Source: Chlorogloea sp. CCALA 695 (lineage in GTDB: Bacteria > Cyanobacteriota > Cyanobacteriia > Cyanobacteriales > Chroococcidiopsidaceae). Taken from it: 64,000 bases of DNA. A model generated the notes under the pieces. That model was not told the origin of the DNA. It worked only from the letters and a program-made list of their open reading frames with translations, and made no database searches. A program made the position numbers and the translations under genes. Location of the stretch: assembly GCF_003003885.1 (NCBI RefSeq), contig NZ_PVWN01000008.1, forward strand, positions 62,001 through 126,000, in the 5' to 3' direction. Positions 1 to 64,000 of the stretch are shown here, piece by piece. Each line of letters starts with the position of its first letter. Within the stretch, counting starts at the first letter, position 1.

Positions 1-172
1 ACTCACCCACTTTCACCACAGGCAAATTTTTTGCCCTAGGGCTAGAAGTAAGTGCTGGTTGACTGTCTCTTGTCGATTCAACTTCTCGAACAATTTCAGC
101 CTGACTGGCTAATGGAATTGCAATGGTAGTTGTTAGCAGGGCGGCAGCAGTCCACAAAATTTGTTTATTCAT
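1..172 (-). CDS. Exported protein, N-terminal fragment (runs off left edge)
   Basis: An open frame starts at ATG 172 and runs off the window after 57 residues. It begins with a lysine, then a hydrophobic stretch rich in Ala, Leu and Thr, then an A-S-Q-A-E junction around residues 23-27 that looks like a signal peptidase I site. The mature part seen so far is polar and without a recognisable motif, so no function can be given. The gene is divergent from purM, with a 396-base shared upstream region. Confidence 0.6.
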   Translation of the reverse strand, partial: MNKQILWTAAALLTTTIAIPLASQAEIVREVESTRDSQPALTSSPRAKNLPVVKVGE

Positions 173-568
173 GTATCCGTTGTGTTGACAGTTTGCAATT
201 TGCAGTTAAATCCGTATTGGAGTTGTTGCCAAAGGCGATTTTTTTATACTCCAAACTTGGACTCGTTATGTCTTTATTTTTTGATTAACAACTGCAACAG
301 ACTAACACGAAGGTTTTAAGTTGGGGATCAGTGCCATAACGCAAAAGATATAAATTTAATCTATACTTTTGACGGAGTACAGTGGAGTAAAAGCAGACTA
401 TGCCAATGTTTGCAGGTTTTTATACCTACTGCCTTTATGAGAAAATATTTATAAAACTTTACAAGACTTGTTACAATTCTTTTCTTGGTTTTTGAAGCAG
501 GCTTAAAGGCTTATAGCTTGTAAAATACATCGTGGACGTGCGATCGCAACAGAGGCAGTTTAGTTTTT
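173..568. other. Divergent intergenic region before purM
   Basis: This 396-base AT-rich gap lies between the leftward exported-protein gene and rightward purM, so it should hold both promoters. I found no convincing -35/-10 pair, hairpin or riboswitch. A half HIP1-like site (TGCGATCGCA) lies at about 540-549, just before purM. Confidence 0.5.
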
Positions 569-1603
569 ATGGATTATCGAGAGGCAGGGGTAGATGTTGA
601 AGCGGGGAGAGCGTTTGTAGAACGAATCCGAAATTTAGTTCACAGCACCCACAGACCAGAAGTTATCGGGGGATTGGGTGGGTTTAACGGCTGTTTTCAG
701 TTACCTGGAGGCTTTAAGGAGCCAGTTTTAGTATCGGGAACTGATGGAGTAGGGACAAAATTAAAACTAGCTCAAATTCTCAACTGTCATCATACCGTAG
801 GCATAGATTTAGTAGCAATGTGTGTAAATGACGTACTCACAAGCGGAGCAGAGCCATTATTTTTCTTAGATTATTTAGCCACCGGGAAGTTACAAAGCGA
901 ACAATTAACCCAAGTAGTTACAGGGATAACTACAGGGTGTAAACTAGCTGGCTGCGCTTTACTCGGTGGAGAAACGGCGGAAATGCCGGGATTTTATCAG
1001 CCGGGGGAGTACGATTTGGCAGGTTTTTGTGTGGGAATTGTCGAAAAAAGCCGGATGCTGGATAGATCCCAAGTAAAAATTGGTGATATGGCGATCGCTT
1101 TAGCTAGTGATGGATTGCATAGTAATGGTTTTAGCTTAGTCCGTAAGATTGTAGACCAGAGTAAATATAGTTGGAGCGATCGCGTTGAGGAAGTAGGGAG
1201 CAGCTTCTTAGGAGAAGGATTGCTCACCCCAACCAAAATCTACGTTAAACCTGTACTTGCAGCCCTTGCGAACGGTTTAGAAATTCACGGTATGGCTCAT
1301 ATTACCGGGGGAGGGTTGCCAGAAAACTTACCTCGCTGTTTAGGTGAAAATCAATCTATCCAGGTGAATGCTAATAGTTGGGTGATTCCACCAATTTTTA
1401 ATTGGTTAGCAGAAGTTGGCTCCGTAGATAAGGCGGCAATGTTTAATACTTTTAATATGGGAATTGGTTTTGTATTGTTAGTACCACCAAACCAAGCTAG
1501 GCAAGCAATAGAGTGGTTTAACTCCCAAGAAATTGCCACCTATGCGATCGGTGAAGTAATCGCTGGGACGGGTAAGTTAGAGGGGATAACAGACATTAGT
1601 TAA
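569..1603 (+). CDS. purM: Phosphoribosylformylglycinamidine cyclo-ligase (AIR synthetase)
   Basis: PurM closes the imidazole ring of FGAM with ATP to give AIR, the fifth step of de novo purine synthesis, in the cytosol. The 344 residues match the usual length of about 345. The N-terminus carries the DYREAGVD motif (residues 2-9). The ATP-binding fold shows [14 protein letters not shown] (about 55-68), [11 protein letters not shown] (about 79-89) and [11 protein letters not shown] (about 133-143), and the C-terminal half has [13 protein letters not shown]. The ATG at 569 sits directly before the conserved DYREAG, so the start is secure. It is monocistronic here, facing the phosphatase gene across a hairpin at 1642-1673. 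purC of the same pathway is about 18 kb away. Confidence 0.97.
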
Positions 1604-1641
1604 AATACCCAATCCAATTTAATATTTTTTTCGCAATAAAA

Positions 1642-1673
1642 AGGTAAGTCTCTTATTTAAAAAAGACTTACCT
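1642..1673 (-). terminator. Hairpin terminator between purM and the PhoX-type gene
   Basis: A 10-bp perfect inverted repeat (AGGTAAGTCT / AGACTTACCT, arms 1642-1651 and 1664-1673) encloses a 12-base loop. Read on the minus strand it is followed by TTTTT, as in an intrinsic terminator, so it fits the end of the leftward phosphatase gene (stop at 1709). It may also stop purM transcription, but there is no T-run in that direction. Confidence 0.7.
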
Positions 1674-1708
1674 GTTGTAAATATACACAAAAGTAATTAA
1701 TACATCAG

Positions 1709-4120
1709 TTAGACAAAATTACGATTTCTCGAATTTCTACGACGAATACCAATTACTGAAGGACGAGGTGCGCCCAAAGCATTGCCCTTAATATTACTGG
1801 GCCAATTGCTACCGCGTGGGAGAGTTCGATTTTGAGTAAACAAAGTACCATCCAAATTCAACATCTCAATATCACGATTAAGAGTAACTTGAGGAGCGTA
1901 GGGGCAATCTTCCCCTGGGTGCTGAATAGAAATAATTAGCGTATCTGACACAAAAGTAGGGCCAGTCATTTCACAGCGTGGCGGCCCATAGGCAAAAGGT
2001 ACAACTTCTCCAGCCTTTGCGCCACTGGTGGGAATATAAAATAGCCAGTTATTGCCAAACACCCCAATCAAGCTAGAAGTCTCGACATTTTTATCAGAAG
2101 CAACCGCACTCGTTGAGCTTGCGCCTACTACAGTATGTTCAATCAGCTTAGGAGTCGCCGCCGCACCCACATCAAAACCATTGTGAGAGCCAGTAGACAT
2201 ATCTGTTACACCCCAGACATTTTCCTGGTTGTCAAATACCAAGTTGTCTACATTCGCAAAACCAGAGCCAATTTCCGCCCCTGCTTCTCCACCTTTGGCA
2301 AATCGCGTCCAACGGAAAAATAAACCTGTACCATCAGCACTATTTTCAGTGATTTTAAATAGTTCCCCCGACGGTTGAGCATCATTGATAGCGCTAGTGT
2401 ATTTAGACACAACAAAAATCTTGGAATCAGGATAACCATCGCCCCCGGCTGCGCCGTCGGTATAAGCGATAAACACTTCTTTAGTACGGGGATGCACTTC
2501 TAAGTCTTCAGGACGCGCTGTTGGCGTTGCTCCCACCAAATTAGCCGCTAAGAAAGCATCACAAACTATCGCACCTTGAGTTGAATAAAAGTCTGATAGC
2601 CGCTTGTTACGGTAATCTGGGAGCGCTTCCGCCTCGCCAAAGGAAGTAGTTACACCGCTAGAATTCACAACGGCGCTAGTAGTAACAGATAAAGAACCAC
2701 CATCGGTAGTTTGCCCTGCTACGCCATTGCGCCGGGGTAAGCGAACAAGTCCGTTATTACTCGCTTTACCCAATTGAGCAATTTCTGTAGATGCAATATC
2801 AGAGGGACGATTGGGGCTAGTTTTGGTGTCTAATTGAAGCGGAATCCATCGCCCTGTACCATCAGGCTGATAGCGCGCAGCGTAGAGAGTCCCAGACTCA
2901 AATAAAGCACTGTTATTTTTACTTGTAGGGTTAGTTACCTGGCGATCGCTCACATATTTATAAGTATGACCTCCCCGGCGATCATCACCCATATAGGCTA
3001 CTAATTTTTTACCTCGCTCAACGCGCATGGTAATGTTTTCGTGGCGGAATCGACCCAAAGCTGTATGTTTGCGGGGGCGACAATTGAGGTCGTTAGGATC
3101 GATTTCTACCATCCAGCCGTATTTTTCTCCTACCATGCCAAACTCTGCCCCAGTCGTGCCAGCAATGTACCCAGTTTGAGTACCATCGGGTTTTACTGCT
3201 TCTTGCACGCCTACAAAGAAGGCTGTACTTGCTTGGAAGTTTTCTTCGGCGGACATAATTGTTCCCCAAGGAGTTGTCCCGCCGGAACAATTGTGTCCTG
3301 TACCGATAATTTTATTACCCAAACCATCGCTACTAATATTAAATACTTCCGCCGCCGCCGGGCCTGTACCAATTAAATAATTTTGGTCGCCTTGCTGATA
3401 ACTTTTAGCTCCCCAAGCAGTGACGGCTTTGTAAGCATCCATCCGTCCGCTATTGATTCCTAAGCCAGAAAGGGTGTGAATGCGTCGGTTTTTGGCATCG
3501 CTGACGACCCCAAAGCGCCCACCGCGAACTCTTCTAGAAATTCGTAAAATCGAACCACCCATGTTGTACAAAAATTCGCCTAAAAGCGTGCGATCTTTGA
3601 CTGTAGGGGTATAACCGATAACAGACGTAAAGGATTCAGGGAATCCGGTCAAGTCGGTAGGCGATTCTGGTGCTAAAGCGCTAATGGGATAAGAAACATA
3701 TTCGTGATTTACCCACAAATAGCCATCGTTGTCGCCATTAATCGGCACAAAGCCTGTGTAGTCACAGTTGTAACCAAAATATTCGTCTTTATTGGGAAAT
3801 ACGCGATCGCCCCAACTAACAATAACGTAACGCTCGTACTCTGGCGGTACTACCACATCATCAATAATTGTGTAGGTACTTAACCTTGTATCCGTCGCCG
3901 CATTTAGAACGTTTCCGCGTTCTACACCTGTAGCGTAGTAGCTATTTTGCTGTTGATAAATAGGTAAAGGATGAGGCAAACGCACGGGAGTAAATTTTAA
4001 TGTTTCCGCCGCTTGAGCCGTGCTATCAAATAATTTTTCGCCTAAAATTGGCGCAAACGCTGCACTACCAGCACTTGCACCAAAAAACACAAGTAGCTGT
4101 CTTCGAGTAAGCTTAGACAT
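1709..4120 (-). CDS. PhoX-type (DUF839) alkaline phosphatase, Tat-exported
   Basis: This 803-residue protein belongs to the PhoX/DUF839 family, metal-dependent phosphatases that release phosphate from organic esters outside the cytoplasm. The N-terminus is a Tat signal: LTRRQLLVFFG (residues 4-14), with twin Arg at 6-7, a hydrophobic core and an Ala-rich cleavage region near 37. Family landmarks include NCSGGTTPWGTIMSAEENF in the first half, RPEDLEVHP in the second, and CEMTGP with DTLIISIQHPGED near the C-terminus. It is longer than classical PhoX, so substrate and activity may differ. A tandem TTAA cluster about 90-115 bases upstream may be a Pho box. The closest functional call is phosphatase; activity is inferred from the family only. 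Confidence 0.85.
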   Translation of the reverse strand: MSKLTRRQLLVFFGASAGSAAFAPILGEKLFDSTAQAAETLKFTPVRLPHPLPIYQQQNSYYATGVERGNVLNAATDTRLSTYTIIDDVVVPPEYERYVIVSWGDRVFPNKDEYFGYNCDYTGFVPINGDNDGYLWVNHEYVSYPISALAPESPTDLTGFPESFTSVIGYTPTVKDRTLLGEFLYNMGGSILRISRRVRGGRFGVVSDAKNRRIHTLSGLGINSGRMDAYKAVTAWGAKSYQQGDQNYLIGTGPAAAEVFNISSDGLGNKIIGTGHNCSGGTTPWGTIMSAEENFQASTAFFVGVQEAVKPDGTQTGYIAGTTGAEFGMVGEKYGWMVEIDPNDLNCRPRKHTALGRFRHENITMRVERGKKLVAYMGDDRRGGHTYKYVSDRQVTNPTSKNNSALFESGTLYAARYQPDGTGRWIPLQLDTKTSPNRPSDIASTEIAQLGKASNNGLVRLPRRNGVAGQTTDGGSLSVTTSAVVNSSGVTTSFGEAEALPDYRNKRLSDFYSTQGAIVCDAFLAANLVGATPTARPEDLEVHPRTKEVFIAYTDGAAGGDGYPDSKIFVVSKYTSAINDAQPSGELFKITENSADGTGLFFRWTRFAKGGEAGAEIGSGFANVDNLVFDNQENVWGVTDMSTGSHNGFDVGAAATPKLIEHTVVGASSTSAVASDKNVETSSLIGVFGNNWLFYIPTSGAKAGEVVPFAYGPPRCEMTGPTFVSDTLIISIQHPGEDCPYAPQVTLNRDIEMLNLDGTLFTQNRTLPRGSNWPSNIKGNALGAPRPSVIGIRRRNSRNRNFV

Positions 4121-4207
4121 CAGACCTCTTTATTGCTTAAAATTGCCGTAGTTAAAAAATGCTTTTTGGCAACAATAAGTTTGTTGTCTTTGATACCATA
4201 CTCTTAC

Positions 4208-4240
4208 GAGATTAAAATGAGTTAATGTTTGGGTTAACAC
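4208..4240 (-). promoter_or_regulatory. Possible Pho box (SphR/PhoB-type site)
   Basis: Three TTAA cores at 4212-4215, 4222-4225 and 4234-4237 lie 90-115 bases before the PhoX-type start. On the minus strand they read GTTAACCC, CATTAACT and TTTAATCT. Cyanobacterial Pho boxes are tandem PyTTAAPyPy(T/A) octamers repeated every 11 bases. Here the spacings are 12 and 10, so outer repeats are exactly two periods apart but the middle one is off by one. Weak but well placed. Confidence 0.35.
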
Positions 4241-4324
4241 TAAAACAAATTTTTCCTAAAGACTTTGGTTTAATTAAATTTGGTAGCAAACCTGCGCTAA
4301 AATCGCCTAAAAATAACTAAATTT

Positions 4325-4765
4325 TCAGTCATCTCGGAAGCCAGGATCGCTCTGTTGGGAACTAAGATTTACTGATAATCTATGTAAATTAGGTTTAGTT
4401 TTCTGAGGTAAATTAAAGCCCAATAAAATTTCTGCTTTAGTAAAATACTTAGTCCAAGATTCGATGCTAGGTTGAGCTTGCCAATTAGCGCGGGAAACTC
4501 TAGAGGAAAGTATTGGTACTACTTGCCCATTGCGATCGCAACTTACAATAATTCCAACTTCTGTAATTTTTGATAACCGATTGAACTCTTGGTTGATTAA
4601 ATTAATAGCTGTTGATTCAGCTTGCTGCATCAAGTTATTAAAACTTTGATTTGCACCTGTCTTTAGGCTGATATTTATAAATTTAGTCTCAGCGAAAGCT
4701 GGACAATTGAATGGTAAAAATAGAGCAATACCAATTACCAAGCAATTATTGAGATAATTACCCAT
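4325..4765 (-). CDS. Exported hypothetical protein
   Basis: The 146-residue product has a clear Sec signal peptide: a hydrophobic core at about residues 8-24 ending in CPAFA-ET, a typical signal peptidase I site. The mature part of about 120 residues is polar, with a central segment EVGIIVSCDRNGQVVPILSS that looks like beta strands, and a basic C-terminal half ending in RDD. I do not recognise the family. It lies between the PhoX-type gene and the aspartic-protease gene, all on the minus strand but with gaps over 120 bases, so an operon is doubtful. It probably acts in the periplasm. Confidence 0.6.
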   Translation of the reverse strand: MGNYLNNCLVIGIALFLPFNCPAFAETKFINISLKTGANQSFNNLMQQAESTAINLINQEFNRLSKITEVGIIVSCDRNGQVVPILSSRVSRANWQAQPSIESWTKYFTKAEILLGFNLPQKTKPNLHRLSVNLSSQQSDPGFRDD

Positions 4766-4894
4766 TCCTAATTCCTAAAAACACTCTGCATTAAAGTAAA
4801 AAATTGCCTAATGCAGATTTAACTCAGGTTAACAGTTGCTAAATTAACAAGTAAGTAAGCATTAGTTAATTTTGGGTAAAGAAAGTTCTACAGG

Positions 4895-5770
4895 CTAACG
4901 GGGTCGAAACTCTACAACATCGCGTTTAATTGTGATATCGTAATTGCTAAAAAAATCTTGCCCTAACAATCCCAAGTCTAAGTTTGCCGTCGGAGCGATC
5001 GCCACAGGGACATTATTAACTACCGCACCACCCACTTCTATAGAATTAACGTTGCCAATAGAAAATTCTACATTGCGATCGCTAGCAGTATTTGCTGTAG
5101 CTTTACCTATCGGGACAACTCCCAAAACCGCAGCCATTTGTTGAGTAATTACTGTACCACTAGCCCCCGTATCGACAATCATTTCAAATTGCGTACTGTC
5201 ATTGAAAGTAACATCAACTACAGGAGTTCCCCCATGACGGGTTTTGATCGCTGCTTGAAACACTCCCGAACTTGTGGGAGTAAGTATTGGTAGCGGTTGT
5301 ACGGGGGTAACAATAGATCCGGTGGGCAGAATTGCGCGCAAGGGAGCCGGACGCGGTGGAATCGGGCGAATTACTTGTTGCTGGGCGTACTTAAGATTTT
5401 GTTGGTACTGGATAATTTTTTTTTGGGCGATCAGTTTGTAAGGACTGTGGGTTGGTACAGTTTTCATTAAGGCGATCGCTTCGCTCCATTGTGCTGCTAT
5501 TAAGCCCCAATCTTCTGCACCTTGAGCAGATTGAGTAATAGTTAAAGCCCCATAAGCCTTATCTAAAGCACTTTCAAAGCGATCATGTTCAACTACTTGT
5601 GGCGGCGGCAATTTTGCTGTTTGTGGGATTGCGAAAGGTTCAATTGCTACTTGAGGATTTTGCTTTTTAGGCAATTTAGCTGCACTAAAGCTATTACAAG
5701 CAGTGCCGATTAATCCTAGTATTCCAGTTAGCAAAATTAATTCTAAACGTAGAGATAGAAACCGTTTCAT
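4895..5770 (-). CDS. Retropepsin-like aspartic protease, exported
   Basis: The C-terminal 120 residues form a retropepsin-like domain (clan AA, single-lobed): FEMIVDTGASGTVIT holds the catalytic D-T-G-A triad, and LGLLGQDFFSNYDITI is the second family landmark. Such proteins act as dimers. The 291-residue product starts with a hydrophobic segment (residues 8-25) ending LIGTAC, which could be a weak lipobox (Gly at -3 is unusual) or a plain signal peptide. Between signal and protease lies a helical region (about 60-130) and a Pro-rich linker (about 135-165). Substrate unknown; it is most likely a periplasmic or membrane-anchored protease of the kind common in cyanobacteria. Confidence 0.8.
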   Translation of the reverse strand: MKRFLSLRLELILLTGILGLIGTACNSFSAAKLPKKQNPQVAIEPFAIPQTAKLPPPQVVEHDRFESALDKAYGALTITQSAQGAEDWGLIAAQWSEAIALMKTVPTHSPYKLIAQKKIIQYQQNLKYAQQQVIRPIPPRPAPLRAILPTGSIVTPVQPLPILTPTSSGVFQAAIKTRHGGTPVVDVTFNDSTQFEMIVDTGASGTVITQQMAAVLGVVPIGKATANTASDRNVEFSIGNVNSIEVGGAVVNNVPVAIAPTANLDLGLLGQDFFSNYDITIKRDVVEFRPR

Positions 5771-6071
5771 ACTTGCGTAAAATTACTTAAAATTGTTTGT
5801 AGTATTTTTGCTATCAATTCTCCAGCATACAAAATTTTATTAGCGATGTCAGGTAATAGATGATATTTATTAAATTCACACCTTAAAAGCAAAAACCCCT
5901 CAGTTATTAACGGGTAAAACGTTGCTATTTATAGGTTCTCTCCGTTGCCTCAAAGTGCAAAAAATAGCAGAAGCTCAAGACTAGCTTGCCAAAGAAGCTA
6001 GTCAAAAAGTAATCTGATTCAAGAGCAAAACTTAATTGTTAAAAATCCTCAGCTTAAAGGCACTGCAACTT
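5771..6071. other. Divergent intergenic region with a perfect hairpin
   Basis: The gap separates the leftward protease gene from the rightward M23 peptidase gene. It contains a 9-bp perfect inverted repeat (GACTAGCTT at 5979-5987 and AAGCTAGTC at 5995-6003, 7-base loop) about 70 bases before the M23 start, followed by AAAAAG. It may be a leader structure of the M23 transcript. No other signal is clear. Confidence 0.5.
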
Positions 6072-6953
6072 ATGAGTAAAAGTAGCACCAACTACTTCAA
6101 AAATAGTCTGGTACTGACAATAGCTGTCGCTATTTCAACAATTTTGGCAACTTCGGTAAAAGCGCTGCAAGTGCAAGTTAGCCCAGCCAAACCGCGATTA
6201 GGAGATACTTTAACAGTAGTCGTAACTCCAGATAATCCCACCGCCTCTAGCCCCCCATCGGTGACAATTAACAAAAAAACTTACCCCACCTTTGCCATCG
6301 CCGCGAATAAATACCGTGCATTTTTACCGACAACCCCCCTGCAAAAGCCAGGTACAAGATCGTTACAAATAGATGCTGGAGCGGAAACTAAACAAATGTC
6401 GGTATTTGTAGGCGATCGCAAATTTCCCGTCCAACGAATTAGACTATCCCCAGGAAAATCTGGGCTTGAAGCTACAGAACACGAGCTAAAGCGCGTAGCC
6501 GAGCTTAAAGCGCTGAAAACTCCGCAAAAATTTTGGGATGGAGCTTTTCTTAAGCCTAATAAAGGCAGAATCTCTGCTATTTACGGAGTCCGTCGCTACT
6601 ATAATGGTAAATTCGCTCAAGACTACTATCATCGTGGCGTAGATTATGCCGGAGCTATAGGCTCTCCAGTTATAGCTCCCGCCGATGGGCGCGTTGCTTT
6701 AGTTGGCAGAGTTTCCCAAGGTTTTCGCGTCCACGGTAATATCATTGGCATTGATCACGGGCAAGGGGTAATTACGACTTACTTGCACCTCAGCCGTCTT
6801 AATGTCCAAGAAGGAGAGGTTGTTAAAGCAGGTCAAGTAATTGGCGCTGTAGGTTCCACAGGAGCCGTAACAGGGCCACATTTACATTGGGGATTATACG
6901 TACAAGGAGAATCGGTCGATCCTACTCCTTGGCGCGAGCGCAAATTTAATTAG
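6072..6953 (+). CDS. M23 family peptidoglycan endopeptidase (LytM type)
   Basis: A zinc metallopeptidase that cuts peptidoglycan cross-links or regulates amidases in the periplasm. With the ATG at 6072 the protein is 293 residues; an upstream in-frame TTG at 6036 is possible, but AAAGG at 6056-6060 fits ATG 6072. A hydrophobic signal segment ends in VKALQ (about residues 27-33). An Ig-like beta region follows (about 35-120). The M23 domain carries all metal ligands: HRGVD (His187, Asp191) and PHLHWG (His270, His272), plus the AIYGVRRYYNG loop. All key residues are present, so it should be active rather than a degenerate EnvC/NlpD type. It is divergent from the protease gene and followed by comFB. 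Confidence 0.9.
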   Translation: MSKSSTNYFKNSLVLTIAVAISTILATSVKALQVQVSPAKPRLGDTLTVVVTPDNPTASSPPSVTINKKTYPTFAIAANKYRAFLPTTPLQKPGTRSLQIDAGAETKQMSVFVGDRKFPVQRIRLSPGKSGLEATEHELKRVAELKALKTPQKFWDGAFLKPNKGRISAIYGVRRYYNGKFAQDYYHRGVDYAGAIGSPVIAPADGRVALVGRVSQGFRVHGNIIGIDHGQGVITTYLHLSRLNVQEGEVVKAGQVIGAVGSTGAVTGPHLHWGLYVQGESVDPTPWRERKFN

Positions 6954-7042
6954 CTCTGTTTTGCAATTTTTCTGTAATAGTAAGGCAAAATTATTGAGTA
7001 ATGTAGAAATCACCAGCAAGTGCCATAGAGTTTAGGGACATT

Positions 7043-7585
7043 ATGGGTATTGAAAAAATAGTTGAACAAGCCCTTCAAACTGGTTATCTTACACCAGCAA
7101 TGGAAGCGGAGGTAGGGTCTATTTGCGATGCAGCCTCAGAGCTATCTGCTGCGGAGTATATGGGGTTAGATAAGCTGATGGGGTCGCTGCTAACTGGGGA
7201 AGTAGTAGCTGTACAACGCAAGCAGTTTATCAATGTCATGGAAGAATTGGTACTGACTGAAGCCTTAGCTAGAGTGGCAGAAATAGAAGTTACGAGCGAT
7301 CGCCATCTCGATGTTGGAGATATTGCAGCCTATGCTTTAAACCGCCTGCCCCCACTGTATGCCACCACGGAAGAAGGTGGCAATTATCAACGTCAACGAG
7401 CTAAGGAAGAATTGGATCAATTGATTATTCAGCAAGTAAACGAAGCGATCGCCCAAAGCATAGATCGTCCTGACTTTTTCCCGGAAAGGCAAGCTTTAGG
7501 CAAAAATTCAGGGGAAGAAGTTTTAAAACAAGTCAGCGCCCTACTTCAAGCTTACGCTCCCTCCTTCGAGCAAGTGCCAGAGTAA
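7043..7585 (+). CDS. comFB: ComFB-family protein (cyclic-dinucleotide receptor type)
   Basis: The 180-residue protein carries the ComFB domain in its C-terminal half; its best landmark is DIAAYALNRLPPLYATTEEGG (about residues 93-113). Cyanobacterial ComFB/CdgR proteins have been reported to bind cyclic dinucleotides and to affect motility, cell size or competence; that is family knowledge, not visible here. The N-terminal 60 residues are helical and acidic. No membrane segment or signal is present, so it is cytosolic. TAGGGAC 6-13 bases before ATG 7043 is an acceptable ribosome site. A GGDEF-EAL protein at 20.5-24.3 kb could make or degrade its ligand, though the genes are not linked. Confidence 0.85.
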   Translation: MGIEKIVEQALQTGYLTPAMEAEVGSICDAASELSAAEYMGLDKLMGSLLTGEVVAVQRKQFINVMEELVLTEALARVAEIEVTSDRHLDVGDIAAYALNRLPPLYATTEEGGNYQRQRAKEELDQLIIQQVNEAIAQSIDRPDFFPERQALGKNSGEEVLKQVSALLQAYAPSFEQVPE

Positions 7586-8020
7586 ATCGCTTTGATGCTT
7601 CTACCTCTATATGAAGATTTGTTTGCTTGCTTAGGGGTTTTTAGCAGAAACCCGGCAAACTCAAATTAAGAACGTAATGGTTGCTTTTTTACCGCAGTAA
7701 TAGGTGTAAAAAAGCAGTTAATTGTAGCTGTAGGTGGCAAGGTGGGCGATAACAAAACTATTTTTAGTCTTGATAATAAAGTTGTGCTTCAACTTGCTTA
7801 CTGTCGTTCGTTTAGCAAATCATCCCAAAGATACTACAAATTCGCGCCCAGTAAAAAACATTACCACCAGGAACAAATGGCTTGAGCCTATAGGCAGCAA
7901 TTGGCAACAGTATGGGCTATCCTATCGCCGCCAAATAGAGCCAAGGGCGAGTACACTCAAATCGGGAACTTACTATTAGTAGACTTGTCTAGTAAAATGG
8001 GATGTTTCTTATTGGCGTGT
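7586..8020 (+). other. Intergenic region upstream of the ECF sigma gene
   Basis: This 435-base gap between comFB and the sigma gene has a small inverted repeat (GGGTTT and AAACCC, about 7634-7652) that could end comFB transcription, and a strong sigma-E-like promoter at 7965-7991 described separately. An 81-codon open frame across it (7734-7979) overlaps the promoter and shows no protein features, so I do not call it. Confidence 0.5.
7965..7991 (+). promoter_or_regulatory. Sigma-E-type (ECF) promoter before the sigma gene
   Basis: GGAACTT at 7965-7971 is followed by 15 bases and GTCTA at 7987-7991. The consensus for E. coli sigma-E promoters is GGAACTT, about 15 bases, GTCTAA. Transcription would start near 7998, giving a leader of about 20 bases to ATG 8021. 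This predicts autoregulation of the ECF sigma factor encoded just downstream and argues against an earlier translation start. Confidence 0.6.
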
Positions 8021-8677
8021 ATGAGTCTAGCTATTTCTGTACCCTGGTCATCAGTTGAGGCAAAGTCTCCTCAAGCACCAGTGCAAATAGATAAATTGTC
8101 AAACTACGATTTAATTTTGCGTTGTCAATCTGAACGCAGCCCAGATCGTGCTGCTTTTTCTGAGTTACTGCGGCGCTATCAATCTCACGTGGAACGGGTG
8201 TTGTATCACCTAGCTCCTGATTGGCAAGATCGCGCGGATTTGACTCAAGAAGTTTGGATTCGAGTGTATCGCAATATCAAACGTTTACAAGAACCAGTCA
8301 AGTTTCGGGGCTGGTTGAGCCGCATTGCTACCAACTTGTTTTACGACGAGTTACGCAAGCGTAAACGAGTGGCAAGCCCTCTGTCTTTAGATGCTCCCCG
8401 TTTTATGGAAGATGGGGAAATGAACTGGGAAATTGCTGGCGAAAATCCCTCCCCAGAGGAGGAGTTAACAACGCAAGAATTTTATGAACAATTACAGGAG
8501 GCGATTTCTGACTTGCCCGAAGTCTTTCGCACAACCATAGTTTTAAGAGAAATTGAAGGTTTAGCCTACGAAGATATTGCCGAAATTACCAAAGTCTCTT
8601 TAGGAACCGTCAAGTCAAGAATAGCTAGAGCTAGAACTAGACTTCAATCTCAACTGCAAAGCTATTTAGATGGTTAA
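8021..8677 (+). CDS. sigG: ECF-type RNA polymerase sigma factor (SigG-like)
   Basis: A group-4 sigma factor that directs RNA polymerase to envelope- or stress-type promoters. Region 2 shows AFSELLRRYQ, then DLTQEVWIRVYRNI and FRGWLSRIATNLFYDELRKR (DNA melting and -10 recognition). Region 4 shows DLPEVFRTTIVLREIEGLAY, then ITKVSLGTVKSRIARARTRL (HTH for -35 recognition). The conserved part starts at about residue 30. ATG 8021 gives 218 residues; ATG 7997 or TTG 7901 are in frame upstream but overlap the sigma-E-like promoter at 7965-7991. It pairs with the anti-sigma gene 131 bases downstream. The SigG name rests on resemblance to cyanobacterial SigG proteins and is less certain than the ECF call. 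Confidence 0.88.
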   Translation: MSLAISVPWSSVEAKSPQAPVQIDKLSNYDLILRCQSERSPDRAAFSELLRRYQSHVERVLYHLAPDWQDRADLTQEVWIRVYRNIKRLQEPVKFRGWLSRIATNLFYDELRKRKRVASPLSLDAPRFMEDGEMNWEIAGENPSPEEELTTQEFYEQLQEAISDLPEVFRTTIVLREIEGLAYEDIAEITKVSLGTVKSRIARARTRLQSQLQSYLDG

Positions 8678-8808
8678 AACTCCCAAATAACTTTTTATGT
8701 AACTTGGCAAAAATGTTAAAATAGACCTTGAATTTAAAAATCCCTCGGTTGATTTGAATAACTGCTAAGTAACTTGTTCGCCTTTAATCCCGGTAATAAA
8801 AATACTTG

Positions 8809-9273
8809 ATGAATGATATGAACACACAGAAGCGCGACTTCTTCGAGCTATTAAGTGCCTACCTAGACGGTGAAGTCACTTCTACAGAAAAGCGACAAGT
8901 AGAAGAACGTTTAAACAATGATGCCGAAACTCAGAAGCTATACGCACGGTTATTGGCACTGCGCCAAAATTTTCAAACTCTACCCGTACCCCCTGCATCG
9001 CAAAACGTAGAGCAAACAATTCAACAGGTATTTGGCAAAATAGAAAAACGCCGCCAGTATCGCTCGTTGAAGTGGGCTGGTGCGGCAGTAGCGGCGGCAG
9101 TTATTGCGGCAGTATCAAGCGTTATTCCTGGTCGTCAGGTGCTACAGATGGCGAATGTAAGCAATCAGGCAATCCGCACAGAAGAAAAGTTAGTAGTTGC
9201 CTTAAATACTCCCTTAGTTGAACTTCCCGAATCTGCCTTTGAACCCCAAAAAGCAGCACCACACAAGCAATAA
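8809..9273 (+). CDS. Anti-sigma factor, membrane-anchored
   Basis: This 154-residue protein follows the ECF sigma gene and has the layout of an anti-sigma factor: a cytosolic N-terminal domain with ELLSAYLDGEVTSTEKRQVE (about residues 12-31), typical of the anti-sigma fold, then a single membrane segment (about 90-107, Ala/Val-rich) and a short outer tail of about 45 residues. The zinc ligands HxxxCxxC of ZAS-type anti-sigmas are absent, so it is a non-zinc member. Start taken at ATG 8809; a TTG lies one codon upstream and another ATG at 8818. It presumably holds the sigma factor inactive at the membrane until a signal triggers release. A terminator follows at 9292-9329. Confidence 0.8.
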   Translation: MNDMNTQKRDFFELLSAYLDGEVTSTEKRQVEERLNNDAETQKLYARLLALRQNFQTLPVPPASQNVEQTIQQVFGKIEKRRQYRSLKWAGAAVAAAVIAAVSSVIPGRQVLQMANVSNQAIRTEEKLVVALNTPLVELPESAFEPQKAAPHKQ

Positions 9274-9291
9274 TCGGAAATTTTTATTATC

Positions 9292-9329
9292 AAAATAAGC
9301 TGTTAGCAATAGTTAGCAGCTTATTTTTT
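9292..9329 (+). terminator. Intrinsic terminator after the anti-sigma gene
   Basis: An 11-bp perfect stem (AAAATAAGCTG at 9292-9302, CAGCTTATTTT at 9317-9327) with a 14-base loop runs into TTTTTT. It ends the sigma/anti-sigma unit. Its right arm overlaps the stop codon of the leftward gene ending at 9321, so it may serve both directions. Confidence 0.8.
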
Positions 9330-9719
9330 GCTAGTCCACCAGCCATTGCTAATCAAAACACCTTTATAAGCATCAATTTGTTGTTGGTTCATACAATAAA
9401 CCCATGCTTTACCCAAGGAATTAAAGTTTGGGTTGTAAACTTCTATTTGGTATCGCTGGTAGAGGTTTTGGCTAATTGGCTGGTTAGGATCGTAAATTTC
9501 TAATTCGTCTAAAGTTTGTAAAACTGTAGTGTCGTAAAACGTCAGTACATAACCCCAGACAAGATCAGATTCAGGAAATATTGCGGCTGGATAGCCCATT
9601 GGTAAGTCGTATAATTTACCGTAGGCGATCGCTTCAATAACTTCTACAGCTTGAGTGCAATAGAAAGGATAATTTTTTTCTCCTGGCTTTAAAGTGCCGT
9701 ATACAAAAACTTTTAACAA
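9321..9719 (-). CDS. Gamma-glutamylcyclotransferase-like (AIG2/GGCT fold) protein
   Basis: The family signature KVFVYGTLKPGE (residues 3-14) opens the protein; YGTL forms the substrate-binding loop of gamma-glutamylcyclotransferase-like folds. A pattern VWGYVLTFYDTTVLQTLDELE continues the fold, with a Glu-rich end of the helix. The start is chosen at TTG 9719 (132 residues): minus-strand AAAAGGG lies 8 bases upstream, ideal for a ribosome site, and it places the conserved motif at the N-terminus. An in-frame ATG at 9776 would add 19 residues the family does not have. Such proteins may release 5-oxoproline from gamma-glutamyl compounds; the actual substrate is unknown. It is divergent from leuS. 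Confidence 0.8.
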   Translation of the reverse strand: MLKVFVYGTLKPGEKNYPFYCTQAVEVIEAIAYGKLYDLPMGYPAAIFPESDLVWGYVLTFYDTTVLQTLDELEIYDPNQPISQNLYQRYQIEVYNPNFNSLGKAWVYCMNQQQIDAYKGVLISNGWWTSKK

Positions 9720-9823
9720 AATAAATACCCTTTTGAAAAGTGTCAATAAGCTCAGGAAAAACCGAGATTGTGCCACAATAACGAAACACCAATGCGCGAT
9801 CGCTTCAAGTCAGGAGTTTGTTT

Positions 9824-12382
9824 GTGGAGTCCCGTTATATTCCCGCAGTCGTAGAGGAAAAGTGGCAGAAAAGTTGGGCAGATATTGGCTTAGACCGCAC
9901 CTCTACAGATGAAAGTAAGCCAAAATTTTATGCTCTCTCTATGTTCCCCTATCCATCGGGAAGCTTGCATATGGGTCACGTCCGTAATTATGTAATTACG
10001 GATGTAATTGCCAGACTCAAGCGGATGCAGGGTTATCGCGTACTGCATCCGATGGGATGGGATGCTTTTGGACTCCCGGCGGAAAATGCGGCAATTGAGC
10101 GGGGTATTCCTCCTCAAGAGTGGACGTATCAAAATATTGCTCAGATGCGGAGTCAGTTGCAACGTTTAGGTTTGTCGATTGACTGGGAAAAAGAAATCGC
10201 CACTTGTGCGCCCGAATATTACAAATGGACGCAGTGGATTTTCTTACAGTTTTTTCAAGCTGGGCTTGCTTACCAAAAAGAAGCTGCCGTAAATTGGGAT
10301 CCTATAGACCAAACTGTACTCGCCAACGAGCAAGTAGATAGTGCGGGAAAGTCTTGGCGCAGTGGCGCTATGGTTGAGCGTAAACTATTACGGCAATGGT
10401 TTTTAAAAATTACCGACTACGCCGAACAACTGCTAAATGACTTAGACAAGCTGACCGGATGGCCGGAGCGAGTTAAAACCATGCAGGCAAACTGGATTGG
10501 CAAATCTGTTGGTGCTTACCTAGAGTTTCCCATTGTTGGCTTAGAAGAAAAAATTGGCGTGTTCACAACTCGCCCTGATACCGTTTATGGCGTGACTTAC
10601 GTTGTTTTGGCTCCTGAACACCCTTTGACAGCTAGTGTGACTACGCCAGAGCAAAAAGAAGCGGTGGAAGCGTTTATTAAAGAAGTATCAAGTCAAAGCG
10701 AATTAGAACGCACGGCGGAAGATAAACCTAAACGGGGGATTCCTACCGGGGGGATAGCGGTTAATCCTTTTACGGGTTCAGAAATCCCGATTTTAATCGC
10801 CGATTACGTGCTGTACGAGTACGGTACAGGGGCGGTGATGGGCGTACCAGCCCACGACGATAGAGATTTTAAGTTTGCTAAAGAAAAGCAACTGCCAATT
10901 CAAGTAGTAATTGTGCCACCAGGGACAGTAAAAACATCGTCTAAAACCTCTTTAAAGGCAGCGTATACAGACGCAGGACTCGTAGTCAATTCTGGCGCTT
11001 TTGAGGGGATGGACTCTGTAAAGGCGATTGGTGCGATCGTTCAGTATGCCGAACAAAAAGGCTACGGTAAAGCAAGAGTACAGTACCGCCTGCGGGATTG
11101 GTTGATTTCAAGGCAACGGTACTGGGGCGCACCAATTCCAATTATTTATTGTCCTAGTTGTGGCGCTGTACCCGTACCAGAACAAGATTTGCCTGTAAAA
11201 TTGCCTGATGATGTGGCTTTTACTGGGCGCGGCGCTTCTCCTTTGGCACAATTGGAAAGTTGGGTAAATGTTCCTTGTCCGACTTGTAGCCAGCCTAGCT
11301 TGCGCGAAACAGACACGATGGATACTTTTATTGATTCTTCGTGGTACTTCTTGCGCTTTGCTGATGCAAAAAATGACAAAGAAGTTTTTGCTAGTGCCAA
11401 AACTAACGATTGGATGCCTGTAGATCAGTATGTAGGCGGCATTGAACACGCAATTTTACATCTATTGTATTCGCGGTTTTTTACTAAAGTATTGCGCGAT
11501 CGCCAACTAATCAACTTTGATGAACCTTTCCAAAGCTTGCTAACTCAAGGCATGGTACAAGCAGTTACCTACAAAAACCCCGTTACTAATAAATATATTC
11601 CCTCTGCTTTAGTAAAAGAACAAGATCCAAAAGATCCAGAAACTGGAGAAGAATTGGAGGTTTTCTACGAGAAAATGTCTAAGTCGAAATACAACGGCGT
11701 AGCACCAGAAGATGTAATTGCCCAATATGGCGTAGATACCGCCCGGATGTTTATTTTATTTAAAGCGCCGCCTGAAAAAGATTTGGAATGGGATAAGGCG
11801 GATGTTGAAGGGCAATTTCGCTTTTTAAATCGGATTTGGCGGTTGGTGAGCGAGTTTGATGGGGCGAAAATAAGTATTGGAAACGGTAACTTGAGTAAGC
11901 CCGAAAAAGAGCTACGAAGAGCAATTCATACAGCAATTAAGGAAGTTACCGAAGACTTAGAAGGGGAGTATCATCTAAATACGGCGGTTTCGGAATTGAT
12001 GAAGTTAAGTAATGCGATCGCAGATTCTAAATGTTTTGACTCTCCCGTATACGCGGAAGGGATTGAGACACTAATGCAGCTACTCGCGCCTTTTGCGCCC
12101 CATATTGCCGAGGAATTGTGGCATTTGAGCGGTAAAACGGGTTCAATCCATCAGCAAACATGGCTTACTTACGATCCTAATGCTTTAATCGCCGATGAGA
12201 TAACGCTAGTAATTCAAATTATGGGCAAAACTAGAGGCACAATTCAAGTTCCCGCCCAAGCTGATAAGCAAGAATTAGAAAATTATGCCCGTCAGTCGGA
12301 AGCAGCTATACGTCATCTGGAAGGGAAGGCGATTAAAAAAGTAATTGTTGTGCCGGGAAAATTGGTTAATTTTGTAGTTTGA
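9824..12382 (+). CDS. leuS: Leucyl-tRNA synthetase
   Basis: Class I synthetase that charges tRNA-Leu, in the cytosol. The HIGH-type motif is HMGH (about residues 49-52, in [14 protein letters not shown]) and the KMSKS loop is at about 617. The CP1 editing domain shows [10 protein letters not shown] and [15 protein letters not shown]. Cysteine pairs in CPSCG and CPTC indicate a zinc-binding insertion, and AEELWHLSG lies in the anticodon region. The start is GTG 9824 (852 residues): AGGAG at 9812-9816 is 7 bases upstream. A TTG at 9818 is in frame but too close to that site. It is followed by GGTAATT repeats and the convergent methyltransferase gene. Confidence 0.97.
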
Positions 12383-12387
12383 CTTTG

Positions 12388-12430
12388 GGTAACTGGTAAT
12401 TGGTAATTGGTAATTGGTAATTGGTAATTG
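12388..12430. repeat. Tandem heptamer GGTAATT, six copies
   Basis: GGTAACT (12388-12394) is followed by five perfect copies of GGTAATT up to 12429. It lies between the convergent ends of leuS and the methyltransferase gene. The same heptamer recurs at 30443-30478 and 59977-59990, always between genes. This fits the short tandemly repeated repetitive (STRR) sequences of cyanobacteria. Copy number may vary between strains. Confidence 0.85.
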
Positions 12431-12437
12431 CTTAGGA

Positions 12438-13634
12438 TTACTCATTCATTAGCCAATACTGTTTTGCATGGCAAGCATCAAAGCGTAAGAGTTGCAGATC
12501 TCCTTGAGTTAAAACCATTTGAGGCGAGACGGGCGTTAGGGCTAAAGAAGTAATAATACTTTTACCGACAGCTTGGGCTAATAGTGGAGGTACAGAATTG
12601 CCTACTTGTCTAAATCCATGCCATTTAGTTTGATGCAGGCGAAACCAGTCAGGAAAAGAATGCAACCGCGCCGCCTCTCTAACTGAAATTACTCGCGGTA
12701 AAATTGGGTGAATTGGACGGGGGGAAGTGTGGCTACCGTGATCGCTTCCTGTTCCAGCCCGTAAGGTATGACACAATCCATTTAAGTCTAAGCGGCGCAA
12801 TTGGCTAATTGGTTCTCTTTGATTAGCGATCGTTGCAGCAAAACGAGCTATAGAAGTTTGATTATGTTGGGTTTGCAGGGAACTTGTAAGCAATTGTGGA
12901 TTCCACGCGCGCGGGTAAGCAAAATAGTTAGATTCGCGGAGAGTTTGCGCGTACACGCTAATTTTTTGCTCGGCTTGAGCTAATTGCTCAAAACTTAACA
13001 GCACTTGATCAGTGGTTTTGAGTTCGGGAAAACTATCTAAATCGGGCAAATCGGCAATCGCATCTACAACTGTAACTAGACCGGCTACAGGTTTGGGAAA
13101 ATAAATCCTAATTCCAGCTTGTGCGCCGCAAAAAAACAGTCTTTTGCGTCTTTGGGGTACGCCAAAATCCGCCGCATTTAAAATTTGCGCCCTACTATGA
13201 TACCCATGATGTTTAAACTTATTTTTGAGCTTATTTAACCAAGTTTTGTGTTTCCCGGCTACCATTCCCGGCACATTTTCCATCAAAAAATAGCGGGGAT
13301 TTAGTTCAAGGACTAAGCGACAAAATTCTAAAACTAAATGATTGCGATCGTCATTTATCAAACGTTTGCCCATGAGTGAAAATCCTTGACAAGGAGGCCC
13401 ACCAAAAACTAAATCAATTTTTCCGTCCCATAAAGTGTCAGTTTTGTAGTGAGCAATCCAGGCTTTTAAAGCCGCTTGTCTAATGGTATCGGCGGTTACT
13501 TGAGTAATATCTTGGCAGATTACTTCTGTGAGGGGAAAATTAAACTTATAGGCGCAAGCATGAACTGGATCGCTTTCTACAGCTACTAATACATCAAATC
13601 CTGCTTGCTCTATTCCTAGAGAAAATCCGCCCAC
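12438..13634 (-). CDS. DNA (cytosine-5) methyltransferase, start unresolved
   Basis: A C5-cytosine DNA methyltransferase. Motif IV FGGPPCQGFS carries the catalytic Cys (residue 82 from GTG 13634); motif VI is MENVPG, motif VIII QRRKRLFF, and motif X GFRQVGNSVPP. The given start, GTG 13634, lies inside motif I: the frame continues upstream to encode DLFAGVGGFSLG, but there is no ATG, GTG or TTG between that motif and an in-frame TGA. An ATG at 13687, four bases (TCGACA region) after the lpxB stop, would be perfect if the A5 run after it (T5 at 13679-13683 on the plus strand) had one more base. No restriction endonuclease is adjacent, so it may be an orphan methylase. The target site cannot be read from the sequence. 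Confidence 0.85.
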   Translation of the reverse strand: MGGFSLGIEQAGFDVLVAVESDPVHACAYKFNFPLTEVICQDITQVTADTIRQAALKAWIAHYKTDTLWDGKIDLVFGGPPCQGFSLMGKRLINDDRNHLVLEFCRLVLELNPRYFLMENVPGMVAGKHKTWLNKLKNKFKHHGYHSRAQILNAADFGVPQRRKRLFFCGAQAGIRIYFPKPVAGLVTVVDAIADLPDLDSFPELKTTDQVLLSFEQLAQAEQKISVYAQTLRESNYFAYPRAWNPQLLTSSLQTQHNQTSIARFAATIANQREPISQLRRLDLNGLCHTLRAGTGSDHGSHTSPRPIHPILPRVISVREAARLHSFPDWFRLHQTKWHGFRQVGNSVPPLLAQAVGKSIITSLALTPVSPQMVLTQGDLQLLRFDACHAKQYWLMNE

Positions 13635-13693
13635 CCCGGCAAATAAGTCTATAGCAATGGGACGAGTTGCAAGGGTTGTTTTTCCATTGTCGA

Positions 13694-14896
13694 TTACTTC
13701 TCACCCCTTGCCTCTAATAGTTGGAAAATTTCGGAGGCAGCGCGATCGCATACTCCCACTTCTCCTAAAGATAAGCGCATTTGTTTGTATGCGTCTAGAG
13801 TTTCTTGGCGACGAATAGGATTAAGCAATAATTCTAGAGCTATTTGGACAATATTTTCGGGCGTGGCTTGTTCTTGGAGCAATTCTGGCACGATGGGCTT
13901 CATTTCTACCAAGTTGGGCGGCGACATAAAGGGAATGGAAAACTTTAACAATCGAGCGATCGCAATTGTTAAGCTACTAACGCGATAAATCACTACTTGT
14001 GGCACGTTTAGCAGTGCAATTTCTAAATTCACCGTTCCCGACTTAGTTATTGCTAAATCAGCAGCAGCAATAGCTTCAGTCGTTTGACCACAAACAATAG
14101 TAGCTTGCAAACCGTAAGAGGCGATCGCCTTTTCAATCGGTTGGCGATAGATTTCTAAAGCTAAAGGAATCAAAAACCGCACGTTGGGTAACTGAGATTG
14201 AATTTGCTTCGCCGCCTCAAACATTGCTGGAAGCAAGTATTTCAACTCTTGGCGACGAGAAGCGGGAATCAGGGCGATCGCGGTTGTTTCTGGCGCAAGG
14301 CTTAGTAATTTCCGGGCAACTTCCCGACTTGGGGCATTTTGCATCCGATCAACTAAAGGATGCCCTACCCAGCTAACATTTGCGCCCCGCTTTTCAAAAT
14401 AACGGGCTTCTTCAGGAAAAATTGCTAGTAACTTATTACTAATTTCAATAATTCGCGTTGTTGCCCGCGCCGTCACTGACCACACCCAGACCTGGGGGGC
14501 AATATAGTAAACTACAGGCACTTGGGGCAGCGATGAATGAATGTAACTGCCGATTTTCATGTTGGGGCCCATGTAGTCAATTAGCACGACCAGATCGGGC
14601 GGTTGAGCCTTTAAAGATGCAATCGCTTGTTTTTGGAGTTGAAGAGTTGGCAAAATAAAAGGCAGCGCTTCTAATAGTCCCATCGAGCCAATGCTGCTAG
14701 TATTGCCTAATAAAATTGCTCCCGCCGCCGCCATTTTAGCGCCCCCTAAAGCAACAATTTCTAACTCTACCCCTGCTTTAATGGCTTGACGCTTGAGGGA
14801 GGTAATTAACAACGCACCTTGTAAATCTCCCGATACTTCCCCAGTGCTAATAAAAATTCTGACTTTCTTTATTTGCTCAATTAGATTAAAAGCCAT
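13694..14896 (-). CDS. lpxB: Lipid-A-disaccharide synthase
   Basis: LpxB joins UDP-diacyl-glucosamine to lipid X to form the lipid A disaccharide at the inner membrane. The N-terminus has RIFISTGEVSGDLQGALL (residues 13-30), then DYMGPNMKIG, YYIAPQVWVWSVTARA and FPEEARYF; the C-terminal half has PASRRQELKYLLPAM and KSGTVNLEIALLNVPQVVIY, the nucleotide-sugar domain of the GT-B fold. Length is 400 residues, normal for the family. The start is ATG 14896, which overlaps the lpxA stop as TAATG; the open frame extends 11 codons further up, but that part reads over lpxA. Translational coupling with lpxA is likely. Confidence 0.95.
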   Translation of the reverse strand: MAFNLIEQIKKVRIFISTGEVSGDLQGALLITSLKRQAIKAGVELEIVALGGAKMAAAGAILLGNTSSIGSMGLLEALPFILPTLQLQKQAIASLKAQPPDLVVLIDYMGPNMKIGSYIHSSLPQVPVVYYIAPQVWVWSVTARATTRIIEISNKLLAIFPEEARYFEKRGANVSWVGHPLVDRMQNAPSREVARKLLSLAPETTAIALIPASRRQELKYLLPAMFEAAKQIQSQLPNVRFLIPLALEIYRQPIEKAIASYGLQATIVCGQTTEAIAAADLAITKSGTVNLEIALLNVPQVVIYRVSSLTIAIARLLKFSIPFMSPPNLVEMKPIVPELLQEQATPENIVQIALELLLNPIRRQETLDAYKQMRLSLGEVGVCDRAASEIFQLLEARGEK

Positions 14897-15714
14897 TAAT
14901 TCTTGCGTGGACTCCGACCGGGTATACAACCGCGCCGCTCTGACCTTTGCGATAATTGCAAAAACTCGCGCAGATGTTGAATGTAATCGTTATCTGGCAA
15001 TAGTTCTAATTGTTCTAACGCCGCACTAATTGTTAAATTTGAGCGGTAAAGACTGCGGAAAGCTTTTTTTAAAGTTTGAAAAACTGCCCCTTGGTCTAAC
15101 TCTGATATTCCCGCCCGTTTTAGACCCACTAAATTGAGGCTGCGGACTCTGGCGGGACTACCTTCTACTAACATATAAGGCGGGACATCGCGGTCAATAC
15201 GACTCATACCACCCACCATGGCTAACTTGCCAATATGCACAAACTGATGAATGCCCAAAACACCGCCAATAGTAGCTCTTGACTCTATTTTTACGTGACC
15301 TGCTAAAGCAACACTGTTAGCAATAACGACATAATCGGCGATCGCGCAATTGTGAGCTACATGAGTATAAGCCATTAATAAATTGCGATCGCCAATTACC
15401 GTTGCTTCTCCTTCCCCCGTAGCGCGATTAATTGTCACGTACTCGCGGATGCGGTTATAGTTGCCAATTTTTACCCAACTCAAAGACCCATCATACTTAA
15501 GGTCTTGGGGTTCAAGTCCAATAGCAGCGCCGGGGAAAATTTGATTTCCTTGTCCTATCTCTGTAGGGCCTTCTAAAACAACATGAGCGCCGATGATAGT
15601 TTCAGAGCCAACTTTAACTTGTTTGCCAATTACCGCGTAGGGCCCAACTTGAACGGTAGGATGCAATTCTGCGCCAGGATGAATTACAGAAGTAGGATGA
15701 ATTAAGGTCTTCAA
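14896..15714 (-). CDS. lpxA: UDP-N-acetylglucosamine acyltransferase
   Basis: LpxA transfers a hydroxyacyl chain from ACP to UDP-GlcNAc, the first step of lipid A synthesis. The protein is a left-handed beta helix built from hexapeptide repeats ([LIV]-G-x4), visible from residue 6 to about 190. The catalytic His is in THVAHNCAI (His121). GIHQFVHIGKLAMVGGMSRIDRDVPPYMLVEG (given here only as a landmark at about 157-188) precedes the helical C-terminal domain. Length of 272 residues compares with 262 in E. coli. The start ATG 15714 directly precedes the first repeat. It is between fabZ (63-base gap) and lpxB (TAATG overlap). Confidence 0.96.
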   Translation of the reverse strand: MKTLIHPTSVIHPGAELHPTVQVGPYAVIGKQVKVGSETIIGAHVVLEGPTEIGQGNQIFPGAAIGLEPQDLKYDGSLSWVKIGNYNRIREYVTINRATGEGEATVIGDRNLLMAYTHVAHNCAIADYVVIANSVALAGHVKIESRATIGGVLGIHQFVHIGKLAMVGGMSRIDRDVPPYMLVEGSPARVRSLNLVGLKRAGISELDQGAVFQTLKKAFRSLYRSNLTISAALEQLELLPDNDYIQHLREFLQLSQRSERRGCIPGRSPRKN

Positions 15715-15777
15715 AGATAGGTCTCCAACGAGAAGCAGAGGTTAGTTGTAGTGGCTGTTAGGATAATTTTGCTTAGT

Positions 15778-16293
15778 TTAATCGACTAAAGAGAACATCA
15801 ATTCGCCTTCGCTAACTAATTGCCCATCTACCACGGTACGAGCTTGCATTTTACCGAAACGACGGCGTTTGACGCATAACAGTTCCACAGTCATAATTAA
15901 GCGATCTCCTGGGACAACGGGGCGGCGAAACCTAACTTTATCAATCCCCGCAAACAAAAATAGTCCCCCTTCCATTTCTGGCAATTGAGTTAGTACAATT
16001 CCGCCCACTTGCGCCATTGCTTCAACGATTAATACTCCTGGCATCATTGGTCTTCCGGGAAAATGCCCTTGAAAATGCGGTTCGTTGAAGGTAACGTTTT
16101 TAATCCCCACAGCCCGTTTTCCCGGTACGTATTCAATAATCCGGTCTACAAGGGCAAAAGGGTAGCGGTGAGGTAGCAATTTTTGGATTTCTTCAACATT
16201 AAAAACTGTTTTTAATGGGGTATTTTCATCAATAGGGCTGGCTGATTCTGCCATTAATTCTAAGTTAGTTAGGGCGGTTTTCATGGGAGTCAA
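15778..16293 (-). CDS. fabZ: 3-hydroxyacyl-ACP dehydratase FabZ
   Basis: FabZ dehydrates 3-hydroxyacyl-ACP in fatty acid elongation and so competes with LpxA for the same acyl chains; the two genes sit together here as in many bacteria. The hot-dog fold shows [13 protein letters not shown] (residues 40-52), the catalytic His in [14 protein letters not shown] (His77) and Glu91 in LIVEAMAQ. The 171-residue frame has about 25 residues more than typical at the N-terminus; Met4 or Met14 could be the real start. It lies between lpxC and lpxA in the same direction. Confidence 0.95.
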
Positions 16294-16393
16294 AAACGTG
16301 CAGGACTAGAAATGTAATTTTATCTTTAGCGGGGACATTTTATAGAGAACTTGAGCAAGTTTTTTGCTGAGGAAATAGCTCAAGCTGTGCGGG

Positions 16394-17269
16394 TTAATAT
16401 TCCCCCTTCTCCTCATCTTCTAAGCTTTCCTCTAATAGTTGGGCTAGTTGAATATGTAAATTATGGCTGGCTTTGTAAGCCAAAAAATGAGCAACAGGCA
16501 AATTTTTCACTAAGCTCAAATCTCCCACTAAGTCTAAAATTTTATGACGTGCTGGTTCATTTGCAAATCGCAAAGGAGGATTTAGCCAGCCCAGAGCGCG
16601 ATCGCAAACTAAAGCATTATCTAAGTTTCCGCCCTTAATTAAACCTTGTTGCTGTAATGCCTCGATTTGGTGAGCCAAACCAAACGTCCGCGCCGGGGCA
16701 ATTTCTTGGGCAAAAGAATTGTCTTCTAGCGGCGTTTCTTGCCAGCTATGCCATTGATTGCCAATAGCTGCTACATCAAAATCAATTCCGTAGGTAAAGC
16801 GGGTTACTGGGGCGGGGAGAGCGGCTACAAAGGCATCTTGATGGCGTACCCAAATCGGCTGCGTTAATAGCGGTGGCGATCGCCTGGGCAAAGATTCTAC
16901 TAACCCAACAGAGGCAATTTCCTCTACCCATCTTTGGGCAGAACCTTCTAATAAAGGCACTTCTAACCCATCTATTTCAATTCGGGCATCATCCACCCCC
17001 ATACCTGCTAAGGCGGCAAGCAGATGTTCTACCGTGCGAACGCCAGAGTCTTTTTCCCCTAATTGGGTCGATAAAACTGTATTAGTTACAGACGCTACTG
17101 TAGCTGGAATAACTGGCTTTTGGGGCAAGTCTACCCGCACAAAATAGCGCCCTTGTCCTGGAGCAGGTAAAACCCGCACGGTAGTAGTAACACCGCTATG
17201 CAACCCCACCCCCGACAGGCTAAATTGGTCAGCTAGAGTATGTTTATTTACCTTTTGCCCCTCACCCAT
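16394..17269 (-). CDS. lpxC: UDP-3-O-acyl-N-acetylglucosamine deacetylase
   Basis: LpxC removes the acetyl group, the committed step of lipid A synthesis. It is a zinc enzyme: ligands His82 ([13 protein letters not shown]), His242 and Asp246 ([10 protein letters not shown]); Glu81 and His269 (YKASHN) complete the active site. The opening [16 protein letters not shown] is the family N-terminus. At 291 residues it is slightly shorter than the E. coli enzyme. ATG 17269 overlaps the bamA stop as TAATG, so the two are translationally coupled. Confidence 0.96.
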
Positions 17270-19644
17270 TAGAATCTTTCTCCTATACCAAAGTGCAAGC
17301 GGCTATCGCCTTCATCAGTAAAACCATAATCGATCCGAATTGGGCCTAGAGGCGATTGAACTCTTACCCCCAAGCCGTAGCCAAAACCGCTACCAGATTT
17401 CCCCCTTACTCCGGCTGGATCTCCAGGAACTTCGCTACCACTACCTAAGTCTGTACCCACATCAAAAAATAGCGCGCCGCCGACAATTGAGAACACAGGA
17501 AAGCGGTATTCAGCAGTAGCTTGCACAAAACTCCGTCCGCTACCTAAGTCGCCTTCATCGTAGCCTCGTACCGAGTTGCTACCCCCTAATAGGAAAGCTT
17601 CGTAAGGTGGCAAATCTCCTAATACTGTACCGCCTTGAATATTAAAAGCTAAAGCTTGCGGCCCTTTGCTGAAATTAATGAAGCTGACGGGGAAGTATTG
17701 ACTATAGCTGCCCCGGACTCGATTTAGTAAGATATTACCTGCCCCTATAGGCACAGATTGTTCAACGCCAAACCGGACTAGGGAGCCGCTAGTTGGTCTG
17801 AGTGGATCGTTACGGCGATCGCGTACTGCCCCAGCTTGCAAGGTTAATAAATCGTCCGTACCGTCGCCACTAAAACTTAAGTCATTACCTAGTTCATCTC
17901 TGGGACTAAGTTCGCCATCCGAGTCGCGGATCGATACCCGTTGATATTCCAAGCCTGCTGAGGCTGTCCATTCTGACTTGCGGAGAGGGTCTTTGGACAA
18001 AGGACGAGTAAAGTTTACGCCGCCGCCAAGCCGCAGAATTCGGGGACGATCTCCATTCGGCAGAGTAACTTCATCTTCATCTTCGCCGCCGTCAAAAATT
18101 AGAGAAGTTGTACGCCGTCTAAAAGAATTAACGGTATAAGATGTCCTGTAAGGATCGCCACCAATCCAGGGATCTGTAAACCGCAAATCAAATAGTAGTT
18201 CTCGCTGACCAATTTGAAATTCTGCGCCCAAGTCTTGATTATTGCCGCCCAAGTTTTGCTGTTGATAGCTCAAACTACCAAATAAGCCGCTTGAGGAACT
18301 AAAACCCGCACCCGCACCTACAGAGCCGCTATTTTTCTCGTCTACGTTAACGACTACAATTACCTTGCGCGGGTCTTCACCGGGGTTGAGCGACACATTC
18401 ACGTCTTCAAACAAACCCAGCCCAAATACTCTTTGTAGGTCTCTTTGGACGGTAGTGCGATTAAAAACTTGTCCAGGCTTTAGTTCTAGTTCGCGGGTAA
18501 CGATAAATTCACGAGTGCGCCCTTTAATTGGCTTGCCTTCTTCGTCGGTGTCTTCTCCGTCTTTGTTGCGGAAGCTAACTTGAATATCCTCAATTACGCC
18601 TTCAGCTATTACCAAAGTCACCGTGCCATCAGTGGCTACTTCTGGAGCCTCATTTACTTGGGCTAAAACATAGCCGTTGTCTTGATACCATTTATTTAAT
18701 TGTTTGATTCCTTCTTGAAAGCGGCGCAAATTTAGAATGCTGCCGTATTGTTCTTTGAATATGTCATCAATAATTTTTGCGGGTAGTACCGATGGGATTT
18801 CTGTCCCGGCATTTGCCTGTACTCGCACAGAGCGTAAAATTGGATTGGGTTGGACGATAAATGTTACTCGCACTCCCAAAGCTGTATCTTCTGGTTCGGC
18901 GCTAACGTTAGCAAAAAACCCGGTGGCAAAAATAGCGTTGATGTCTGTTTGTAATTGCGATCGCGTTGCCGTGCGTCCTGGTTGAGTTTTGATTACTTGA
19001 TATACTTGGTTTTCAAGTTCAGTAGTTAGTTGCCCTTCTTGACCTTGAACTAATACTTCTCCGACTAACACCTCTGGATTTGGCTCTGAGCCTGCTTCGG
19101 GGGCGGCATTATCTGGTGCTGGGGTAGCGTTGTCTGGTGCTTGGGGGTTTGGGGCTGGAGTATTGTTGTCAATCGTTGGGCTTTGACTTCCTGGAGTGAT
19201 ATCAAATTCTAGTTGATTGGGGGTTTCCTGTTGCGGTGAGCCTTCCGTTCCTGGAGCAGGTATTATTGGTGCGGGGGGATTTACCGGGGAATTTGTATCG
19301 GTTGTCGATTGGTTGGGCGTAGTAGAAGGGGTTGTATTCGTGGGAGTTTGGGCTAGTTCTTGCCCAGCTATCGTCTCTACTACCACACTATTACTCACCG
19401 TTGAGTTTACCTGCAACTTTTCAGCTTTCAGCGCCGGAGTTTTTTTAATAACGGGTTGTCCTTGAGCAATTTCTGGAGCCAAAATTGAATTAAAGGCTGA
19501 AATTCCTACGACTAACCATAATGCAGCCTGTAAAGGGCGGCTTAACATCCAACGAGCAGAAATTATTGAGATTTTATTGAAATTATTTAACACTTCCACA
19601 CACCATAAGTTAGAGCTATAAGAAACTTTTTGAAGACTTGGCAC
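17269..19644 (-). CDS. bamA: Omp85/BamA outer-membrane assembly protein
   Basis: The central outer-membrane protein insertase. From GTG 19644 (minus-strand GAGGA about 10 bases upstream) it is 791 residues. It has a hydrophobic signal segment at about 34-53, a Pro/Thr/Asn-rich linker at about 90-190 typical of cyanobacterial Omp85, a POTRA region (about 190-430, with [11 protein letters not shown] and [20 protein letters not shown]), then a 16-strand beta-barrel. The barrel has [13 protein letters not shown] (the VRGY motif) and ends in GIGERF, with the terminal Phe expected for an outer-membrane barrel. ATG 19548, just before the signal core, is an alternative start. It heads the lpx cluster and overlaps lpxC. 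Confidence 0.93.
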
Positions 19645-19696
19645 TGTTCTTTGTTCCTCAGTTATTAAACTTCAACAAAAAACCTTACTTTTTTTT

Positions 19697-20434
19697 CTAC
19701 TTACTCCTAAAATTAGACTGGGCTAAAACTCTTTCTAAAACTTGCTCGTAGGCATTTTCTACTTTACCTAAGTCTTGACGAAAGCGATCTTTATCCATTA
19801 CGCGATTTTGGGGATCGGATTCTAAATTGTCCCAAAGGCGGCAAGTATCGGGGCTAATTTCATCAGCTAAAAGTAGTTGTCCATTACTATCAGTGCCAAA
19901 CTCTAATTTGAAGTCTACTAAAGTCAAGTTACAGTTTGAGAAAAATTCGCATAGAGCGCGATCGCACTTTTTGGCAAGTTCTTGTAATTGGTCAATTTGC
20001 TCACTAGTTGCGAGTTTTAGTAATAATAGGCGATCGTGGGTCAATAAAGGATCTCCCAAAGCATCATTTTTGTAATAAAACTCTACCAATGGTTGAGCTA
20101 ATACCGTTCCCAATGGCAATCCTGTTTGTTGACATAGACTACCCGCAGCAATGTTCCTGACTACCACTTCTAGGGGCAAAATTTTTACTTTTTTTACCCG
20201 CATTTGGTTTAAACTTGGGCAGTCGATCAAGTGAGTAGCAATGCCACACTGTTCCAAATATTGAAATAACACTTGAGATATCTGGCAATTAATTTTACCT
20301 TTCCCGTCGATAGTGCCGCGTTTGAGCGCATTAAAAGCGGTAGCATCGTCTTTAAAATCAGCAATAACAATTTCCGAGTCTTCGGTAGCGTAAATAATTT
20401 TCGCTTTGCCTTCGTAGATTTTGGTGCGAGACAT
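19697..20434 (-). CDS. purC: Phosphoribosylaminoimidazole-succinocarboxamide synthase
   Basis: PurC condenses CAIR with aspartate using ATP in de novo purine synthesis. Landmarks are KIYEGKAKIIYAT (residues 5-17), EVVVRNIAAGSLCQQTGL (about 88-105), LLTHDRLL, and DEISPDTCRLWD near residue 195. With ATG 20434 the protein is 245 residues, the usual bacterial length; the open frame reaches 20500, but the added 22 residues are not part of the family. It is the first gene of the leftward run that continues with bamA, after a gap of about 50 bases. Confidence 0.96.
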   Translation of the reverse strand: MSRTKIYEGKAKIIYATEDSEIVIADFKDDATAFNALKRGTIDGKGKINCQISQVLFQYLEQCGIATHLIDCPSLNQMRVKKVKILPLEVVVRNIAAGSLCQQTGLPLGTVLAQPLVEFYYKNDALGDPLLTHDRLLLLKLATSEQIDQLQELAKKCDRALCEFFSNCNLTLVDFKLEFGTDSNGQLLLADEISPDTCRLWDNLESDPQNRVMDKDRFRQDLGKVENAYEQVLERVLAQSNFRSK

Positions 20435-20515
20435 GATAGTTTCAATGATGGCAATAAACCTACAAAAAGCAGGCTTAACTATTCTACCTGTGGTTTGCAA
20501 CCAAGGTAATTCTAG

Positions 20516-23500
20516 TTACTTTCTTGCCCAAAATTCCAATCCTTCGACTTTGTTTGTATTGTTAAAATACTCGCGCTCTTGGGCAATCAAGGCTTCAGCG
20601 GCTTTTACATCTAAGGGTCTTGAGAAATAGTATCCTTGGGCGGAGTTACATTTTAGCGATTTGAGTTGATACATTTGAGTTTTGGTTTCCACTCCTTCCG
20701 CGATGGTATCCATGCCCAAATTCCAAGCAAGTCCAACCACCGTGCGGATAATTTCTATTTTGCCTAATTCTGTATCAACGTCAGTAACAAAAGAGCGGTC
20801 AATTTTCAACGTATCAATCGGGAAACTATGCATATAGCTTAAAGATGAGTAGCCCGTACCAAAATCATCTAAAGACAACCGCACGCCCATTTGCCGCATT
20901 TGTACGAGCATAGCATTCACGCGCTCGGCATTTTCTACCAATACGCTTTCAGTAATTTCTAGCTTTAAAAAGCGGCTTTCTAGCCCAGTTATTTGGAGAG
21001 CTTTTTCGATTTGGTCGAGCAAATCTGCCTGAGTAAACTGTTTAGTAGATAGGTTGACGCTGATAGTTAAAGATGGTTTGCCAAAAAACTGCTCTTGCCA
21101 GGATTTTAATTGACGGCAAGCCTCCTCTAGCGTCCAGTAGCCGATAGCATTGATTAAGCCTGTAGCTTCAGCCATCGGAATAAATTGGACAGGAGACACT
21201 AAACCGCGCTCTGGGTGGTGCCAACGAATTAGAGCCTCAAAGCCAACAATACGGAAGTTTTTGAGCGATACAATTGGCTGATAGCACAAAACAAATTCCT
21301 GTCGTCCGAGCGCTCCTCTTAAATCGTTTTCTAGTTGCAGTATCCCCAGCGCCTTAGAATGGAGAGTGGGATCAAAAATTTGGTAGTATTGCCCACCATT
21401 TCTGTGGGTTTTTACGCCATACATTGTCATATCTGCATCGCGTAAAATGTCCTCTGCTTGCTTGTAACCAGTGCTGCTTAAAGCGATGCCCATACTAACG
21501 GTACTAAATACTTCGTTGCCCCCAATATTAAAGGGTAAGGTGAGTTGATTTTGAATCCGCTCCGCCGCTTGGGTAGCATTGTCAATACCTTTGATGTTGT
21601 CAAGTAAAACTGTAAATTCGTCTCCACCTAAGCGCGCAACAGTATCTCCAGGACGCACGCAAGATTCTAAGGTACGGGCTACAGCTACGAGCAAGCGATC
21701 GCCTATTTCATGACCTAACGTATCATTTACTACCTTAAATCTGTCTAAGTCTAAAAACAGGACGGCAAATAAATAATTTTGATCGTCGGCAGTACGAGCA
21801 AGCACTTCCTCTAAACGATCCATAAATAGACGGCGATTGGCTAACCCCGTCAAACTATCGTGGCAGGAATCGTACCTTAATTGAGCTTCGGCGACTTTTT
21901 TCTCGGTAATATCTGTTTGAGAGCCAGCAAAACGGTGGGGCTTGCCTGTGGAGTCGCCAACGGCTAATCCTCGTACTAGCATCCAGCGTGTTAATCTGTT
22001 TTTGTGCTGGATGCGGTACTCATTTTCTAGATAGGGAACTTTTCCTTCTAGATGGGAAGCGATCGCATTTTTTAATTGCTCGATATCTTCTGGGTGGACG
22101 CGACTAAACCAGTCTTCTTTTTTGTTACCAATTTCTCCAGTGCTTAAACCCAACATTGTTCGCCAGCGAGGCGAAAAATAAATTTCCTCAGTTACTAAAT
22201 TCCAATCCCATAGCCCATCGTTAGCCCCTTGAGCGGCTAGGGCGTACCTTTCTTCGCTGGCGCTTAGGGCTTGTTGAGTTACTCGTCTTTCTTCTTCTAC
22301 ACCAATAGCGGCGGCAATTATTCCTAAAATTTTGCGATCGGCATTACTGGGAACAAAGTTTTGTTTGTATAAGGCGCACACTGCACCTATCCTTAAACCT
22401 TCACACTTGACAACTTGACCGACATAGGTGTGTAAATTGTATTGCTGTACATTTGGTTCGGTTTGGGCATATTTTGTATTGAGTAAATCGTTGAGAATAA
22501 CTACTTCATCACTACCACTATTAATTACGTCGTAACAGATGTGCCCCTCCCCACTACTGACCCCGTTATAGCCTTTTGGAGTCTGCCATTGACCTACGGA
22601 GTATAGTGTTCCCTCATCTAAGCGACTATATAAAGCGCAGTTTGCGGCTAATAATTCTCCACATAAAGCGGCAAGTCGATTAATATTGACCATCGGCTCT
22701 GTTTGGAAACTTAAAAAGCATTGATTAATTTTTTCTAATCTTTCTTCAGCTTTTTTGCGTTCGGTAATATTTCTTTTAACTGCGACATGGTGAGTAATTA
22801 ATCCAGCTAAATTAAATACGGGTGCAATAGTTACGTCTTGGTAGTATAAAGTGCCATCTTTACGTCTACCCGTATAACTGCCGCTCCATACTTGACCATT
22901 GCTCAAGGTAACTGCTATTTCTCGATAAAAGGCTGAATCGTGTTTTCCGCTTCTTAGTAAAGCCGCCGAGGTTTGCCCTATTACTTCCGCACGTTTATAG
23001 CCAGTGGTTGTCTCAAAGGCAGGATTAACATATATAAACCTTGCTTCGGTGTCGGTAATTTCGATTGCTTCGGCGGCGTGAGAGATTGCTGTAGATAGTA
23101 AATTTTTCTCCGCTTCTGCTAGAGCGCGATCGCTCTCCTGGGCTTTTTGTTCGCTAATATCTCCGGCTACACAAACTATGCCTTTAATTTCTCCTGCTTG
23201 TCGCATCAACGAACTTGAAAATAACACTGATATTTGTTTGCCATCTTTTTTTAAATAACTTGTTTCTATCCTTTTACTCGATTCTTTTTTTGCAAAAACT
23301 TTAGCTATTTCTGCTTCACATAATACTTTTGAAAAAGGCTGATTAATTAATTCTTCTTCTTTGTAACCTAGATAACTTAGTGTTGCTTTATTAAGCTTAA
23401 TAATTTTTTTATCTTGATCCAAAACAATCAAGCTATCTACAATAGTCTCAATAATATTATCAACATAATCTTTAGAAACTGTCGTTTTCTCCAAAGCTTC

Positions 23501-24334
23501 GTTCATTTGATTAAAAGCTTTCGCTAAACTGCCAAGCTCATCTTTGTTTTTTATGCTTAAGCGGGTAGCCCAATTACCTTTAGCAATGTTTATGGCGGCT
23601 TTCTTTAACTCAACTATGGGTTGAGAAATAGTGCGAGATAGTACGGAACTTAAAATAATACTTAGGGCAAAACTCAGTCCAGCCAGGATGCTAATTACTG
23701 TATTGTTATGGGCAATACTTTGTTCAATTTCTTTAGCTTCTTTTATTAATTCTGCTTGGGCATCAATGGAAGCTTCTTCAATTAAGGGAACTATAATCGT
23801 TTTAAAATACGGCTCTAAAGATTGGTTTAAAAAGCTTTCTGCTTTTATACTATCTGTATTATTTAGATTCAAATATTGATTTACAAGCTGACTATAATTA
23901 GTCAGTTTTTTACCAAGGTTATTTATAGTTACTACTTCATTCTTTTCTTGCTGAATTTCGTTACTTCGCTTAAAGAAACTTCGTTCGCTGATATAAATAC
24001 TTTGATTGGTAGCGAATTTAAGATTATTGAAGTTCGTTGCAAGATTATTTAATTCTACTTTGATACCTGTATAAATTTCGGCTTTTGTTAGTAGCGCTGG
24101 AGTTGGCTCTAAAGCAGAATTATTATGTCTTTGCAAGTAGTTCGCATAACCTTGGATTGCTGTACCAGCAAACTTTATTTGTGTTAAGGCTGTAACTTCT
24201 TTGATGGAACTTTGATTGACTTGGGCAATATTGTTAAGAATACTTAAGTTATTAGTGATCGCAAAACAGACAATTATCCCTGCCATTAAGGAAGGAAAGA
24301 GAAAGCTAAGAAGTAATTTTTGTTGTATTTTCAT
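20516..24334 (-). CDS. Membrane sensor with HAMP, PAS, GAF, GGDEF and EAL domains
   Basis: A 1272-residue c-di-GMP turnover protein. Domains in order: membrane helix at about 8-30, outside sensor domain to about 205, second helix (about 208-230), HAMP (about 230-285, ISQPIVELKKAA), PAS (about 290-395), PAS (about 410-530, with FETTTGYKRAEVIG), GAF (about 540-690), PAS with PAC (about 700-815), GGDEF and EAL. The cyclase motif GGDEF is intact at 903-907, preceded by a product-inhibition site RPGD five residues upstream. The phosphodiesterase motif EAL is intact (1033-1035), with DDFGTGYSS and AEGVET. Both activities look possible. The ligand of the outer domain is unknown. Confidence 0.93.
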   Translation of the reverse strand: MKIQQKLLLSFLFPSLMAGIIVCFAITNNLSILNNIAQVNQSSIKEVTALTQIKFAGTAIQGYANYLQRHNNSALEPTPALLTKAEIYTGIKVELNNLATNFNNLKFATNQSIYISERSFFKRSNEIQQEKNEVVTINNLGKKLTNYSQLVNQYLNLNNTDSIKAESFLNQSLEPYFKTIIVPLIEEASIDAQAELIKEAKEIEQSIAHNNTVISILAGLSFALSIILSSVLSRTISQPIVELKKAAINIAKGNWATRLSIKNKDELGSLAKAFNQMNEALEKTTVSKDYVDNIIETIVDSLIVLDQDKKIIKLNKATLSYLGYKEEELINQPFSKVLCEAEIAKVFAKKESSKRIETSYLKKDGKQISVLFSSSLMRQAGEIKGIVCVAGDISEQKAQESDRALAEAEKNLLSTAISHAAEAIEITDTEARFIYVNPAFETTTGYKRAEVIGQTSAALLRSGKHDSAFYREIAVTLSNGQVWSGSYTGRRKDGTLYYQDVTIAPVFNLAGLITHHVAVKRNITERKKAEERLEKINQCFLSFQTEPMVNINRLAALCGELLAANCALYSRLDEGTLYSVGQWQTPKGYNGVSSGEGHICYDVINSGSDEVVILNDLLNTKYAQTEPNVQQYNLHTYVGQVVKCEGLRIGAVCALYKQNFVPSNADRKILGIIAAAIGVEEERRVTQQALSASEERYALAAQGANDGLWDWNLVTEEIYFSPRWRTMLGLSTGEIGNKKEDWFSRVHPEDIEQLKNAIASHLEGKVPYLENEYRIQHKNRLTRWMLVRGLAVGDSTGKPHRFAGSQTDITEKKVAEAQLRYDSCHDSLTGLANRRLFMDRLEEVLARTADDQNYLFAVLFLDLDRFKVVNDTLGHEIGDRLLVAVARTLESCVRPGDTVARLGGDEFTVLLDNIKGIDNATQAAERIQNQLTLPFNIGGNEVFSTVSMGIALSSTGYKQAEDILRDADMTMYGVKTHRNGGQYYQIFDPTLHSKALGILQLENDLRGALGRQEFVLCYQPIVSLKNFRIVGFEALIRWHHPERGLVSPVQFIPMAEATGLINAIGYWTLEEACRQLKSWQEQFFGKPSLTISVNLSTKQFTQADLLDQIEKALQITGLESRFLKLEITESVLVENAERVNAMLVQMRQMGVRLSLDDFGTGYSSLSYMHSFPIDTLKIDRSFVTDVDTELGKIEIIRTVVGLAWNLGMDTIAEGVETKTQMYQLKSLKCNSAQGYYFSRPLDVKAAEALIAQEREYFNNTNKVEGLEFWARK

Positions 24335-24635
24335 CTTTAACTTAGATTTGTGCTTCTCTAACTAGGGAAAATCCTTCGTTACCTATAAAAATCAGCACTA
24401 TTGAAATAAAAAAGTAAGCCTAAATCTACTCTCGATTTTGGCTTACTTTTGTCAAAGCAGCAACCTAGGGTGCTAAAAGTGTAAATTTATTTTTCAAAAT
24501 CTAAGTAATTTCAACTAATAAAAGTCACAACTTAAACCTAAATAGTGATAAATATCACTGATTTTTGAGAAAATAAAAAGCGCTGTCTCAATAACTTTTG
24601 ATGCTAGAAAAATCTCTCCTTTCTCGTAGCAACGA
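24335..24635. other. Intergenic region with terminator
   Basis: The 301-base gap between two leftward genes holds the terminator at 24410-24450 and otherwise AT-rich sequence before the GGDEF-EAL gene. No promoter motif stands out. Confidence 0.5.
24405..24450 (-). terminator. Intrinsic terminator after the RDD/pentapeptide gene
   Basis: An 11-bp perfect stem (AAAAGTAAGCC at 24410-24420, GGCTTACTTTT at 24440-24450) with a 19-base loop. On the minus strand it ends in CTTACTTTTTTATT, a good U-tract, fitting termination of the gene ending at 24636, with 185 bases in between. Confidence 0.7.
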
Positions 24636-26735
24636 TTAAGGACAACGGGGATGAGTGCCACCTTGGAGGCAAATAGCCGCAAGCTGGGTAGTATCTAAGT
24701 TTTTAACATTGGTAAAGTCAACGCCTTTGAGTAAAGCCGATTGAGATTCCTCAGTTGGTGCTTGAATAAACCCATCAGCTTGAGCAGATTTTGAATTGGC
24801 AAAAATTGCTCCAGCTAAATCGGCTCCCGTTAAATCAGCTTCCCGCAAATCTGCTTGGCTAAGATCAGCATTTCGCAAGCTGACATTTTGCAGTTGTGCT
24901 TGGTGCAGGTTAGCATTTTGCATTCGTGCGTAGCTCAAGTTAGCATTGCTAAGATTAGCACGGCTCAAATCTGCCCCGCTTAAATCTGCTCCTTGCCAAT
25001 CGGTAGCACTTAAATCTGCAAGTTGGAGGTTAGTTTTTAAGGCGCTAACTCGACCTAAACGAGCAGAAGATAGATTAGCTTTAGCTAAATTTGCTCCGGC
25101 TAAATTTGCCCCGGTAAGGCTTGCAGAAGTTAATATAGCCTGTTGCAAATCGGCTCCTACCAGTTGAGCGCTGCTAAGGTTAGCACTTGTAAGGTTACTA
25201 AACGCTAGGTTAGCTTGGTTGAGATTGGCATGAAACAAGTTAACGCGCTGCATAGAGACGCGGCTAAAGTTTGCGCCAGTAAGAATTGCAAATTTCATTT
25301 GCGCGTCGTTGAGGGTAGCAGTGGAATTATTTTCTACACTTTGCCATTGACTATCTACTAAGTTAGCCCGGTCGAGATTTGCTCCGCTTAGGTCAATGCC
25401 AGCAAAGTCAATTTGATTGAGGACTAAGCTAAAATTACCAGCCTCACCTAAATTAATCCGCTCTAATTGTACCGAAGTCAATTTGCCGCTATAAATGGAG
25501 AGAATTTCGGCGATCGCATTTTGGGTAGCTACAAGCTGAAGGCGGCTAGAAGCATCAAAATTATTGGCGCTTGACAAATTCAACCGTTGCAACGCTGGCA
25601 ATGCCTCCGTACCGCTTGCAACCAATGCTTGTTGAATCACCTTAGTTAATTCTGGGTTAGTCGATTGTGCCAATAAATTAACTAACAACTGCTTGGCTTG
25701 GGGATTGTTTACTGTACCCAGATTTAAAATTGCTTCAGTGCGCTGGGTTAAAGTGTTCGCTTCGGTAGAATTTAATTGTTTGGTGGCTGCTAATAATTGT
25801 TCGCTATTGTACTCAAATTGCCCGCTATCTATTTGCGTGCGAACGTAAAGCCCAGTAGCGATTAAAGTCCCGATTACCGTCCCCACACTACAACTTGCCA
25901 CAACTGTCAAGGTAAATTTGGGATGGCGACGCATCCAAACCCACAAATCGCGCTGTACTTTTTTTTTCTTAGTTAAGATAATCGCTGCATCGGCAACATG
26001 AGCGGCGGGTTTTTTCCAACTGTAAATAGATGTATTCCCCTCCACTGCCTGCCCGTTATTTTCGCCTAAGCGCCCACTATTGGGGGCATAGATGCGACTA
26101 GCATTGACAACGTAAGTTCCTGAAATTAGGTCATGCAACGAGCGGCGCTGGCGGTCAAATCGGGCGCTAATACCTTCTCCTAACACCATTACCCCCGCTA
26201 AGACGGCAAGCACGCCAGGATCAGGAAATAAGCCACTACAACGCCATACTGTGTAGGCAATAGATAACGGCAACCCCCAAGCGACTACCCCTTCGCGGAG
26301 GACAATTTTTGCTAATCCTGGGGGTTTTCCGGCGGTAGTAACTACGCGAATACCTAGCCAGCGTTTGGGCAATGTGCTGCCAGTTTTGGCGAGTAGATAT
26401 ATTTGCCAGCTACCTAGTAACAGGGGGGTTAAAAGAGCCGCAGACCAGAGTAAATTAGTTAATGGTGGAACTTCTTTAACTTCTTTACTTGCAGGCAAAG
26501 CAAAGGTACTTGTGATTACTTTCTCAGTTGCTACGAGGACTGGGTTTAATGGTACTTGCTCTGCTAAATGGGTTTTGGCATAGATTCCCATGCTATAAGG
26601 AACTATAGTGCTACTAGCAATTATTGATATTTCGATCGCCCAAGCTGCAAAACGTCTAGTCACTAATGGTAGTGGTTTTAGCTTTACTTGCTTATAATTG
26701 CGATCGCCTCCTCTCCTCACACTTGGATTAGCCAT
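24636..26735 (-). CDS. RDD-domain membrane protein with pentapeptide repeats
   Basis: The 699-residue protein joins an N-terminal RDD membrane domain (about residues 20-215; RRFAAWAIEISI at the start, PKRWLGIRVV and RSLHDLISGTYVV later) to a further membrane helix (about 275-298), a helical region (about 300-415) and a long pentapeptide-repeat solenoid (about 420-650). Repeats follow A(D/N)LxX, such as ANLDRANLVDS and ADLSGADLSRANLS. A C-terminal cap has AAICLQGGTHPRCP with two Cys. Function unknown; the repeats form a right-handed beta helix that usually mediates binding. The next upstream gene is the 109-residue membrane protein 47 bases away, so they may be cotranscribed. Confidence 0.85.
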   Translation of the reverse strand: MANPSVRRGGDRNYKQVKLKPLPLVTRRFAAWAIEISIIASSTIVPYSMGIYAKTHLAEQVPLNPVLVATEKVITSTFALPASKEVKEVPPLTNLLWSAALLTPLLLGSWQIYLLAKTGSTLPKRWLGIRVVTTAGKPPGLAKIVLREGVVAWGLPLSIAYTVWRCSGLFPDPGVLAVLAGVMVLGEGISARFDRQRRSLHDLISGTYVVNASRIYAPNSGRLGENNGQAVEGNTSIYSWKKPAAHVADAAIILTKKKKVQRDLWVWMRRHPKFTLTVVASCSVGTVIGTLIATGLYVRTQIDSGQFEYNSEQLLAATKQLNSTEANTLTQRTEAILNLGTVNNPQAKQLLVNLLAQSTNPELTKVIQQALVASGTEALPALQRLNLSSANNFDASSRLQLVATQNAIAEILSIYSGKLTSVQLERINLGEAGNFSLVLNQIDFAGIDLSGANLDRANLVDSQWQSVENNSTATLNDAQMKFAILTGANFSRVSMQRVNLFHANLNQANLAFSNLTSANLSSAQLVGADLQQAILTSASLTGANLAGANLAKANLSSARLGRVSALKTNLQLADLSATDWQGADLSGADLSRANLSNANLSYARMQNANLHQAQLQNVSLRNADLSQADLREADLTGADLAGAIFANSKSAQADGFIQAPTEESQSALLKGVDFTNVKNLDTTQLAAICLQGGTHPRCP

Positions 26736-26782
26736 TTTATATCCTTAATATAAAGTTTTGATTTCCCTACCTAGCGTTGGAA

Positions 26783-27112
26783 TTACTTTTCTATTTTTTG
26801 AGAGTTACGAGCTACCAAAAACTGATATCCAAAATATACAATCAACCCTAAAAACGCTAGGCTAAACAGCGTTGCGACTAAGCTTAATAAGCTTTTGAGT
26901 ATGGCAAATCCAACTATAGTCCCAACGCCGACTACAATTATCTTTCCCACGTTGGGTAAAGACTTAAACAAGCTGATAAACTGATTTAATCCTGCTACAG
27001 AATTGTTGCTGGTTTTGCTTGGGGTTGCTACCGGGTGGGTGTTAGTAGGCAGTGAAACTTCTAGTTCTTGCAAACGACGCTGTAAGTCTTGTTCGCTTTC
27101 TTCAGTATTCAT
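26783..27112 (-). CDS. Small membrane protein, unknown function
   Basis: A 109-residue protein with a polar, Glu-rich N-terminus that could form a short coiled coil (EEQDLQRRLQELEVS-like, residues 4-20), a Thr/Asn/Ser linker, and two hydrophobic segments at about 57-74 and 76-97. The tail is basic. I do not recognise a named family. It sits 47 bases upstream of the RDD/pentapeptide gene on the same strand and may share its transcript. Confidence 0.65.
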   Translation of the reverse strand: MNTEESEQDLQRRLQELEVSLPTNTHPVATPSKTSNNSVAGLNQFISLFKSLPNVGKIIVVGVGTIVGFAILKSLLSLVATLFSLAFLGLIVYFGYQFLVARNSQKIEK

Positions 27113-27363
27113 TTTTGGTTGGCGTTAGCTATAACTATCTTTAGTCACAAATTATAAGTCGGCAAACATTTTTTGGTGAGGAAACTTTAGCAAATTTTTT
27201 TATTGCAAACTGCATCCTAGCGAACAACTAAAAAGTTGTGCTTCTCTATACCATTTTCTTTACTGGGGATGAATAATTATATAAGTTATTGGCTAATTTA
27301 TTGTGTAGAAATATTAAGAGTAAGTTAGCTAATTATCGATATTTTTGTCTAGTCAATTTAGCT

Positions 27364-27735
27364 TCAATCATCCCGCGATTGGCTAGAAACTTCCACCGCT
27401 TGCACGTCAATAGTCCCCGCCGGAGTAAAGCGATTAAACTTACCTTGAATTACTTGCAAAGGTTCAGAGCAATTAGGACATGGCAATTGAGTTTTATTTA
27501 AACCTGTAAATTCGTAATGACAGACGGGACAATTATCTTGAATTAGGTTGCTTTGCAGCCAAAAGCGAAAGCCAAAAAAGCCTAAAACGGGTACTAATAT
27601 CAGTAATCCCACCAAAATTAGAAACCAATTGACAAGCCACCCTAAGCCAACAGTACCAATTAGCCAAGCAACGCCAATAATAGCAATCCACCGTCCTAAA
27701 TTAGAAATATTGAGATCGAAAGATTTAAGACTCAT
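27364..27735 (-). CDS. Small membrane protein with zinc ribbon
   Basis: The 123-residue protein has two hydrophobic segments (about 14-32 and 34-53) followed by a four-Cys zinc ribbon: CPVCHYEF and, about 14 residues later, CPNCSEPL. The C-terminal 30 residues are polar. The zinc ribbon faces the cytosol if the short N-terminus does. The name of the family is unknown to me. The gene lies 36 bases downstream of the FAAL stop, which is on the same strand only in reverse order (FAAL follows it), so the two could be cotranscribed with this one first. Confidence 0.7.
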   Translation of the reverse strand: MSLKSFDLNISNLGRWIAIIGVAWLIGTVGLGWLVNWFLILVGLLILVPVLGFFGFRFWLQSNLIQDNCPVCHYEFTGLNKTQLPCPNCSEPLQVIQGKFNRFTPAGTIDVQAVEVSSQSRDD

Positions 27736-27771
27736 TTTCAGATAATTTTAATTGCGCTATCTCTAGGATAA

Positions 27772-29610
27772 CTAATCGCTGCGGTGTATTAAAAATAGCC
27801 AGCGCCGCAAGCTACCTTTAGTAAACGTCAAGTATCTTTTGGCGTGGGTGAGGGGATTTAAGTATCGGTTGATTAAAGACGTTAGATTGCTTGATGTTTG
27901 TAAACGCCACTGGCTGAGAATATTTAAACTACCATCGAGATACTTTTGCTTGCAAGTTTGGCGTTGAATTTTGCCACTAGAGGTTTTGGGTATGTTACCA
28001 GGTTTGAGCAGAGCGATCGCATAAATATCGATTAAATGTTGGTCAAATACCGCCCACCGGACAGTTTCAGCTATATCTTTAGCTAAAATATGGCGATAAT
28101 TGCGTTCTAATTCTTGGACAATAACTAGCTTTTCTTCCCCATCTACTTCAACGGAAAAAGCTGCACCGCAGTTAGGTTTTAAGGCGGGATGACATTGTTC
28201 TACGGTTTGTTCGATGTGTTGCGGATAGTGGTTGAATCCCCAAAATACCAAAACATCGTACTGACGACCAACAATAAATAGTTCGCCATCAGCTAAAAAG
28301 CCTAAGTCGCCAGTACGCAAAAAGCAGCCTAATTGCGGATTGTCGGGAAAGGAAGCTTGAAAAGTGTGGTTTGTCTGTTCAGTTAGATTCCAGTAACCTT
28401 TACCGATTCCGCAACTTGAAACCCAGATTTCTCCAACTTGATTATCTTGGCATTGGGTTAAAGAATGGGGATTTGCGATCGCAATTGTGTCACTTAACCA
28501 AGATTTACCACAACTAACAAGGCTTTTTACCCCTTCTCTGTAACTATCTACGGTAATTACTTGATTTTTTTCTAAGGCGGCTTTTTCAACATATTTAATT
28601 ACTGGTAGCGTAGTTTTTTCACCCCCAGAAATCAGCAACGTAGCCTCCGCCATCCCGTAGCAGGGGTAAAAGGCTTCGCTACGAAAACCACAGCTTGCAA
28701 ATGCCTTTACGAAGCGCTCCATAGTCTCAACGCGCACGGGTTCAGCGCCAGTAAAAGCTACATCCCAACTACTCAAATCTAAATTTTGTTTTTGCGCCGG
28801 GGTAACATGATCACACAGTAACTCGTAAGCAAAATTGGGAGCGCCGCTAGTAGTTGCACCGTAACGAGATATGGCTTGTAGCCAAAGCACGGGTTTTTGC
28901 ACAAAAGCAATGGGTGAAAGGAAAATGCAAGGCATTCCTACATACAACGATTGCAGTACATTACCAATAAGTCCCATATCGTGAAATAAAGGCAACCAAC
29001 CGACACCAATAGATTTTTCGGTATGACAAAAGGCTAGTTGCAAGATTTTTTGATTGTGTAGTACGCAATCATGGGTAATCATGACACCTTTAGGCACTCC
29101 CGTAGAACCAGAAGTATATTGCAAAAAAGCTAAGGTATCGCCACTTATATTTGGTTCTCGCCAGTCGGTATTTGAGTAAGGCTCGTCAGTAGTTAGCCAT
29201 TCTAAAGGTGCAAGGGTTCCTAGCTGATTTTTGAGCTTAGATTTAAGGTTTTTGGTAGTTAAAACAATTTTTGCTTGAGAAGACGTTAAACGCGCCGCTA
29301 AATCATTGCTGGCGTGGCGGTTGCGCGGGGGATGACAGGGTACAGCAATTACTTTTGCGTACAAACAGCCAAAGAAAGCGGCGATAAATTCCAACCCGCC
29401 ATCGTAGGGATAGACTAAAAGGGCAATGCTAACTCTTTTTGATTGTAGGTTTGCAGCGATCGCGCGAGCTTGTAAATCTAACTCTTGATAAGTTACGCTA
29501 ACGCTTGCGTCTCCATCTGTTAAAAAAGTATAAGCAGTGCAATTACTTTGGTGCTGGGAGCGATATCGCAATAATTCTACTAAATTTAAGTAATCTTTTT
29601 CGCCGGACAT
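27772..29610 (-). CDS. Fatty acyl-AMP ligase (FAAL-type adenylating enzyme)
   Basis: This 612-residue ANL-superfamily enzyme activates a fatty acid as acyl-AMP, usually for transfer to an acyl carrier protein. The nucleotide loop is YTSGSTGVPKG (165-175); other landmarks are GWLPLFHDMGLIGN, YGMAEATLLISGG, LRTGDLGFLADGELFIVGR, and KTSSGKIQRQ near the C-terminus with the catalytic Lys. GWLPLFHDMGLIG and the DVLVFWGFNHYPQ segment are typical of FAALs rather than acyl-CoA ligases. No carrier domain is fused, and no PKS or NRPS module is in the window. It is divergent from the SDR gene with only 25 bases between start codons. The product pathway is unknown; a lipid or lipopeptide role is inferred. 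Confidence 0.88.
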   Translation of the reverse strand: MSGEKDYLNLVELLRYRSQHQSNCTAYTFLTDGDASVSVTYQELDLQARAIAANLQSKRVSIALLVYPYDGGLEFIAAFFGCLYAKVIAVPCHPPRNRHASNDLAARLTSSQAKIVLTTKNLKSKLKNQLGTLAPLEWLTTDEPYSNTDWREPNISGDTLAFLQYTSGSTGVPKGVMITHDCVLHNQKILQLAFCHTEKSIGVGWLPLFHDMGLIGNVLQSLYVGMPCIFLSPIAFVQKPVLWLQAISRYGATTSGAPNFAYELLCDHVTPAQKQNLDLSSWDVAFTGAEPVRVETMERFVKAFASCGFRSEAFYPCYGMAEATLLISGGEKTTLPVIKYVEKAALEKNQVITVDSYREGVKSLVSCGKSWLSDTIAIANPHSLTQCQDNQVGEIWVSSCGIGKGYWNLTEQTNHTFQASFPDNPQLGCFLRTGDLGFLADGELFIVGRQYDVLVFWGFNHYPQHIEQTVEQCHPALKPNCGAAFSVEVDGEEKLVIVQELERNYRHILAKDIAETVRWAVFDQHLIDIYAIALLKPGNIPKTSSGKIQRQTCKQKYLDGSLNILSQWRLQTSSNLTSLINRYLNPLTHAKRYLTFTKGSLRRWLFLIHRSD

Positions 29611-29635
29611 TAGCTGTAAATTCTAATTAAATATT

Positions 29636-30439
29636 ATGTTTGCTCAAAAACACGCGATCGTTACTGGTGGTTCTAGTGGTATTGGTAAAGCTACAGCGCA
29701 ATTATTAGCAAGTCTTGGCAGCCATATTACAATTATTGGGCGCGATCGCACCAGGCTTGAAGCTGCAAAAGTTGAGATTTTGTCAAAATGCTTAGATTCA
29801 AACCAGCAAGTTATTACTTTAAGCGCTGATGTAGCCGATGGAGTGCAAGCAACCGCAGCAATTAATACTGCAATCGAGCGCAATGGCTTACCTAACTTTT
29901 TAATTAATTCGGCGGGAATCGCACACCCTGGCTACTTTCAAGAGTTACCCCTAGAAATATTTGAGCAGACAATGGCAATTAATTACTTTGGATCTCTTTA
30001 TTGTATTAAAGCAGCATTGCCAGCGATGCAACCAAACAGTCATATCGTTTTAGTTTCGTCGGGTGCGGGTTTAATTGGCATTTATGGGTATAGTGCCTAT
30101 AGTCCTAGTAAGTTTGCGGTGCGGGGTTTGGCGGAATCTTTGCGCGGTGAATTGAAGGGTTTGGGAGTAGGAATATCAATTATTTATCCACCAGATACAG
30201 ACACTCCTCAACTTGCAGAAGAAAATAAGACTAAACCACCAGCAACAAAGCTAATTACTGCTACAGCAAAGGTTTGGAGTGCGGAAGCGGTGGCTAAAGA
30301 GATTGTTAAGGGAATAGAGAAAAAAACTTTTGCGATCGCACCTGGTTTAGAACTTACTATATTAAATAAATTCCACAGTCTCATTGCTCCAGGATTAAAC
30401 TATTATTTTGACCGTCTGATTGCTAAAAGTAAAACTTAA
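29636..30439 (+). CDS. Short-chain dehydrogenase, 3-ketosphinganine-reductase-like
   Basis: A classical SDR of 267 residues: NAD(P) loop TGGSSGIG (10-17), NSAG (91-94), catalytic Ser141/142 and YSPSK (Tyr155, Lys159). The segment IIYPPDTDTPQLAEENKTKP (about 178-197) closely resembles eukaryotic 3-ketodihydrosphingosine reductases, which carry YPPDTDTPGFAEEN. The basic residues in GRDRTR after the second strand suggest NADPH. This points to reduction of a 3-keto long-chain base or similar 3-keto lipid. No serine palmitoyltransferase gene is seen in the window, so the call stays at family level. It is divergent from the FAAL gene. A GGTAATT repeat follows. Confidence 0.85.
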   Translation: MFAQKHAIVTGGSSGIGKATAQLLASLGSHITIIGRDRTRLEAAKVEILSKCLDSNQQVITLSADVADGVQATAAINTAIERNGLPNFLINSAGIAHPGYFQELPLEIFEQTMAINYFGSLYCIKAALPAMQPNSHIVLVSSGAGLIGIYGYSAYSPSKFAVRGLAESLRGELKGLGVGISIIYPPDTDTPQLAEENKTKPPATKLITATAKVWSAEAVAKEIVKGIEKKTFAIAPGLELTILNKFHSLIAPGLNYYFDRLIAKSKT

Positions 30440-30442
30440 TTG

Positions 30443-30478
30443 GGTAATTGGTAATTGGTAATTGGTAATTGGTAATTG
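30443..30478. repeat. Tandem heptamer GGTAATT, five copies
   Basis: Five perfect tandem copies of GGTAATT (30443-30477) fill the gap between the convergent SDR and glycosyltransferase genes and end next to the glycosyltransferase stop at 30480. It is the same unit as at 12388-12430 and 59977-59990. Confidence 0.85.
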
Positions 30479-30479
30479 A

Positions 30480-32042
30480 TTATTTTACTTCATAAATTAA
30501 AGTATTTGTTGGTGGATGAGTGTAAATTAGTTTAAATGTACTTGGCAATGTTTTTGGGTTACTCAAAGATTCCAGACCTTTCCATAAACTAGCTTCATAA
30601 TCGCTATAAACAATATAACTAGCATTAATTTCTTTGGCTTTATCTAAATATTCGTTAGCATTTGTTGCTAAAGGAAACTCTGCTTTCAAATTTGCTAAAT
30701 AAGCCAGGTGGGATTTGCGAACAATAATAGTTTCGTTAGGTAAAGAGGAAGTTTTTAAAAAAGCTGCTATCTCTACCAGATACTTAGGTTCGGAAACTAG
30801 AATTAATTTAGTTTCTATATAAGCCGCCGCGCTCAAAACTAAAACTAAATGTATTATAAAAATCCAGTTAAACGCCAATCTATATAAACGAGCTTTTCCG
30901 GGAAAAATAACCAAAGGATAAATAATTGAAGTGAATATAAGCGGAAACAAAAACAGATAATAGCGGCGGTGAAATCCTACCAAAACTAAAAGTAAATAAC
31001 CGAGGAGGTTTAGTAATAAAAAAGCTGTCTGTTTTTGAGTAAGTTTATCTTGCTTTTGCTTGATGTCTTTGATTATAAAAAATAGTCCCCTAAGCACAAA
31101 AAACAAAGGTATAGCTAAAACAAGCTGATAAACCGGGAAGTTTAGACTATCTATTAAAGATTTGGGTAAAAAGAGTTTAGGAATGTTCAAAAACAAAACA
31201 TCTTGCAGATATCTATTGATTAATTTGGGTGGATTGTATAGCAAGACTTCTGAGAAAGAATGAAAATGCGATCGCATTGCTTGTATATTAGTAATAAATT
31301 CATCATCTTGGGGATGAAAAAAGTGTGCGGCGACTTGTAAATAAGCCGTACTTGCAAAAGCACTACCGTTAACTTTCCAAGTATAAATAAACCAAGGAAA
31401 AGTTACTACAAAAACTCCAATTATAAAAATAACAGCTTTAATTAATCTTTTTTGCCAAGTTATCCGCTCAAAGTTTATAAAAATTAAGCAAAAAGCAATG
31501 CCTACACTTACAAAAATTGCATTTCCTCTCATTAAATAGGAAATTCCCGCCGCAAATCCTAACCAAAAGCAATTATTCAAACTTAAAAATGGTTGACGTA
31601 AAAAGAGATACAAAGATAGAGTAATAAACGCCGAGCTAACTACATCAGTAGCAGCTAAAAAAGAGCTAGGAATTAAGGTAAGTAATAAAAAAATAGTAGA
31701 TATAAAAGCAATCTTATATCCAAATAAAGTTTTAAGTAAAAGGTAAGATATCCAACCAAAAAATCCGGTAGCAAACGCGCTAATAAGTTTACCAGCTATA
31801 AAAGTATTCCCCGTTAAAAAAGTTATCGCTGCTAAAAGTAAGCAATAACCAGGGGGATTATGCTCATAAGTGTAAAAACCTCCTGCTAAAATATTTTCAG
31901 CTTGTACCGCATAAACTTCATAAAAATCACTTTCTACCCCAAAAGCGCCAACTTCACGAAAAGAACCGATAAATAAAGCAAGCAAGCAGGTCGTAAGGCA
32001 AAAAACTAAGATAATGCGATCGCATTGCTTACTTGTTACCAT
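30480..32042 (-). CDS. GT-C type glycosyltransferase (ArnT/GT39-like)
   Basis: A polytopic membrane protein of 520 residues with about 10-12 hydrophobic segments and a soluble C-terminal part of about 100 residues. The first outer loop has ESDFYEVYAVQAENIL with the acidic residues that bind the sugar donor in GT-C enzymes, and YEHNPPGYCLL as in PMT/ArnT proteins. Such enzymes move sugars from polyprenyl phosphate to lipids or proteins at the outer face of the membrane. ATG 32042 is used; it overlaps the isomerase gene by 14 bases. A TTG at 32057 is the longer alternative. Donor and acceptor are unknown. Confidence 0.8.
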   Translation of the reverse strand: MVTSKQCDRIILVFCLTTCLLALFIGSFREVGAFGVESDFYEVYAVQAENILAGGFYTYEHNPPGYCLLLAAITFLTGNTFIAGKLISAFATGFFGWISYLLLKTLFGYKIAFISTIFLLLTLIPSSFLAATDVVSSAFITLSLYLFLRQPFLSLNNCFWLGFAAGISYLMRGNAIFVSVGIAFCLIFINFERITWQKRLIKAVIFIIGVFVVTFPWFIYTWKVNGSAFASTAYLQVAAHFFHPQDDEFITNIQAMRSHFHSFSEVLLYNPPKLINRYLQDVLFLNIPKLFLPKSLIDSLNFPVYQLVLAIPLFFVLRGLFFIIKDIKQKQDKLTQKQTAFLLLNLLGYLLLVLVGFHRRYYLFLFPLIFTSIIYPLVIFPGKARLYRLAFNWIFIIHLVLVLSAAAYIETKLILVSEPKYLVEIAAFLKTSSLPNETIIVRKSHLAYLANLKAEFPLATNANEYLDKAKEINASYIVYSDYEASLWKGLESLSNPKTLPSTFKLIYTHPPTNTLIYEVK

Positions 32043-32847
32043 AGTATTTAATTGCAAATTCTAGAGCTTTTGAGACATTTAAAACATTTGAAATTGGGTG
32101 TTGTGCTTTCATTTCAACCGATGTCCAACCTTGATAATTAAGACTTGCTAAAGTTTGAGCAAAAATTTCATGATTTACCTTTCCTTCTCCTATCGTTACT
32201 AGGGAAGGTTCGCTAATATGAAAGTGACATAATGTGCTGAAAGATTGTCTTAAAGCCTGAGAAATAGACTCGTTACTTAAAGTCATAGCAGCCGTATCTA
32301 AATGCAATCTAAAACCAGCACTGTTAACTTTATTTACTAATTCAAAACCCTGCCGAGAATCGGTAATAAAATCGCAATCATAAACTTGAGGATTAGGCTC
32401 AATACAAAAACTTATTCCTAAATTAGCGGCAAATTCACCTAGTTTATGAAAAAACTCTAGAGCTATTTCCTGAGTTTGTTCGTAGTTTAAGCCCACAAGT
32501 TGTCTATTTTTAGGAGCGCCGAATACTAAAACTTTAGCACCTAATTTGCTACCTAACTCAATCGTCTCTACCAAGTATGTAAACGTCTCTTGGCGCGTTT
32601 CAGCATTAGCAAAAATCGTTAAATCTGGTTTACCAAATAATAGAGATTGCATAGCAACAATTTTGATATTTCTACTTTGCCAAAAATTCTTATAGTCTTC
32701 AATGTCATCTTTTGTTGCTACTGAAGGCGAAGACCAAAGTTTAGTAGTAGCAATTTCCACTCCTTTGATTTCTAAAGCTTGCATAATTTGAGCGATCGTT
32801 TCTTCTTCGGCTAGTTGCCAAGCGATATTAGAAACTGCAATTTTCAT
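32029..32847 (-). CDS. Sugar phosphate isomerase/epimerase (TIM barrel)
   Basis: A 272-residue xylose-isomerase-like TIM-barrel protein. The metal-binding residues typical of this family appear in order: Glu in CIEPNP, Asp in LHLDTAAM, His in CHFHISEP and Glu in TSVEMKAQ. The N-terminus MKIAVSNIAWQ is the first strand. It probably isomerises or epimerises a sugar or sugar phosphate. The gene lies directly upstream of the GT-C glycosyltransferase and overlaps it by 14 bases, so the two probably work in one glycan pathway. Substrate unknown. Confidence 0.8.
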   Translation of the reverse strand: MKIAVSNIAWQLAEEETIAQIMQALEIKGVEIATTKLWSSPSVATKDDIEDYKNFWQSRNIKIVAMQSLLFGKPDLTIFANAETRQETFTYLVETIELGSKLGAKVLVFGAPKNRQLVGLNYEQTQEIALEFFHKLGEFAANLGISFCIEPNPQVYDCDFITDSRQGFELVNKVNSAGFRLHLDTAAMTLSNESISQALRQSFSTLCHFHISEPSLVTIGEGKVNHEIFAQTLASLNYQGWTSVEMKAQHPISNVLNVSKALEFAIKYYGNK

Positions 32848-33071
32848 TAAACTAATTTTATAAATTTATTAGCAAAATTTTACTGTAAAAATAACGGTGT
32901 CAGCTAAAGAAACAAAAAGAATTACCTGCCAAAAGGCAACAGCAACTTTTCGAGCTTAAAAATAGCTGCTTATTTTTAGTTAGGGGATTGCTAAAATTGA
33001 GCCACACTCTATTGCCATCAAATACACTAAGAGAAGTTGCTGTTTATCTCGGCTCTTGAATTATTGATACT

Positions 33072-34283
33072 ATGCGATTAAAGAATAAATTGCGCTCCTT
33101 ACGTCAACTAATTACTCATGGACTAGCGATCGCCTTTGGGGTACTGTTTGCCTTTAGTAGCTTGCGCGTCATGCCGTCTCAAGCTCTATCAATGCCAACC
33201 GTTGTAGATTCGGCTCCAATTGTCGCTCAAAAGCCTCCCAGAGCTAATGTAGGCTCTAATAACTTTGTTTCCGCCGCCGTCAACAAAGTAGGCTCAGCAG
33301 TAGTTCGTATTGATACTGAGCGTACCGTAACGCGGAGAATTAACGATCCGATGTTTGAAGATCCTACTTTTCGGCGCTTTTTTGGTGAAAGTTTCCCCCA
33401 GCGAATGCCCGAAGAACGATTAAGAGGGATAGGATCGGGGTTTATTATTGACCGTAGTGGCGAGATTTTGACCAATGCTCACGTAGTTAACCAGGCAGAC
33501 AAAGTAACAATAAGGTTAAAGGACGGACGCACCTTAGAAGGCACAGTACAGGGCGCTGACGAAGTTACCGATTTAGCGGTAATTAAAGTTAATTCCACCA
33601 ACGGCGATTTACCCGTCGCACTTTTAGGAGATTCGGGAGAAGTGCAAGTAGGTGATTGGGCGATCGCAGTGGGAAATCCTTTAGGCTTTGATAGTACGGT
33701 TACTTTAGGTATTGTCTCAACTTTAAAACGCTCTAGCGCTCAAGTTGGTATTCCTGATAAGCGTTTAGAATTTATCCAAACTGATGCAGCCATTAACCCC
33801 GGCAATTCTGGCGGGCCATTGCTAAATGATCAAGGTGAAGTAATTGGCATTAATACTGCGATTCGCGCCGATGCGATGGGAATTGGCTTTGCAATTCCGA
33901 TTAATAAAGCCAAAGAGATTAAAGATAGGTTGATGCGCGGCGAGAAAATTGCTCACCCTTACTTAGGCGTACAAATGGAGAATCTGACTCCAGAACTTGC
34001 CAAAGCTAACAATACCGACCCCAATTCGCCGCTTAATGTACCGGAAGTTGAAGGTGTTTTAGTAGTGCGTGTAGTACCTAATTCCCCCGCAGCATCGGCG
34101 GGTTTACGACGCGGCGATGTAATTTTGCAAATTGACAAGCAACCTGTGACTACCGGGGAACAGTTGCAAAATCTTGTTGAAAATAGCCGCATCGGTCAGA
34201 CTTTACAACTCAAAATTCAGCGTGGAAATCAAACCCAGCAAATCGGGGTGAAAGCTGGAGAGTTGCAAAGCGAGGCTGCATAG
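33072..34283 (+). CDS. HtrA/DegP-type serine protease with PDZ domain
   Basis: A periplasmic or thylakoid-lumen protease for damaged proteins. The 403 residues have a signal/anchor segment (about 15-38, ending PSQAL), a chymotrypsin-fold domain with His137 (LTNAHVVN), Asp167 (TDLAVIKV) and Ser246 (NPGNSGGPL), and one PDZ domain (about 300-395, PYLGVQMENLTPELA then SPAASAGLRRGDVILQI). All catalytic residues are intact. Cyanobacteria carry three paralogues (HtrA, HhoA, HhoB); I cannot tell which one this is. ATG 33072 is the natural start. A dispersed 32-bp repeat lies downstream, before prxQ. Confidence 0.93.
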   Translation: MRLKNKLRSLRQLITHGLAIAFGVLFAFSSLRVMPSQALSMPTVVDSAPIVAQKPPRANVGSNNFVSAAVNKVGSAVVRIDTERTVTRRINDPMFEDPTFRRFFGESFPQRMPEERLRGIGSGFIIDRSGEILTNAHVVNQADKVTIRLKDGRTLEGTVQGADEVTDLAVIKVNSTNGDLPVALLGDSGEVQVGDWAIAVGNPLGFDSTVTLGIVSTLKRSSAQVGIPDKRLEFIQTDAAINPGNSGGPLLNDQGEVIGINTAIRADAMGIGFAIPINKAKEIKDRLMRGEKIAHPYLGVQMENLTPELAKANNTDPNSPLNVPEVEGVLVVRVVPNSPAASAGLRRGDVILQIDKQPVTTGEQLQNLVENSRIGQTLQLKIQRGNQTQQIGVKAGELQSEAA

Positions 34284-34334
34284 TCAGAGGAAGCAATACA
34301 AAGCAAGTATTGTTTCCTTGGTTTGTTCGAGGAT

Positions 34335-34366
34335 GCGAAGCCCTGCGTGCGCGCTTGCGCTATCGC
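34335..34366. repeat. 32-bp dispersed repeat, copy 1
   Basis: The sequence starting GCGAAGCCCTGCGTGC and ending GCGCTATCGC is identical over 32 bases to 61199-61230, 27 kb away. Here it lies in the gap between the HtrA-type gene and prxQ and does no obvious harm. It is GC-rich compared with its surroundings and resembles the small dispersed repeats known in Nostoc-type genomes. Confidence 0.85.
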
Positions 34367-34401
34367 GCTAGGATAAAAAAAATCACCAATAACTAATTAC
34401 T

Positions 34402-34854
34402 ATGCCCGTTAAAGTTGGAGATACAGCGCCAGAATTTACCCTTCTTTCTCAATCTGGTACGTCTATTAGCTTGAAAGATTTTCGCGCTCAAAAATCCGTC
34501 GTACTTTACTTTTATCCTAAAGATGATACGCCGGGATGTACAAAAGAGTCTTGCGAATTTCGAGACTTCTATGAAGTATTTAAAGGTGCTGGGGCAGAAG
34601 TTATTGGCATTAGCGCCGATTCCCCAGAATCTCATCAAAAATTTGCTGCTAAGTACAATTTACCTTTTACTCTACTTAGTGACAAAGATAACCAAGTTCG
34701 TAAGCTTTACGGTGTTCCGTCAACAGCTTTTGTACTTCCAGGACGAGTAACTTATGTTATCGATGAGCAAGGAGTAGTCAAACACATTTTCAACTCCCAA
34801 TTTGACTTTAAAGGTCACATTCAAGAATCGTTGAAAATTCTGCAAGCAGTGTAA
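34402..34854 (+). CDS. prxQ: Peroxiredoxin Q / bacterioferritin comigratory protein
   Basis: A thiol peroxidase that reduces hydrogen peroxide and alkyl hydroperoxides using thioredoxin. The 150-residue protein has the peroxidatic Cys46 and resolving Cys51 in DDTPGCTKESCEFRD, the C-x4-C arrangement of atypical two-Cys PrxQ. FYPKDDTPGC is the family landmark, with FTLLSDKDNQVRKLYGV further on. ATG 34402 fits the family N-terminus (PVKVGDTAPEFTL). It faces hpf across a hairpin at 34860-34881. Confidence 0.94.
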   Translation: MPVKVGDTAPEFTLLSQSGTSISLKDFRAQKSVVLYFYPKDDTPGCTKESCEFRDFYEVFKGAGAEVIGISADSPESHQKFAAKYNLPFTLLSDKDNQVRKLYGVPSTAFVLPGRVTYVIDEQGVVKHIFNSQFDFKGHIQESLKILQAV

Positions 34855-34859
34855 TAAGT

Positions 34860-34881
34860 GGGCGTACTTAAGTGTACGCCC
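34860..34881. terminator. Hairpin between prxQ and hpf
   Basis: GGGCGTAC (34860-34867) and GTACGCCC (34874-34881) form a perfect 8-bp stem with loop TTAAGT; the whole is a 22-base palindrome. It lies between convergent genes, so it may terminate both, though neither side has a clean T-run. Similar GGGCGTAC hairpins are common between cyanobacterial genes. Confidence 0.55.
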
Positions 34882-34888
34882 TACAGAT

Positions 34889-35527
34889 TTATTTAACTAA
34901 ATGAGGTTTTTCGCTACTTTTACTTTGAGTAGTACCATTATTATTGTGTCCGTTATTGCGCGGTTGAATTACACCATAGCCGCCATGATTGCGCTCGTAA
35001 ATTACGTTTATTTCTCCAGTTTGGACATTGCAAAACATATAAAAATCATGGTCTACGTTTTGTAATTGCTCTAATGCCTCGGCTGTTGTCATTGGTGGCA
35101 TGGCAAAATACTTAGTACGGACAACTTCGGCTGGTAATTGAGGAGTGCGATCGCCTATTAAGTCGGTTACTAATGGTATCGTGTCGTCACTATCTGCTTC
35201 TACTATTGGTTCAACGGTCGCTTTATTAGGTTGCTTTCTCTCTTTGTATTTTCGCAGTTGACGAGCTATTTTATCTGCGACTAAATCTATACTTGCATAC
35301 AAGCTCTCGCTGCTTTCTTCGGCACGAATTACACTACCGTTGGCATATATTGTTACTTCTGCTGATTCCTTGCTGCTAATACGTGGATTGCGAGCTACAG
35401 ATAAATGTACATCTACTTCTGTCGTCAAAGATTGAAAATGATTTACCGCTTTTTCAATCTTCTGATGTACATACTCACGAATTGTATCGGTAAGTTCAAT
35501 ATTTTTGCCGTGAATGACAAGCTTCAT
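34889..35527 (-). CDS. hpf: Ribosome hibernation promoting factor, long form (LrtA)
   Basis: Long HPF dimerises 70S ribosomes into inactive 100S particles. The 212 residues show the N-terminal HPF/YfiA domain (residues 1-100: [19 protein letters not shown], then [20 protein letters not shown]) and the C-terminal dimerisation domain (about 135-190: [19 protein letters not shown], then [19 protein letters not shown]). In cyanobacteria the gene is called lrtA, a light-repressed transcript with a long leader; the 551-base upstream region here would allow for that. It is divergent from lipB. Confidence 0.95.
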
Positions 35528-36078
35528 ATTTAATTCTCCGCTAAATTGCTTGTGCTAATTGTGTTTTGTTCAAAGGCAAAGCTAGAGTAATAGCGATTAT
35601 TATAAATAACTATTCCTTGGTTTAGTGGGGCAATGCCGATTTCTGCTTTTTGAGCATCCAGTTACAATTTAAATATCTTTTCATTGCTACCACGCACCCT
35701 ATTTATATTACCTTTTTTACTGCTAAAGTCGATTGGCTTACGTTGTTTGAAGATCGCAAAGATTTTCTGATAGCTAACTTAATTAGTTAGCAGTTAAGGT
35801 ATATAGTTTTACAGTTACGATTGAAATTTTTAGCCCTTATACCAACGGTATAGATATTGATATTTTGCCCTTCAACACTTCAACTTTCTGGTGCATGGTT
35901 AGGTTAGAAGAAACTTCCTCCCTGCCGATTTGAGATCATACAGTTACCCTACCACTTTGTATTGGAGAAAACAGTTATTTTGCTCTAGCTTCAAGATTTT
36001 TTGCATCTGTTGACAATTCTTGATTTTAGCGCCGGGTTTTAAGCTCAAATTTAGTAAAAATTACCCTTGATTTTTGTA
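35528..36078. other. 551-base divergent region between hpf/lrtA and lipB
   Basis: The gap holds the promoters of leftward hpf and rightward lipB. lrtA genes of other cyanobacteria have a long untranslated leader, and the length here would fit one. I see short palindromes (CTAACT/AGTTAG at about 35776-35792, ATACC/GGTAT near 35840) but no open frame, known riboswitch or tRNA-like fold. Confidence 0.45.
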
Positions 36079-36765
36079 ATGATTGCGAGTACCAAAACAT
36101 TAACTGAAACTCACCGCCGTTGCTGTTACTTATATAACAGAGAATTAATAAGCTACTCCCTAGCTTGGGATTGGCAAAAAAAGCTACTACAAGAGCGCAT
36201 CGATAATCCTAGTTTGCATGACGCTCTAATTTTGCTAGAACATCCGCCCGTTTATACCTTGGGACAAGGTGCTAGTCTAGATTTTGTAAAATTTGATATT
36301 GACAAAAGCGGCTTTGAGGTGTACCGAGTAGAGCGAGGTGGGGAAGTAACATATCATTGTCCAGGTCAATTAGTCGGCTACCCAATAATAAATTTGAGAT
36401 ACTATCGTCAAGATTTGCACTGGTACTTGCGACAGTTAGAAGAGGTGTTGATCAAGGTTTTGGCGGTTTATGGATTAAAAGGCGATCGCCTTAACCGATT
36501 AACAGGGGTTTGGGTAGAAGGGGTTAAGGTGGGTGCGATCGGCATCAAAGTTAGTCGCTGGGTGACTATGCACGGTTTCGCCTTAAATGTATGTCCCGAT
36601 TTAACGGGGTTTGAGCAAATAGTACCTTGTGGAATTGCGGATAAAGCTGTAGGGAGTATGGCGCAATGGATTCCAGGTATTAAATTAGAGGAAGTACGCA
36701 CCCAATTAGCGGTAGCTTTTGCGGAAGTATTTAGGGTTGATTTTATTGAAAATCAGGAGTTGTAG
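36079..36765 (+). CDS. lipB: Octanoyl-ACP:protein octanoyltransferase
   Basis: LipB moves octanoate from ACP to the lipoyl domain of dehydrogenases, the first step of lipoate synthesis. Landmarks are [10 protein letters not shown] (55-64), [18 protein letters not shown] (86-103), the catalytic Lys157 in GAIGIK and the catalytic Cys184 in VPCGI. ATG 36079 gives 228 residues; a TTG four codons upstream is less likely. It is followed by a Uma2 gene 4 bases after its stop codon, so the two may share a transcript. Confidence 0.95.
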
Positions 36766-36769
36766 CACC

Positions 36770-37354
36770 ATGCTTGAACAATTAGAAACTAGCAACCAAG
36801 AATCGATTATTACTCTTTACGATATCTCGTGGGAAAAGTTTGAGGCGATCGCATCTTTGCTAGAAGACACAAAAATACGTTTAACTTATTTAGATGGAAC
36901 CCTAGATATAATGTCCCCTTCACCAGCGCATGAAGAATCGAAAAGTACAGTAGGTTTGTTGCTGGAAATTTACCTGCGACATATTGGGAGAAGATTTTAT
37001 ACTACAGGTGGATATACGCTAGGAAATCGTGAAGATGGCGCAAGGGGAGAGCCTGATGAATCGTATAACTTAGATTTTATTAAGCCTATACCAGATATCG
37101 CTATTGAAGTAGTTATTACTAGCGGTGGTGTGAATAAGCTAGAAAAATACAGGCGTTGGGGTGTACCGGAAGTTTGGTTTTACCAAAAGCAGCGAGTATT
37201 TATTTACCACCTACAAGCCAGTAAATACGAACAGGTAGATAAAAGTAAGTTTTTACCGGAATTAGATATAAATTTACTTGTTCGCTGCTTAAATATGCCC
37301 GATCAATACGATGCAACGATCGCATTTAACCAAGCATTGCAGCATGAAGGCTAG
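36770..37354 (+). CDS. Uma2-family (DUF820) putative endonuclease, copy A
   Basis: Uma2 proteins have a PD-(D/E)xK nuclease fold and are greatly expanded in cyanobacteria; no biological role is proven. In this 194-residue copy, [18 protein letters not shown] (about 34-51), [11 protein letters not shown] (about 93-103) and [13 protein letters not shown] (about 107-119) are the family landmarks, with [10 protein letters not shown] in the last third; Glu and Asp at the expected active-site places are present. ATG 36770 is the start; the open frame runs further up, overlapping lipB. It is the immediate neighbour of lipB (4 bases) and ends with a 4-base overlap against the convergent ABC ATPase gene. 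Confidence 0.85.
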
Positions 37355-38106
37355 AAATTACTCGTTATTTTTAAGCGACTTAGAAAAGTACGCAGGCGAT
37401 CGCTCTGGGGATTAGTTATAACATCACGGGCTATCCCTTGCTCTTCTATTTTGCCTTTATCTAAAAAGATAACTTTGCTTGCTACTTCGCGGGCAAATTG
37501 CATTTCATGGGTAACAACTACCATTGTCATTCCATCGGCGGCTAATTGCTGCATTACTTGCAACACTTCCCCTACAAGTTCTGGATCTAAGGCGCTTGTC
37601 GGTTCGTCAAAAAGCATAATTTGTGGATTCATACACAAACTTCGCGCGATCGCCACTCTTTGTTTTTGTCCCCCAGATAGTTGTTCTGGATAAGCAGATG
37701 CTTTATCAAATAAGCCTACTTTGTCTAAGTACACTCCGGCGATTTGGGCGCTTTCTTTCGGTGTTTTGCCTAATACCTGACGCGGTGCAAGGGTAAGATT
37801 TTCAAGGACACTCAAGTGAGGAAATAAGTTAAATTGCTGAAATACCATCCCGACCAAACTTCGCAATTGGCGCAGAGTTCGGTAGTTTAGGGTGGGGTGA
37901 GATATATCTATGCCGTTAACTACCAATTGTCCGCTATTGATGGCTTCTAGGCGGTTAAAACAGCGTAAAAGCGTACTTTTACCACACCCAGAGGAGCCAA
38001 TCACAGCTACTACTTCTCCCTGGTTAATTGCACCAGTGATGCCTTGCAAGACTTTTAGGGAGCCAAAGTTCTTTTCAATATTATTAAAGGCGATTACTTT
38101 GTCCAT
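37351..38106 (-). CDS. Polar amino acid ABC transporter ATP-binding protein (GlnQ-type)
   Basis: An ABC ATPase of 251 residues that would power uptake of polar amino acids. Walker A is GSSGCGKST (37-45), Q-loop [13 protein letters not shown], signature [15 protein letters not shown], Walker [14 protein letters not shown] and switch His in VVVTHEM. The FQQFNLFPH segment and length place it in the GlnQ/HisP group. No permease or binding-protein gene is adjacent; the next gene upstream is a GST. The missing partners must be elsewhere. Its 3' end overlaps the convergent Uma2 gene by 4 bases. Confidence 0.92.
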
Positions 38107-38128
38107 ATTTATTTAGCGTCTGGACTAC

Positions 38129-38923
38129 TCAATCAATACTAATCGCTGTAGGAGCCGAACCTGTAATATTTACAGCACCAGGAGTAAGTTTGCGATATTG
38201 GCTGTACAAGCGATCGCGCCAGGTAAAAAATGGTTGATAAGCTAAATTGTCTGCTAAACCTGGTACGCCTTTGCCTTTTACATTAGCGGGTAAATCTAAG
38301 TAAGGGCCATCAGGAAACTTAATTAGCATTGATAATCCTGCTACCGATAAATCTGCTAAGGTAGTGCGATCGCCTACTAAGTAAGGACTATCTGCTAAAA
38401 GCAAGCACAATGCTTCTAAGTCTTGCTTTAAATCAGTTTCAGCCGACTTTACAATGTCAGGACTTGCGCCCACTCCAAACCCTAATATTTTTAATAGGTC
38501 ATTGGGAACGGCTCCTACTAAGCCTTTTAATAAGTCTGGCGTAGTATTTGGCAATAAAGCTTTGCGGAAGTTTTGATCTTGGCTTAGTGCGCCAAATAAG
38601 GCTTGGCGGCTTTTTACACCAATGGATTCATCAGCCCATTCCTCTATTAGCAAACATAACCCTCTTTGCTTGGGATCGGTGGGAAATAGCGGACGATCAG
38701 GGTACTTTTGGTCTAAATATTTAGCGATTTCCGTTGAATCACTCACAATATTAGCACCGTCTTTGATCACCGGAACTTTACGTTGACCAGTTAGACGAAA
38801 TAAGTCTATTTGCCCCATGCCTGGAATTACTTCGATTTTGCGGTAATCTAAGCCCTTGTAGTCTAAGATCAATCGCACTTTTTCGGAATACTGCGATAGT
38901 TCAAACTGGTATAATTCAATCAT
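38129..38923 (-). CDS. Glutathione S-transferase family protein
   Basis: A 264-residue GST: thioredoxin-like N-terminal domain (residues 1-80) with YQFELSQYSEKVRLIL at the start, KVPVIKDG (cis-Pro loop) and DSTEIAKYLDQKYP, then an all-helical domain with LADLSVAGLSMLIKFPD. The active-site position has Ser-Gln-Tyr-Ser rather than a Cys pair, so it is not a glutaredoxin. Length is somewhat above typical 200-230 residues owing to insertions in the helical domain. Substrate unknown; a role in detoxification or stress is inferred. The gene is 22 bases upstream of the GlnQ-type gene on the same strand. Confidence 0.85.
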   Translation of the reverse strand: MIELYQFELSQYSEKVRLILDYKGLDYRKIEVIPGMGQIDLFRLTGQRKVPVIKDGANIVSDSTEIAKYLDQKYPDRPLFPTDPKQRGLCLLIEEWADESIGVKSRQALFGALSQDQNFRKALLPNTTPDLLKGLVGAVPNDLLKILGFGVGASPDIVKSAETDLKQDLEALCLLLADSPYLVGDRTTLADLSVAGLSMLIKFPDGPYLDLPANVKGKGVPGLADNLAYQPFFTWRDRLYSQYRKLTPGAVNITGSAPTAISID

Positions 38924-39126
38924 TTTTAGGTGTTACTTTGAATTTAACGTTAGTAATGTGCCTATTATTATGATTCCTCAAAAGGGTCTATTTTGACAAA
39001 TTATCTTTATATAGCTAAGAAATTTTTGCTTTTTCGCAGAAGAGGCGATCGCTCTATTTATTTAACTATAAGTTGATAGGTTTTGTTTGAACTTACTTGT
39101 ATCTAATATTACTATTATCAATAAAA

Positions 39127-39160
39127 AATACTCTCCCAGCTTGCAAGCTAAGAGAGTATT
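39127..39160 (-). terminator. Intrinsic terminator after the GlsB gene
   Basis: AATACTCTC (39127-39135) and GAGAGTATT (39152-39160) form a 9-bp stem; the loop contains AGCTTGCAAGCT, itself a palindrome, extending the hairpin. On the minus strand it runs into TTTTTTATT, fitting termination of the leftward gene ending at 39190. Confidence 0.75.
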
Positions 39161-39189
39161 AATTCTTATTCAATTTCCGCATGATTTTG

Positions 39190-39468
39190 TTATGCAGTCC
39201 GGCGAGTTACTAAACCCCAGATAAACAATAAGACAATCGCGCCAATTACTGCAAAGATAACGCCTGGAATTGTCAAAGCTCCTACCGATGCTGCTGTCCC
39301 TACATTGCCACCAAAGAACATTCCACCTAGCCAACCACCAACTACCGCACCCAAAATTCCTAAAATCATTGTGGCAAGAAGACCGCCGCCTTGATGACCT
39401 GGGTAAATGGCTTTAGCGATCGCGCCTGCAATTAAACCCAACACTACCCATGCTAAAATTCCAAACAT
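39190..39468 (-). CDS. GlsB/YeaQ/YmgE-family membrane protein
   Basis: A 92-residue, very Gly-rich membrane protein of the transglycosylase-associated (GlsB/YeaQ/YmgE) family. The N-terminus FGILAWVVLGLIAGAIAKAIYPG and the central TMILGILGAVVGGWLGG are typical; three hydrophobic segments are visible (about 3-17, 29-50, 60-86). Family members are induced by stress and have no demonstrated enzyme activity despite the old name. Single gene with a terminator downstream. Confidence 0.9.
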   Translation of the reverse strand: MFGILAWVVLGLIAGAIAKAIYPGHQGGGLLATMILGILGAVVGGWLGGMFFGGNVGTAASVGALTIPGVIFAVIGAIVLLFIWGLVTRRTA

Positions 39469-39882
39469 ATTTTTTTCTCTTTTTGTTTTTAGTATTTCTG
39501 TTCCCTTATGTATAAGTTATCACTTGCACTTATCAATTTCACTCTATCGTAAGTAAGAATCTAAAGGCATAGAAATATCATCTTTGTCCATTGGTTTTAA
39601 AGTTTTAACGACACTATTTTATTTGGGTTATAGAAAATAATTTGTCGAGGGAACTTTTAAAACTATTCAGCTTCTTTAAACTAAATCAATCAATAACTTA
39701 TTAACTATTAACAAACAGCAATTTGATGGGAAAACCTTTCAGATAATATTTCTAGCAATTAAATTGATAAATTATCAGTCTTAAGCTAGATGTGCGTTAT
39801 GTTTTTGACCAAATCTTTGTCAAGTTGTAAGTAAATGTTGTAAAACTTATCAAGTGCCGGAAATAAAAAAAGGACAACAACA
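39469..39882. other. AT-rich divergent region between GlsB and FAS1 genes
   Basis: The 414-base gap separates two divergent genes and should hold both promoters. It is AT-rich. GGAACTT occurs at about 39649, but no matching -10 follows at the right distance. No hairpin or open frame stands out. AAAGGA lies about 10 bases before the FAS1 ATG. Confidence 0.5.
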
Positions 39883-40686
39883 ATGATTAAGAACAAAAAG
39901 CATGGTAGTAACTTGCTTAAAAAAGTGACTTACTTTTTGGGAATTGCCAGCGCCAGTGTTTTAATTGGCTTCCCTTTACAGGCGCAGCAGTCCGGGGGAG
40001 GAGTGCTTAACCCTAAACCAAGTATTTTTAACGAGCCTCCTTACAATCGCTCTGGTGGAGCCGCAACTCCACCAGAAACTAGCCCGGCTCCAATGCCCGA
40101 TGCTACTACTCCGGCTCCAACTCCAGAAACTAGCCCGGCTCCAATGCCCGACGCTACTACTCCGGCAACAACTCCAGAAACTAGCCCGGCTCCAACCCCC
40201 GATGCTACTACTCCAGTACCATCGACTTCATCACCGACTGAGACTACTCCTGGCGCGTCAACAGGAAGTGAGAACTTAGTAGCTTTAGCCGCCGCCAATG
40301 GTTCTTTTAAAACTCTTACCGCCGCTTTAAAAGCCGCAGATTTAACGGCAACTTTAGAAGGTACAGGTCCATTTACAATTTTTGCACCAAACGATCAAGC
40401 TTTTGCAGCATTGCCTCAAGAAGCTCTGCAAGAATTATTGAAACCAGAAAACAAAGCATTGTTAGTCAAAATTTTGACCTACCATGTAGTTCCCGGAAAG
40501 GTAACATCTACAGATTTAAAATCTGGAGCAGTAAAATCTGTAGAGGGTGGTTCCATCAACGTTAAAGTTGATCCGGCTACAGGTGTATCACTGAACAACG
40601 ATGCTAAAGTAGTTCAGCCAGATATTCAAGCTAGTAATGGCGTAATTCATGCAATTGACAAAGTGATTTTGCCCCCAGACATCTAA
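39883..40686 (+). CDS. Exported fasciclin (FAS1) domain protein
   Basis: The 267-residue protein has a signal peptide (about 1-35, ending LQA-QQ), a Pro/Thr/Ala-rich linker (about 50-125) and a C-terminal FAS1 domain (about 130-267). The FAS1 landmarks are FTIFAPNDQAFAALP and ILTYHVVPGKVTS, with NGVIHAIDKVILP at the end. FAS1 proteins mediate adhesion at the cell surface. The linker has three 17-residue repeats PETSPAPMPDATTPAPT with small changes, encoded by 51-base DNA repeats, so it may vary in length. AAAGGA before ATG 39883 is a good ribosome site. A strong terminator follows. Confidence 0.9.
   Translation: MIKNKKHGSNLLKKVTYFLGIASASVLIGFPLQAQQSGGGVLNPKPSIFNEPPYNRSGGAATPPETSPAPMPDATTPAPTPETSPAPMPDATTPATTPETSPAPTPDATTPVPSTSSPTETTPGASTGSENLVALAAANGSFKTLTAALKAADLTATLEGTGPFTIFAPNDQAFAALPQEALQELLKPENKALLVKILTYHVVPGKVTSTDLKSGAVKSVEGGSINVKVDPATGVSLNNDAKVVQPDIQASNGVIHAIDKVILPPDI
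40072..40224 (+). repeat. Three 51-base coding repeats in the FAS1 linker
   Basis: Units at 40072-40122, 40123-40173 and 40174-40224 encode the 17-residue unit PETSPAP(M/T)PDATTPA(P/T)T or close variants, such as VPS at the end of the third. The copies differ at a few bases only, so recent expansion or contraction is plausible. Being a multiple of three, it changes only linker length. Confidence 0.85.
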
Positions 40687-40735
40687 AAAGCTCCTTTTAG
40701 CTTGCTAGATAGCGATCAAACTTATCACTTTTTAA

Positions 40736-40762
40736 CCCGCCTTAAGCAAGGCGGGATTTTTT
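40736..40762 (+). terminator. Intrinsic terminator after the FAS1 gene
   Basis: CCCGCCTT (40736-40743) and AAGGCGGG (40748-40755) form a perfect 8-bp GC-rich stem with loop AAGC, followed by A and TTTTTT (40757-40762). A textbook rho-independent terminator for the FAS1 transcript. Confidence 0.9.
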
Positions 40763-40790
40763 ATACAAGTGTTTAGACTTTTGACAAGTT

Positions 40791-42242
40791 TCAACTCAAC
40801 GACGGTGTACGATCTTTCCATTGTGTAGATTGTTCATAAGCGTAAGCAACTTGAAATAACTGGTCTTCGCGTAAGACGTTACTTATTAGCTGTAAACCAA
40901 TGGGTAAACCATTGTCATCAAAGCCACACGGTAAGCTTAAACCTGGCAAACCCGCCAAATTTACGGGAATAGTCATTAAATCGGTCAAATACATACTAAT
41001 AGGATCGGCATTCTTTTCGCCAGCTTTAAAGGCTGTAGTTGGCGCTGTGGGCGATACTAATACATCTACTTGTTCAAAGGCTTTTTCAAAATCTTGCTTA
41101 ATTAAAGTGCGAACTTTTTGAGCTTTGAGATAGTAAGCGTCGTAATACCCCGCCGATAAAGTATAAGTTCCGAGCATAATCCGCCGTTTGACTTCTGTAC
41201 CAAAACCTTCCGCACGAGTGCGAGTGTACATTGATAAGAGGTTTTCGGGGTCGGTAGCACGCAAACCGTACTTAACTCCATCGTACCGGGCTAAATTTGC
41301 CGAGACTTCTGAAGGGGCAATAATGTAATAGCTGGGTAAGCCGTAGCGAAAACGAGGACAAGAAATCTCTTTTATTTCTGCGCCTAATTGTTTGAGTTGT
41401 TCAATCGCTTTACTCACTGCTTGGGCAACTACGGGATCTAACCCTTCGCCGAAAGTTTCAGTAATGATACCGATTTTGAGGTTTTTGAGGTCAGGTTTTA
41501 GCGATTTGGTATAATCGGGAATCTTAACATTTAGGCTTGTGGAGTCTTTGGGATCGTAAGATGCGATCGCCTTTAATAATATTGCTGTATCTTCTACACT
41601 GCGACCAAAAGGCCCAATTTGATCTAAAGATGAACCAAAAGCCACTAACCCAAACCGCGAAACTAAGCCGTAGGTTGGTTTCATGCCCACAACTCCACAA
41701 AAAGAGGCTGGCAAGCGGATAGAACCCCCCGTATCCGAGCCTATAGATACAGTACATTCATCGGCGGCTACGGCGGCGGCAGAACCCCCAGAGGAACCCC
41801 CAGGAACTCGCGTTAGATCCCAAGGATTGGCGGTAACTTGATAAGCCGAGTTCTCCGTCGAACTTCCCATCGCAAACTCATCAAGGTTAGTTTTACCAAC
41901 CATTACCGCTCCTGCTTGAGCGAGGAGTTGCGTTACTGTTGATTCGTAAGGCGGTATAAAGTGTTCCAACATCTTTGAGGCGCAAGTTGTGGGAATACCT
42001 TTAGTACACATATTGTCTTTAATGCCGATGGGAATTCCAGCTAGTAAGCCAATGTCTTCGTTGGCGGCAATTTTGGCATCAATGGCTTGTGCTTGAGACA
42101 ATGCGTGCTGGGCCGTGACACACAAAAAGCTATGTAGTTTGGGTTCTAAGGTGGCAATGCGGTTTAAAGTTTCTTGAGTAATTTCTACAGCCGAACGTTC
42201 TTTGCTAACTAGCTGCTGGTGCAACTCGCGGATAGATGCCAT
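40791..42242 (-). CDS. gatA: Glutamyl-tRNA(Gln) amidotransferase subunit A
   Basis: GatA releases ammonia from glutamine to convert Glu-tRNA(Gln) to Gln-tRNA(Gln) in the GatCAB complex. The amidase signature gives the Ser-cisSer-Lys triad: Lys75 in [10 protein letters not shown], Ser150 in [14 protein letters not shown] and Ser174 in [16 protein letters not shown], offset by a constant four from the S. aureus enzyme. Length of 483 residues is normal. gatB and gatC are not in the window; in cyanobacteria the genes are usually scattered. ATG 42242 matches the family start. Confidence 0.96.
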
Positions 42243-42344
42243 AAAAGCGCGTTCCTAATATAAGTCAATTTAGTATAGGCGATCGCATCTTACAGCGCCT
42301 TCAAAACTTGCTAGGTTTAGTAGTAAGTCAATCCTATAAATGCT

Positions 42345-42923
42345 ATGACTGCCCTAACTTTAAATCTCCACTCCGCTATAGAGCTTACCGACGAACGATT
42401 TGAGCAGATTTGTCAATCCAACCGAGATTTAAGATTTGAACGTACTTCTACCGGAGAATTAGTTGTCATGTCACCAGCCGGAAGCGAGACAGGAAGGCAA
42501 AATTCGGGATTAAATGGGCAGTTGTGGCTGTGGAATCAACAAAATCGTCTAGGGGTAGGTTTTGATTCTTCGGCGGGTTTTACGCTCCCTAATGGTGCAA
42601 TTCGTTCTCCTGATGCCTCGTGGATAAAACAAGAGCGCTGGGATACTTTAAATGCGGCTCAAAAGCGTAAATTTGCGCCTATTTGTCCAGATTTTGTCGT
42701 GGAATTATGTTCACCGAGCGATCGCCTAATTGATGTGCAAACCAAAATGCAAGAATATTTAGATAATGGCACTCGCTTAGGGTGGTTAATTCATCCCGAA
42801 AGCAAGAGCGCACAAATCTATCGCCCAAATCAAACGGTAGAAGTTCAAAACGCGCCTAACTCTCTATCTGGGGAAGATATATTGCCAGGTTTTGAGCTAG
42901 ATTTACAAGAAATTTGGGCTTAA
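42345..42923 (+). CDS. Uma2-family (DUF820) putative endonuclease, copy B
   Basis: A 192-residue Uma2 protein of a different subgroup from the copy at 36770. Landmarks are RFERTSTGELVVMSPAGSETG (about 30-50; Glu at the active site), FTLPNGAIRSPDASWI (about 80-95) and CPDFVVELCSPSDRL (about 112-126), giving the D-(E)-x-E arrangement of the PD-(D/E)xK fold. The C-terminus has GWLIHPESKSAQIYRP and LPGFELDLQEIW as usual. It overlaps the next gene by 10 bases, implying coupled translation. Cellular role unknown. Confidence 0.85.
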   Translation: MTALTLNLHSAIELTDERFEQICQSNRDLRFERTSTGELVVMSPAGSETGRQNSGLNGQLWLWNQQNRLGVGFDSSAGFTLPNGAIRSPDASWIKQERWDTLNAAQKRKFAPICPDFVVELCSPSDRLIDVQTKMQEYLDNGTRLGWLIHPESKSAQIYRPNQTVEVQNAPNSLSGEDILPGFELDLQEIWA

Positions 42924-43759
42924 TTTTGCAATCATCCAAACCTCACTGGCTTAATACTTACATTCAAGGGCAAGGTTTTCCAATTCTTTGCTTGCACGGG
43001 CATCCCGGCAAAGGTAGCAGTATGTCGGTGTTTACTCAACCTTTGTCTCAACACTTTAAAACGGTTTCGCCCGACTTGCGTGGTTATGGCAAAAGTCGGT
43101 TTCAGGGCAGTTTTGTCATGCAAGACCATTTAATTGACCTAGAGGCGCTGCTAGACCGTTTACAAATTGAAAAATGTCTAATTCTCGGCTGGTCTTTAGG
43201 TGGCATTTTGGCAATGGAATTAGCCTTAAAGTTGCCCAAACGAGTTACAGGTTTAATTCTAATTGCTACGGCGGCTCGTCCTAGAGGCAATCATCCACCG
43301 ATTAGCTGGCAAGACAACTTATTCACTGGGGTAGCTTCAATCATTAATCAACTACAACCTAGCTGGCAGTGGAATATTGATACTTTTGGGAAAAAGTCTC
43401 TTTATCGCTACCTTGTCCAACAACATACAGGGGCTACCTACCGTTATCTTGCCTCCGATGCCATGTCAGCTTTTTTGCAAACTTCTCCGGCGGCTCAAGC
43501 TGCTTTAAATGCCGCCCTCAACGCTGGTTATAACCGTTTAGAGGCTTTAGAGCAAATTAGAGTCCCCTGCTTGATGCTGGCGGGGTCAGAAGACCGACAT
43601 ATTACCCCTTCCTCAAGCCTAGAAACTGCCCAGTATCTTAAAAATTGTCAGTGGCAATGCTACCCCAACACTGCCCATTTATTTCCTTGGGAAATACCCC
43701 AGCAAGTGAATAGCGATATTGATACTTGGCTTGCTGCTCATCCTGAAGTAACAAAGTAG
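42914..43759 (+). CDS. Alpha/beta hydrolase
   Basis: A 281-residue alpha/beta hydrolase. The oxyanion region is LCLHGHPGKGSS (residues 25-36), the nucleophile Ser is in ILGWSLGGILAME, the acid is Asp in LMLAGSEDRHI, and the His is in NTAHLFPWEIP. No ATG precedes the conserved core, so a TTG at 42914 (overlapping the Uma2 stop by 10 bases) or TTG at 42926 must serve as start. Its overlap with Uma2 suggests cotranscription but no shared function is evident. Substrate unknown. Confidence 0.85.
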   Translation: MGLILQSSKPHWLNTYIQGQGFPILCLHGHPGKGSSMSVFTQPLSQHFKTVSPDLRGYGKSRFQGSFVMQDHLIDLEALLDRLQIEKCLILGWSLGGILAMELALKLPKRVTGLILIATAARPRGNHPPISWQDNLFTGVASIINQLQPSWQWNIDTFGKKSLYRYLVQQHTGATYRYLASDAMSAFLQTSPAAQAALNAALNAGYNRLEALEQIRVPCLMLAGSEDRHITPSSSLETAQYLKNCQWQCYPNTAHLFPWEIPQQVNSDIDTWLAAHPEVTK

Positions 43760-43785
43760 GGGCAGGATGCCGCTCTATTTAGGAT

Positions 43786-44082
43786 CTAATTACTAAAAGC
43801 TGGCTTATTGTATGTTTCTCTTTTTTCTGCCAAGTCCTCAGCGATTGTTAAAGCTTGAGGTTTACAGCGTTTGACTTGTACTTGTATGTTTATAGCGCCT
43901 TCTTGTTCTAGGTCTTCTACATAGCCATTAAGGGCATTACTGGCTTCTTTTGTACTCAAAAAGGGCCCAAAGTAGTAAGTACAATTAGGGGTTTGCGTGA
44001 CAATTTCTACCCACCATGCCCAACCGAAGTTGTGGAAGAAGTTAGTTAAAATTTCTTTGAGATCGTGCCAAACATTTTTCAT
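43786..44082 (-). CDS. DUF1816 protein
   Basis: A 98-residue cyanobacterial DUF1816 protein. The core WWVEIVTQTPNCTYYFGPFL (about residues 23-42) and STKEASNALNGYVEDLEQEGA identify the family. It has no signal or membrane segment. The function is unknown to me; the family is confined largely to cyanobacteria and often found near stress or photosynthesis genes. It is convergent with the hydrolase gene and downstream of rlmB on the same strand after a 47-base gap. Confidence 0.85.
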   Translation of the reverse strand: MKNVWHDLKEILTNFFHNFGWAWWVEIVTQTPNCTYYFGPFLSTKEASNALNGYVEDLEQEGAINIQVQVKRCKPQALTIAEDLAEKRETYNKPAFSN

Positions 44083-44129
44083 TTTCTTGTCCTAATACTA
44101 TTTACAATGTGTTCTCTCAATCTCTACTG

Positions 44130-45356
44130 TTATATTTCTTTTTTCGCTTTGTCTAAATGCAATCTAGTTCCCCATCGTTGGCGATAGATTTCATAAAGAG
44201 CCATGCCTGTAGCTACAGAGGCATTCAAACTAGGCGTATCTCCCACTAGGGGAATTGACACTAATACATCGCAACAGTGCTGAGTCAATAAACTTAAGCC
44301 TTCACCTTCAGAGCCAACAACTAGAACGATCGCACCGCTAAATTGTACGGTATGTACTGGCTGACTTCCGGTTGCTGCTGTACCATAAATCCAAAAACCC
44401 GCAGTTTTTAATTCTTCCAATGCCCGACTAAGGTTTACAACTCTTGCCACGGCAAAGGTTTCTAAGGCTCCGGCTGCTACTTTCATGACTGTAGAAGTTA
44501 TCCCTACCGCCCTTCTTTGCGGAATTACTAAGCCTTGAGCGCCGATAGCCTCGGCGGTGCGAATAATTGCCCCTAAATTATGGGGATCGTTAATGCTATC
44601 TGCCACTATAATTACTGGCTGCTCGGATTGAGCTTTGGCTGTTTCGATTAATTCGCTAAGTTCACTGTAACTGTAGGGGGCAATTTGAGCCGCTATACCT
44701 TGATGATTGGCGCGATTAGTAATTTGATCTAATCGTTTGGGTTCAACTTCGTCAACAACTGTGCCATTGTCCTTTGCTAGATCAATTAAAGAGAGAAATC
44801 GGGGATCGTAACGCAGGCGCGATGTAATCCAAAGCCGATGGAGAGAGCGCTGGTTTTCTAAAGCGGTTAATACGGTGTGACGACCATAAAGTAAGTCACT
44901 ATCTTCTTCCTTTGCTGGAATGGGATCAGGTTTATAACGGTCTTCGTTATTGTAGCGATCGCTCTTTGGACTTGAACTATAACGATCTTCGTTTGAACTT
45001 GAAGGCTTGTAACGATCTTCATTATTGTAGCGATTACTTTTCGGTTGCCCTACGTTAGGCAATTTGTAACGGTCTTCGTTATTGTAGCGATCGCTCTTTG
45101 GACTTGAACTATAACGATCTTCGTTTGAACTTGAAGGAGTATAACGGTCTTCGTTATTGTAGCGATCGCTCTTTGGTTGTCCTACGTTAGGCAAACTGAT
45201 TTTAAAGCTTTTGGGAGATTGTTTTTGACGATCTATTCCATAGCCTTTATTTGTGGGATTTTTTAAGACAGGTTTAGAGCCACCGTCATTCCCAATCCTC
45301 GGTTTACCCTGATATGGGTTACCAGAAATTATCTTCTTCTGAGGTTTATCAGCCAT
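44130..45356 (-). CDS. rlmB: 23S rRNA 2'-O-methyltransferase RlmB (SpoU type)
   Basis: A SPOUT methyltransferase that modifies a guanosine of 23S rRNA in the peptidyl-transferase region, using SAM. The 150-residue N-terminal extension is followed by the substrate-binding domain ([20 protein letters not shown], about 159-178) and the trefoil-knot domain: [20 protein letters not shown] (motif 1), [12 protein letters not shown] (motif 2) and [20 protein letters not shown] (motif 3). The extension is unusual: a 44-residue block rich in RYNNEDRY, Pro and Ser is repeated in tandem (residues 55-98 and 99-142), basic and disordered, as in RNA-binding tails. ATG 45356 is the only start that keeps it. 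Confidence 0.92.
44931..45194 (-). repeat. 132-bp tandem duplication within rlmB
   Basis: Two 132-base units encode residues 55-98 and 99-142 of RlmB; each starts LPNVGQPKS and ends RYNNEDRYK. Within each unit the smaller motif NEDRY recurs three times, so the region grew by nested duplication. The units differ by two or three residues only. Bounds are derived from residue counts. Confidence 0.75.
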
Positions 45357-45549
45357 TTGTTCTTGTTAATTTAGATTCTGGCAAGCCGAATCAATAGTAG
45401 TTTATAGAAATTAAAAAGTTATTTTAGTATCTAAAGATTGATTTAAGGAATCTTTCGATGTATATTTATAATCTTTTCATATTTGCTCAATGGCTTTTAT
45501 TTTAGCCCTCAAAAGCATAAAAGTGTTTTGGTTATAAGCTTTATAGCTT

Positions 45550-46020
45550 TTACTTGTTTACTGGCGCTTCGCGCAGGTTTAGTTTCTGCAGCAATTGACT
45601 CAATCGTGGGAAATTTGTCAGATAAAGATAACCAATTAAAGTTTCTAGGCTGGTAGCCCGTCCGTAAATTTCGGCATCTACTCGTTTTGGTGGGCGGTTA
45701 GCCGCATTGCGCCCCCGGCGGACAATTTCAAGTTCTGTCGGGGTTAAACAATCCCGCAAACATTCTAGTTGTAATGCTTGACTTTCAGCCCGTACTTGAG
45801 CTACTACCAATTGGTGGTAGGCGTAAGCAGTTTTTGGCGGCAATAAGTAGTTTGTTCTAATATAAAGCTCATATACCGCATCACCTATATAAGCTAAAGC
45901 TGCTGGAGAAACTTGTTGGATTTGTGCAAGGTTCATTGGTGTTAAATTCACCAGCCTTTGTAAAGATTGGATTGCTAATTCTTCAGGCTCTTGAACTAAG
46001 CACTTTTTCTCCTCAATCAC
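45550..46020 (-). CDS. mrnC: Mini-ribonuclease 3 (MrnC)
   Basis: Mini-III is a dsRNA-specific nuclease with the RNase III catalytic domain but no dsRNA-binding domain; it matures 23S rRNA. Of 156 residues, PAALAYIGDAVYELYIRTNY holds the catalytic Asp and Glu-type region, and RRGRNAANRPPKR with ATSLETLIGYLYLTN (second acidic cluster) completes the domain. The start is GTG 46020; an internal ATG at 45939 would just precede the core and is also possible. It is upstream of rlmB by about 190 bases and could be functionally linked through rRNA maturation. Confidence 0.9.
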   Translation of the reverse strand: MIEEKKCLVQEPEELAIQSLQRLVNLTPMNLAQIQQVSPAALAYIGDAVYELYIRTNYLLPPKTAYAYHQLVVAQVRAESQALQLECLRDCLTPTELEIVRRGRNAANRPPKRVDAEIYGRATSLETLIGYLYLTNFPRLSQLLQKLNLREAPVNK

Positions 46021-46240
46021 AAATTATGTATTCCTCTATAACTCTTGGATTGGCAATAACTCTACTAAAGGTGCTGTTATTTATTAGTATGTTACCTGTT
46101 GTAGCTGTCCTTGACTATGATGGCGCGATCGCCAAGTTTTGGTGACTAACTACAGTTATCTTCACAATAACGACACAAAAATTAAGCTATCCAGATTAAA
46201 AAATTGGATAGCGGGTAATTGGTTTTTGACGTGAGAAGTT

Positions 46241-46606
46241 TTACGCCTGCTTAGTATTTTCTAAAGCTACAGCTACACTTGGGCGCAAAGATAAAAATTG
46301 TTCTAAGCGTACCAGCTTAACGGTCTGCGTAACACGGGCATTAGTGACAATTTGCAATGTCCCTGCACTTTGAGCAAGTTTTGCAAGTTGCACTAAAGCG
46401 CCTAAGCCAGAACTATCAACAAAATCAATTTGAGAAAGATCCAAAATAATATGTATGGGCCCTTCTTCTATATATTTGCCGATAACCTTGCGAAATGTTG
46501 GTTCAGAAAAAGCATCTAACAACCCTGTGAGGCGGAATAGCTGGTAGTTATCCTTGACTTCACGAGTACCTCTTAGGCTAACAGTTAGGTTTAATGGTTC
46601 AGCGAT
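46241..46606 (-). CDS. STAS-domain anti-sigma factor antagonist, non-standard start
   Basis: A STAS protein of the SpoIIAA type, a switch in partner-switching control of sigma factors or other targets. ILDLSQIDFVDSSGLGALVQ carries the phosphorylatable Ser (DSSG). The standard open frame begins with a TTG at 46522, but the frame stays open upstream and encodes NLTVSLRGTREVKDNYQLF, the usual first strands of this family; it is closed by a TGA at about 46622. No ATG, GTG or TTG lies in that extension. GAGGAG is followed after three bases by ATT (46609-46607) and ATC (46606-46604), so one of these probably starts translation. From ATC the protein is 121 residues. Confidence 0.8.
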   Translation of the reverse strand: MAEPLNLTVSLRGTREVKDNYQLFRLTGLLDAFSEPTFRKVIGKYIEEGPIHIILDLSQIDFVDSSGLGALVQLAKLAQSAGTLQIVTNARVTQTVKLVRLEQFLSLRPSVAVALENTKQA

Positions 46607-46829
46607 AATACTCTCCTCGCGGTGTCATTCATCAAGTTGAGGATTAAGTATAAGTTTTTTTCTGAGGAGTTGTCTACCGTTGAAAGACTTAACTTAAATT
46701 TGTTAATAGACATTGGCATTTGTCTGTTGCTTGTGTATGGGGAACGCTAAACTAACTTTAAGAGTGAACTAAAATTATTACCACTCTTAAGTATCAATAA
46801 AACGCTAAAATTATTAACTAAAATTAACA

Positions 46830-47054
46830 ATGTCTAACTCTTATCACCAACCATCACCCAAGGATGGCTTAGACTTGGGTTTACTGACGATTTCTTGTAG
46901 TACCTTACTACAACTAAGCACTGCACCTGTATTAGTGGCGCTGGTAGTAGGAAAAGCCTTAGAACCCATTTTAAGCGCAGCTTCTCTCGCCAGCGTAGAA
47001 ATGTTTAGAGGCGAGTTATTGCCTATTCTGCCTTTCCCTGAAAAAAATGCCTAG
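46830..47054 (+). CDS. Small hypothetical protein with hydrophobic centre
   Basis: A 74-residue open frame that starts with ATG 46830. It has a polar N-terminus of about 15 residues, then an Ala/Leu/Val-rich central part (about 20-50) that could form a membrane or amphipathic helix, and a Pro-rich tail. No family recognised. It lies 114 bases before ppc in the same direction; no ribosome site is obvious. Moderate evidence only. Confidence 0.45.
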   Translation: MSNSYHQPSPKDGLDLGLLTISCSTLLQLSTAPVLVALVVGKALEPILSAASLASVEMFRGELLPILPFPEKNA

Positions 47055-47168
47055 TAATAGCCTCGTTTCACAAGTGGTAACAAAATTTTGTTGTTTGTGA
47101 AACTACTTTAATTGGAATTAAACCCTAAAATTGTTAGATTATTCCCGGCTTTACCCGAATAGATACTT

Positions 47169-50100
47169 ATGAGTTCGCTCCTCCACTCGTCTGATGAAGT
47201 ATTAGGTGTTACTATCTCGCCCATCGATCTATTTTTGCGCGATCGCCTCCAAATAGTAGAAGACTTGTGGGAGTCGGTAATTCGGCTTGAATGCGGTCAA
47301 GAATTGGTCGATCTTTTAGGAAAACTGCGCGATTTGTGTTCCCCTGAAGGACAAGCAAACAACGACGAAGCGTCGTCTGTCACTAAGTTAATTGCCCAAC
47401 TAGATTTTAATGAAGCAATCCGCGCCGCTCGTGCTTTTGCTTTATATTTCCAGCTAATTAATATTGTCGAGCAGCATTACGAACAGCGCCAACAACTTCT
47501 TAGCCGTTTTCCCCAAAAGTCTCAACAGATTTTACTTGATTCTATATCAGAAGAACCGCAGTTTGTCAATGGGGGAGTGGGCGCAAATTTATTAGAAAAA
47601 AATTGGCAAGCTATTCATAACGAACCTCAAGATCCGCGTACATTTCAGACGTTGTTTCCTTACTTGCGCGAGATGAATGTGCCACCCCAGCACATTCAAA
47701 GCCTCATTGACCAACTAGATATTCAACTCGTATTTACGGCGCACCCTACAGAGATTGTGCGCCATACAATTCGCGATAAGCAGCGCCGGATGGCGAAATT
47801 GTTTCAGCAACTCGACCAATTAGAAGAAGGTAAAGCAATTGTTGATGAAGCAAGTTCTTGGGAAGCGGCGGAATTAAAAGAGCAGTTGACTGAAGAAATC
47901 CGACTGTGGTGGCGTACCGACGAACTGCATCAGTTTAAGCCAGCAGTTTTAGATGAAGTAGAATATGCTTTGCATTACTTCCAAGAAGTTTTATTTGATG
48001 AAATTCCGAAGCTATATCAAAGTCTGAAACACTCTATTGCTCAAAGCTTTCCGCGTTTAAATCCCCCTAGCAAGAATTTTTGCAAATTTGGTTCGTGGGT
48101 AGGTTCAGATCGTGATGGCAACCCGTCAGTAACGCCCGAAGTTACTTGGCAAACAGCCTGTTATCAAAGGCAGATGGTACTAGAAAAATATATCAAATCT
48201 GTTAAACGCCTTACAGATTTGTTAAGTTTATCTTTGCATTTGAGCGATGTTTTGCCTGACCTATTGGAATCGTTAGAGCAAGAACAATCACAGATGAACG
48301 AGGTTTATGAGGCGCAAGCTTTGCGTTATCGTCAAGAACCTTATAGATTGAAGTTGTGCTATGTGCTGAAAAAATTAGAAAATACGCGCGATCGCAATGC
48401 TAGTTTATCTAATACAGACTTAAGGCAAAAAGTAATCAGTATTGATGCCAAAGGAATTTATCATGCTGATACTGATTTTTTAGCAGATTTACGGCTAATT
48501 CAAAGCAATCTTAAGGAAACGGGCATTAATTGCCGAGAATTAGATAACTTGATTAGTCAAGTAGAAATTTATGGTTTTACCTTAGCTCATTTGGATATTC
48601 GTCAAGAATCGTCCCGCCACGCTGACGCGCTTAATGAAATTTTAGAATATCTGCAAATACTACCCCGACCTTACCACGACTTGTCAGAAGCCGAGCGCGT
48701 GACTTGGCTAACTAGCGAACTTCAAACTCGCCGCCCTTTAATACCAACAGAATTGCCTTTTTCTCCAGCTACAAATGAGTTGATTCAAACCTTTCGTGTA
48801 GTGCGAAGCTTGCAACAAGAGTTTGGCGTTAATCTTTGTCAGACTTACATTATCAGTATGAGCCGGGAATTAAGCGACCTACTGGAAGTGTTGTTATTAG
48901 CTAAAGAAGCTGGACTATTTGACCCCGGTACGGCTACTGGGACGCTGCAAGTAGTGCCGTTATTTGAAACGGTAGAAGACTTACAACGCGCCCCTTCGGT
49001 AATGAAAAAACTGTTTGAGATGCCATCTTATCGCGCTTTATTAGCTGGTGGTTATGCCTCAAAGGGACATAGTTTTGACTTACAAGAAGTAATGTTAGGC
49101 TACTCCGACAGCAACAAAGATTCAGGGTTTTTAAGTAGCAATTGGGAAATCCATAAAGCTCAAAAAGAACTCCAAAAAATCGCTGAGGAGTATGGGGTAC
49201 ACTTGCGAATTTTTCACGGGCGCGGTGGCTCTGTAGGACGGGGTGGAGGGCCAGCTTACGAGGCAATTTTGGCGCAACCAGGCAATAGTATTAATGGGCG
49301 AATCAAAATTACCGAACAAGGAGAAGTATTAGCTTCTAAATACTCCCTGCCGCAATTAGCGCTCTATAATTTGGAAACGATCGCAACAGCCGTAATTCAA
49401 GCAAGCTTACTGCGGACGGGGTTTGATAATATTCAGCCTTGGAATGAGATTATGGAGGAGCTTTCAGCGCGATCGCGTTCTCATTATCGCAATTTAATTT
49501 ACGAGCAGCCAGACTTTATCGATTTTTTCCATCAAGTAACCCCTATTGGCGAAATTAGCCAACTGCAAATTAGTTCTCGTCCCGCTCGTCGTCAGGGGGG
49601 AAATAAAGATATAAGTGGTTTGAGGGCGATTCCTTGGGTATTTAGCTGGACACAAACCCGCTTTTTGTTGCCTTCTTGGTACGGTGTGGGTACGGCTTTG
49701 CAAGAGTTTGTGCAAGATTCCCCTGAAGATCACATTAAATTGCTGCGGTGTTTCTATATGAAGTGGCCATTTTTTAAAATGGTGATTTCAAAAGTAGAAA
49801 TGACTCTAGCTAAAGTAGATATTCAAATGGGACAGCACTATGTAGATGAGTTGTCACACCCAGAAGATAAAGCGCGTTTAGAAAGGGTATTTGAACAAAT
49901 TGCTAACGAGTATTACCTGACGCGGGATTTAATTTTGACGATTACAGGGCATAAGCGGCTGCTGGATGGCGATCCAGTGTTGCAAAGGTCTGTACAATTG
50001 CGAAATGGGACGATTGTACCTTTGGGCTTTTTGCAAGTATCGTTGCTCAAGCGTTTACGTCAATCGGGTAGTACAACTTCAGGGGTGATTCATTCTCGGT

Positions 50101-50177
50101 ACAGCAAGGGAGAATTGCTCAGAGGTGCGTTGCTAACTATTAATGGCATTGCGGCGGGAATGCGAAATACTGGTTAA
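47169..50177 (+). CDS. ppc: Phosphoenolpyruvate carboxylase
   Basis: Ppc fixes bicarbonate onto PEP to give oxaloacetate, feeding the TCA reactions and aspartate synthesis. The 1002 residues match cyanobacterial PEPC (about 1000, longer than the 883 of E. coli). Catalytic landmarks: [18 protein letters not shown] (essential His), [43 protein letters not shown] (the Gly-rich loop) and [10 protein letters not shown]-terminal end MRNTG has the usual -NTG. ATG 47169 is a sound start. A 12-bp hairpin follows before convergent uvrB. Confidence 0.97.
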
Positions 50178-50182
50178 AAATT

Positions 50183-50211
50183 GTAGAGACGTTCTGGTGG
50201 AACGTCTCTAC
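50183..50211. repeat. Hairpin repeat GTAGAGACGTTC between ppc and uvrB
   Basis: GTAGAGACGTTC (50183-50194) and its perfect complement GAACGTCTCTAC (50200-50211) enclose TGGTG. The GTAGAGACGT...ACGTCTCTAC hairpin is a common dispersed element between cyanobacterial genes. Its position between convergent genes suggests it also works as a terminator, though there is no T-run. Confidence 0.75.
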
Positions 50212-50219
50212 GAATGGGT

Positions 50220-52229
50220 TTAATGCCCTAATAACTTGTCTCGCAGGCGCTTAATGCGATCGCGGAATTTTGCCGCTTCTTCAAACTCTAAGTTTTTGGC
50301 AGAGTCTTTCATCTGTGCTTCTAATTGCACGATTAAGTCAGGTAATTTATCTAAAGGTAAATCGTCTACTTGTTCGTCAACGATGGCTAATTCCTGAGCA
50401 TTTAGTCGCCTTGATACTTCTAAAAATGACAATATTGAGTTGGCGGATCTTTTGATAATCGACTTGGGCGTAATCTGATGCTTTTCGTTGTAAGCAAGCT
50501 GGATTTCTCTTCGCCGATCAGTTTCTTCAATGGCTTTTGCCATGCTGTCGGTGAGATTGTCGGCGTACATAATTGCTTGTCCGTTTACGTGACGCGCCGC
50601 CCTCCCAATTGTTTGAATAAGCGATCGCGCCGAGCGTAAAAAGCCTTCTTTGTCAGCATCTAAAATCGCTACGAGAGACACTTCAGGCAAGTCTAAGCCT
50701 TCCCGCAACAGGTTTACACCGACTAAAACATCAAAAACTGCTTCTCGCAATTCCTGCAAGATTTCGATTCTTTGAATTGAGTTGATTTCTGAATGCAAAT
50801 ACCGCACCCTAACACCCCGATCTTGCAAGTATTCGGTCAAATCTTCCGCCATGCGCTTAGTTAAAGTGGTTACTAGCACTCGTTCTTTGCGGTCAATGCG
50901 ATCTTTGATTTCTCCAAGTAAATCGTCTACTTGCCCCTCGGTGGGACGCACAAAAATTTCTGGATCGATTACCCCGGTGGGGCGAATTATTTGTTGGGCA
51001 ATGCGATCTTCTGACAATTCCAACTCCCACTCTCCAGGAGTTGCGGAGACAAAGATACATTGATTGACCTTTTGCCAAAATTCATCGGCTTTGAGGGGGC
51101 GATTGTCGGCGGCGCTGGGTAAACGGAAACCATGCTCGATTAATACATTTTTACGGGCGCGATCGCCATTGTACATTGCCCGCGTTTGCGGGATGGTTAC
51201 ATGAGACTCATCTACCACTAACAACCAATCATCAGGAAAGTAGTCAACTAAGCACTCTGGCGGCTCTCCAGGGCTGCGTCCGGCTAAATGTCTGGAGTAG
51301 TTCTCTACGCCGTTACAATAACCTACTTCCCGCAGCATTTCTAAGTCGTAGCGGGTGCGTTGATCTATGCGTTGGGCTTCTAATAATTTGCCTTCAGTTT
51401 CTAAATCAAGTCGCCTTTGTCTCAATTCTCGATCTATGGCTTCGCAAGCGCCTTCTAGCCGTTCTTCAGGGGTAACAAAGTGTCTTGCTGGATAGATATT
51501 TATAGCTTCGATACTTTTAATGATTTCTCCCGTCACCGGATCGACGTAACGAATCGCCTCTACTACGTCGCCAAAAAATTCTACTCTAACAATGCGATCG
51601 TCATAGGCGGGTACTATTTCTAAGACATCTCCCCTTACTCTAAAGCGTCCTCGGCTCATTTCTAAGTCGTTGCGGCGATACTGTACGGTAACTAAGTCGC
51701 GTAATAGTTCCCTTTGATTAACTTCCTTGCCTATTTGTAAGGGAATAGCCGCTTTTAAATATTCTCTCGGCGTACCCAAACCGTAAATACAGCTAATTGA
51801 AGCGACAACGATCGCATCTCGGCGTTCAAAAAGCGATCTTGTAGCCGAGTGGCGCAACATATCAATTTCATCGTTAATTGAGGCAGTTTTTTCTATATAA
51901 GTATCGGTAACAGGAATATAGGCTTCTGGCTGGTAGTAGTCGTAATAACTGACAAAATACTCTACGGCGTTTTCAGGAAAAAACTCTCGAAACTCGTTAC
52001 AAAGTTGAGCGGCTAAGGTTTTGTTGTGAGCCAAAACTAAGGTAGGTTTGCCGATTTTTTCAATTACTGAAGCAACAGTAAAGGTTTTCCCCGTACCTGT
52101 TGCGCCTAGTAAAGTTTGATAGCGTTTTCCGGCTTGAATACTTGTGGTTAGTTGGGCGATCGCTTTTGGTTGATCCCCCGTGGGCGAAAAAGGTGCTTGG
52201 AGTTGAAAGGAGCTATTGTTTACTATCAT
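50220..52229 (-). CDS. uvrB: Excinuclease ABC subunit B
   Basis: UvrB verifies DNA damage and loads UvrC in nucleotide excision repair. The 669 residues are normal for the family. Walker A is [10 protein letters not shown] (about 43-52); the beta hairpin that clamps DNA is [20 protein letters not shown] (about 95-114); the helicase box is [11 protein letters not shown]; motif VI has [12 protein letters not shown]; and the C-terminal UVR domain has [22 protein letters not shown], the UvrC contact. ATG 52229 is consistent with the family N-terminus ([17 protein letters not shown]). Confidence 0.97.
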
Positions 52230-52441
52230 TAATTTTTGACTTTACTTTTATTAACAAAAATCTCAACTTAATAACTGCTGCTAGTTCCAAGTTTTTACAT
52301 CTTTTAGCATAGATAACTAATATGTCTTCTGGCAGAAGTCTAAGGCTTGAATAAATAGTTAAGTTGTAAACAAGATAACAACTCTGCTTCAAAATTCAGA
52401 TAAGTTTGAAGCTATTTTATTACTTAAGGAAGGACAAGATC

Positions 52442-52624
52442 ATGGGTTTAGATGACAAAATCAAAGCTGCTGGTAAAAATATAGAAGGCAAAGCCCAAGA
52501 AGCTTTAGGTAATGTTACAGGCGATCCTGAAGATCAAGCAGAAGGCAAAGCAAAGCAAGCCGAAAGTACAGCGCGCAATACTGTAGAAGATGTAAAAGAC
52601 AAAGTAAAAGAAAAGCTTGATTAA
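52442..52624 (+). CDS. CsbD-family stress protein
   Basis: A 60-residue, highly charged CsbD-like protein: DKIKAAGKNIEGKAQEALG, then GDPEDQAEGKAKQAE, ending in VKDKVKEKLD. Family members are small, probably helical or disordered, and induced by general stress; their mechanism is unknown. AAGGAAGGA lies 8-16 bases before ATG 52442, a strong ribosome site that decides the start against an ATG 12 codons upstream. It is followed by a lipoprotein and a hypothetical gene on the same strand. Confidence 0.92.
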   Translation: MGLDDKIKAAGKNIEGKAQEALGNVTGDPEDQAEGKAKQAESTARNTVEDVKDKVKEKLD

Positions 52625-52693
52625 TAGATTAATGAGCCTTAAGTAGATTGTAACAAAAGTCAAGGCTTATTAAACTAAGAGACAAATAAAAAA

Positions 52694-52718
52694 GCGGAAC
52701 ATTAGACTAATGTTCCGC
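52694..52718. terminator. Hairpin after the CsbD gene
   Basis: GCGGAACATTA (52694-52704) and TAATGTTCCGC (52708-52718) form a perfect 11-bp stem with a 3-base loop. It lies between the CsbD gene and the lipoprotein gene 35 bases before the next ATG. No T-run follows on the plus strand, so it may be a processing site or partial terminator. Confidence 0.5.
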
Positions 52719-52753
52719 ACAATCTGTAAAAATAAAAACAAAGTAAATTCAGC

Positions 52754-53179
52754 ATGATTAAGCAACTACGCAGAATTTTAACAGCGTTAGTCTTGGTATT
52801 GGTACTAACAACAACAGTAGCTTGTAATGGCGCTGTTCAAGCAAAGTCGCCAACCTTACCCGCCGCAAGTAGTAGTAACAATTACGGGCAAATAGAAAGA
52901 GGAAATAGCGCAGGCGGACAAGACTTTGGTAACTGGGTTGTCAGCAAAAGCAAAGGATTAGTTAAAGATGCTTACGTGCGCGACAACAATAAACTGGGAG
53001 TTATAGTTACTCCTCAAGTTAGCCCCACAGAAGTAAAACCTTTAGCCAAATCTTTAGCTCAAGGATTTCACAAAAACTTCCCCAATCAAGACTTAACAGT
53101 TTTGATGTACGCCCCAGATAAAAAATTGATTTTAACTGCAAAGTATGACGTTCAATCTAACCAGGTTGAATACAAATAA
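52754..53179 (+). CDS. Putative lipoprotein
   Basis: A 141-residue exported protein: basic N-terminus, hydrophobic core (about 8-22) and TTTVACNG, where Cys24 could be lipidated although the -3 residue is Thr. The mature part has a Ser/Asn-rich stretch, then an alpha-beta region (LVKDAYVRDNNKLGVIVTPQ, then LTVLMYAPDKKLILTAKYD). I do not recognise the family. It lies between the CsbD gene and the 53247 gene and may belong to a stress group with them. Confidence 0.65.
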   Translation: MIKQLRRILTALVLVLVLTTTVACNGAVQAKSPTLPAASSSNNYGQIERGNSAGGQDFGNWVVSKSKGLVKDAYVRDNNKLGVIVTPQVSPTEVKPLAKSLAQGFHKNFPNQDLTVLMYAPDKKLILTAKYDVQSNQVEYK

Positions 53180-53246
53180 GTTGTCAATTGATTGTAAGTT
53201 TGACAACAATCAGCAGTTATTAATAAACAAAAGGAGAATAAATTAA

Positions 53247-53774
53247 ATGAGTAGTAGCGATCAGTATAAACGTCAAATTATGAACGATTTGGCACAAGGA
53301 ACTACAGAAAGTTTAGGCGATGCGGATACGGGTTCGGAATTGCAGTATGAAAACTTTGATGATTTTGCAAATCGTTCGTCTCATGAAGAACGCCGTCAAT
53401 TATTTGGGCAATCTTTACATCATGATCGCATTCCTCCCGGACAACTAGAGCCAGAATTGCAAAAAGCGATCGCTCAAATTAAGCCCAACGAGCGCGATGA
53501 TGTAGCCAAAGCCTTTTTCAAGCATTTGGAGAAAAGAGGCTTGAAAGACCGCGAATTGGAGCAACAGTTAGGTCTTACTACTCACCACGCCAGCAAGATG
53601 AACGTGGATGACGTAACTAAGTTGGCATCTTTTGCTTATCACAATCACCCTGATATCTTCCAAGAAGTATTAGCCGAGAAGCCTGGGGTAATTAAGTTTT
53701 TGAGTAATCCCTTAGTAGCTGCGGTAGTTGGAATTGCGGCTGCGAAATGGTTAGGCGATCGCCGTCATCAGTAA
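53247..53774 (+). CDS. Hypothetical protein with C-terminal hydrophobic segment
   Basis: A 175-residue protein. The first 60 residues are acidic and polar; the middle has helical segments (ELEPELQKAIAQIKPNERDD, then KAFFKHLEKRGLKDRELEQQ), and the C-terminus has a hydrophobic helix (about 150-168, PLVAAVVGIAAAKWLG). AAAAGGAGAAT before ATG 53247 is a strong ribosome site. Family not recognised; proteins of this kind occur next to CsbD-like genes in cyanobacteria, so a stress role is inferred. A perfect hairpin follows. Confidence 0.7.
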   Translation: MSSSDQYKRQIMNDLAQGTTESLGDADTGSELQYENFDDFANRSSHEERRQLFGQSLHHDRIPPGQLEPELQKAIAQIKPNERDDVAKAFFKHLEKRGLKDRELEQQLGLTTHHASKMNVDDVTKLASFAYHNHPDIFQEVLAEKPGVIKFLSNPLVAAVVGIAAAKWLGDRRHQ

Positions 53775-53793
53775 TTGAATAAGATAAAAGATA

Positions 53794-53832
53794 AATAAGT
53801 CCGCCAAGATATGCGATCTTGGCGGACTTATT
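53794..53832. terminator. Perfect 17-bp hairpin between convergent genes
   Basis: AATAAGTCCGCCAAGAT (53794-53810) and its perfect complement (53816-53832) enclose the 5-base loop ATGCG. It stands 19 bases after the stop of the 53247 gene. No T-run follows on the plus strand, but the stem is long and GC-rich in its middle, so it should stop transcription from either side. Confidence 0.7.
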
Positions 53833-53847
53833 GCTAGGGATTTAGAG

Positions 53848-53881
53848 ATCCCCCCCAACCCCCCTTGAAAAAGGGGGGAGA
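53848..53881. repeat. C/G-tract hairpin element near rpe
   Basis: The stretch GATCCCCCCCAACCCCCC followed by TTGAAAAAGGGGGG (53848-53878) contains an 8-bp stem (CCCCCCTT at 53859-53866, AAGGGGGG at 53871-53878) with a GAAA loop. Such CCCCC/GGGGG elements are dispersed in many cyanobacterial genomes. It lies between the convergent 53247 gene and rpe. Confidence 0.65.
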
Positions 53882-53982
53882 ATATTTTTAAATTGGGGAT
53901 GCTATCAACTGATGGTAAAGGGGGAGAATAGTTTATATTCTTCCTTTTTTGGGGAGATTTGAAGGAAAAGTGCAAGTAGTCT

Positions 53983-54690
53983 TTAAACTGCTGCAAGTTC
54001 TGGGGAAGGACGTTTGCTATTGCGAATACCTTTAATAGCTTCAGCATAATCGGGCGCATTAAATACCGCCGAACCTGCAACGATCGCATTTGCACCCGCT
54101 TCGATAACTTGCCAAGTATTATTAATCTTTAGACCGCCATCTACTTCAATCCAAGGATCTAAGCCGCGCTCGTCACACATAGCACGGAGTTTGCGAATTT
54201 TGGGAAGTACGCCAGGGATAAAGCTTTGACCGCCAAACCCAGGGTTAACGCTCATAATTAGCACTAAATCGCATAATTCCAAAACGTAATCAATCAACTC
54301 TAGCGGTGAACCGGGATTGAGTACAACTCCTGCTTTTTTACCGAGTTCTTTGATTTGTCCCAAAGTCCTATGTAAGTGCGGAGACGCATTGTGTTCGGCG
54401 TGAACGTAAATATGATCGGCTCCAGCTTTGGCAAAATCTTCTACATACTTCTCTGGTTCGACAATCATTAAGTGGACATCTAAAGGCTTTGTAGTCACCG
54501 GACGAATAGCCTCAACAATTAATGGGCCGATGGTAATATTGGGGACAAATCGACCATCCATGACATCAACGTGAATCCAATCGGCTCCGGCGGCATCAAT
54601 AGCCCTAATTTCGTCTCCCAAACGGCTAAAATCAGCAGATAGGATAGATGGAGCAATTACAATCTGCTTGGATGATGGCGTATTAGTCAT
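53983..54690 (-). CDS. rpe: Ribulose-phosphate 3-epimerase
   Basis: Rpe interconverts ribulose-5-phosphate and xylulose-5-phosphate in the Calvin and pentose-phosphate cycles. The TIM-barrel motifs are all present: [32 protein letters not shown] (metal and substrate residues), [24 protein letters not shown] and IEVDGGL with the second catalytic Asp, then AGSAVF. The 235 residues match cyanobacterial homologues. ATG 54690 is secure; AGGAGAA lies a few bases upstream. The 3' end is near a C/G hairpin. Confidence 0.97.
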
Positions 54691-54799
54691 AGATTAGTTC
54701 TCCTAAGTCCTCGATTGTTAACTATTTTAACATCGGGCGACATTGCTATTCATAATCTAAAATAAAGTGCCTGGGTGCAAAGGCTTTTTTTGACAGCAG

Positions 54800-56377
54800 A
54801 TGATAAAACAATTGACGTGGACGATTGGGGGATTAAGTGCGCTTGGGTTAGGTAGTCCAGCTTTAGCTTTACAAAATACATCTATTGGCGAAGCAGGAAT
54901 CGATGCGTTGCGTTTGCACCAATTACCTTACGACTTAATTGGGCGCAAAATTAGTATTGGTCAAGTAGAAATTGGTCGTCCCGGACAATACGGTTTAGAT
55001 AAAGCAGTGTCGGGACGAGCGATCGCCCTTGCTGGAGTATTTTTACGCGATCGCCCCGCCAAAGCAAATAGTAACTTAGATCCCCACGCCCAAAACGTTG
55101 CTAGCGTGATGATTAGCTCAGATAAAGCTATTCGCGGTGTAGCACCAGGAGCTAGGCTATATTCGGGGGCGGTTGGCTCTTTAAAAACTGGTGGACAACC
55201 GGAAGAATGTTTGTCCGCGCAGCACGTAGCAATGCAAAATAGCGGCGATGTTAGAGCGATAAATTTTAGCTTTGGGGAAACTTTAGAACGAGATCCGCGC
55301 GTTAACGCTCGTTTGGATGGCAAAGCTTTATTAACTCAGTGTATAGACTGGTCTAGCCGCTTTCACAATGTTTTGTATGCGATCGCAGGCAACCAAGGGA
55401 AAGGGGGTATCCCTATCCCTACAGACAATTACAACGGTATTAATGTCGCTTTTAGCAGCCGTAGAAACGGGATTTTTAACAAAGTAGATGTTTCTAATTT
55501 GAGCGATATCAAAGTTGGCTTAGAAGGGAGATTGAATGGAAAAGAAGTAAACCTAGGCATCCGCCGTGGTATTGGTTTAGTCGCACCAGGAAGCAATATT
55601 TCTTTACTCAATCCCAACGGTAAAGTTACGAAAGTAAGTGGTACGAGTTTCGCTACTCCCCACGTCACTGCAACAGTAGCTTTATTACAAGAATACGGCG
55701 ACAGACAGTTGCGCTCCAAAAAAAATAATTGGAGTTTGAACGCTCGTCGTCAAGAAGTAATGAAAGCTGTGATGCTAAATTCTGCTGATAAACTGCTTGA
55801 TACCGTTGCATCTTTGCGCTTAGGTATGACTAAAACAATTATCGATAAGCAAAATCAAGACTGGACGGCTTCGGATGCTTACACTGACCCCAAAATTCCC
55901 CTCCACGCGCAAATGGGAACTGGTCAATTAAATGCTTTTCGCGCCTACGGGCAATTTAGTCCGGGAGAATGGAAACCTACGGCAGTAGTTCCGGCGATTG
56001 GCTGGGATTATGGTTTAGTTAGTGCTAATTCAATGCAGGAATACCTATTAGCTAAACCTTTAGTACAAGGGGGTTTTGTGTCGGTGACTCTAGCTTGGAA
56101 TCGACTGGTAGAGTTAAACGATGCTAATAAAAACCAGCAGTATGATGTCGGGGAGACTTTTAGCGATCGCGGATTAAATAACTTAGACCTTTATCTAGTT
56201 AGCACCGAATCCAACAACCCATCTAGTAGTCTTTGTACGTCTATTAGTGAAGTTGATAGTGTAGAACATATTTTTTGTCCTGTTCCCCGCACAGGTAAAT
56301 ACAAAATCCGCGTCCAATTTGACCAAAAAGTCAATCAAGCAACTCAGCCTTATGCTCTGGCTTGGTGGACAAAATAA
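54800..56377 (+). CDS. Exported subtilase (S8) with Glu at the catalytic Asp position
   Basis: A 525-residue subtilisin-like protein with a signal peptide (about 1-24, ending ALALQ). The Ser is in VSGTSFATPHVTATVALL (Ser283), the oxyanion Asn in AIAGNQG (Asn198) and the His in DPHAQNVASVM (His96). The usual Asp-Thr-Gly is replaced: ISIGQVEIGRPG has Glu57 where Asp is expected. HAQNVAS also differs from the common HGTHVAG. The C-terminal 150 residues (from about 375) form a beta-rich domain with FCPVPRTGKYKIRVQFDQ, as in proprotein-type extensions. It may have weak or altered activity. Start is ATG 54800. Confidence 0.85.
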   Translation: MIKQLTWTIGGLSALGLGSPALALQNTSIGEAGIDALRLHQLPYDLIGRKISIGQVEIGRPGQYGLDKAVSGRAIALAGVFLRDRPAKANSNLDPHAQNVASVMISSDKAIRGVAPGARLYSGAVGSLKTGGQPEECLSAQHVAMQNSGDVRAINFSFGETLERDPRVNARLDGKALLTQCIDWSSRFHNVLYAIAGNQGKGGIPIPTDNYNGINVAFSSRRNGIFNKVDVSNLSDIKVGLEGRLNGKEVNLGIRRGIGLVAPGSNISLLNPNGKVTKVSGTSFATPHVTATVALLQEYGDRQLRSKKNNWSLNARRQEVMKAVMLNSADKLLDTVASLRLGMTKTIIDKQNQDWTASDAYTDPKIPLHAQMGTGQLNAFRAYGQFSPGEWKPTAVVPAIGWDYGLVSANSMQEYLLAKPLVQGGFVSVTLAWNRLVELNDANKNQQYDVGETFSDRGLNNLDLYLVSTESNNPSSSLCTSISEVDSVEHIFCPVPRTGKYKIRVQFDQKVNQATQPYALAWWTK

Positions 56378-56491
56378 CTAATTCCTGTTACCAAAATAGT
56401 AACTAACACGCGATCGCCCGATTAATAATGTCATAGTAAATCCTTAACGCTCGTAAACCTAATCAAGATTTACTAAAGCCCCAAGGTACTT

Positions 56492-56695
56492 ATGAATCAG
56501 CAAGAGTCTAGTCCTAAGTCAAGTTTTCAGCTTCGACGCTATGGGATTCGCTTAGGCAGACGGTACGCCCTATCCGCCGCTAGTGTGGTGATGCTAGGCT
56601 TTTCGATGGCTGGATACTCAAAGCTTAATACCTCTACAGTTTTATTTACTACCCCTTCATCTTCCTTAGAACAGCAATGGCGCAATCGCCTTTAA
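56492..56695 (+). CDS. Small hypothetical protein with one membrane segment
   Basis: A 67-residue frame from ATG 56492: polar N-terminus, a very basic stretch (LRRYGIRLGRRY, residues 14-25), then a hydrophobic segment (about 26-40, ALSAASVVMLGFSMAG) and a Ser/Thr-rich end. It could be a small inner-membrane protein. Its stop is one base from the stop of the convergent permease gene. No family recognised, so the call rests on the start and composition. Confidence 0.45.
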   Translation: MNQQESSPKSSFQLRRYGIRLGRRYALSAASVVMLGFSMAGYSKLNTSTVLFTTPSSSLEQQWRNRL

Positions 56696-56696
56696 C

Positions 56697-57917
56697 TTAC
56701 TGCGGTACAACTTCAACGGTAGTTTTAGATACATCGCTATTTTCTGATTCTAATTGACTTGTCCCCAAGCTTTCCGCCACATTAGTACGTCCGCGCACGT
56801 AACTCAACGCAGTCTTAATTACGACAGCCGTAGGTACAGCCACAATTACCCCCAACAATCCCCCTACCCGCGCCCCTGTCAAAACCGATATCAATATCCA
56901 CACCGGATTTAAGCCCGTAACACTACCCAAAATTCGGGGCGCAACTAAGTTTTCGAGAATTTGTTGCACAATTACCGCCGCCATCAATACCCTTGATCCC
57001 AACCAAAAATCTTGTAATGCGACTAATAAAGTAGTAGCAATAATTCCTACTGTTCCCCCAAAAGGAATCAGCGCCATAATCCCGATACTTAAGCCAAAGA
57101 GCAGCCCAAAAGGAACTTTTAGCCATAAAAAGGTAGGAATTAAGGCAAAAGCCATACAAGTACCAAAAATAAGCTGTCCAATAAAGAAATTTTGAAAACT
57201 CAGCCTTAAAGTTTGCGAAAACGGTTGGCGAATTTTAACGGGGAGCCATTCGATTAAACTTTGCCACAAACTATCGCCATGCTGTAAAAGATAAAAAGCT
57301 AAAACCATTGTCAGGACAAAGTCTAGCAAGCTAGTAACAGTGAGTACCGCTAGATTTAATACTTGAGAGGCGATTTGTTGCAGTTGTCCTTTGAGGCGAT
57401 CGTTGATTTGTACTAGCAGCGCATCAAGGTTGAGAGGAAACCCCTGAGTATCCGCCCATTGATTTAATAGTAGTAACTGATAACGTCCCGAATCAATCCA
57501 TTCTGGCAAGCGAATTACCAACTGTTGAGCTTGAGTAAGCACCAAAGGAACTAAAGTTACACCCAAAGCCAGCAGAATCGATAAAGCTGCCAAAAACACC
57601 AAAATAGAAACTTGTTCGCGCTTGGCTCCTTTGCTTTCCATCCACATCACCGGATAATTAAGCAAAAATGCTAATAGCGAAGCGGCTACCAAAATTACAA
57701 TTAGCGAGTTGAAATAATTGAAAATCGAAGCAACTGCCCAAGCATTGAGTACGATGAGAGGAGCAACAAGAGCGATCGCTGTCAACCGCCCTCCCAGACT
57801 CATTCCTTGCCACCATCCAAGTATTATGCGTTTCTGCATTTGCCTACTGCCGGATAAAACACGATTGAATTTGCTTAAGCAGTTATCATTATCTCTAAAT
57901 TCATCTACTAAACTCAT
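56697..57917 (-). CDS. AI-2E family transporter (PerM-like permease)
   Basis: A 406-residue polytopic membrane protein of the AI-2E/PerM family. Hydrophobic segments lie at about 44-63, 70-88, 103-126, and in a cluster from 190 to 375. Landmarks are FFIGQLIFGTCMAFALIPTF and LIPFGGTVGIIATTLLVALQ; VQQILENLVAPRILGSVTGLNPVWI is the conserved motif near the end (given here at about 316-340). Family members export diverse small molecules or ions; the AI-2 role is proven for few. The first 30 residues are not conserved and Met27 (57839) may be the start. Confidence 0.88.
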   Translation of the reverse strand: MSLVDEFRDNDNCLSKFNRVLSGSRQMQKRIILGWWQGMSLGGRLTAIALVAPLIVLNAWAVASIFNYFNSLIVILVAASLLAFLLNYPVMWMESKGAKREQVSILVFLAALSILLALGVTLVPLVLTQAQQLVIRLPEWIDSGRYQLLLLNQWADTQGFPLNLDALLVQINDRLKGQLQQIASQVLNLAVLTVTSLLDFVLTMVLAFYLLQHGDSLWQSLIEWLPVKIRQPFSQTLRLSFQNFFIGQLIFGTCMAFALIPTFLWLKVPFGLLFGLSIGIMALIPFGGTVGIIATTLLVALQDFWLGSRVLMAAVIVQQILENLVAPRILGSVTGLNPVWILISVLTGARVGGLLGVIVAVPTAVVIKTALSYVRGRTNVAESLGTSQLESENSDVSKTTVEVVPQ

Positions 57918-57946
57918 CCCCCCACTTCAGGATTGTTGCCGGAAAT

Positions 57947-58354
57947 ATGAAAAATGTTGACCCTACAGAGAATTACGACCTCAATCATTTACAGCTATTT
58001 TTCTATTTAATCCCTGTACTGGGCTTTTTTCCATCTTTATGGACGCTCTACCAGCGTGACAAATCTGCAAATTCTTCTTTTAAAACGGAACAATTAAAAG
58101 TTAGTCGTTTGTCTGTAACCTTAGCAAGTAGTTGGTTAATTGGTTATTTATTACTAGGGACGGGAGCAGAAGCTTCAGAATATTTATCGTTGCGGCTTTT
58201 GATCTTAAATACTTTCCTAACTTCTGGCTATTTTTTAGTCAGTATGATGTTAATGATTCGCCTATATCAGCGTAAACCTTTGCGCGTGCCAGGGTTTAGC
58301 CTTTTGGCAAGACAAGTAGATAAGTATTTGGTTGAGGAAAAAACAAAAAATTAA
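57947..58354 (+). CDS. Membrane protein, unknown function
   Basis: A 135-residue protein with three hydrophobic segments: about 16-36 (LFFYLIPVLGFFPSLWTLY), 57-73 and 82-104. The N-terminus is acidic and the C-terminus basic (RVPGFSLLARQVDKYL). It starts 29 bases from the divergent AI-2E-type gene. I do not recognise the family; LFFYLIPVLGFFPS suggests a DUF4870-like or cyanobacterium-specific protein. It is followed by an LCP-family gene after a gap of about 190 bases. Confidence 0.65.
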   Translation: MKNVDPTENYDLNHLQLFFYLIPVLGFFPSLWTLYQRDKSANSSFKTEQLKVSRLSVTLASSWLIGYLLLGTGAEASEYLSLRLLILNTFLTSGYFLVSMMLMIRLYQRKPLRVPGFSLLARQVDKYLVEEKTKN

Positions 58355-58545
58355 TTGCTGCTGTGGCACTTTCCGTGAAAATGCCGTTTGCCAGTCAAAT
58401 ACAATCCGAGTACACTTTTCTTGAACCCATCTGTCAAATAGTAGAGTTCACTGCAATAGATTGCATATTTGATCCGTTTAGCTAATAATTACTGGCTAAA
58501 TGCTGCAATCGGTTAAGGGCAATTATTTTTTGGTTTAATTTAAGT

Positions 58546-59961
58546 GTGAGGAAGTCTGTGGCAGTTCAAAAACATTCAGAGCGAAAATCGCCTTCAATAA
58601 ATACAGCAAAAGTTATTAAAAAATCCTCTCGTTCTCAGACTGGGCGTTGGTTGTGGTTTTGGGCAGGTTTAACAGGTGTCGCCATGGTTTCTGCCACCGC
58701 CGGAGCGCTGCTTGCAGTGTCATTGTCGAGTACGCCTTTGATGCAAGCAGAACTTAGCCCCGAACAAGAAGCTATATTTGGTAAAGGCGATCGCATCTCT
58801 CGCGGAAGTCTCAAGCTTTCGGAACTAACTCGCCCAGTAAATATCTTAGTTTTGGGTGTAAAAGTTCTCACTTCAGACGTTAGCAACCCCCCCATCGGAA
58901 GCGATAAATTAGGCTACCATGCCACGATTAACTCCTTTGAGGGGTTGTCTGACACAATGTTATTGTTGCGCTTTGACCCTACCACCAAAAAATTAGCCGC
59001 ACTCTCAATTCCTAGAGACACCCGCGTGGAAGTTGAAGGATACAAATTTAATAAGATAAATTCGGCTAACTATCGTGGAGGCCCCGCTCTTAGCGCGACT
59101 GCTACTAGCGATCTTTTAAACGGCGCACCCATTGATCGCTACATTAGAATTAACGTCCAAGGGATAGAAAAGCTAGTTGATGCTTTAGGTGGCGTAACGG
59201 TTTACGTTCCCAAAGATATGAAGTATCAAGACGATAGCCAGCACTTATACATCAATCTTAAAGCCGGAAAACAGCATCTTAATGGCGACCAAGCCTTACA
59301 ATTTCTGCGCTTTCGTTATGATGAAAATGGCGATATTGGGCGCATTCAACGCCAGCAAATATTGATGCGATCTTTAATGGAACAGGCGCTAAATCCTACT
59401 ATCGTAACGCGAGTTCCCAAGATATTAGAGGTGATAAAGTCGCACATTGATACTAATTTGACTATCCAAGAATTAATGGCATTAGTTGGTTTTGGCGTAC
59501 AGACAAAACGCGCCGATGCTCAGATGCTGCTAGTACCGGGACGTTTTAGCGAACCTGGAGAATACAGCGCTAGTTACTGGCTACCAGATAAAGATCGCAT
59601 TGCTACGATGATGACGCAGTATTTTAATGTGCCAACCGAGGGTATGCAAGCGGTAGTCGAGCCAGCAAGATTAAGGGTAGCAATTCAAGATAGTACCGGG
59701 AATGATACCGCCGTCCAATCGCTAATAAATTCTCTCTCTGAAGCTGGCTATCGCAACGTGTATGTTGCTAAACGCTGGAGCGAACCCTTAGATGTAACTC
59801 ATATTGTCGCCCAGCAAGGCGATGGCAATAGCGCTCAAACCATTCGTCAAGCGCTAAATGTTGGCGAGGTGCGCGTCGAAAGTACAGGTAATCTCCAATC
59901 TGACATCACAATTCAATTAGGACAAGATTGGCTAAAAAGGCTTGAACAAATTGAGCAATAG
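58546..59961 (+). CDS. LytR-CpsA-Psr (LCP) family cell-wall ligase
   Basis: LCP proteins attach polysaccharides from lipid carriers to peptidoglycan or similar acceptors. The 471 residues have one N-terminal membrane helix (about 36-57), an LCP domain (about 100-310) and a C-terminal LytR_C domain (about 365-465). LCP landmarks are DTMLLLRFDPTTKKLAALS, IPRDTRVEV (Arg and Asp that bind the pyrophosphate), RIQRQQILM and FLRFRYDENGDIGR. GTG 58546 gives the coordinates; GTG 58558, with GAGGAA just upstream, is the likelier start. In cyanobacteria the acceptor is not known. GGTAATT copies follow. Confidence 0.9.
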   Translation: MRKSVAVQKHSERKSPSINTAKVIKKSSRSQTGRWLWFWAGLTGVAMVSATAGALLAVSLSSTPLMQAELSPEQEAIFGKGDRISRGSLKLSELTRPVNILVLGVKVLTSDVSNPPIGSDKLGYHATINSFEGLSDTMLLLRFDPTTKKLAALSIPRDTRVEVEGYKFNKINSANYRGGPALSATATSDLLNGAPIDRYIRINVQGIEKLVDALGGVTVYVPKDMKYQDDSQHLYINLKAGKQHLNGDQALQFLRFRYDENGDIGRIQRQQILMRSLMEQALNPTIVTRVPKILEVIKSHIDTNLTIQELMALVGFGVQTKRADAQMLLVPGRFSEPGEYSASYWLPDKDRIATMMTQYFNVPTEGMQAVVEPARLRVAIQDSTGNDTAVQSLINSLSEAGYRNVYVAKRWSEPLDVTHIVAQQGDGNSAQTIRQALNVGEVRVESTGNLQSDITIQLGQDWLKRLEQIEQ

Positions 59962-59976
59962 GTTCGTTGCTGAATT

Positions 59977-59990
59977 GGTAATTGGTAATT
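59977..59990. repeat. Tandem heptamer GGTAATT, two copies
   Basis: Two perfect copies (59977-59983, 59984-59990) followed by GGGAATA lie just after the LCP gene stop. Third locus of the same heptamer, and the shortest. Confidence 0.7.
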
Positions 59991-60064
59991 GGGAATAACT
60001 TTAATGAACAATTCCCAATGGGGTAGGAATGAGGAGGAAACAGGATTGCAGAAAGGAAAAGTCA

Positions 60065-60985
60065 TCATACTTTCAGCAACGCCAAATTATCTTCAATCCA
60101 CGCTTCCAAAATCGGATTAACTAATTCTGGTGCTTCGTCTTGGGGACAATGCCCTACGCCTTCAATGGGGATAAACTTTTGAACTTGGGGAAACTTGGCT
60201 AATTCTCGCCCTAATTCTATGGGTTCCCAAGGGTCAGCAGTTCCCCACAGCATAATAGCTGGGCATGGCAGCACCGCTAACAGGTCTTCGGGCAAGGGGC
60301 CATGTCCGTAAGCAGTGAAGGCAACAAATACGGCTAATGCGCCAGGATCGCTGGCTGGAGCCATCATAATATCTACCAATTCGTCGGTTACAGCTTCCTT
60401 TTGAGCGTAAGCTTGTAATAAAATCTTGTGTACTGTCGAAGTTTTGGCAATTTGATTGAAAAAAAACTGACTAATAGGTTTAATTGATAAAAGTTTTTGA
60501 ACTAAAGGCGCTCCAAAACGGCGATACCAAGGTAAAGATTGACGTTTGCGATCGTGCAATAGTCGTAACGAACAATTGAGTAAGGCAACTCCTAAAGTTG
60601 TATCTGGGGTGTATATAGCGGCTTGCATGGCGGCAATACAACCGATGGAGTTGCCAACTAAAAAAACTGGTTCGCCAACAACTTCAGTACAAAAATCTGC
60701 AATTTGTCGTCCCCAAGTTTCAAAGGAGTAGGTTACTTGTTCCCCCGGTTTGAGTTCCCCCGGAATTGGCTTTGCAGATGCGCCAAAACCAATTAAATCG
60801 ATCGCATACACGCGAGCAAATTGAGCTAGTACAGGTATATTGTGCCGCCAATGCCACCAAGAAGCGCCAAAGCCATGAATTAGCACCACCGCCGGGCCAG
60901 TATCTCCTTGAGCTTGGTAACAAATGGGGAAACCTTGCCAAGTCCAGGTTTTAGTTGTGGTATTTGAAAGAACAGAAGTTGTCAT
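60065..60985 (-). CDS. Alpha/beta hydrolase
   Basis: A 306-residue alpha/beta hydrolase. LIHGFGASWWHWRHN (about 35-49) is the oxyanion loop; the nucleophile Ser lies in FLVGNSIGCIAAM; the acid Asp in LWGTADPWEPIE; and the His in EGVGHCPQDEAPELV. The WWHW motif and PHYLIDLIGFGAS-type sequence (AIDLIGFGASAKP) are found in cyanobacterial and plastid hydrolases, sometimes linked to chlorophyll or tocopherol metabolism. No signal peptide. It lies next to the broken gene at 61017-61463 on the same strand. Substrate unknown. Confidence 0.88.
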   Translation of the reverse strand: MTTSVLSNTTTKTWTWQGFPICYQAQGDTGPAVVLIHGFGASWWHWRHNIPVLAQFARVYAIDLIGFGASAKPIPGELKPGEQVTYSFETWGRQIADFCTEVVGEPVFLVGNSIGCIAAMQAAIYTPDTTLGVALLNCSLRLLHDRKRQSLPWYRRFGAPLVQKLLSIKPISQFFFNQIAKTSTVHKILLQAYAQKEAVTDELVDIMMAPASDPGALAVFVAFTAYGHGPLPEDLLAVLPCPAIMLWGTADPWEPIELGRELAKFPQVQKFIPIEGVGHCPQDEAPELVNPILEAWIEDNLALLKV

Positions 60986-61016
60986 TTATGAATTTTTAAG
61001 GGTGCGATCGCTCTTT

Positions 61017-61463
61017 TTATTCTGGCTCAATCAGAAGAGTATTAGGTGACAAACTGCGAGACACGCGATGTACAAGGTTTGAAGAAACATAGAGTAACGA
61101 AAATCCAATCAGAGGGTGCAGTACCTCTAAGTGAAAAGGAGTTTTGAGATGAATGCTGGCAAATTGTAGTCCAAGCAGCACAGGTAAACTGACAGTGAGC
61201 GAAGCCCTGCGTGCGCGCTTGCGCTATCGCACTTTATTTGAAAAAGGGGCGATAAACGCCCATCCCAGTAATATTAATGACAGCCCGCTATACCCTTGCA
61301 CTAGCCAAACATGAACGCTCCACCACGCAGGATTGTTGAAGTAGGCAACGCCAACCGTTAATAACTGAGCAATCAAGCAGAGGTTAAAAACGATTGCAGT
61401 TGCATAAAAACCAATTTGTACCCAAGGGGCAGGAGTGCGAACTATTCCCAAATTTGTAGTCAT
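61017..61463 (-). pseudogene. Four-helix membrane protein gene (DUF6220-like) broken by a repeat
   Basis: From ATG 61463 the frame gives 79 residues with two hydrophobic segments (about 15-38, 57-72) and ends at TAG 61226-61224. Ignoring that stop, the same frame continues without any other stop to TAA at 61019-61017, adding 69 codons with two more hydrophobic segments (VSLPVLLGLQFASIHL and LEVLHPLIGFSLLYVSS). Together they look like a 148-residue four-helix membrane protein resembling DUF6220. The TAG lies inside the 32-bp repeat at 61199-61230, whose insertion broke the gene. Deleting 30 or 33 bases here would restore an open frame. The family call is by layout only. Confidence 0.65.
61199..61230. 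repeat. 32-bp dispersed repeat, copy 2, inside a gene
   Basis: Identical over 32 bases to 34335-34366. Read on the minus strand it supplies the codons CGA TAG and then further basic codons, so it ends the upstream protein prematurely. It is GC-rich against its surroundings. This copy, unlike copy 1, lies within a coding frame and shows the repeat is an insertion. Confidence 0.85.
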
Positions 61464-61471
61464 GTCAAAGT

Positions 61472-62137
61472 TTATTTTACTTCTAAACCCACTGTTCCCA
61501 TAACATAGGCTCTCACCTTACCCACTAAATCAGCCCCCGCTTTTTCCGGTGAACCCACGTCGAAGGGAGGGGCGGGATTATACTCCAACATTAGTTGAGT
61601 CATTTTAGCGACTTCCTCACCGCAAAGTATTGCCGCAATTGTTAAACCGAAATCAATTCCGGCGGTTACACCCCCGCCAGTAATGCGATTGCGGTCAATT
61701 ACAACTCGTTCTGTTCCCACTTCAACTCCCAATTTAGTTAGTTGTTCGCGCATCATCCAGTGAGTAGCCGCTCGGTAGCCCTGGAGCAGTCCTGCTTTTG
61801 CCAGAAACTCAGAGCCGCCGCATACAGAGGTAACAAATTTTGCAGTGCTACCTTGCTTGTGGAGAAATTCAAGCACTTGGGAATCGTTTACTACTGCCAT
61901 TTGTTCTAAGCCGCCACCAATACAGATAACATCTAAAGTGGGGCAATTTTCAAAAGTAGTATCGGGCAAAATTATCATCCCATCATCAGTTTGGATCGGG
62001 TCTAGGGTTTTCCAAAGCCGATGAATCTGAACACCGGGAAGCGCACTAAAAACCTGTTGGGGGCCGACAATATCAAGAGCCGTCATGCCGGGATAAATTA
62101 CTAAACCAATAATTATGTGTTTTTGTGAGTCAGTCAT
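61472..62137 (-). CDS. DJ-1/PfpI-family protein (isonitrile-hydratase-like)
   Basis: A 221-residue class-I glutamine-amidotransferase-like protein. YPGMTALDIVGPQQVFSAL (about 15-33) is the N-terminal landmark; ICIGGGLEQMA and TSVCGGSEFLAKAGLLQG place the nucleophile Cys at 106; RAATHWMMREQL and ITGGGVTAGIDFGL follow. This pattern is that of isonitrile hydratase and the N-terminal domain of GATase-AraC regulators. The reaction here is unproven. The start is ATG 62137. It is divergent from a GAF-LuxR gene with an 88-base gap and is followed 8 bases later by the broken membrane-protein gene, so the three form one region. Confidence 0.88.
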   Translation of the reverse strand: MTDSQKHIIIGLVIYPGMTALDIVGPQQVFSALPGVQIHRLWKTLDPIQTDDGMIILPDTTFENCPTLDVICIGGGLEQMAVVNDSQVLEFLHKQGSTAKFVTSVCGGSEFLAKAGLLQGYRAATHWMMREQLTKLGVEVGTERVVIDRNRITGGGVTAGIDFGLTIAAILCGEEVAKMTQLMLEYNPAPPFDVGSPEKAGADLVGKVRAYVMGTVGLEVK

Positions 62138-62225
62138 TAATAATGCTCCTAATGGCGCTGGCTGGGAATAAAACTAGAATAGGATTAGTAGCCCTGTTTA
62201 GCCCAGTCCTCGATCGGGTACACTT

Positions 62226-62900
62226 ATGACCATTCTGCAACCATTATTTCAGACGATCGCACTTTGCAAAGACGAACAACAATTGCGATCGCACGTTGTA
62301 GAAACAGGAGGCGACTATTTCAAAGCAAAACGCTGTGGTGTATTCTTCTTCGACCGCATTAATATCCCGAAAGTAATGCGATTGGCGCTATCGGTTGAAT
62401 ACAATCCTGTAGCGCGTTACCTCGTAGAGCGTCATGCTCCCGTACATGATGGTTTATTAACATCCCCCAAAACCTGGCGGCTAATTTGTCCCCGCGCCGA
62501 TCATTGGCACGTTATGGCTGGCCCAATTGTTAGTAGCGGTCAATTGGTGGGAACTGTAGGCTTTACCCGCGAACAAGTTATGCCTGCTTTTGATGACCAA
62601 AATCTAGCCGATTTGAGTGCGTTGTGCTTACATCTATCTACTTGGACGGCAACAATGCGATCGCAACCCGTGCAAAAACTAGAAAGCGAAGTCTTGACCC
62701 CTCGTGAAGTGCAAATTGCTCAATTGGTTGCTCAAGGACGCACAAACTCTGAAATTGGGGTAGAGCTTTGGATTACTGAAAACTCTGTCAAGCAAGCACT
62801 CAAAAGGATGTTTCGCAAGCTTGAAGTTTCATCCCGCGCCGAGATGACTGCCCAATTTGTAGTTGCAACAATGCGATCGCCTAATAGTATAGAGGTCTAA
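62226..62900 (+). CDS. LuxR-family regulator with N-terminal GAF-like domain
   Basis: A 224-residue regulator. The N-terminal 150 residues are GAF-like (YFKAKRCGVFFFDR, then HWHVMAGPIVSSGQLVGTVGF); the C-terminal HTH is LTPREVQIAQLVAQGRTNSE (about 158-177) then IGVELWITENSVKQALKRMF. The intact LTxRE and WITENSVKQ motifs show a working LuxR helix-turn-helix. It is divergent from the DJ-1/PfpI operon and probably controls it and itself; the ligand is unknown. The start is ATG 62226. Confidence 0.9.
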   Translation: MTILQPLFQTIALCKDEQQLRSHVVETGGDYFKAKRCGVFFFDRINIPKVMRLALSVEYNPVARYLVERHAPVHDGLLTSPKTWRLICPRADHWHVMAGPIVSSGQLVGTVGFTREQVMPAFDDQNLADLSALCLHLSTWTATMRSQPVQKLESEVLTPREVQIAQLVAQGRTNSEIGVELWITENSVKQALKRMFRKLEVSSRAEMTAQFVVATMRSPNSIEV

Positions 62901-62988
62901 TCTATTGTTTCCATTTCTGCAACTCTACAGCGATTCTCCTAATTGCAGGCTAGGCTAGACCAAAAAACGGCTACCAGTTTCCGCACCT

Positions 62989-63939
62989 ATGACAAAAGAA
63001 TTAGCAATTAAAACTTGCGGACTAACTAAACGCTTTGATCGCCATATTGCTGTTAATGATGTGGATTTAGAAATAGCTGTAGGTGAAGTTTATGGACTTA
63101 TCGGCCCAAACGGTGCGGGAAAAACTACCCTAATTCGGATGTTGGCGGCGGCTCAAGAACCGACTACAGGGGAAATTTATATCAATGGCGATCGCTTATT
63201 ATTAGACCAAAGCAACCCCTTACTTAAGCGTCATCTCGGCTATTTACCCGATGATTTCCCTTTATACAACGATTTGAGTGTATGGGATTATTTAGATTAT
63301 TTTGCCAGGTTGTACCTGTTAAAAAATCCTCGTCGCCGTCAACGCCTCAACGAAGTATTAGAACTTGTCCAACTAACCTACAAGCGCAATAGTCAAATTA
63401 GTACGCTCTCGCGGGGAATGAAGCAGCGCCTAAGTTTAGCGCGAACAATTATTCATGAACCGATTTTACTATTACTAGATGAGCCTGTATCAGGGCTAGA
63501 TCCCATTGCACGGCAGCAATTTCGGGAGATTGTCAAAGTATTACAAGAAGCTGGGATGACAATATTGATTTCGTCTCACGTCCTCAGCGACTTAGCAGAA
63601 CTTTGTACGTCGGTAGGAATTATGGAGTTAGGCTATTTAGTCGAAAGTTGTAATCTTACTGACCTTTACGAGCGTCAAAGCCGCCAACAGATATTTATAT
63701 CAACTTTAGGAGACTTAGAAACCTTAAAAGCTTACCTAATCGAGCATCCATTAATTGAGGAATGGGAAGTTATACCGCAAACCAATAGTATGCGAACTTA
63801 CTTTACAGGCGATCGCGCTGCGGGTGCAAATTTACTGCAATCTTTAATCAATGCTGGTATTCCAATTACAGAGTTTCATTGCGCTCAGGAAGACTTGGAA
63901 ACTATTTTTCTTAAACTCGGTCACAAACAACCATCGTGA
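62989..63939 (+). CDS. ABC transporter ATP-binding protein
   Basis: A 316-residue ABC ATPase of the exporter type (CcmA/NatA-like). Walker A is GPNGAGKTTL (about 38-47), Q-loop LPDDFPLYNDLSV, signature LSRGMKQRLSLARTI, Walker B ILLLLDEPVSGLDP and switch His in LISSHVLSDL. The C-terminal 80 residues form a NatA-type regulatory extension. It is 88 bases downstream of the LuxR gene. The next start codon (ATG 63988) begins a frame cut off by the window edge; a permease is expected there but cannot be shown. Confidence 0.92.
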   Translation: MTKELAIKTCGLTKRFDRHIAVNDVDLEIAVGEVYGLIGPNGAGKTTLIRMLAAAQEPTTGEIYINGDRLLLDQSNPLLKRHLGYLPDDFPLYNDLSVWDYLDYFARLYLLKNPRRRQRLNEVLELVQLTYKRNSQISTLSRGMKQRLSLARTIIHEPILLLLDEPVSGLDPIARQQFREIVKVLQEAGMTILISSHVLSDLAELCTSVGIMELGYLVESCNLTDLYERQSRQQIFISTLGDLETLKAYLIEHPLIEEWEVIPQTNSMRTYFTGDRAAGANLLQSLINAGIPITEFHCAQEDLETIFLKLGHKQPS

Positions 63940-63987
63940 GAGATCGCTTATCTCAGTGCAAATAACAAGCTAAAACAGAGACTTTTT

Positions 63988-64000
63988 ATGCTCAAACTAG
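63988..64000 (+). CDS. Possible start of the next gene (cut by right edge)
   Basis: ATG at 63988 opens a frame of four codons before the window ends. It lies 48 bases after the ABC ATPase stop on the same strand and could be the partner permease. Too short to judge. Confidence 0.2.

Follow-up and report, generated by a model that had tools for sequence, protein, structure and literature searches.

The interrupted gene and its relatives

The window analysed here, a 64,000-nucleotide stretch of the genome of Chlorogloea sp. CCALA 695, contains a membrane-protein gene (61017..61463, minus strand) with a stop codon in its interior, which raises the questions of how the stop came to be there and whether the gene is dead. 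From the ATG at 61463, the frame runs for 79 codons to a TAG at 61226-61224 and, as the sequence-only reading had described, then continues in the same frame to a TAA at 61019-61017. In a profile scan, the 79-residue part matches PF19728 (Pfam DUF6220) with 50.2 bits, above the curated cut-off of 29.8, and the score is 52.5 bits with the downstream part added.

Unbroken orthologues are present within the same genus, for which the window genome (G000) was considered together with five sister genomes (G001 to G005). The G002 locus (L002) encodes 140 residues and the G004 locus (L003) is also unbroken. Named genomes were scanned as well and provided 24 DUF6220 loci, one of which, L034 (Chroococcus sp. 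CMT-3BRIN-NPC107), belongs to G004, since identical element places were obtained for the two. As the sequence-only reading required, the frame of relatives without the insert is not divided; G002 and 23 of the 24 named loci have a single open frame of 136 to 179 codons, stop to stop, with no stop at residue 79. The frame of the 24th, L057 (Phormidesmis priestleyi), ends near residue 50, before the site of the window's insert. The downstream part of the window frame is homologous to the C-terminus of the same family.

Within the genus, three of the six genomes have a DUF6220 match and none was found in G001, G003 and G005, which are 93%, 74% and 65% complete, respectively. The gene may be dispensable, because G001 is without a match at 93% completeness. 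The arginine of the sequence WLVRGY is kept in all 24 loci that retain this stretch (23 named loci and L002) whereas the window gene has glutamine (WLVQGY), a change that fits relaxed constraint on this gene.

A net insertion of 24 bp into a HIP1 octamer

The TAG lies in a 32-bp unit (61199..61230, minus strand), delimited by pattern search and sister alignment, that is identical to 34335-34366, as had been seen at the outset. The unit had been interpreted as a 32-bp insertion; there is an insertion, but its size is smaller, as eight of the 32 bases are the two halves, GCGA and TCGC, of the HIP1 octamer GCGATCGC and the net gain is 24 bp. In the alignment, GCGATAGCGCAAGCGCGCACGCAGGGCTTCGC in the window is opposite GCGATCGC, the HIP1 octamer, at the same spot in both G002 (L002) and G004 (L003), so that the arrangement in the window is GCGA-[24 bp]-TCGC with no target duplication. 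Alignment to the empty HIP1 of these two sisters places the insertion (minus strand) at 61203..61226 or, equally, at 61202-61225, a one-base ambiguity. With the second placement, the plus strand reads GCG-[AAGCCCTGCGTGCGCGCTTGCGCT]-ATCGC and the insertion is between nucleotides 3 and 4 of HIP1.

The frame continues past the insert because 24 is a multiple of three; it would have been lost with an insertion of 32 bp. The stop (61224..61226, minus strand), located by reading the frame, consists of the first three bases of the insert after the HIP1 codon CGA. This CGA TAG junction results from the phase of HIP1 at this position, nnG CGA TCG C, together with the orientation in which the element came to lie. 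The element's other five frames are all free of stops. The second copy of the 32-bp unit (34335..34366, minus strand; L023) is apparently intergenic, the longest frame across it being 61-69 codons. It is upstream of a frame that by eye resembles a peroxiredoxin, and HIP1 is empty at this site in L095 and L121.

The interruption is, in our assessment, probably a 24-nt SDR5-type element that inserted precisely into HIP1 after the split from two same-genus species and truncated the gene. That the insertion into a DUF6220-like gene is lineage-specific, as the sequence-only reading had proposed, is borne out by the empty HIP1 in the sisters and the unbroken gene in relatives. An element of this kind, of which the genome has ~45 copies, would have entered GCGATCGC within the DUF6220-like gene on the window lineage, an event that the alignment places later than the split from the two sisters. 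Translation would then stop at the CGA TAG junction, after residue 79 of ~140, and the product would be missing its C-terminal part.

Consequences for the gene and its neighbours

Nonsynonymous and synonymous substitutions were counted on three branches; the numbers are small and three ambiguous sites were set aside. On the window branch, the ratio is 7:3 before the insertion and 5:9 behind it, with corresponding values of 3:4 and 6:9 on the G002 branch and 10:15 and 4:8 on the G004 branch. As the part of the window gene behind the stop is without decay, the break is either recent or some product or function persists. The sequence-only reading had taken the gene to be inactivated or else read through; there is no doubt about the stop, yet beyond it the frame is preserved and the pattern of substitution is orthologue-like. 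With the stop read directly from the DNA, loss of function would be the expected consequence, and the product is likely to be a truncated, non-functional DUF6220-like protein.

A gene that is altered and not dead, with protein still produced despite the stop because the TAG is read through or because re-initiation downstream gives two pieces, is the less likely reading. The frame is free of any further stop or frameshift up to the TAA at 61017-61019 and the pattern of substitution behind the stop resembles that of intact orthologues, but the insertion is missing in both sisters and so may be young, in which case a lack of decay is expected regardless. In-frame stops have been argued for in maintained prokaryotic genes (PMC7918605); here, however, nonsynonymous changes exceed synonymous changes in the upstream part on the window branch and an otherwise constant arginine has been lost. 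Truncation by the element remains the preferred reading.

The interrupted gene is directly downstream of a DJ-1/PfpI gene (61472..62137, minus strand; PF01965, 85.9 bits), beyond which is a divergent gene for a LuxR-type regulator (62226..62900, plus strand; PF00196, 53.3 bits, with a GAF match under its cut-off). An alpha/beta hydrolase gene (60065..60985, minus strand; PF12697, 89.1 bits) follows directly downstream, on the same strand as the DUF6220 gene, and the stop may possibly exert polarity on it. Head-to-tail heptamers of the TTGGTAA kind are present at ~59975-59995 and elsewhere in the window, and their 12-mers are the window's commonest. The DJ-1/PfpI context had been taken as a pointer to a pathway, an idea that is not sustained by the named loci, as only 8 of the 24 have DJ-1 close to the DUF6220 gene versus 21 of 24 for a divergent LuxR-type gene (the sequence of one locus, L048, stops short of the regulator side). 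The DUF6220 gene is thus accompanied more constantly by the LuxR-type regulator than by DJ-1, and the recurrent proximity of gene and regulator suggests that they are probably a regulator-target pair.

A dispersed family of HIP1-embedded elements

A search of the genome for further copies had been proposed, and in its 5.2 Mb the 32-mer is present exactly at 21 places and with up to three mismatches at 40, as opposed to 0 places for a reversed control pattern, which argues against chance. The 22-nt core, searched without flanks, is found with up to three mismatches at 43 places, and each of the 26 exact cores has a HIP1 half on either side, the 32-mer showing no more than one mismatch. By a pattern with variable positions left open and two mismatches allowed, there are 45 element places in the window genome and 1, 23, 7, 7 and 23 in G001 to G005, respectively. 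We read 103 copies, namely 102 of these 106 places with their flanks plus L077, which came from the 22-nt core search; the four places not read are in G003 (two) and G005 (two), some less than 300 bases from the end of a stretch, and L078, also from the core search, is not an element and was excluded. Outside the genus the family is patchy; of 120 genomes searched in the order, six have members (the window genome and G002 included), as do 2 of the 24 named genomes, one of them of the same genus. A plasmid search returned no match to the 32-mer. The 24-mer constitutes a dispersed, mobile family.

In a site-by-site comparison of the window genome with three sisters, G002, G004 and G005, orthologous sites differ in being filled or empty, and the element appears to have been mobile recently. 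Some of the sites filled in the window genome are also filled in a sister. For 14 of the 46 own loci there is a cleanly alignable empty sister site, defined as 8 nt between aligned flanks with no more than nine unaligned flank bases. Nine of the 14 have an exact GCGATCGC in one sister or more, although at L010, L015 and L019 another sister or a paralogue reads otherwise; the remaining five read AAAATCGC, GCAATCGC, GCGCTCGC (also GACTTCGC), GCGATCGT and AGCCTAAA. The element is located within HIP1; that it is so exclusively falls short of proof, as these five clean sites are not exact HIP1. Sister sites with no more than nine unaligned flank bases are 8, 31, 32 or 35 nt in length, and no other length was observed, consistent with one octamer and no duplicated target. 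The target-site duplication expected of an IS or a MITE is thus absent, with only a single octamer at the sister sites.

In some cases, the same site has a different type of insert in a sister. A 27-nt type, with a stem that by eye is longer and perfect, is present at L009/L103 and at L020/L085 and L118, and a 23-nt type at L073/L113 and L076/L097; one HIP1 can, therefore, hold different types across species, and such mixed types can arise by repeated insertion or by replacement. One diverged sister insert, L120, is longer. The perfect CCCG/CGGG stem of the 27-nt variant is apparent by eye in L103, L140, L085 and L118, with a diverged form in L106. At the G002 place that matches L025 (L139), there is a longer, MITE-like insert with the inverted repeat GTAGGGGCGCAATGCATTGCGCCCCTAC between HIP1 octamers. 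A different dispersed repeat is positioned beside an element copy at the start of the L070 part (query 4865-4923), and is present at 11 places in G004 and two in G002 with 87-97% identity.

Relationship to SDR5 and other short repeats

Elhai and colleagues (2008, Genome Res 18:1484) reportedly described the SDRs of Nostoc as 21-27 nt in length with a shared secondary structure, and proposed an RNA route. The net 24 nt of the element is within this reported range, with sister variants of 23 and 27 nt. According to PMC4390886, SDR5 is inserted between nucleotides 3 and 4 of HIP1, and the insertion point in the window agrees with this. Because the element sits in HIP1 at the insertion point reported for SDR5, we class it, by target, insertion point and length, as SDR5-type, within which its sequence would define a new family. 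As with SDR5 of Nostoc, it is a very short repeat dispersed in HIP1, with the same insertion point and signs of recent movement. It differs from SDR5 in having a host outside Nostoc, in that a hairpin is unsupported, in the many copies that stay open within long frames, and in a sequence unlike that of the HIP1-embedded 24-mers of Nostoc relatives, which are presumed to be SDR5.

These other 24-mers have a hairpin, NCTCC-NNN-GGAGN. Of 13 named genomes searched, many of them Nostoc-like, 12 have them, at 3-12 places each; the window genome has none within two mismatches. We presume that they are SDR5 itself. They resemble the window family in their 24 nt, their HIP1 insertion point and their multiple copies, whereas there is no evident common sequence beyond the HIP1 flanks, and the exchange of A-T, T-A and G-C at the first pair of the hairpin, visible by eye in the Nostoc relatives, is absent from the window family. 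A de novo repeat search of Nostoc plasmid DNA (200 kb), together with 13 smaller loci, did not itself yield the hairpin-type 24-mer, which emerged only on inspection. A literature search found no report of the SDR5 sequence or of such inserts within genes.

The predicted folds of the window family are no stronger than those of shuffled sequences, with z values of -0.55, -0.11 and 0.30 in the three 32-mers that were folded; the 27-nt variant gave -0.51. For two candidate hairpins, the covariation score was not above that of shuffles (66 and 144 of 500 equally high). Hairpin 1 did have more paired cells than all 500 shuffles, in pair counts from which four of the 47 distinct 32-mers were left out by the analyst's choice.

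Movement of the element

Twenty-four nucleotides are added precisely to HIP1, free of duplication, at many sites that differ between sisters; where a copy is in a long frame, it may point either way. This anatomy would fit a copy-and-paste route that uses HIP1 as its target without duplicating it. Elhai and colleagues are said to have placed such repeats among the smallest mobile elements reported. Directed cutting at HIP1 is offered, in PMC4390886, as a partial explanation only. The number of reverse transcriptase (RVT_1) matches, in counts that include some partial matches and a few below cut-off, is 19, 1, 4, 7, 0 and 4 in G000 to G005, versus 45, 1, 23, 7, 7 and 23 element places. Such matches are most numerous where copies are most numerous; of the three genomes poorest in copies, two have few of them (G001 and G004, but not G003). 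This pattern fits an RNA route and is a lead, not evidence, as it comes from six genomes of unequal completeness, three of them incomplete.

An element that is REP/REPIN-like rather than SDR5-type, and moved by a Y1 (HUH) transposase, seems quite improbable. The element is short, dispersed and partly self-complementary, but its pairing is without covariation support, and Y1_Tnp genes without stops, which are present in the same-genus G001 and G002, do not coincide with its abundance. G001 has two Y1_Tnp genes and one element place, G005 (65% complete) has no Y1_Tnp match and 23 places, and the window genome, with 45 places, has one partial Y1_Tnp match with a stop. A Y1 transposase was rejected as the present mover, having no relation to copy number across the six genomes, three of which are less than 90% complete. 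The REPIN paper (PMC3116915) names SDRs among the repeats whose origin its approach may explain, and describes REPs as mostly extragenic and having a cognate Y1 transposase. The element shares with REP/REPIN and RAYT (TnpA-REP) systems the property of being a short dispersed repeat without a gene of its own; it differs from them as its copies are also in genes, are HIP1-targeted and do not track Y1_Tnp.

Copies within genes

With the insert disregarded, 22 of the 46 own copies are within frames of at least 100 codons, although a few of these frames, which were found mechanically from stop to stop, may not be genes. All but one of the 22 stay open as 8-codon inserts, the exception being the window copy. 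The same kind of element adds eight stop-free codons to the other long frames of this genome that have a copy. With a length divisible by three and only one closed frame in six, insertions in genes would mostly add eight residues. Copies are present in a PAS_3 domain of a histidine kinase (L011), in DUF1499 (L066) and XisI (L031), in a gene (L072) that encodes a Mu-type transposase domain, and in an intein (PF14890, HNH_3) that is itself within an RtcB gene (L071:1-1839, minus strand). No family match was obtained at E 1e-5 for six of 20 frames scanned. Two pairs of similar genes, L010 with L016 and L033 with L074, have an element near the same place in both members, either by duplication together with the element or by repeated insertion.

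The Rickettsia palindromic elements are small repeats, ~100-150 bp in length, that insert in frame into genes and are translated. The element resembles them in its in-frame insertion into protein-coding genes, and differs from them in size, in the HIP1 target, which they are not known to use, and in being in unrelated bacteria.

After joining orthologues and duplicates, the 103 copies from six genomes formed 92 flank clusters. Of the 45 clusters whose frame reaches 150 codons, a limit chosen by the analyst, 33 match the window copy in orientation and 12 do not (p 0.0025); for the other 47 the corresponding numbers are 20 and 27. This bias could arise if copying is linked to a strand or a transcript, or if the added peptide is under selection. 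We propose only tentatively, and with considerable doubt, that a genus-wide stock of 24-nt HIP1-seeking elements makes protein variation with a preference for one orientation in long frames.

Avoidance of the stop phase, considered because one of the 22 own long-frame copies is in this phase versus one in six frames, was rejected; HIP1 itself is seldom in stop phase (8 of 71 in the window's mechanically called genes). Two of the 45 clusters are in stop phase, with 2.5 expected from the HIP1 phases in window genes, and this is chance level because HIP1 is rarely in that phase. In the second of these clusters, L180, there is no possible start codon before the stop, and it precedes a frame that by eye is tyrosine-recombinase-like. 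Four further stop-phase copies are in frames of fewer than 100 codons; of these, L067 was inspected. Apart from the window copy, none of the 103 was found to place a stop behind a possible start in a frame of 100 codons or more, approximately as expected by chance.

Copies within conserved domains, such as those in PAS_3 (L011), DUF1499 (L066) and XisI (L031), would suit excision of the element from RNA, by which the stop and the 8-residue insertions would be absent from the protein. This is nevertheless very improbable, as removal from RNA would not need the frame to be kept, yet the coding copies examined are 24 nt and a sister variant is 27 nt, an argument that would be weakened by the 23-nt variants (L113, L097) if these are in genes. 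Self-splicing machinery is, moreover, not known to fit within an element as small as 24 nt. Ancestry of the 24 bp, with later loss from the sisters, is a formal possibility with nothing further in its favour, and one of almost negligible probability, with exact HIP1 in both sisters and the insert in 0 of the 23 unbroken named loci.

Significance

A single broken gene is ordinary; a family of 24-nt inserts that are polymorphic and within genes is more interesting. Repeats of this kind are already known, and the sequence family described here is new. A broken gene is a cost of the element, and eight added codons the usual outcome in a long frame. For annotators, this means that in-frame 24-bp inserts in HIP1 can be mobile DNA. 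The same-genus genomes with filled and empty sites (one in four contigs) are a ready set for mobility tests, and such a set bears on how 24 nt reach HIP1 and on the need for HIP1 methylation or a host enzyme.
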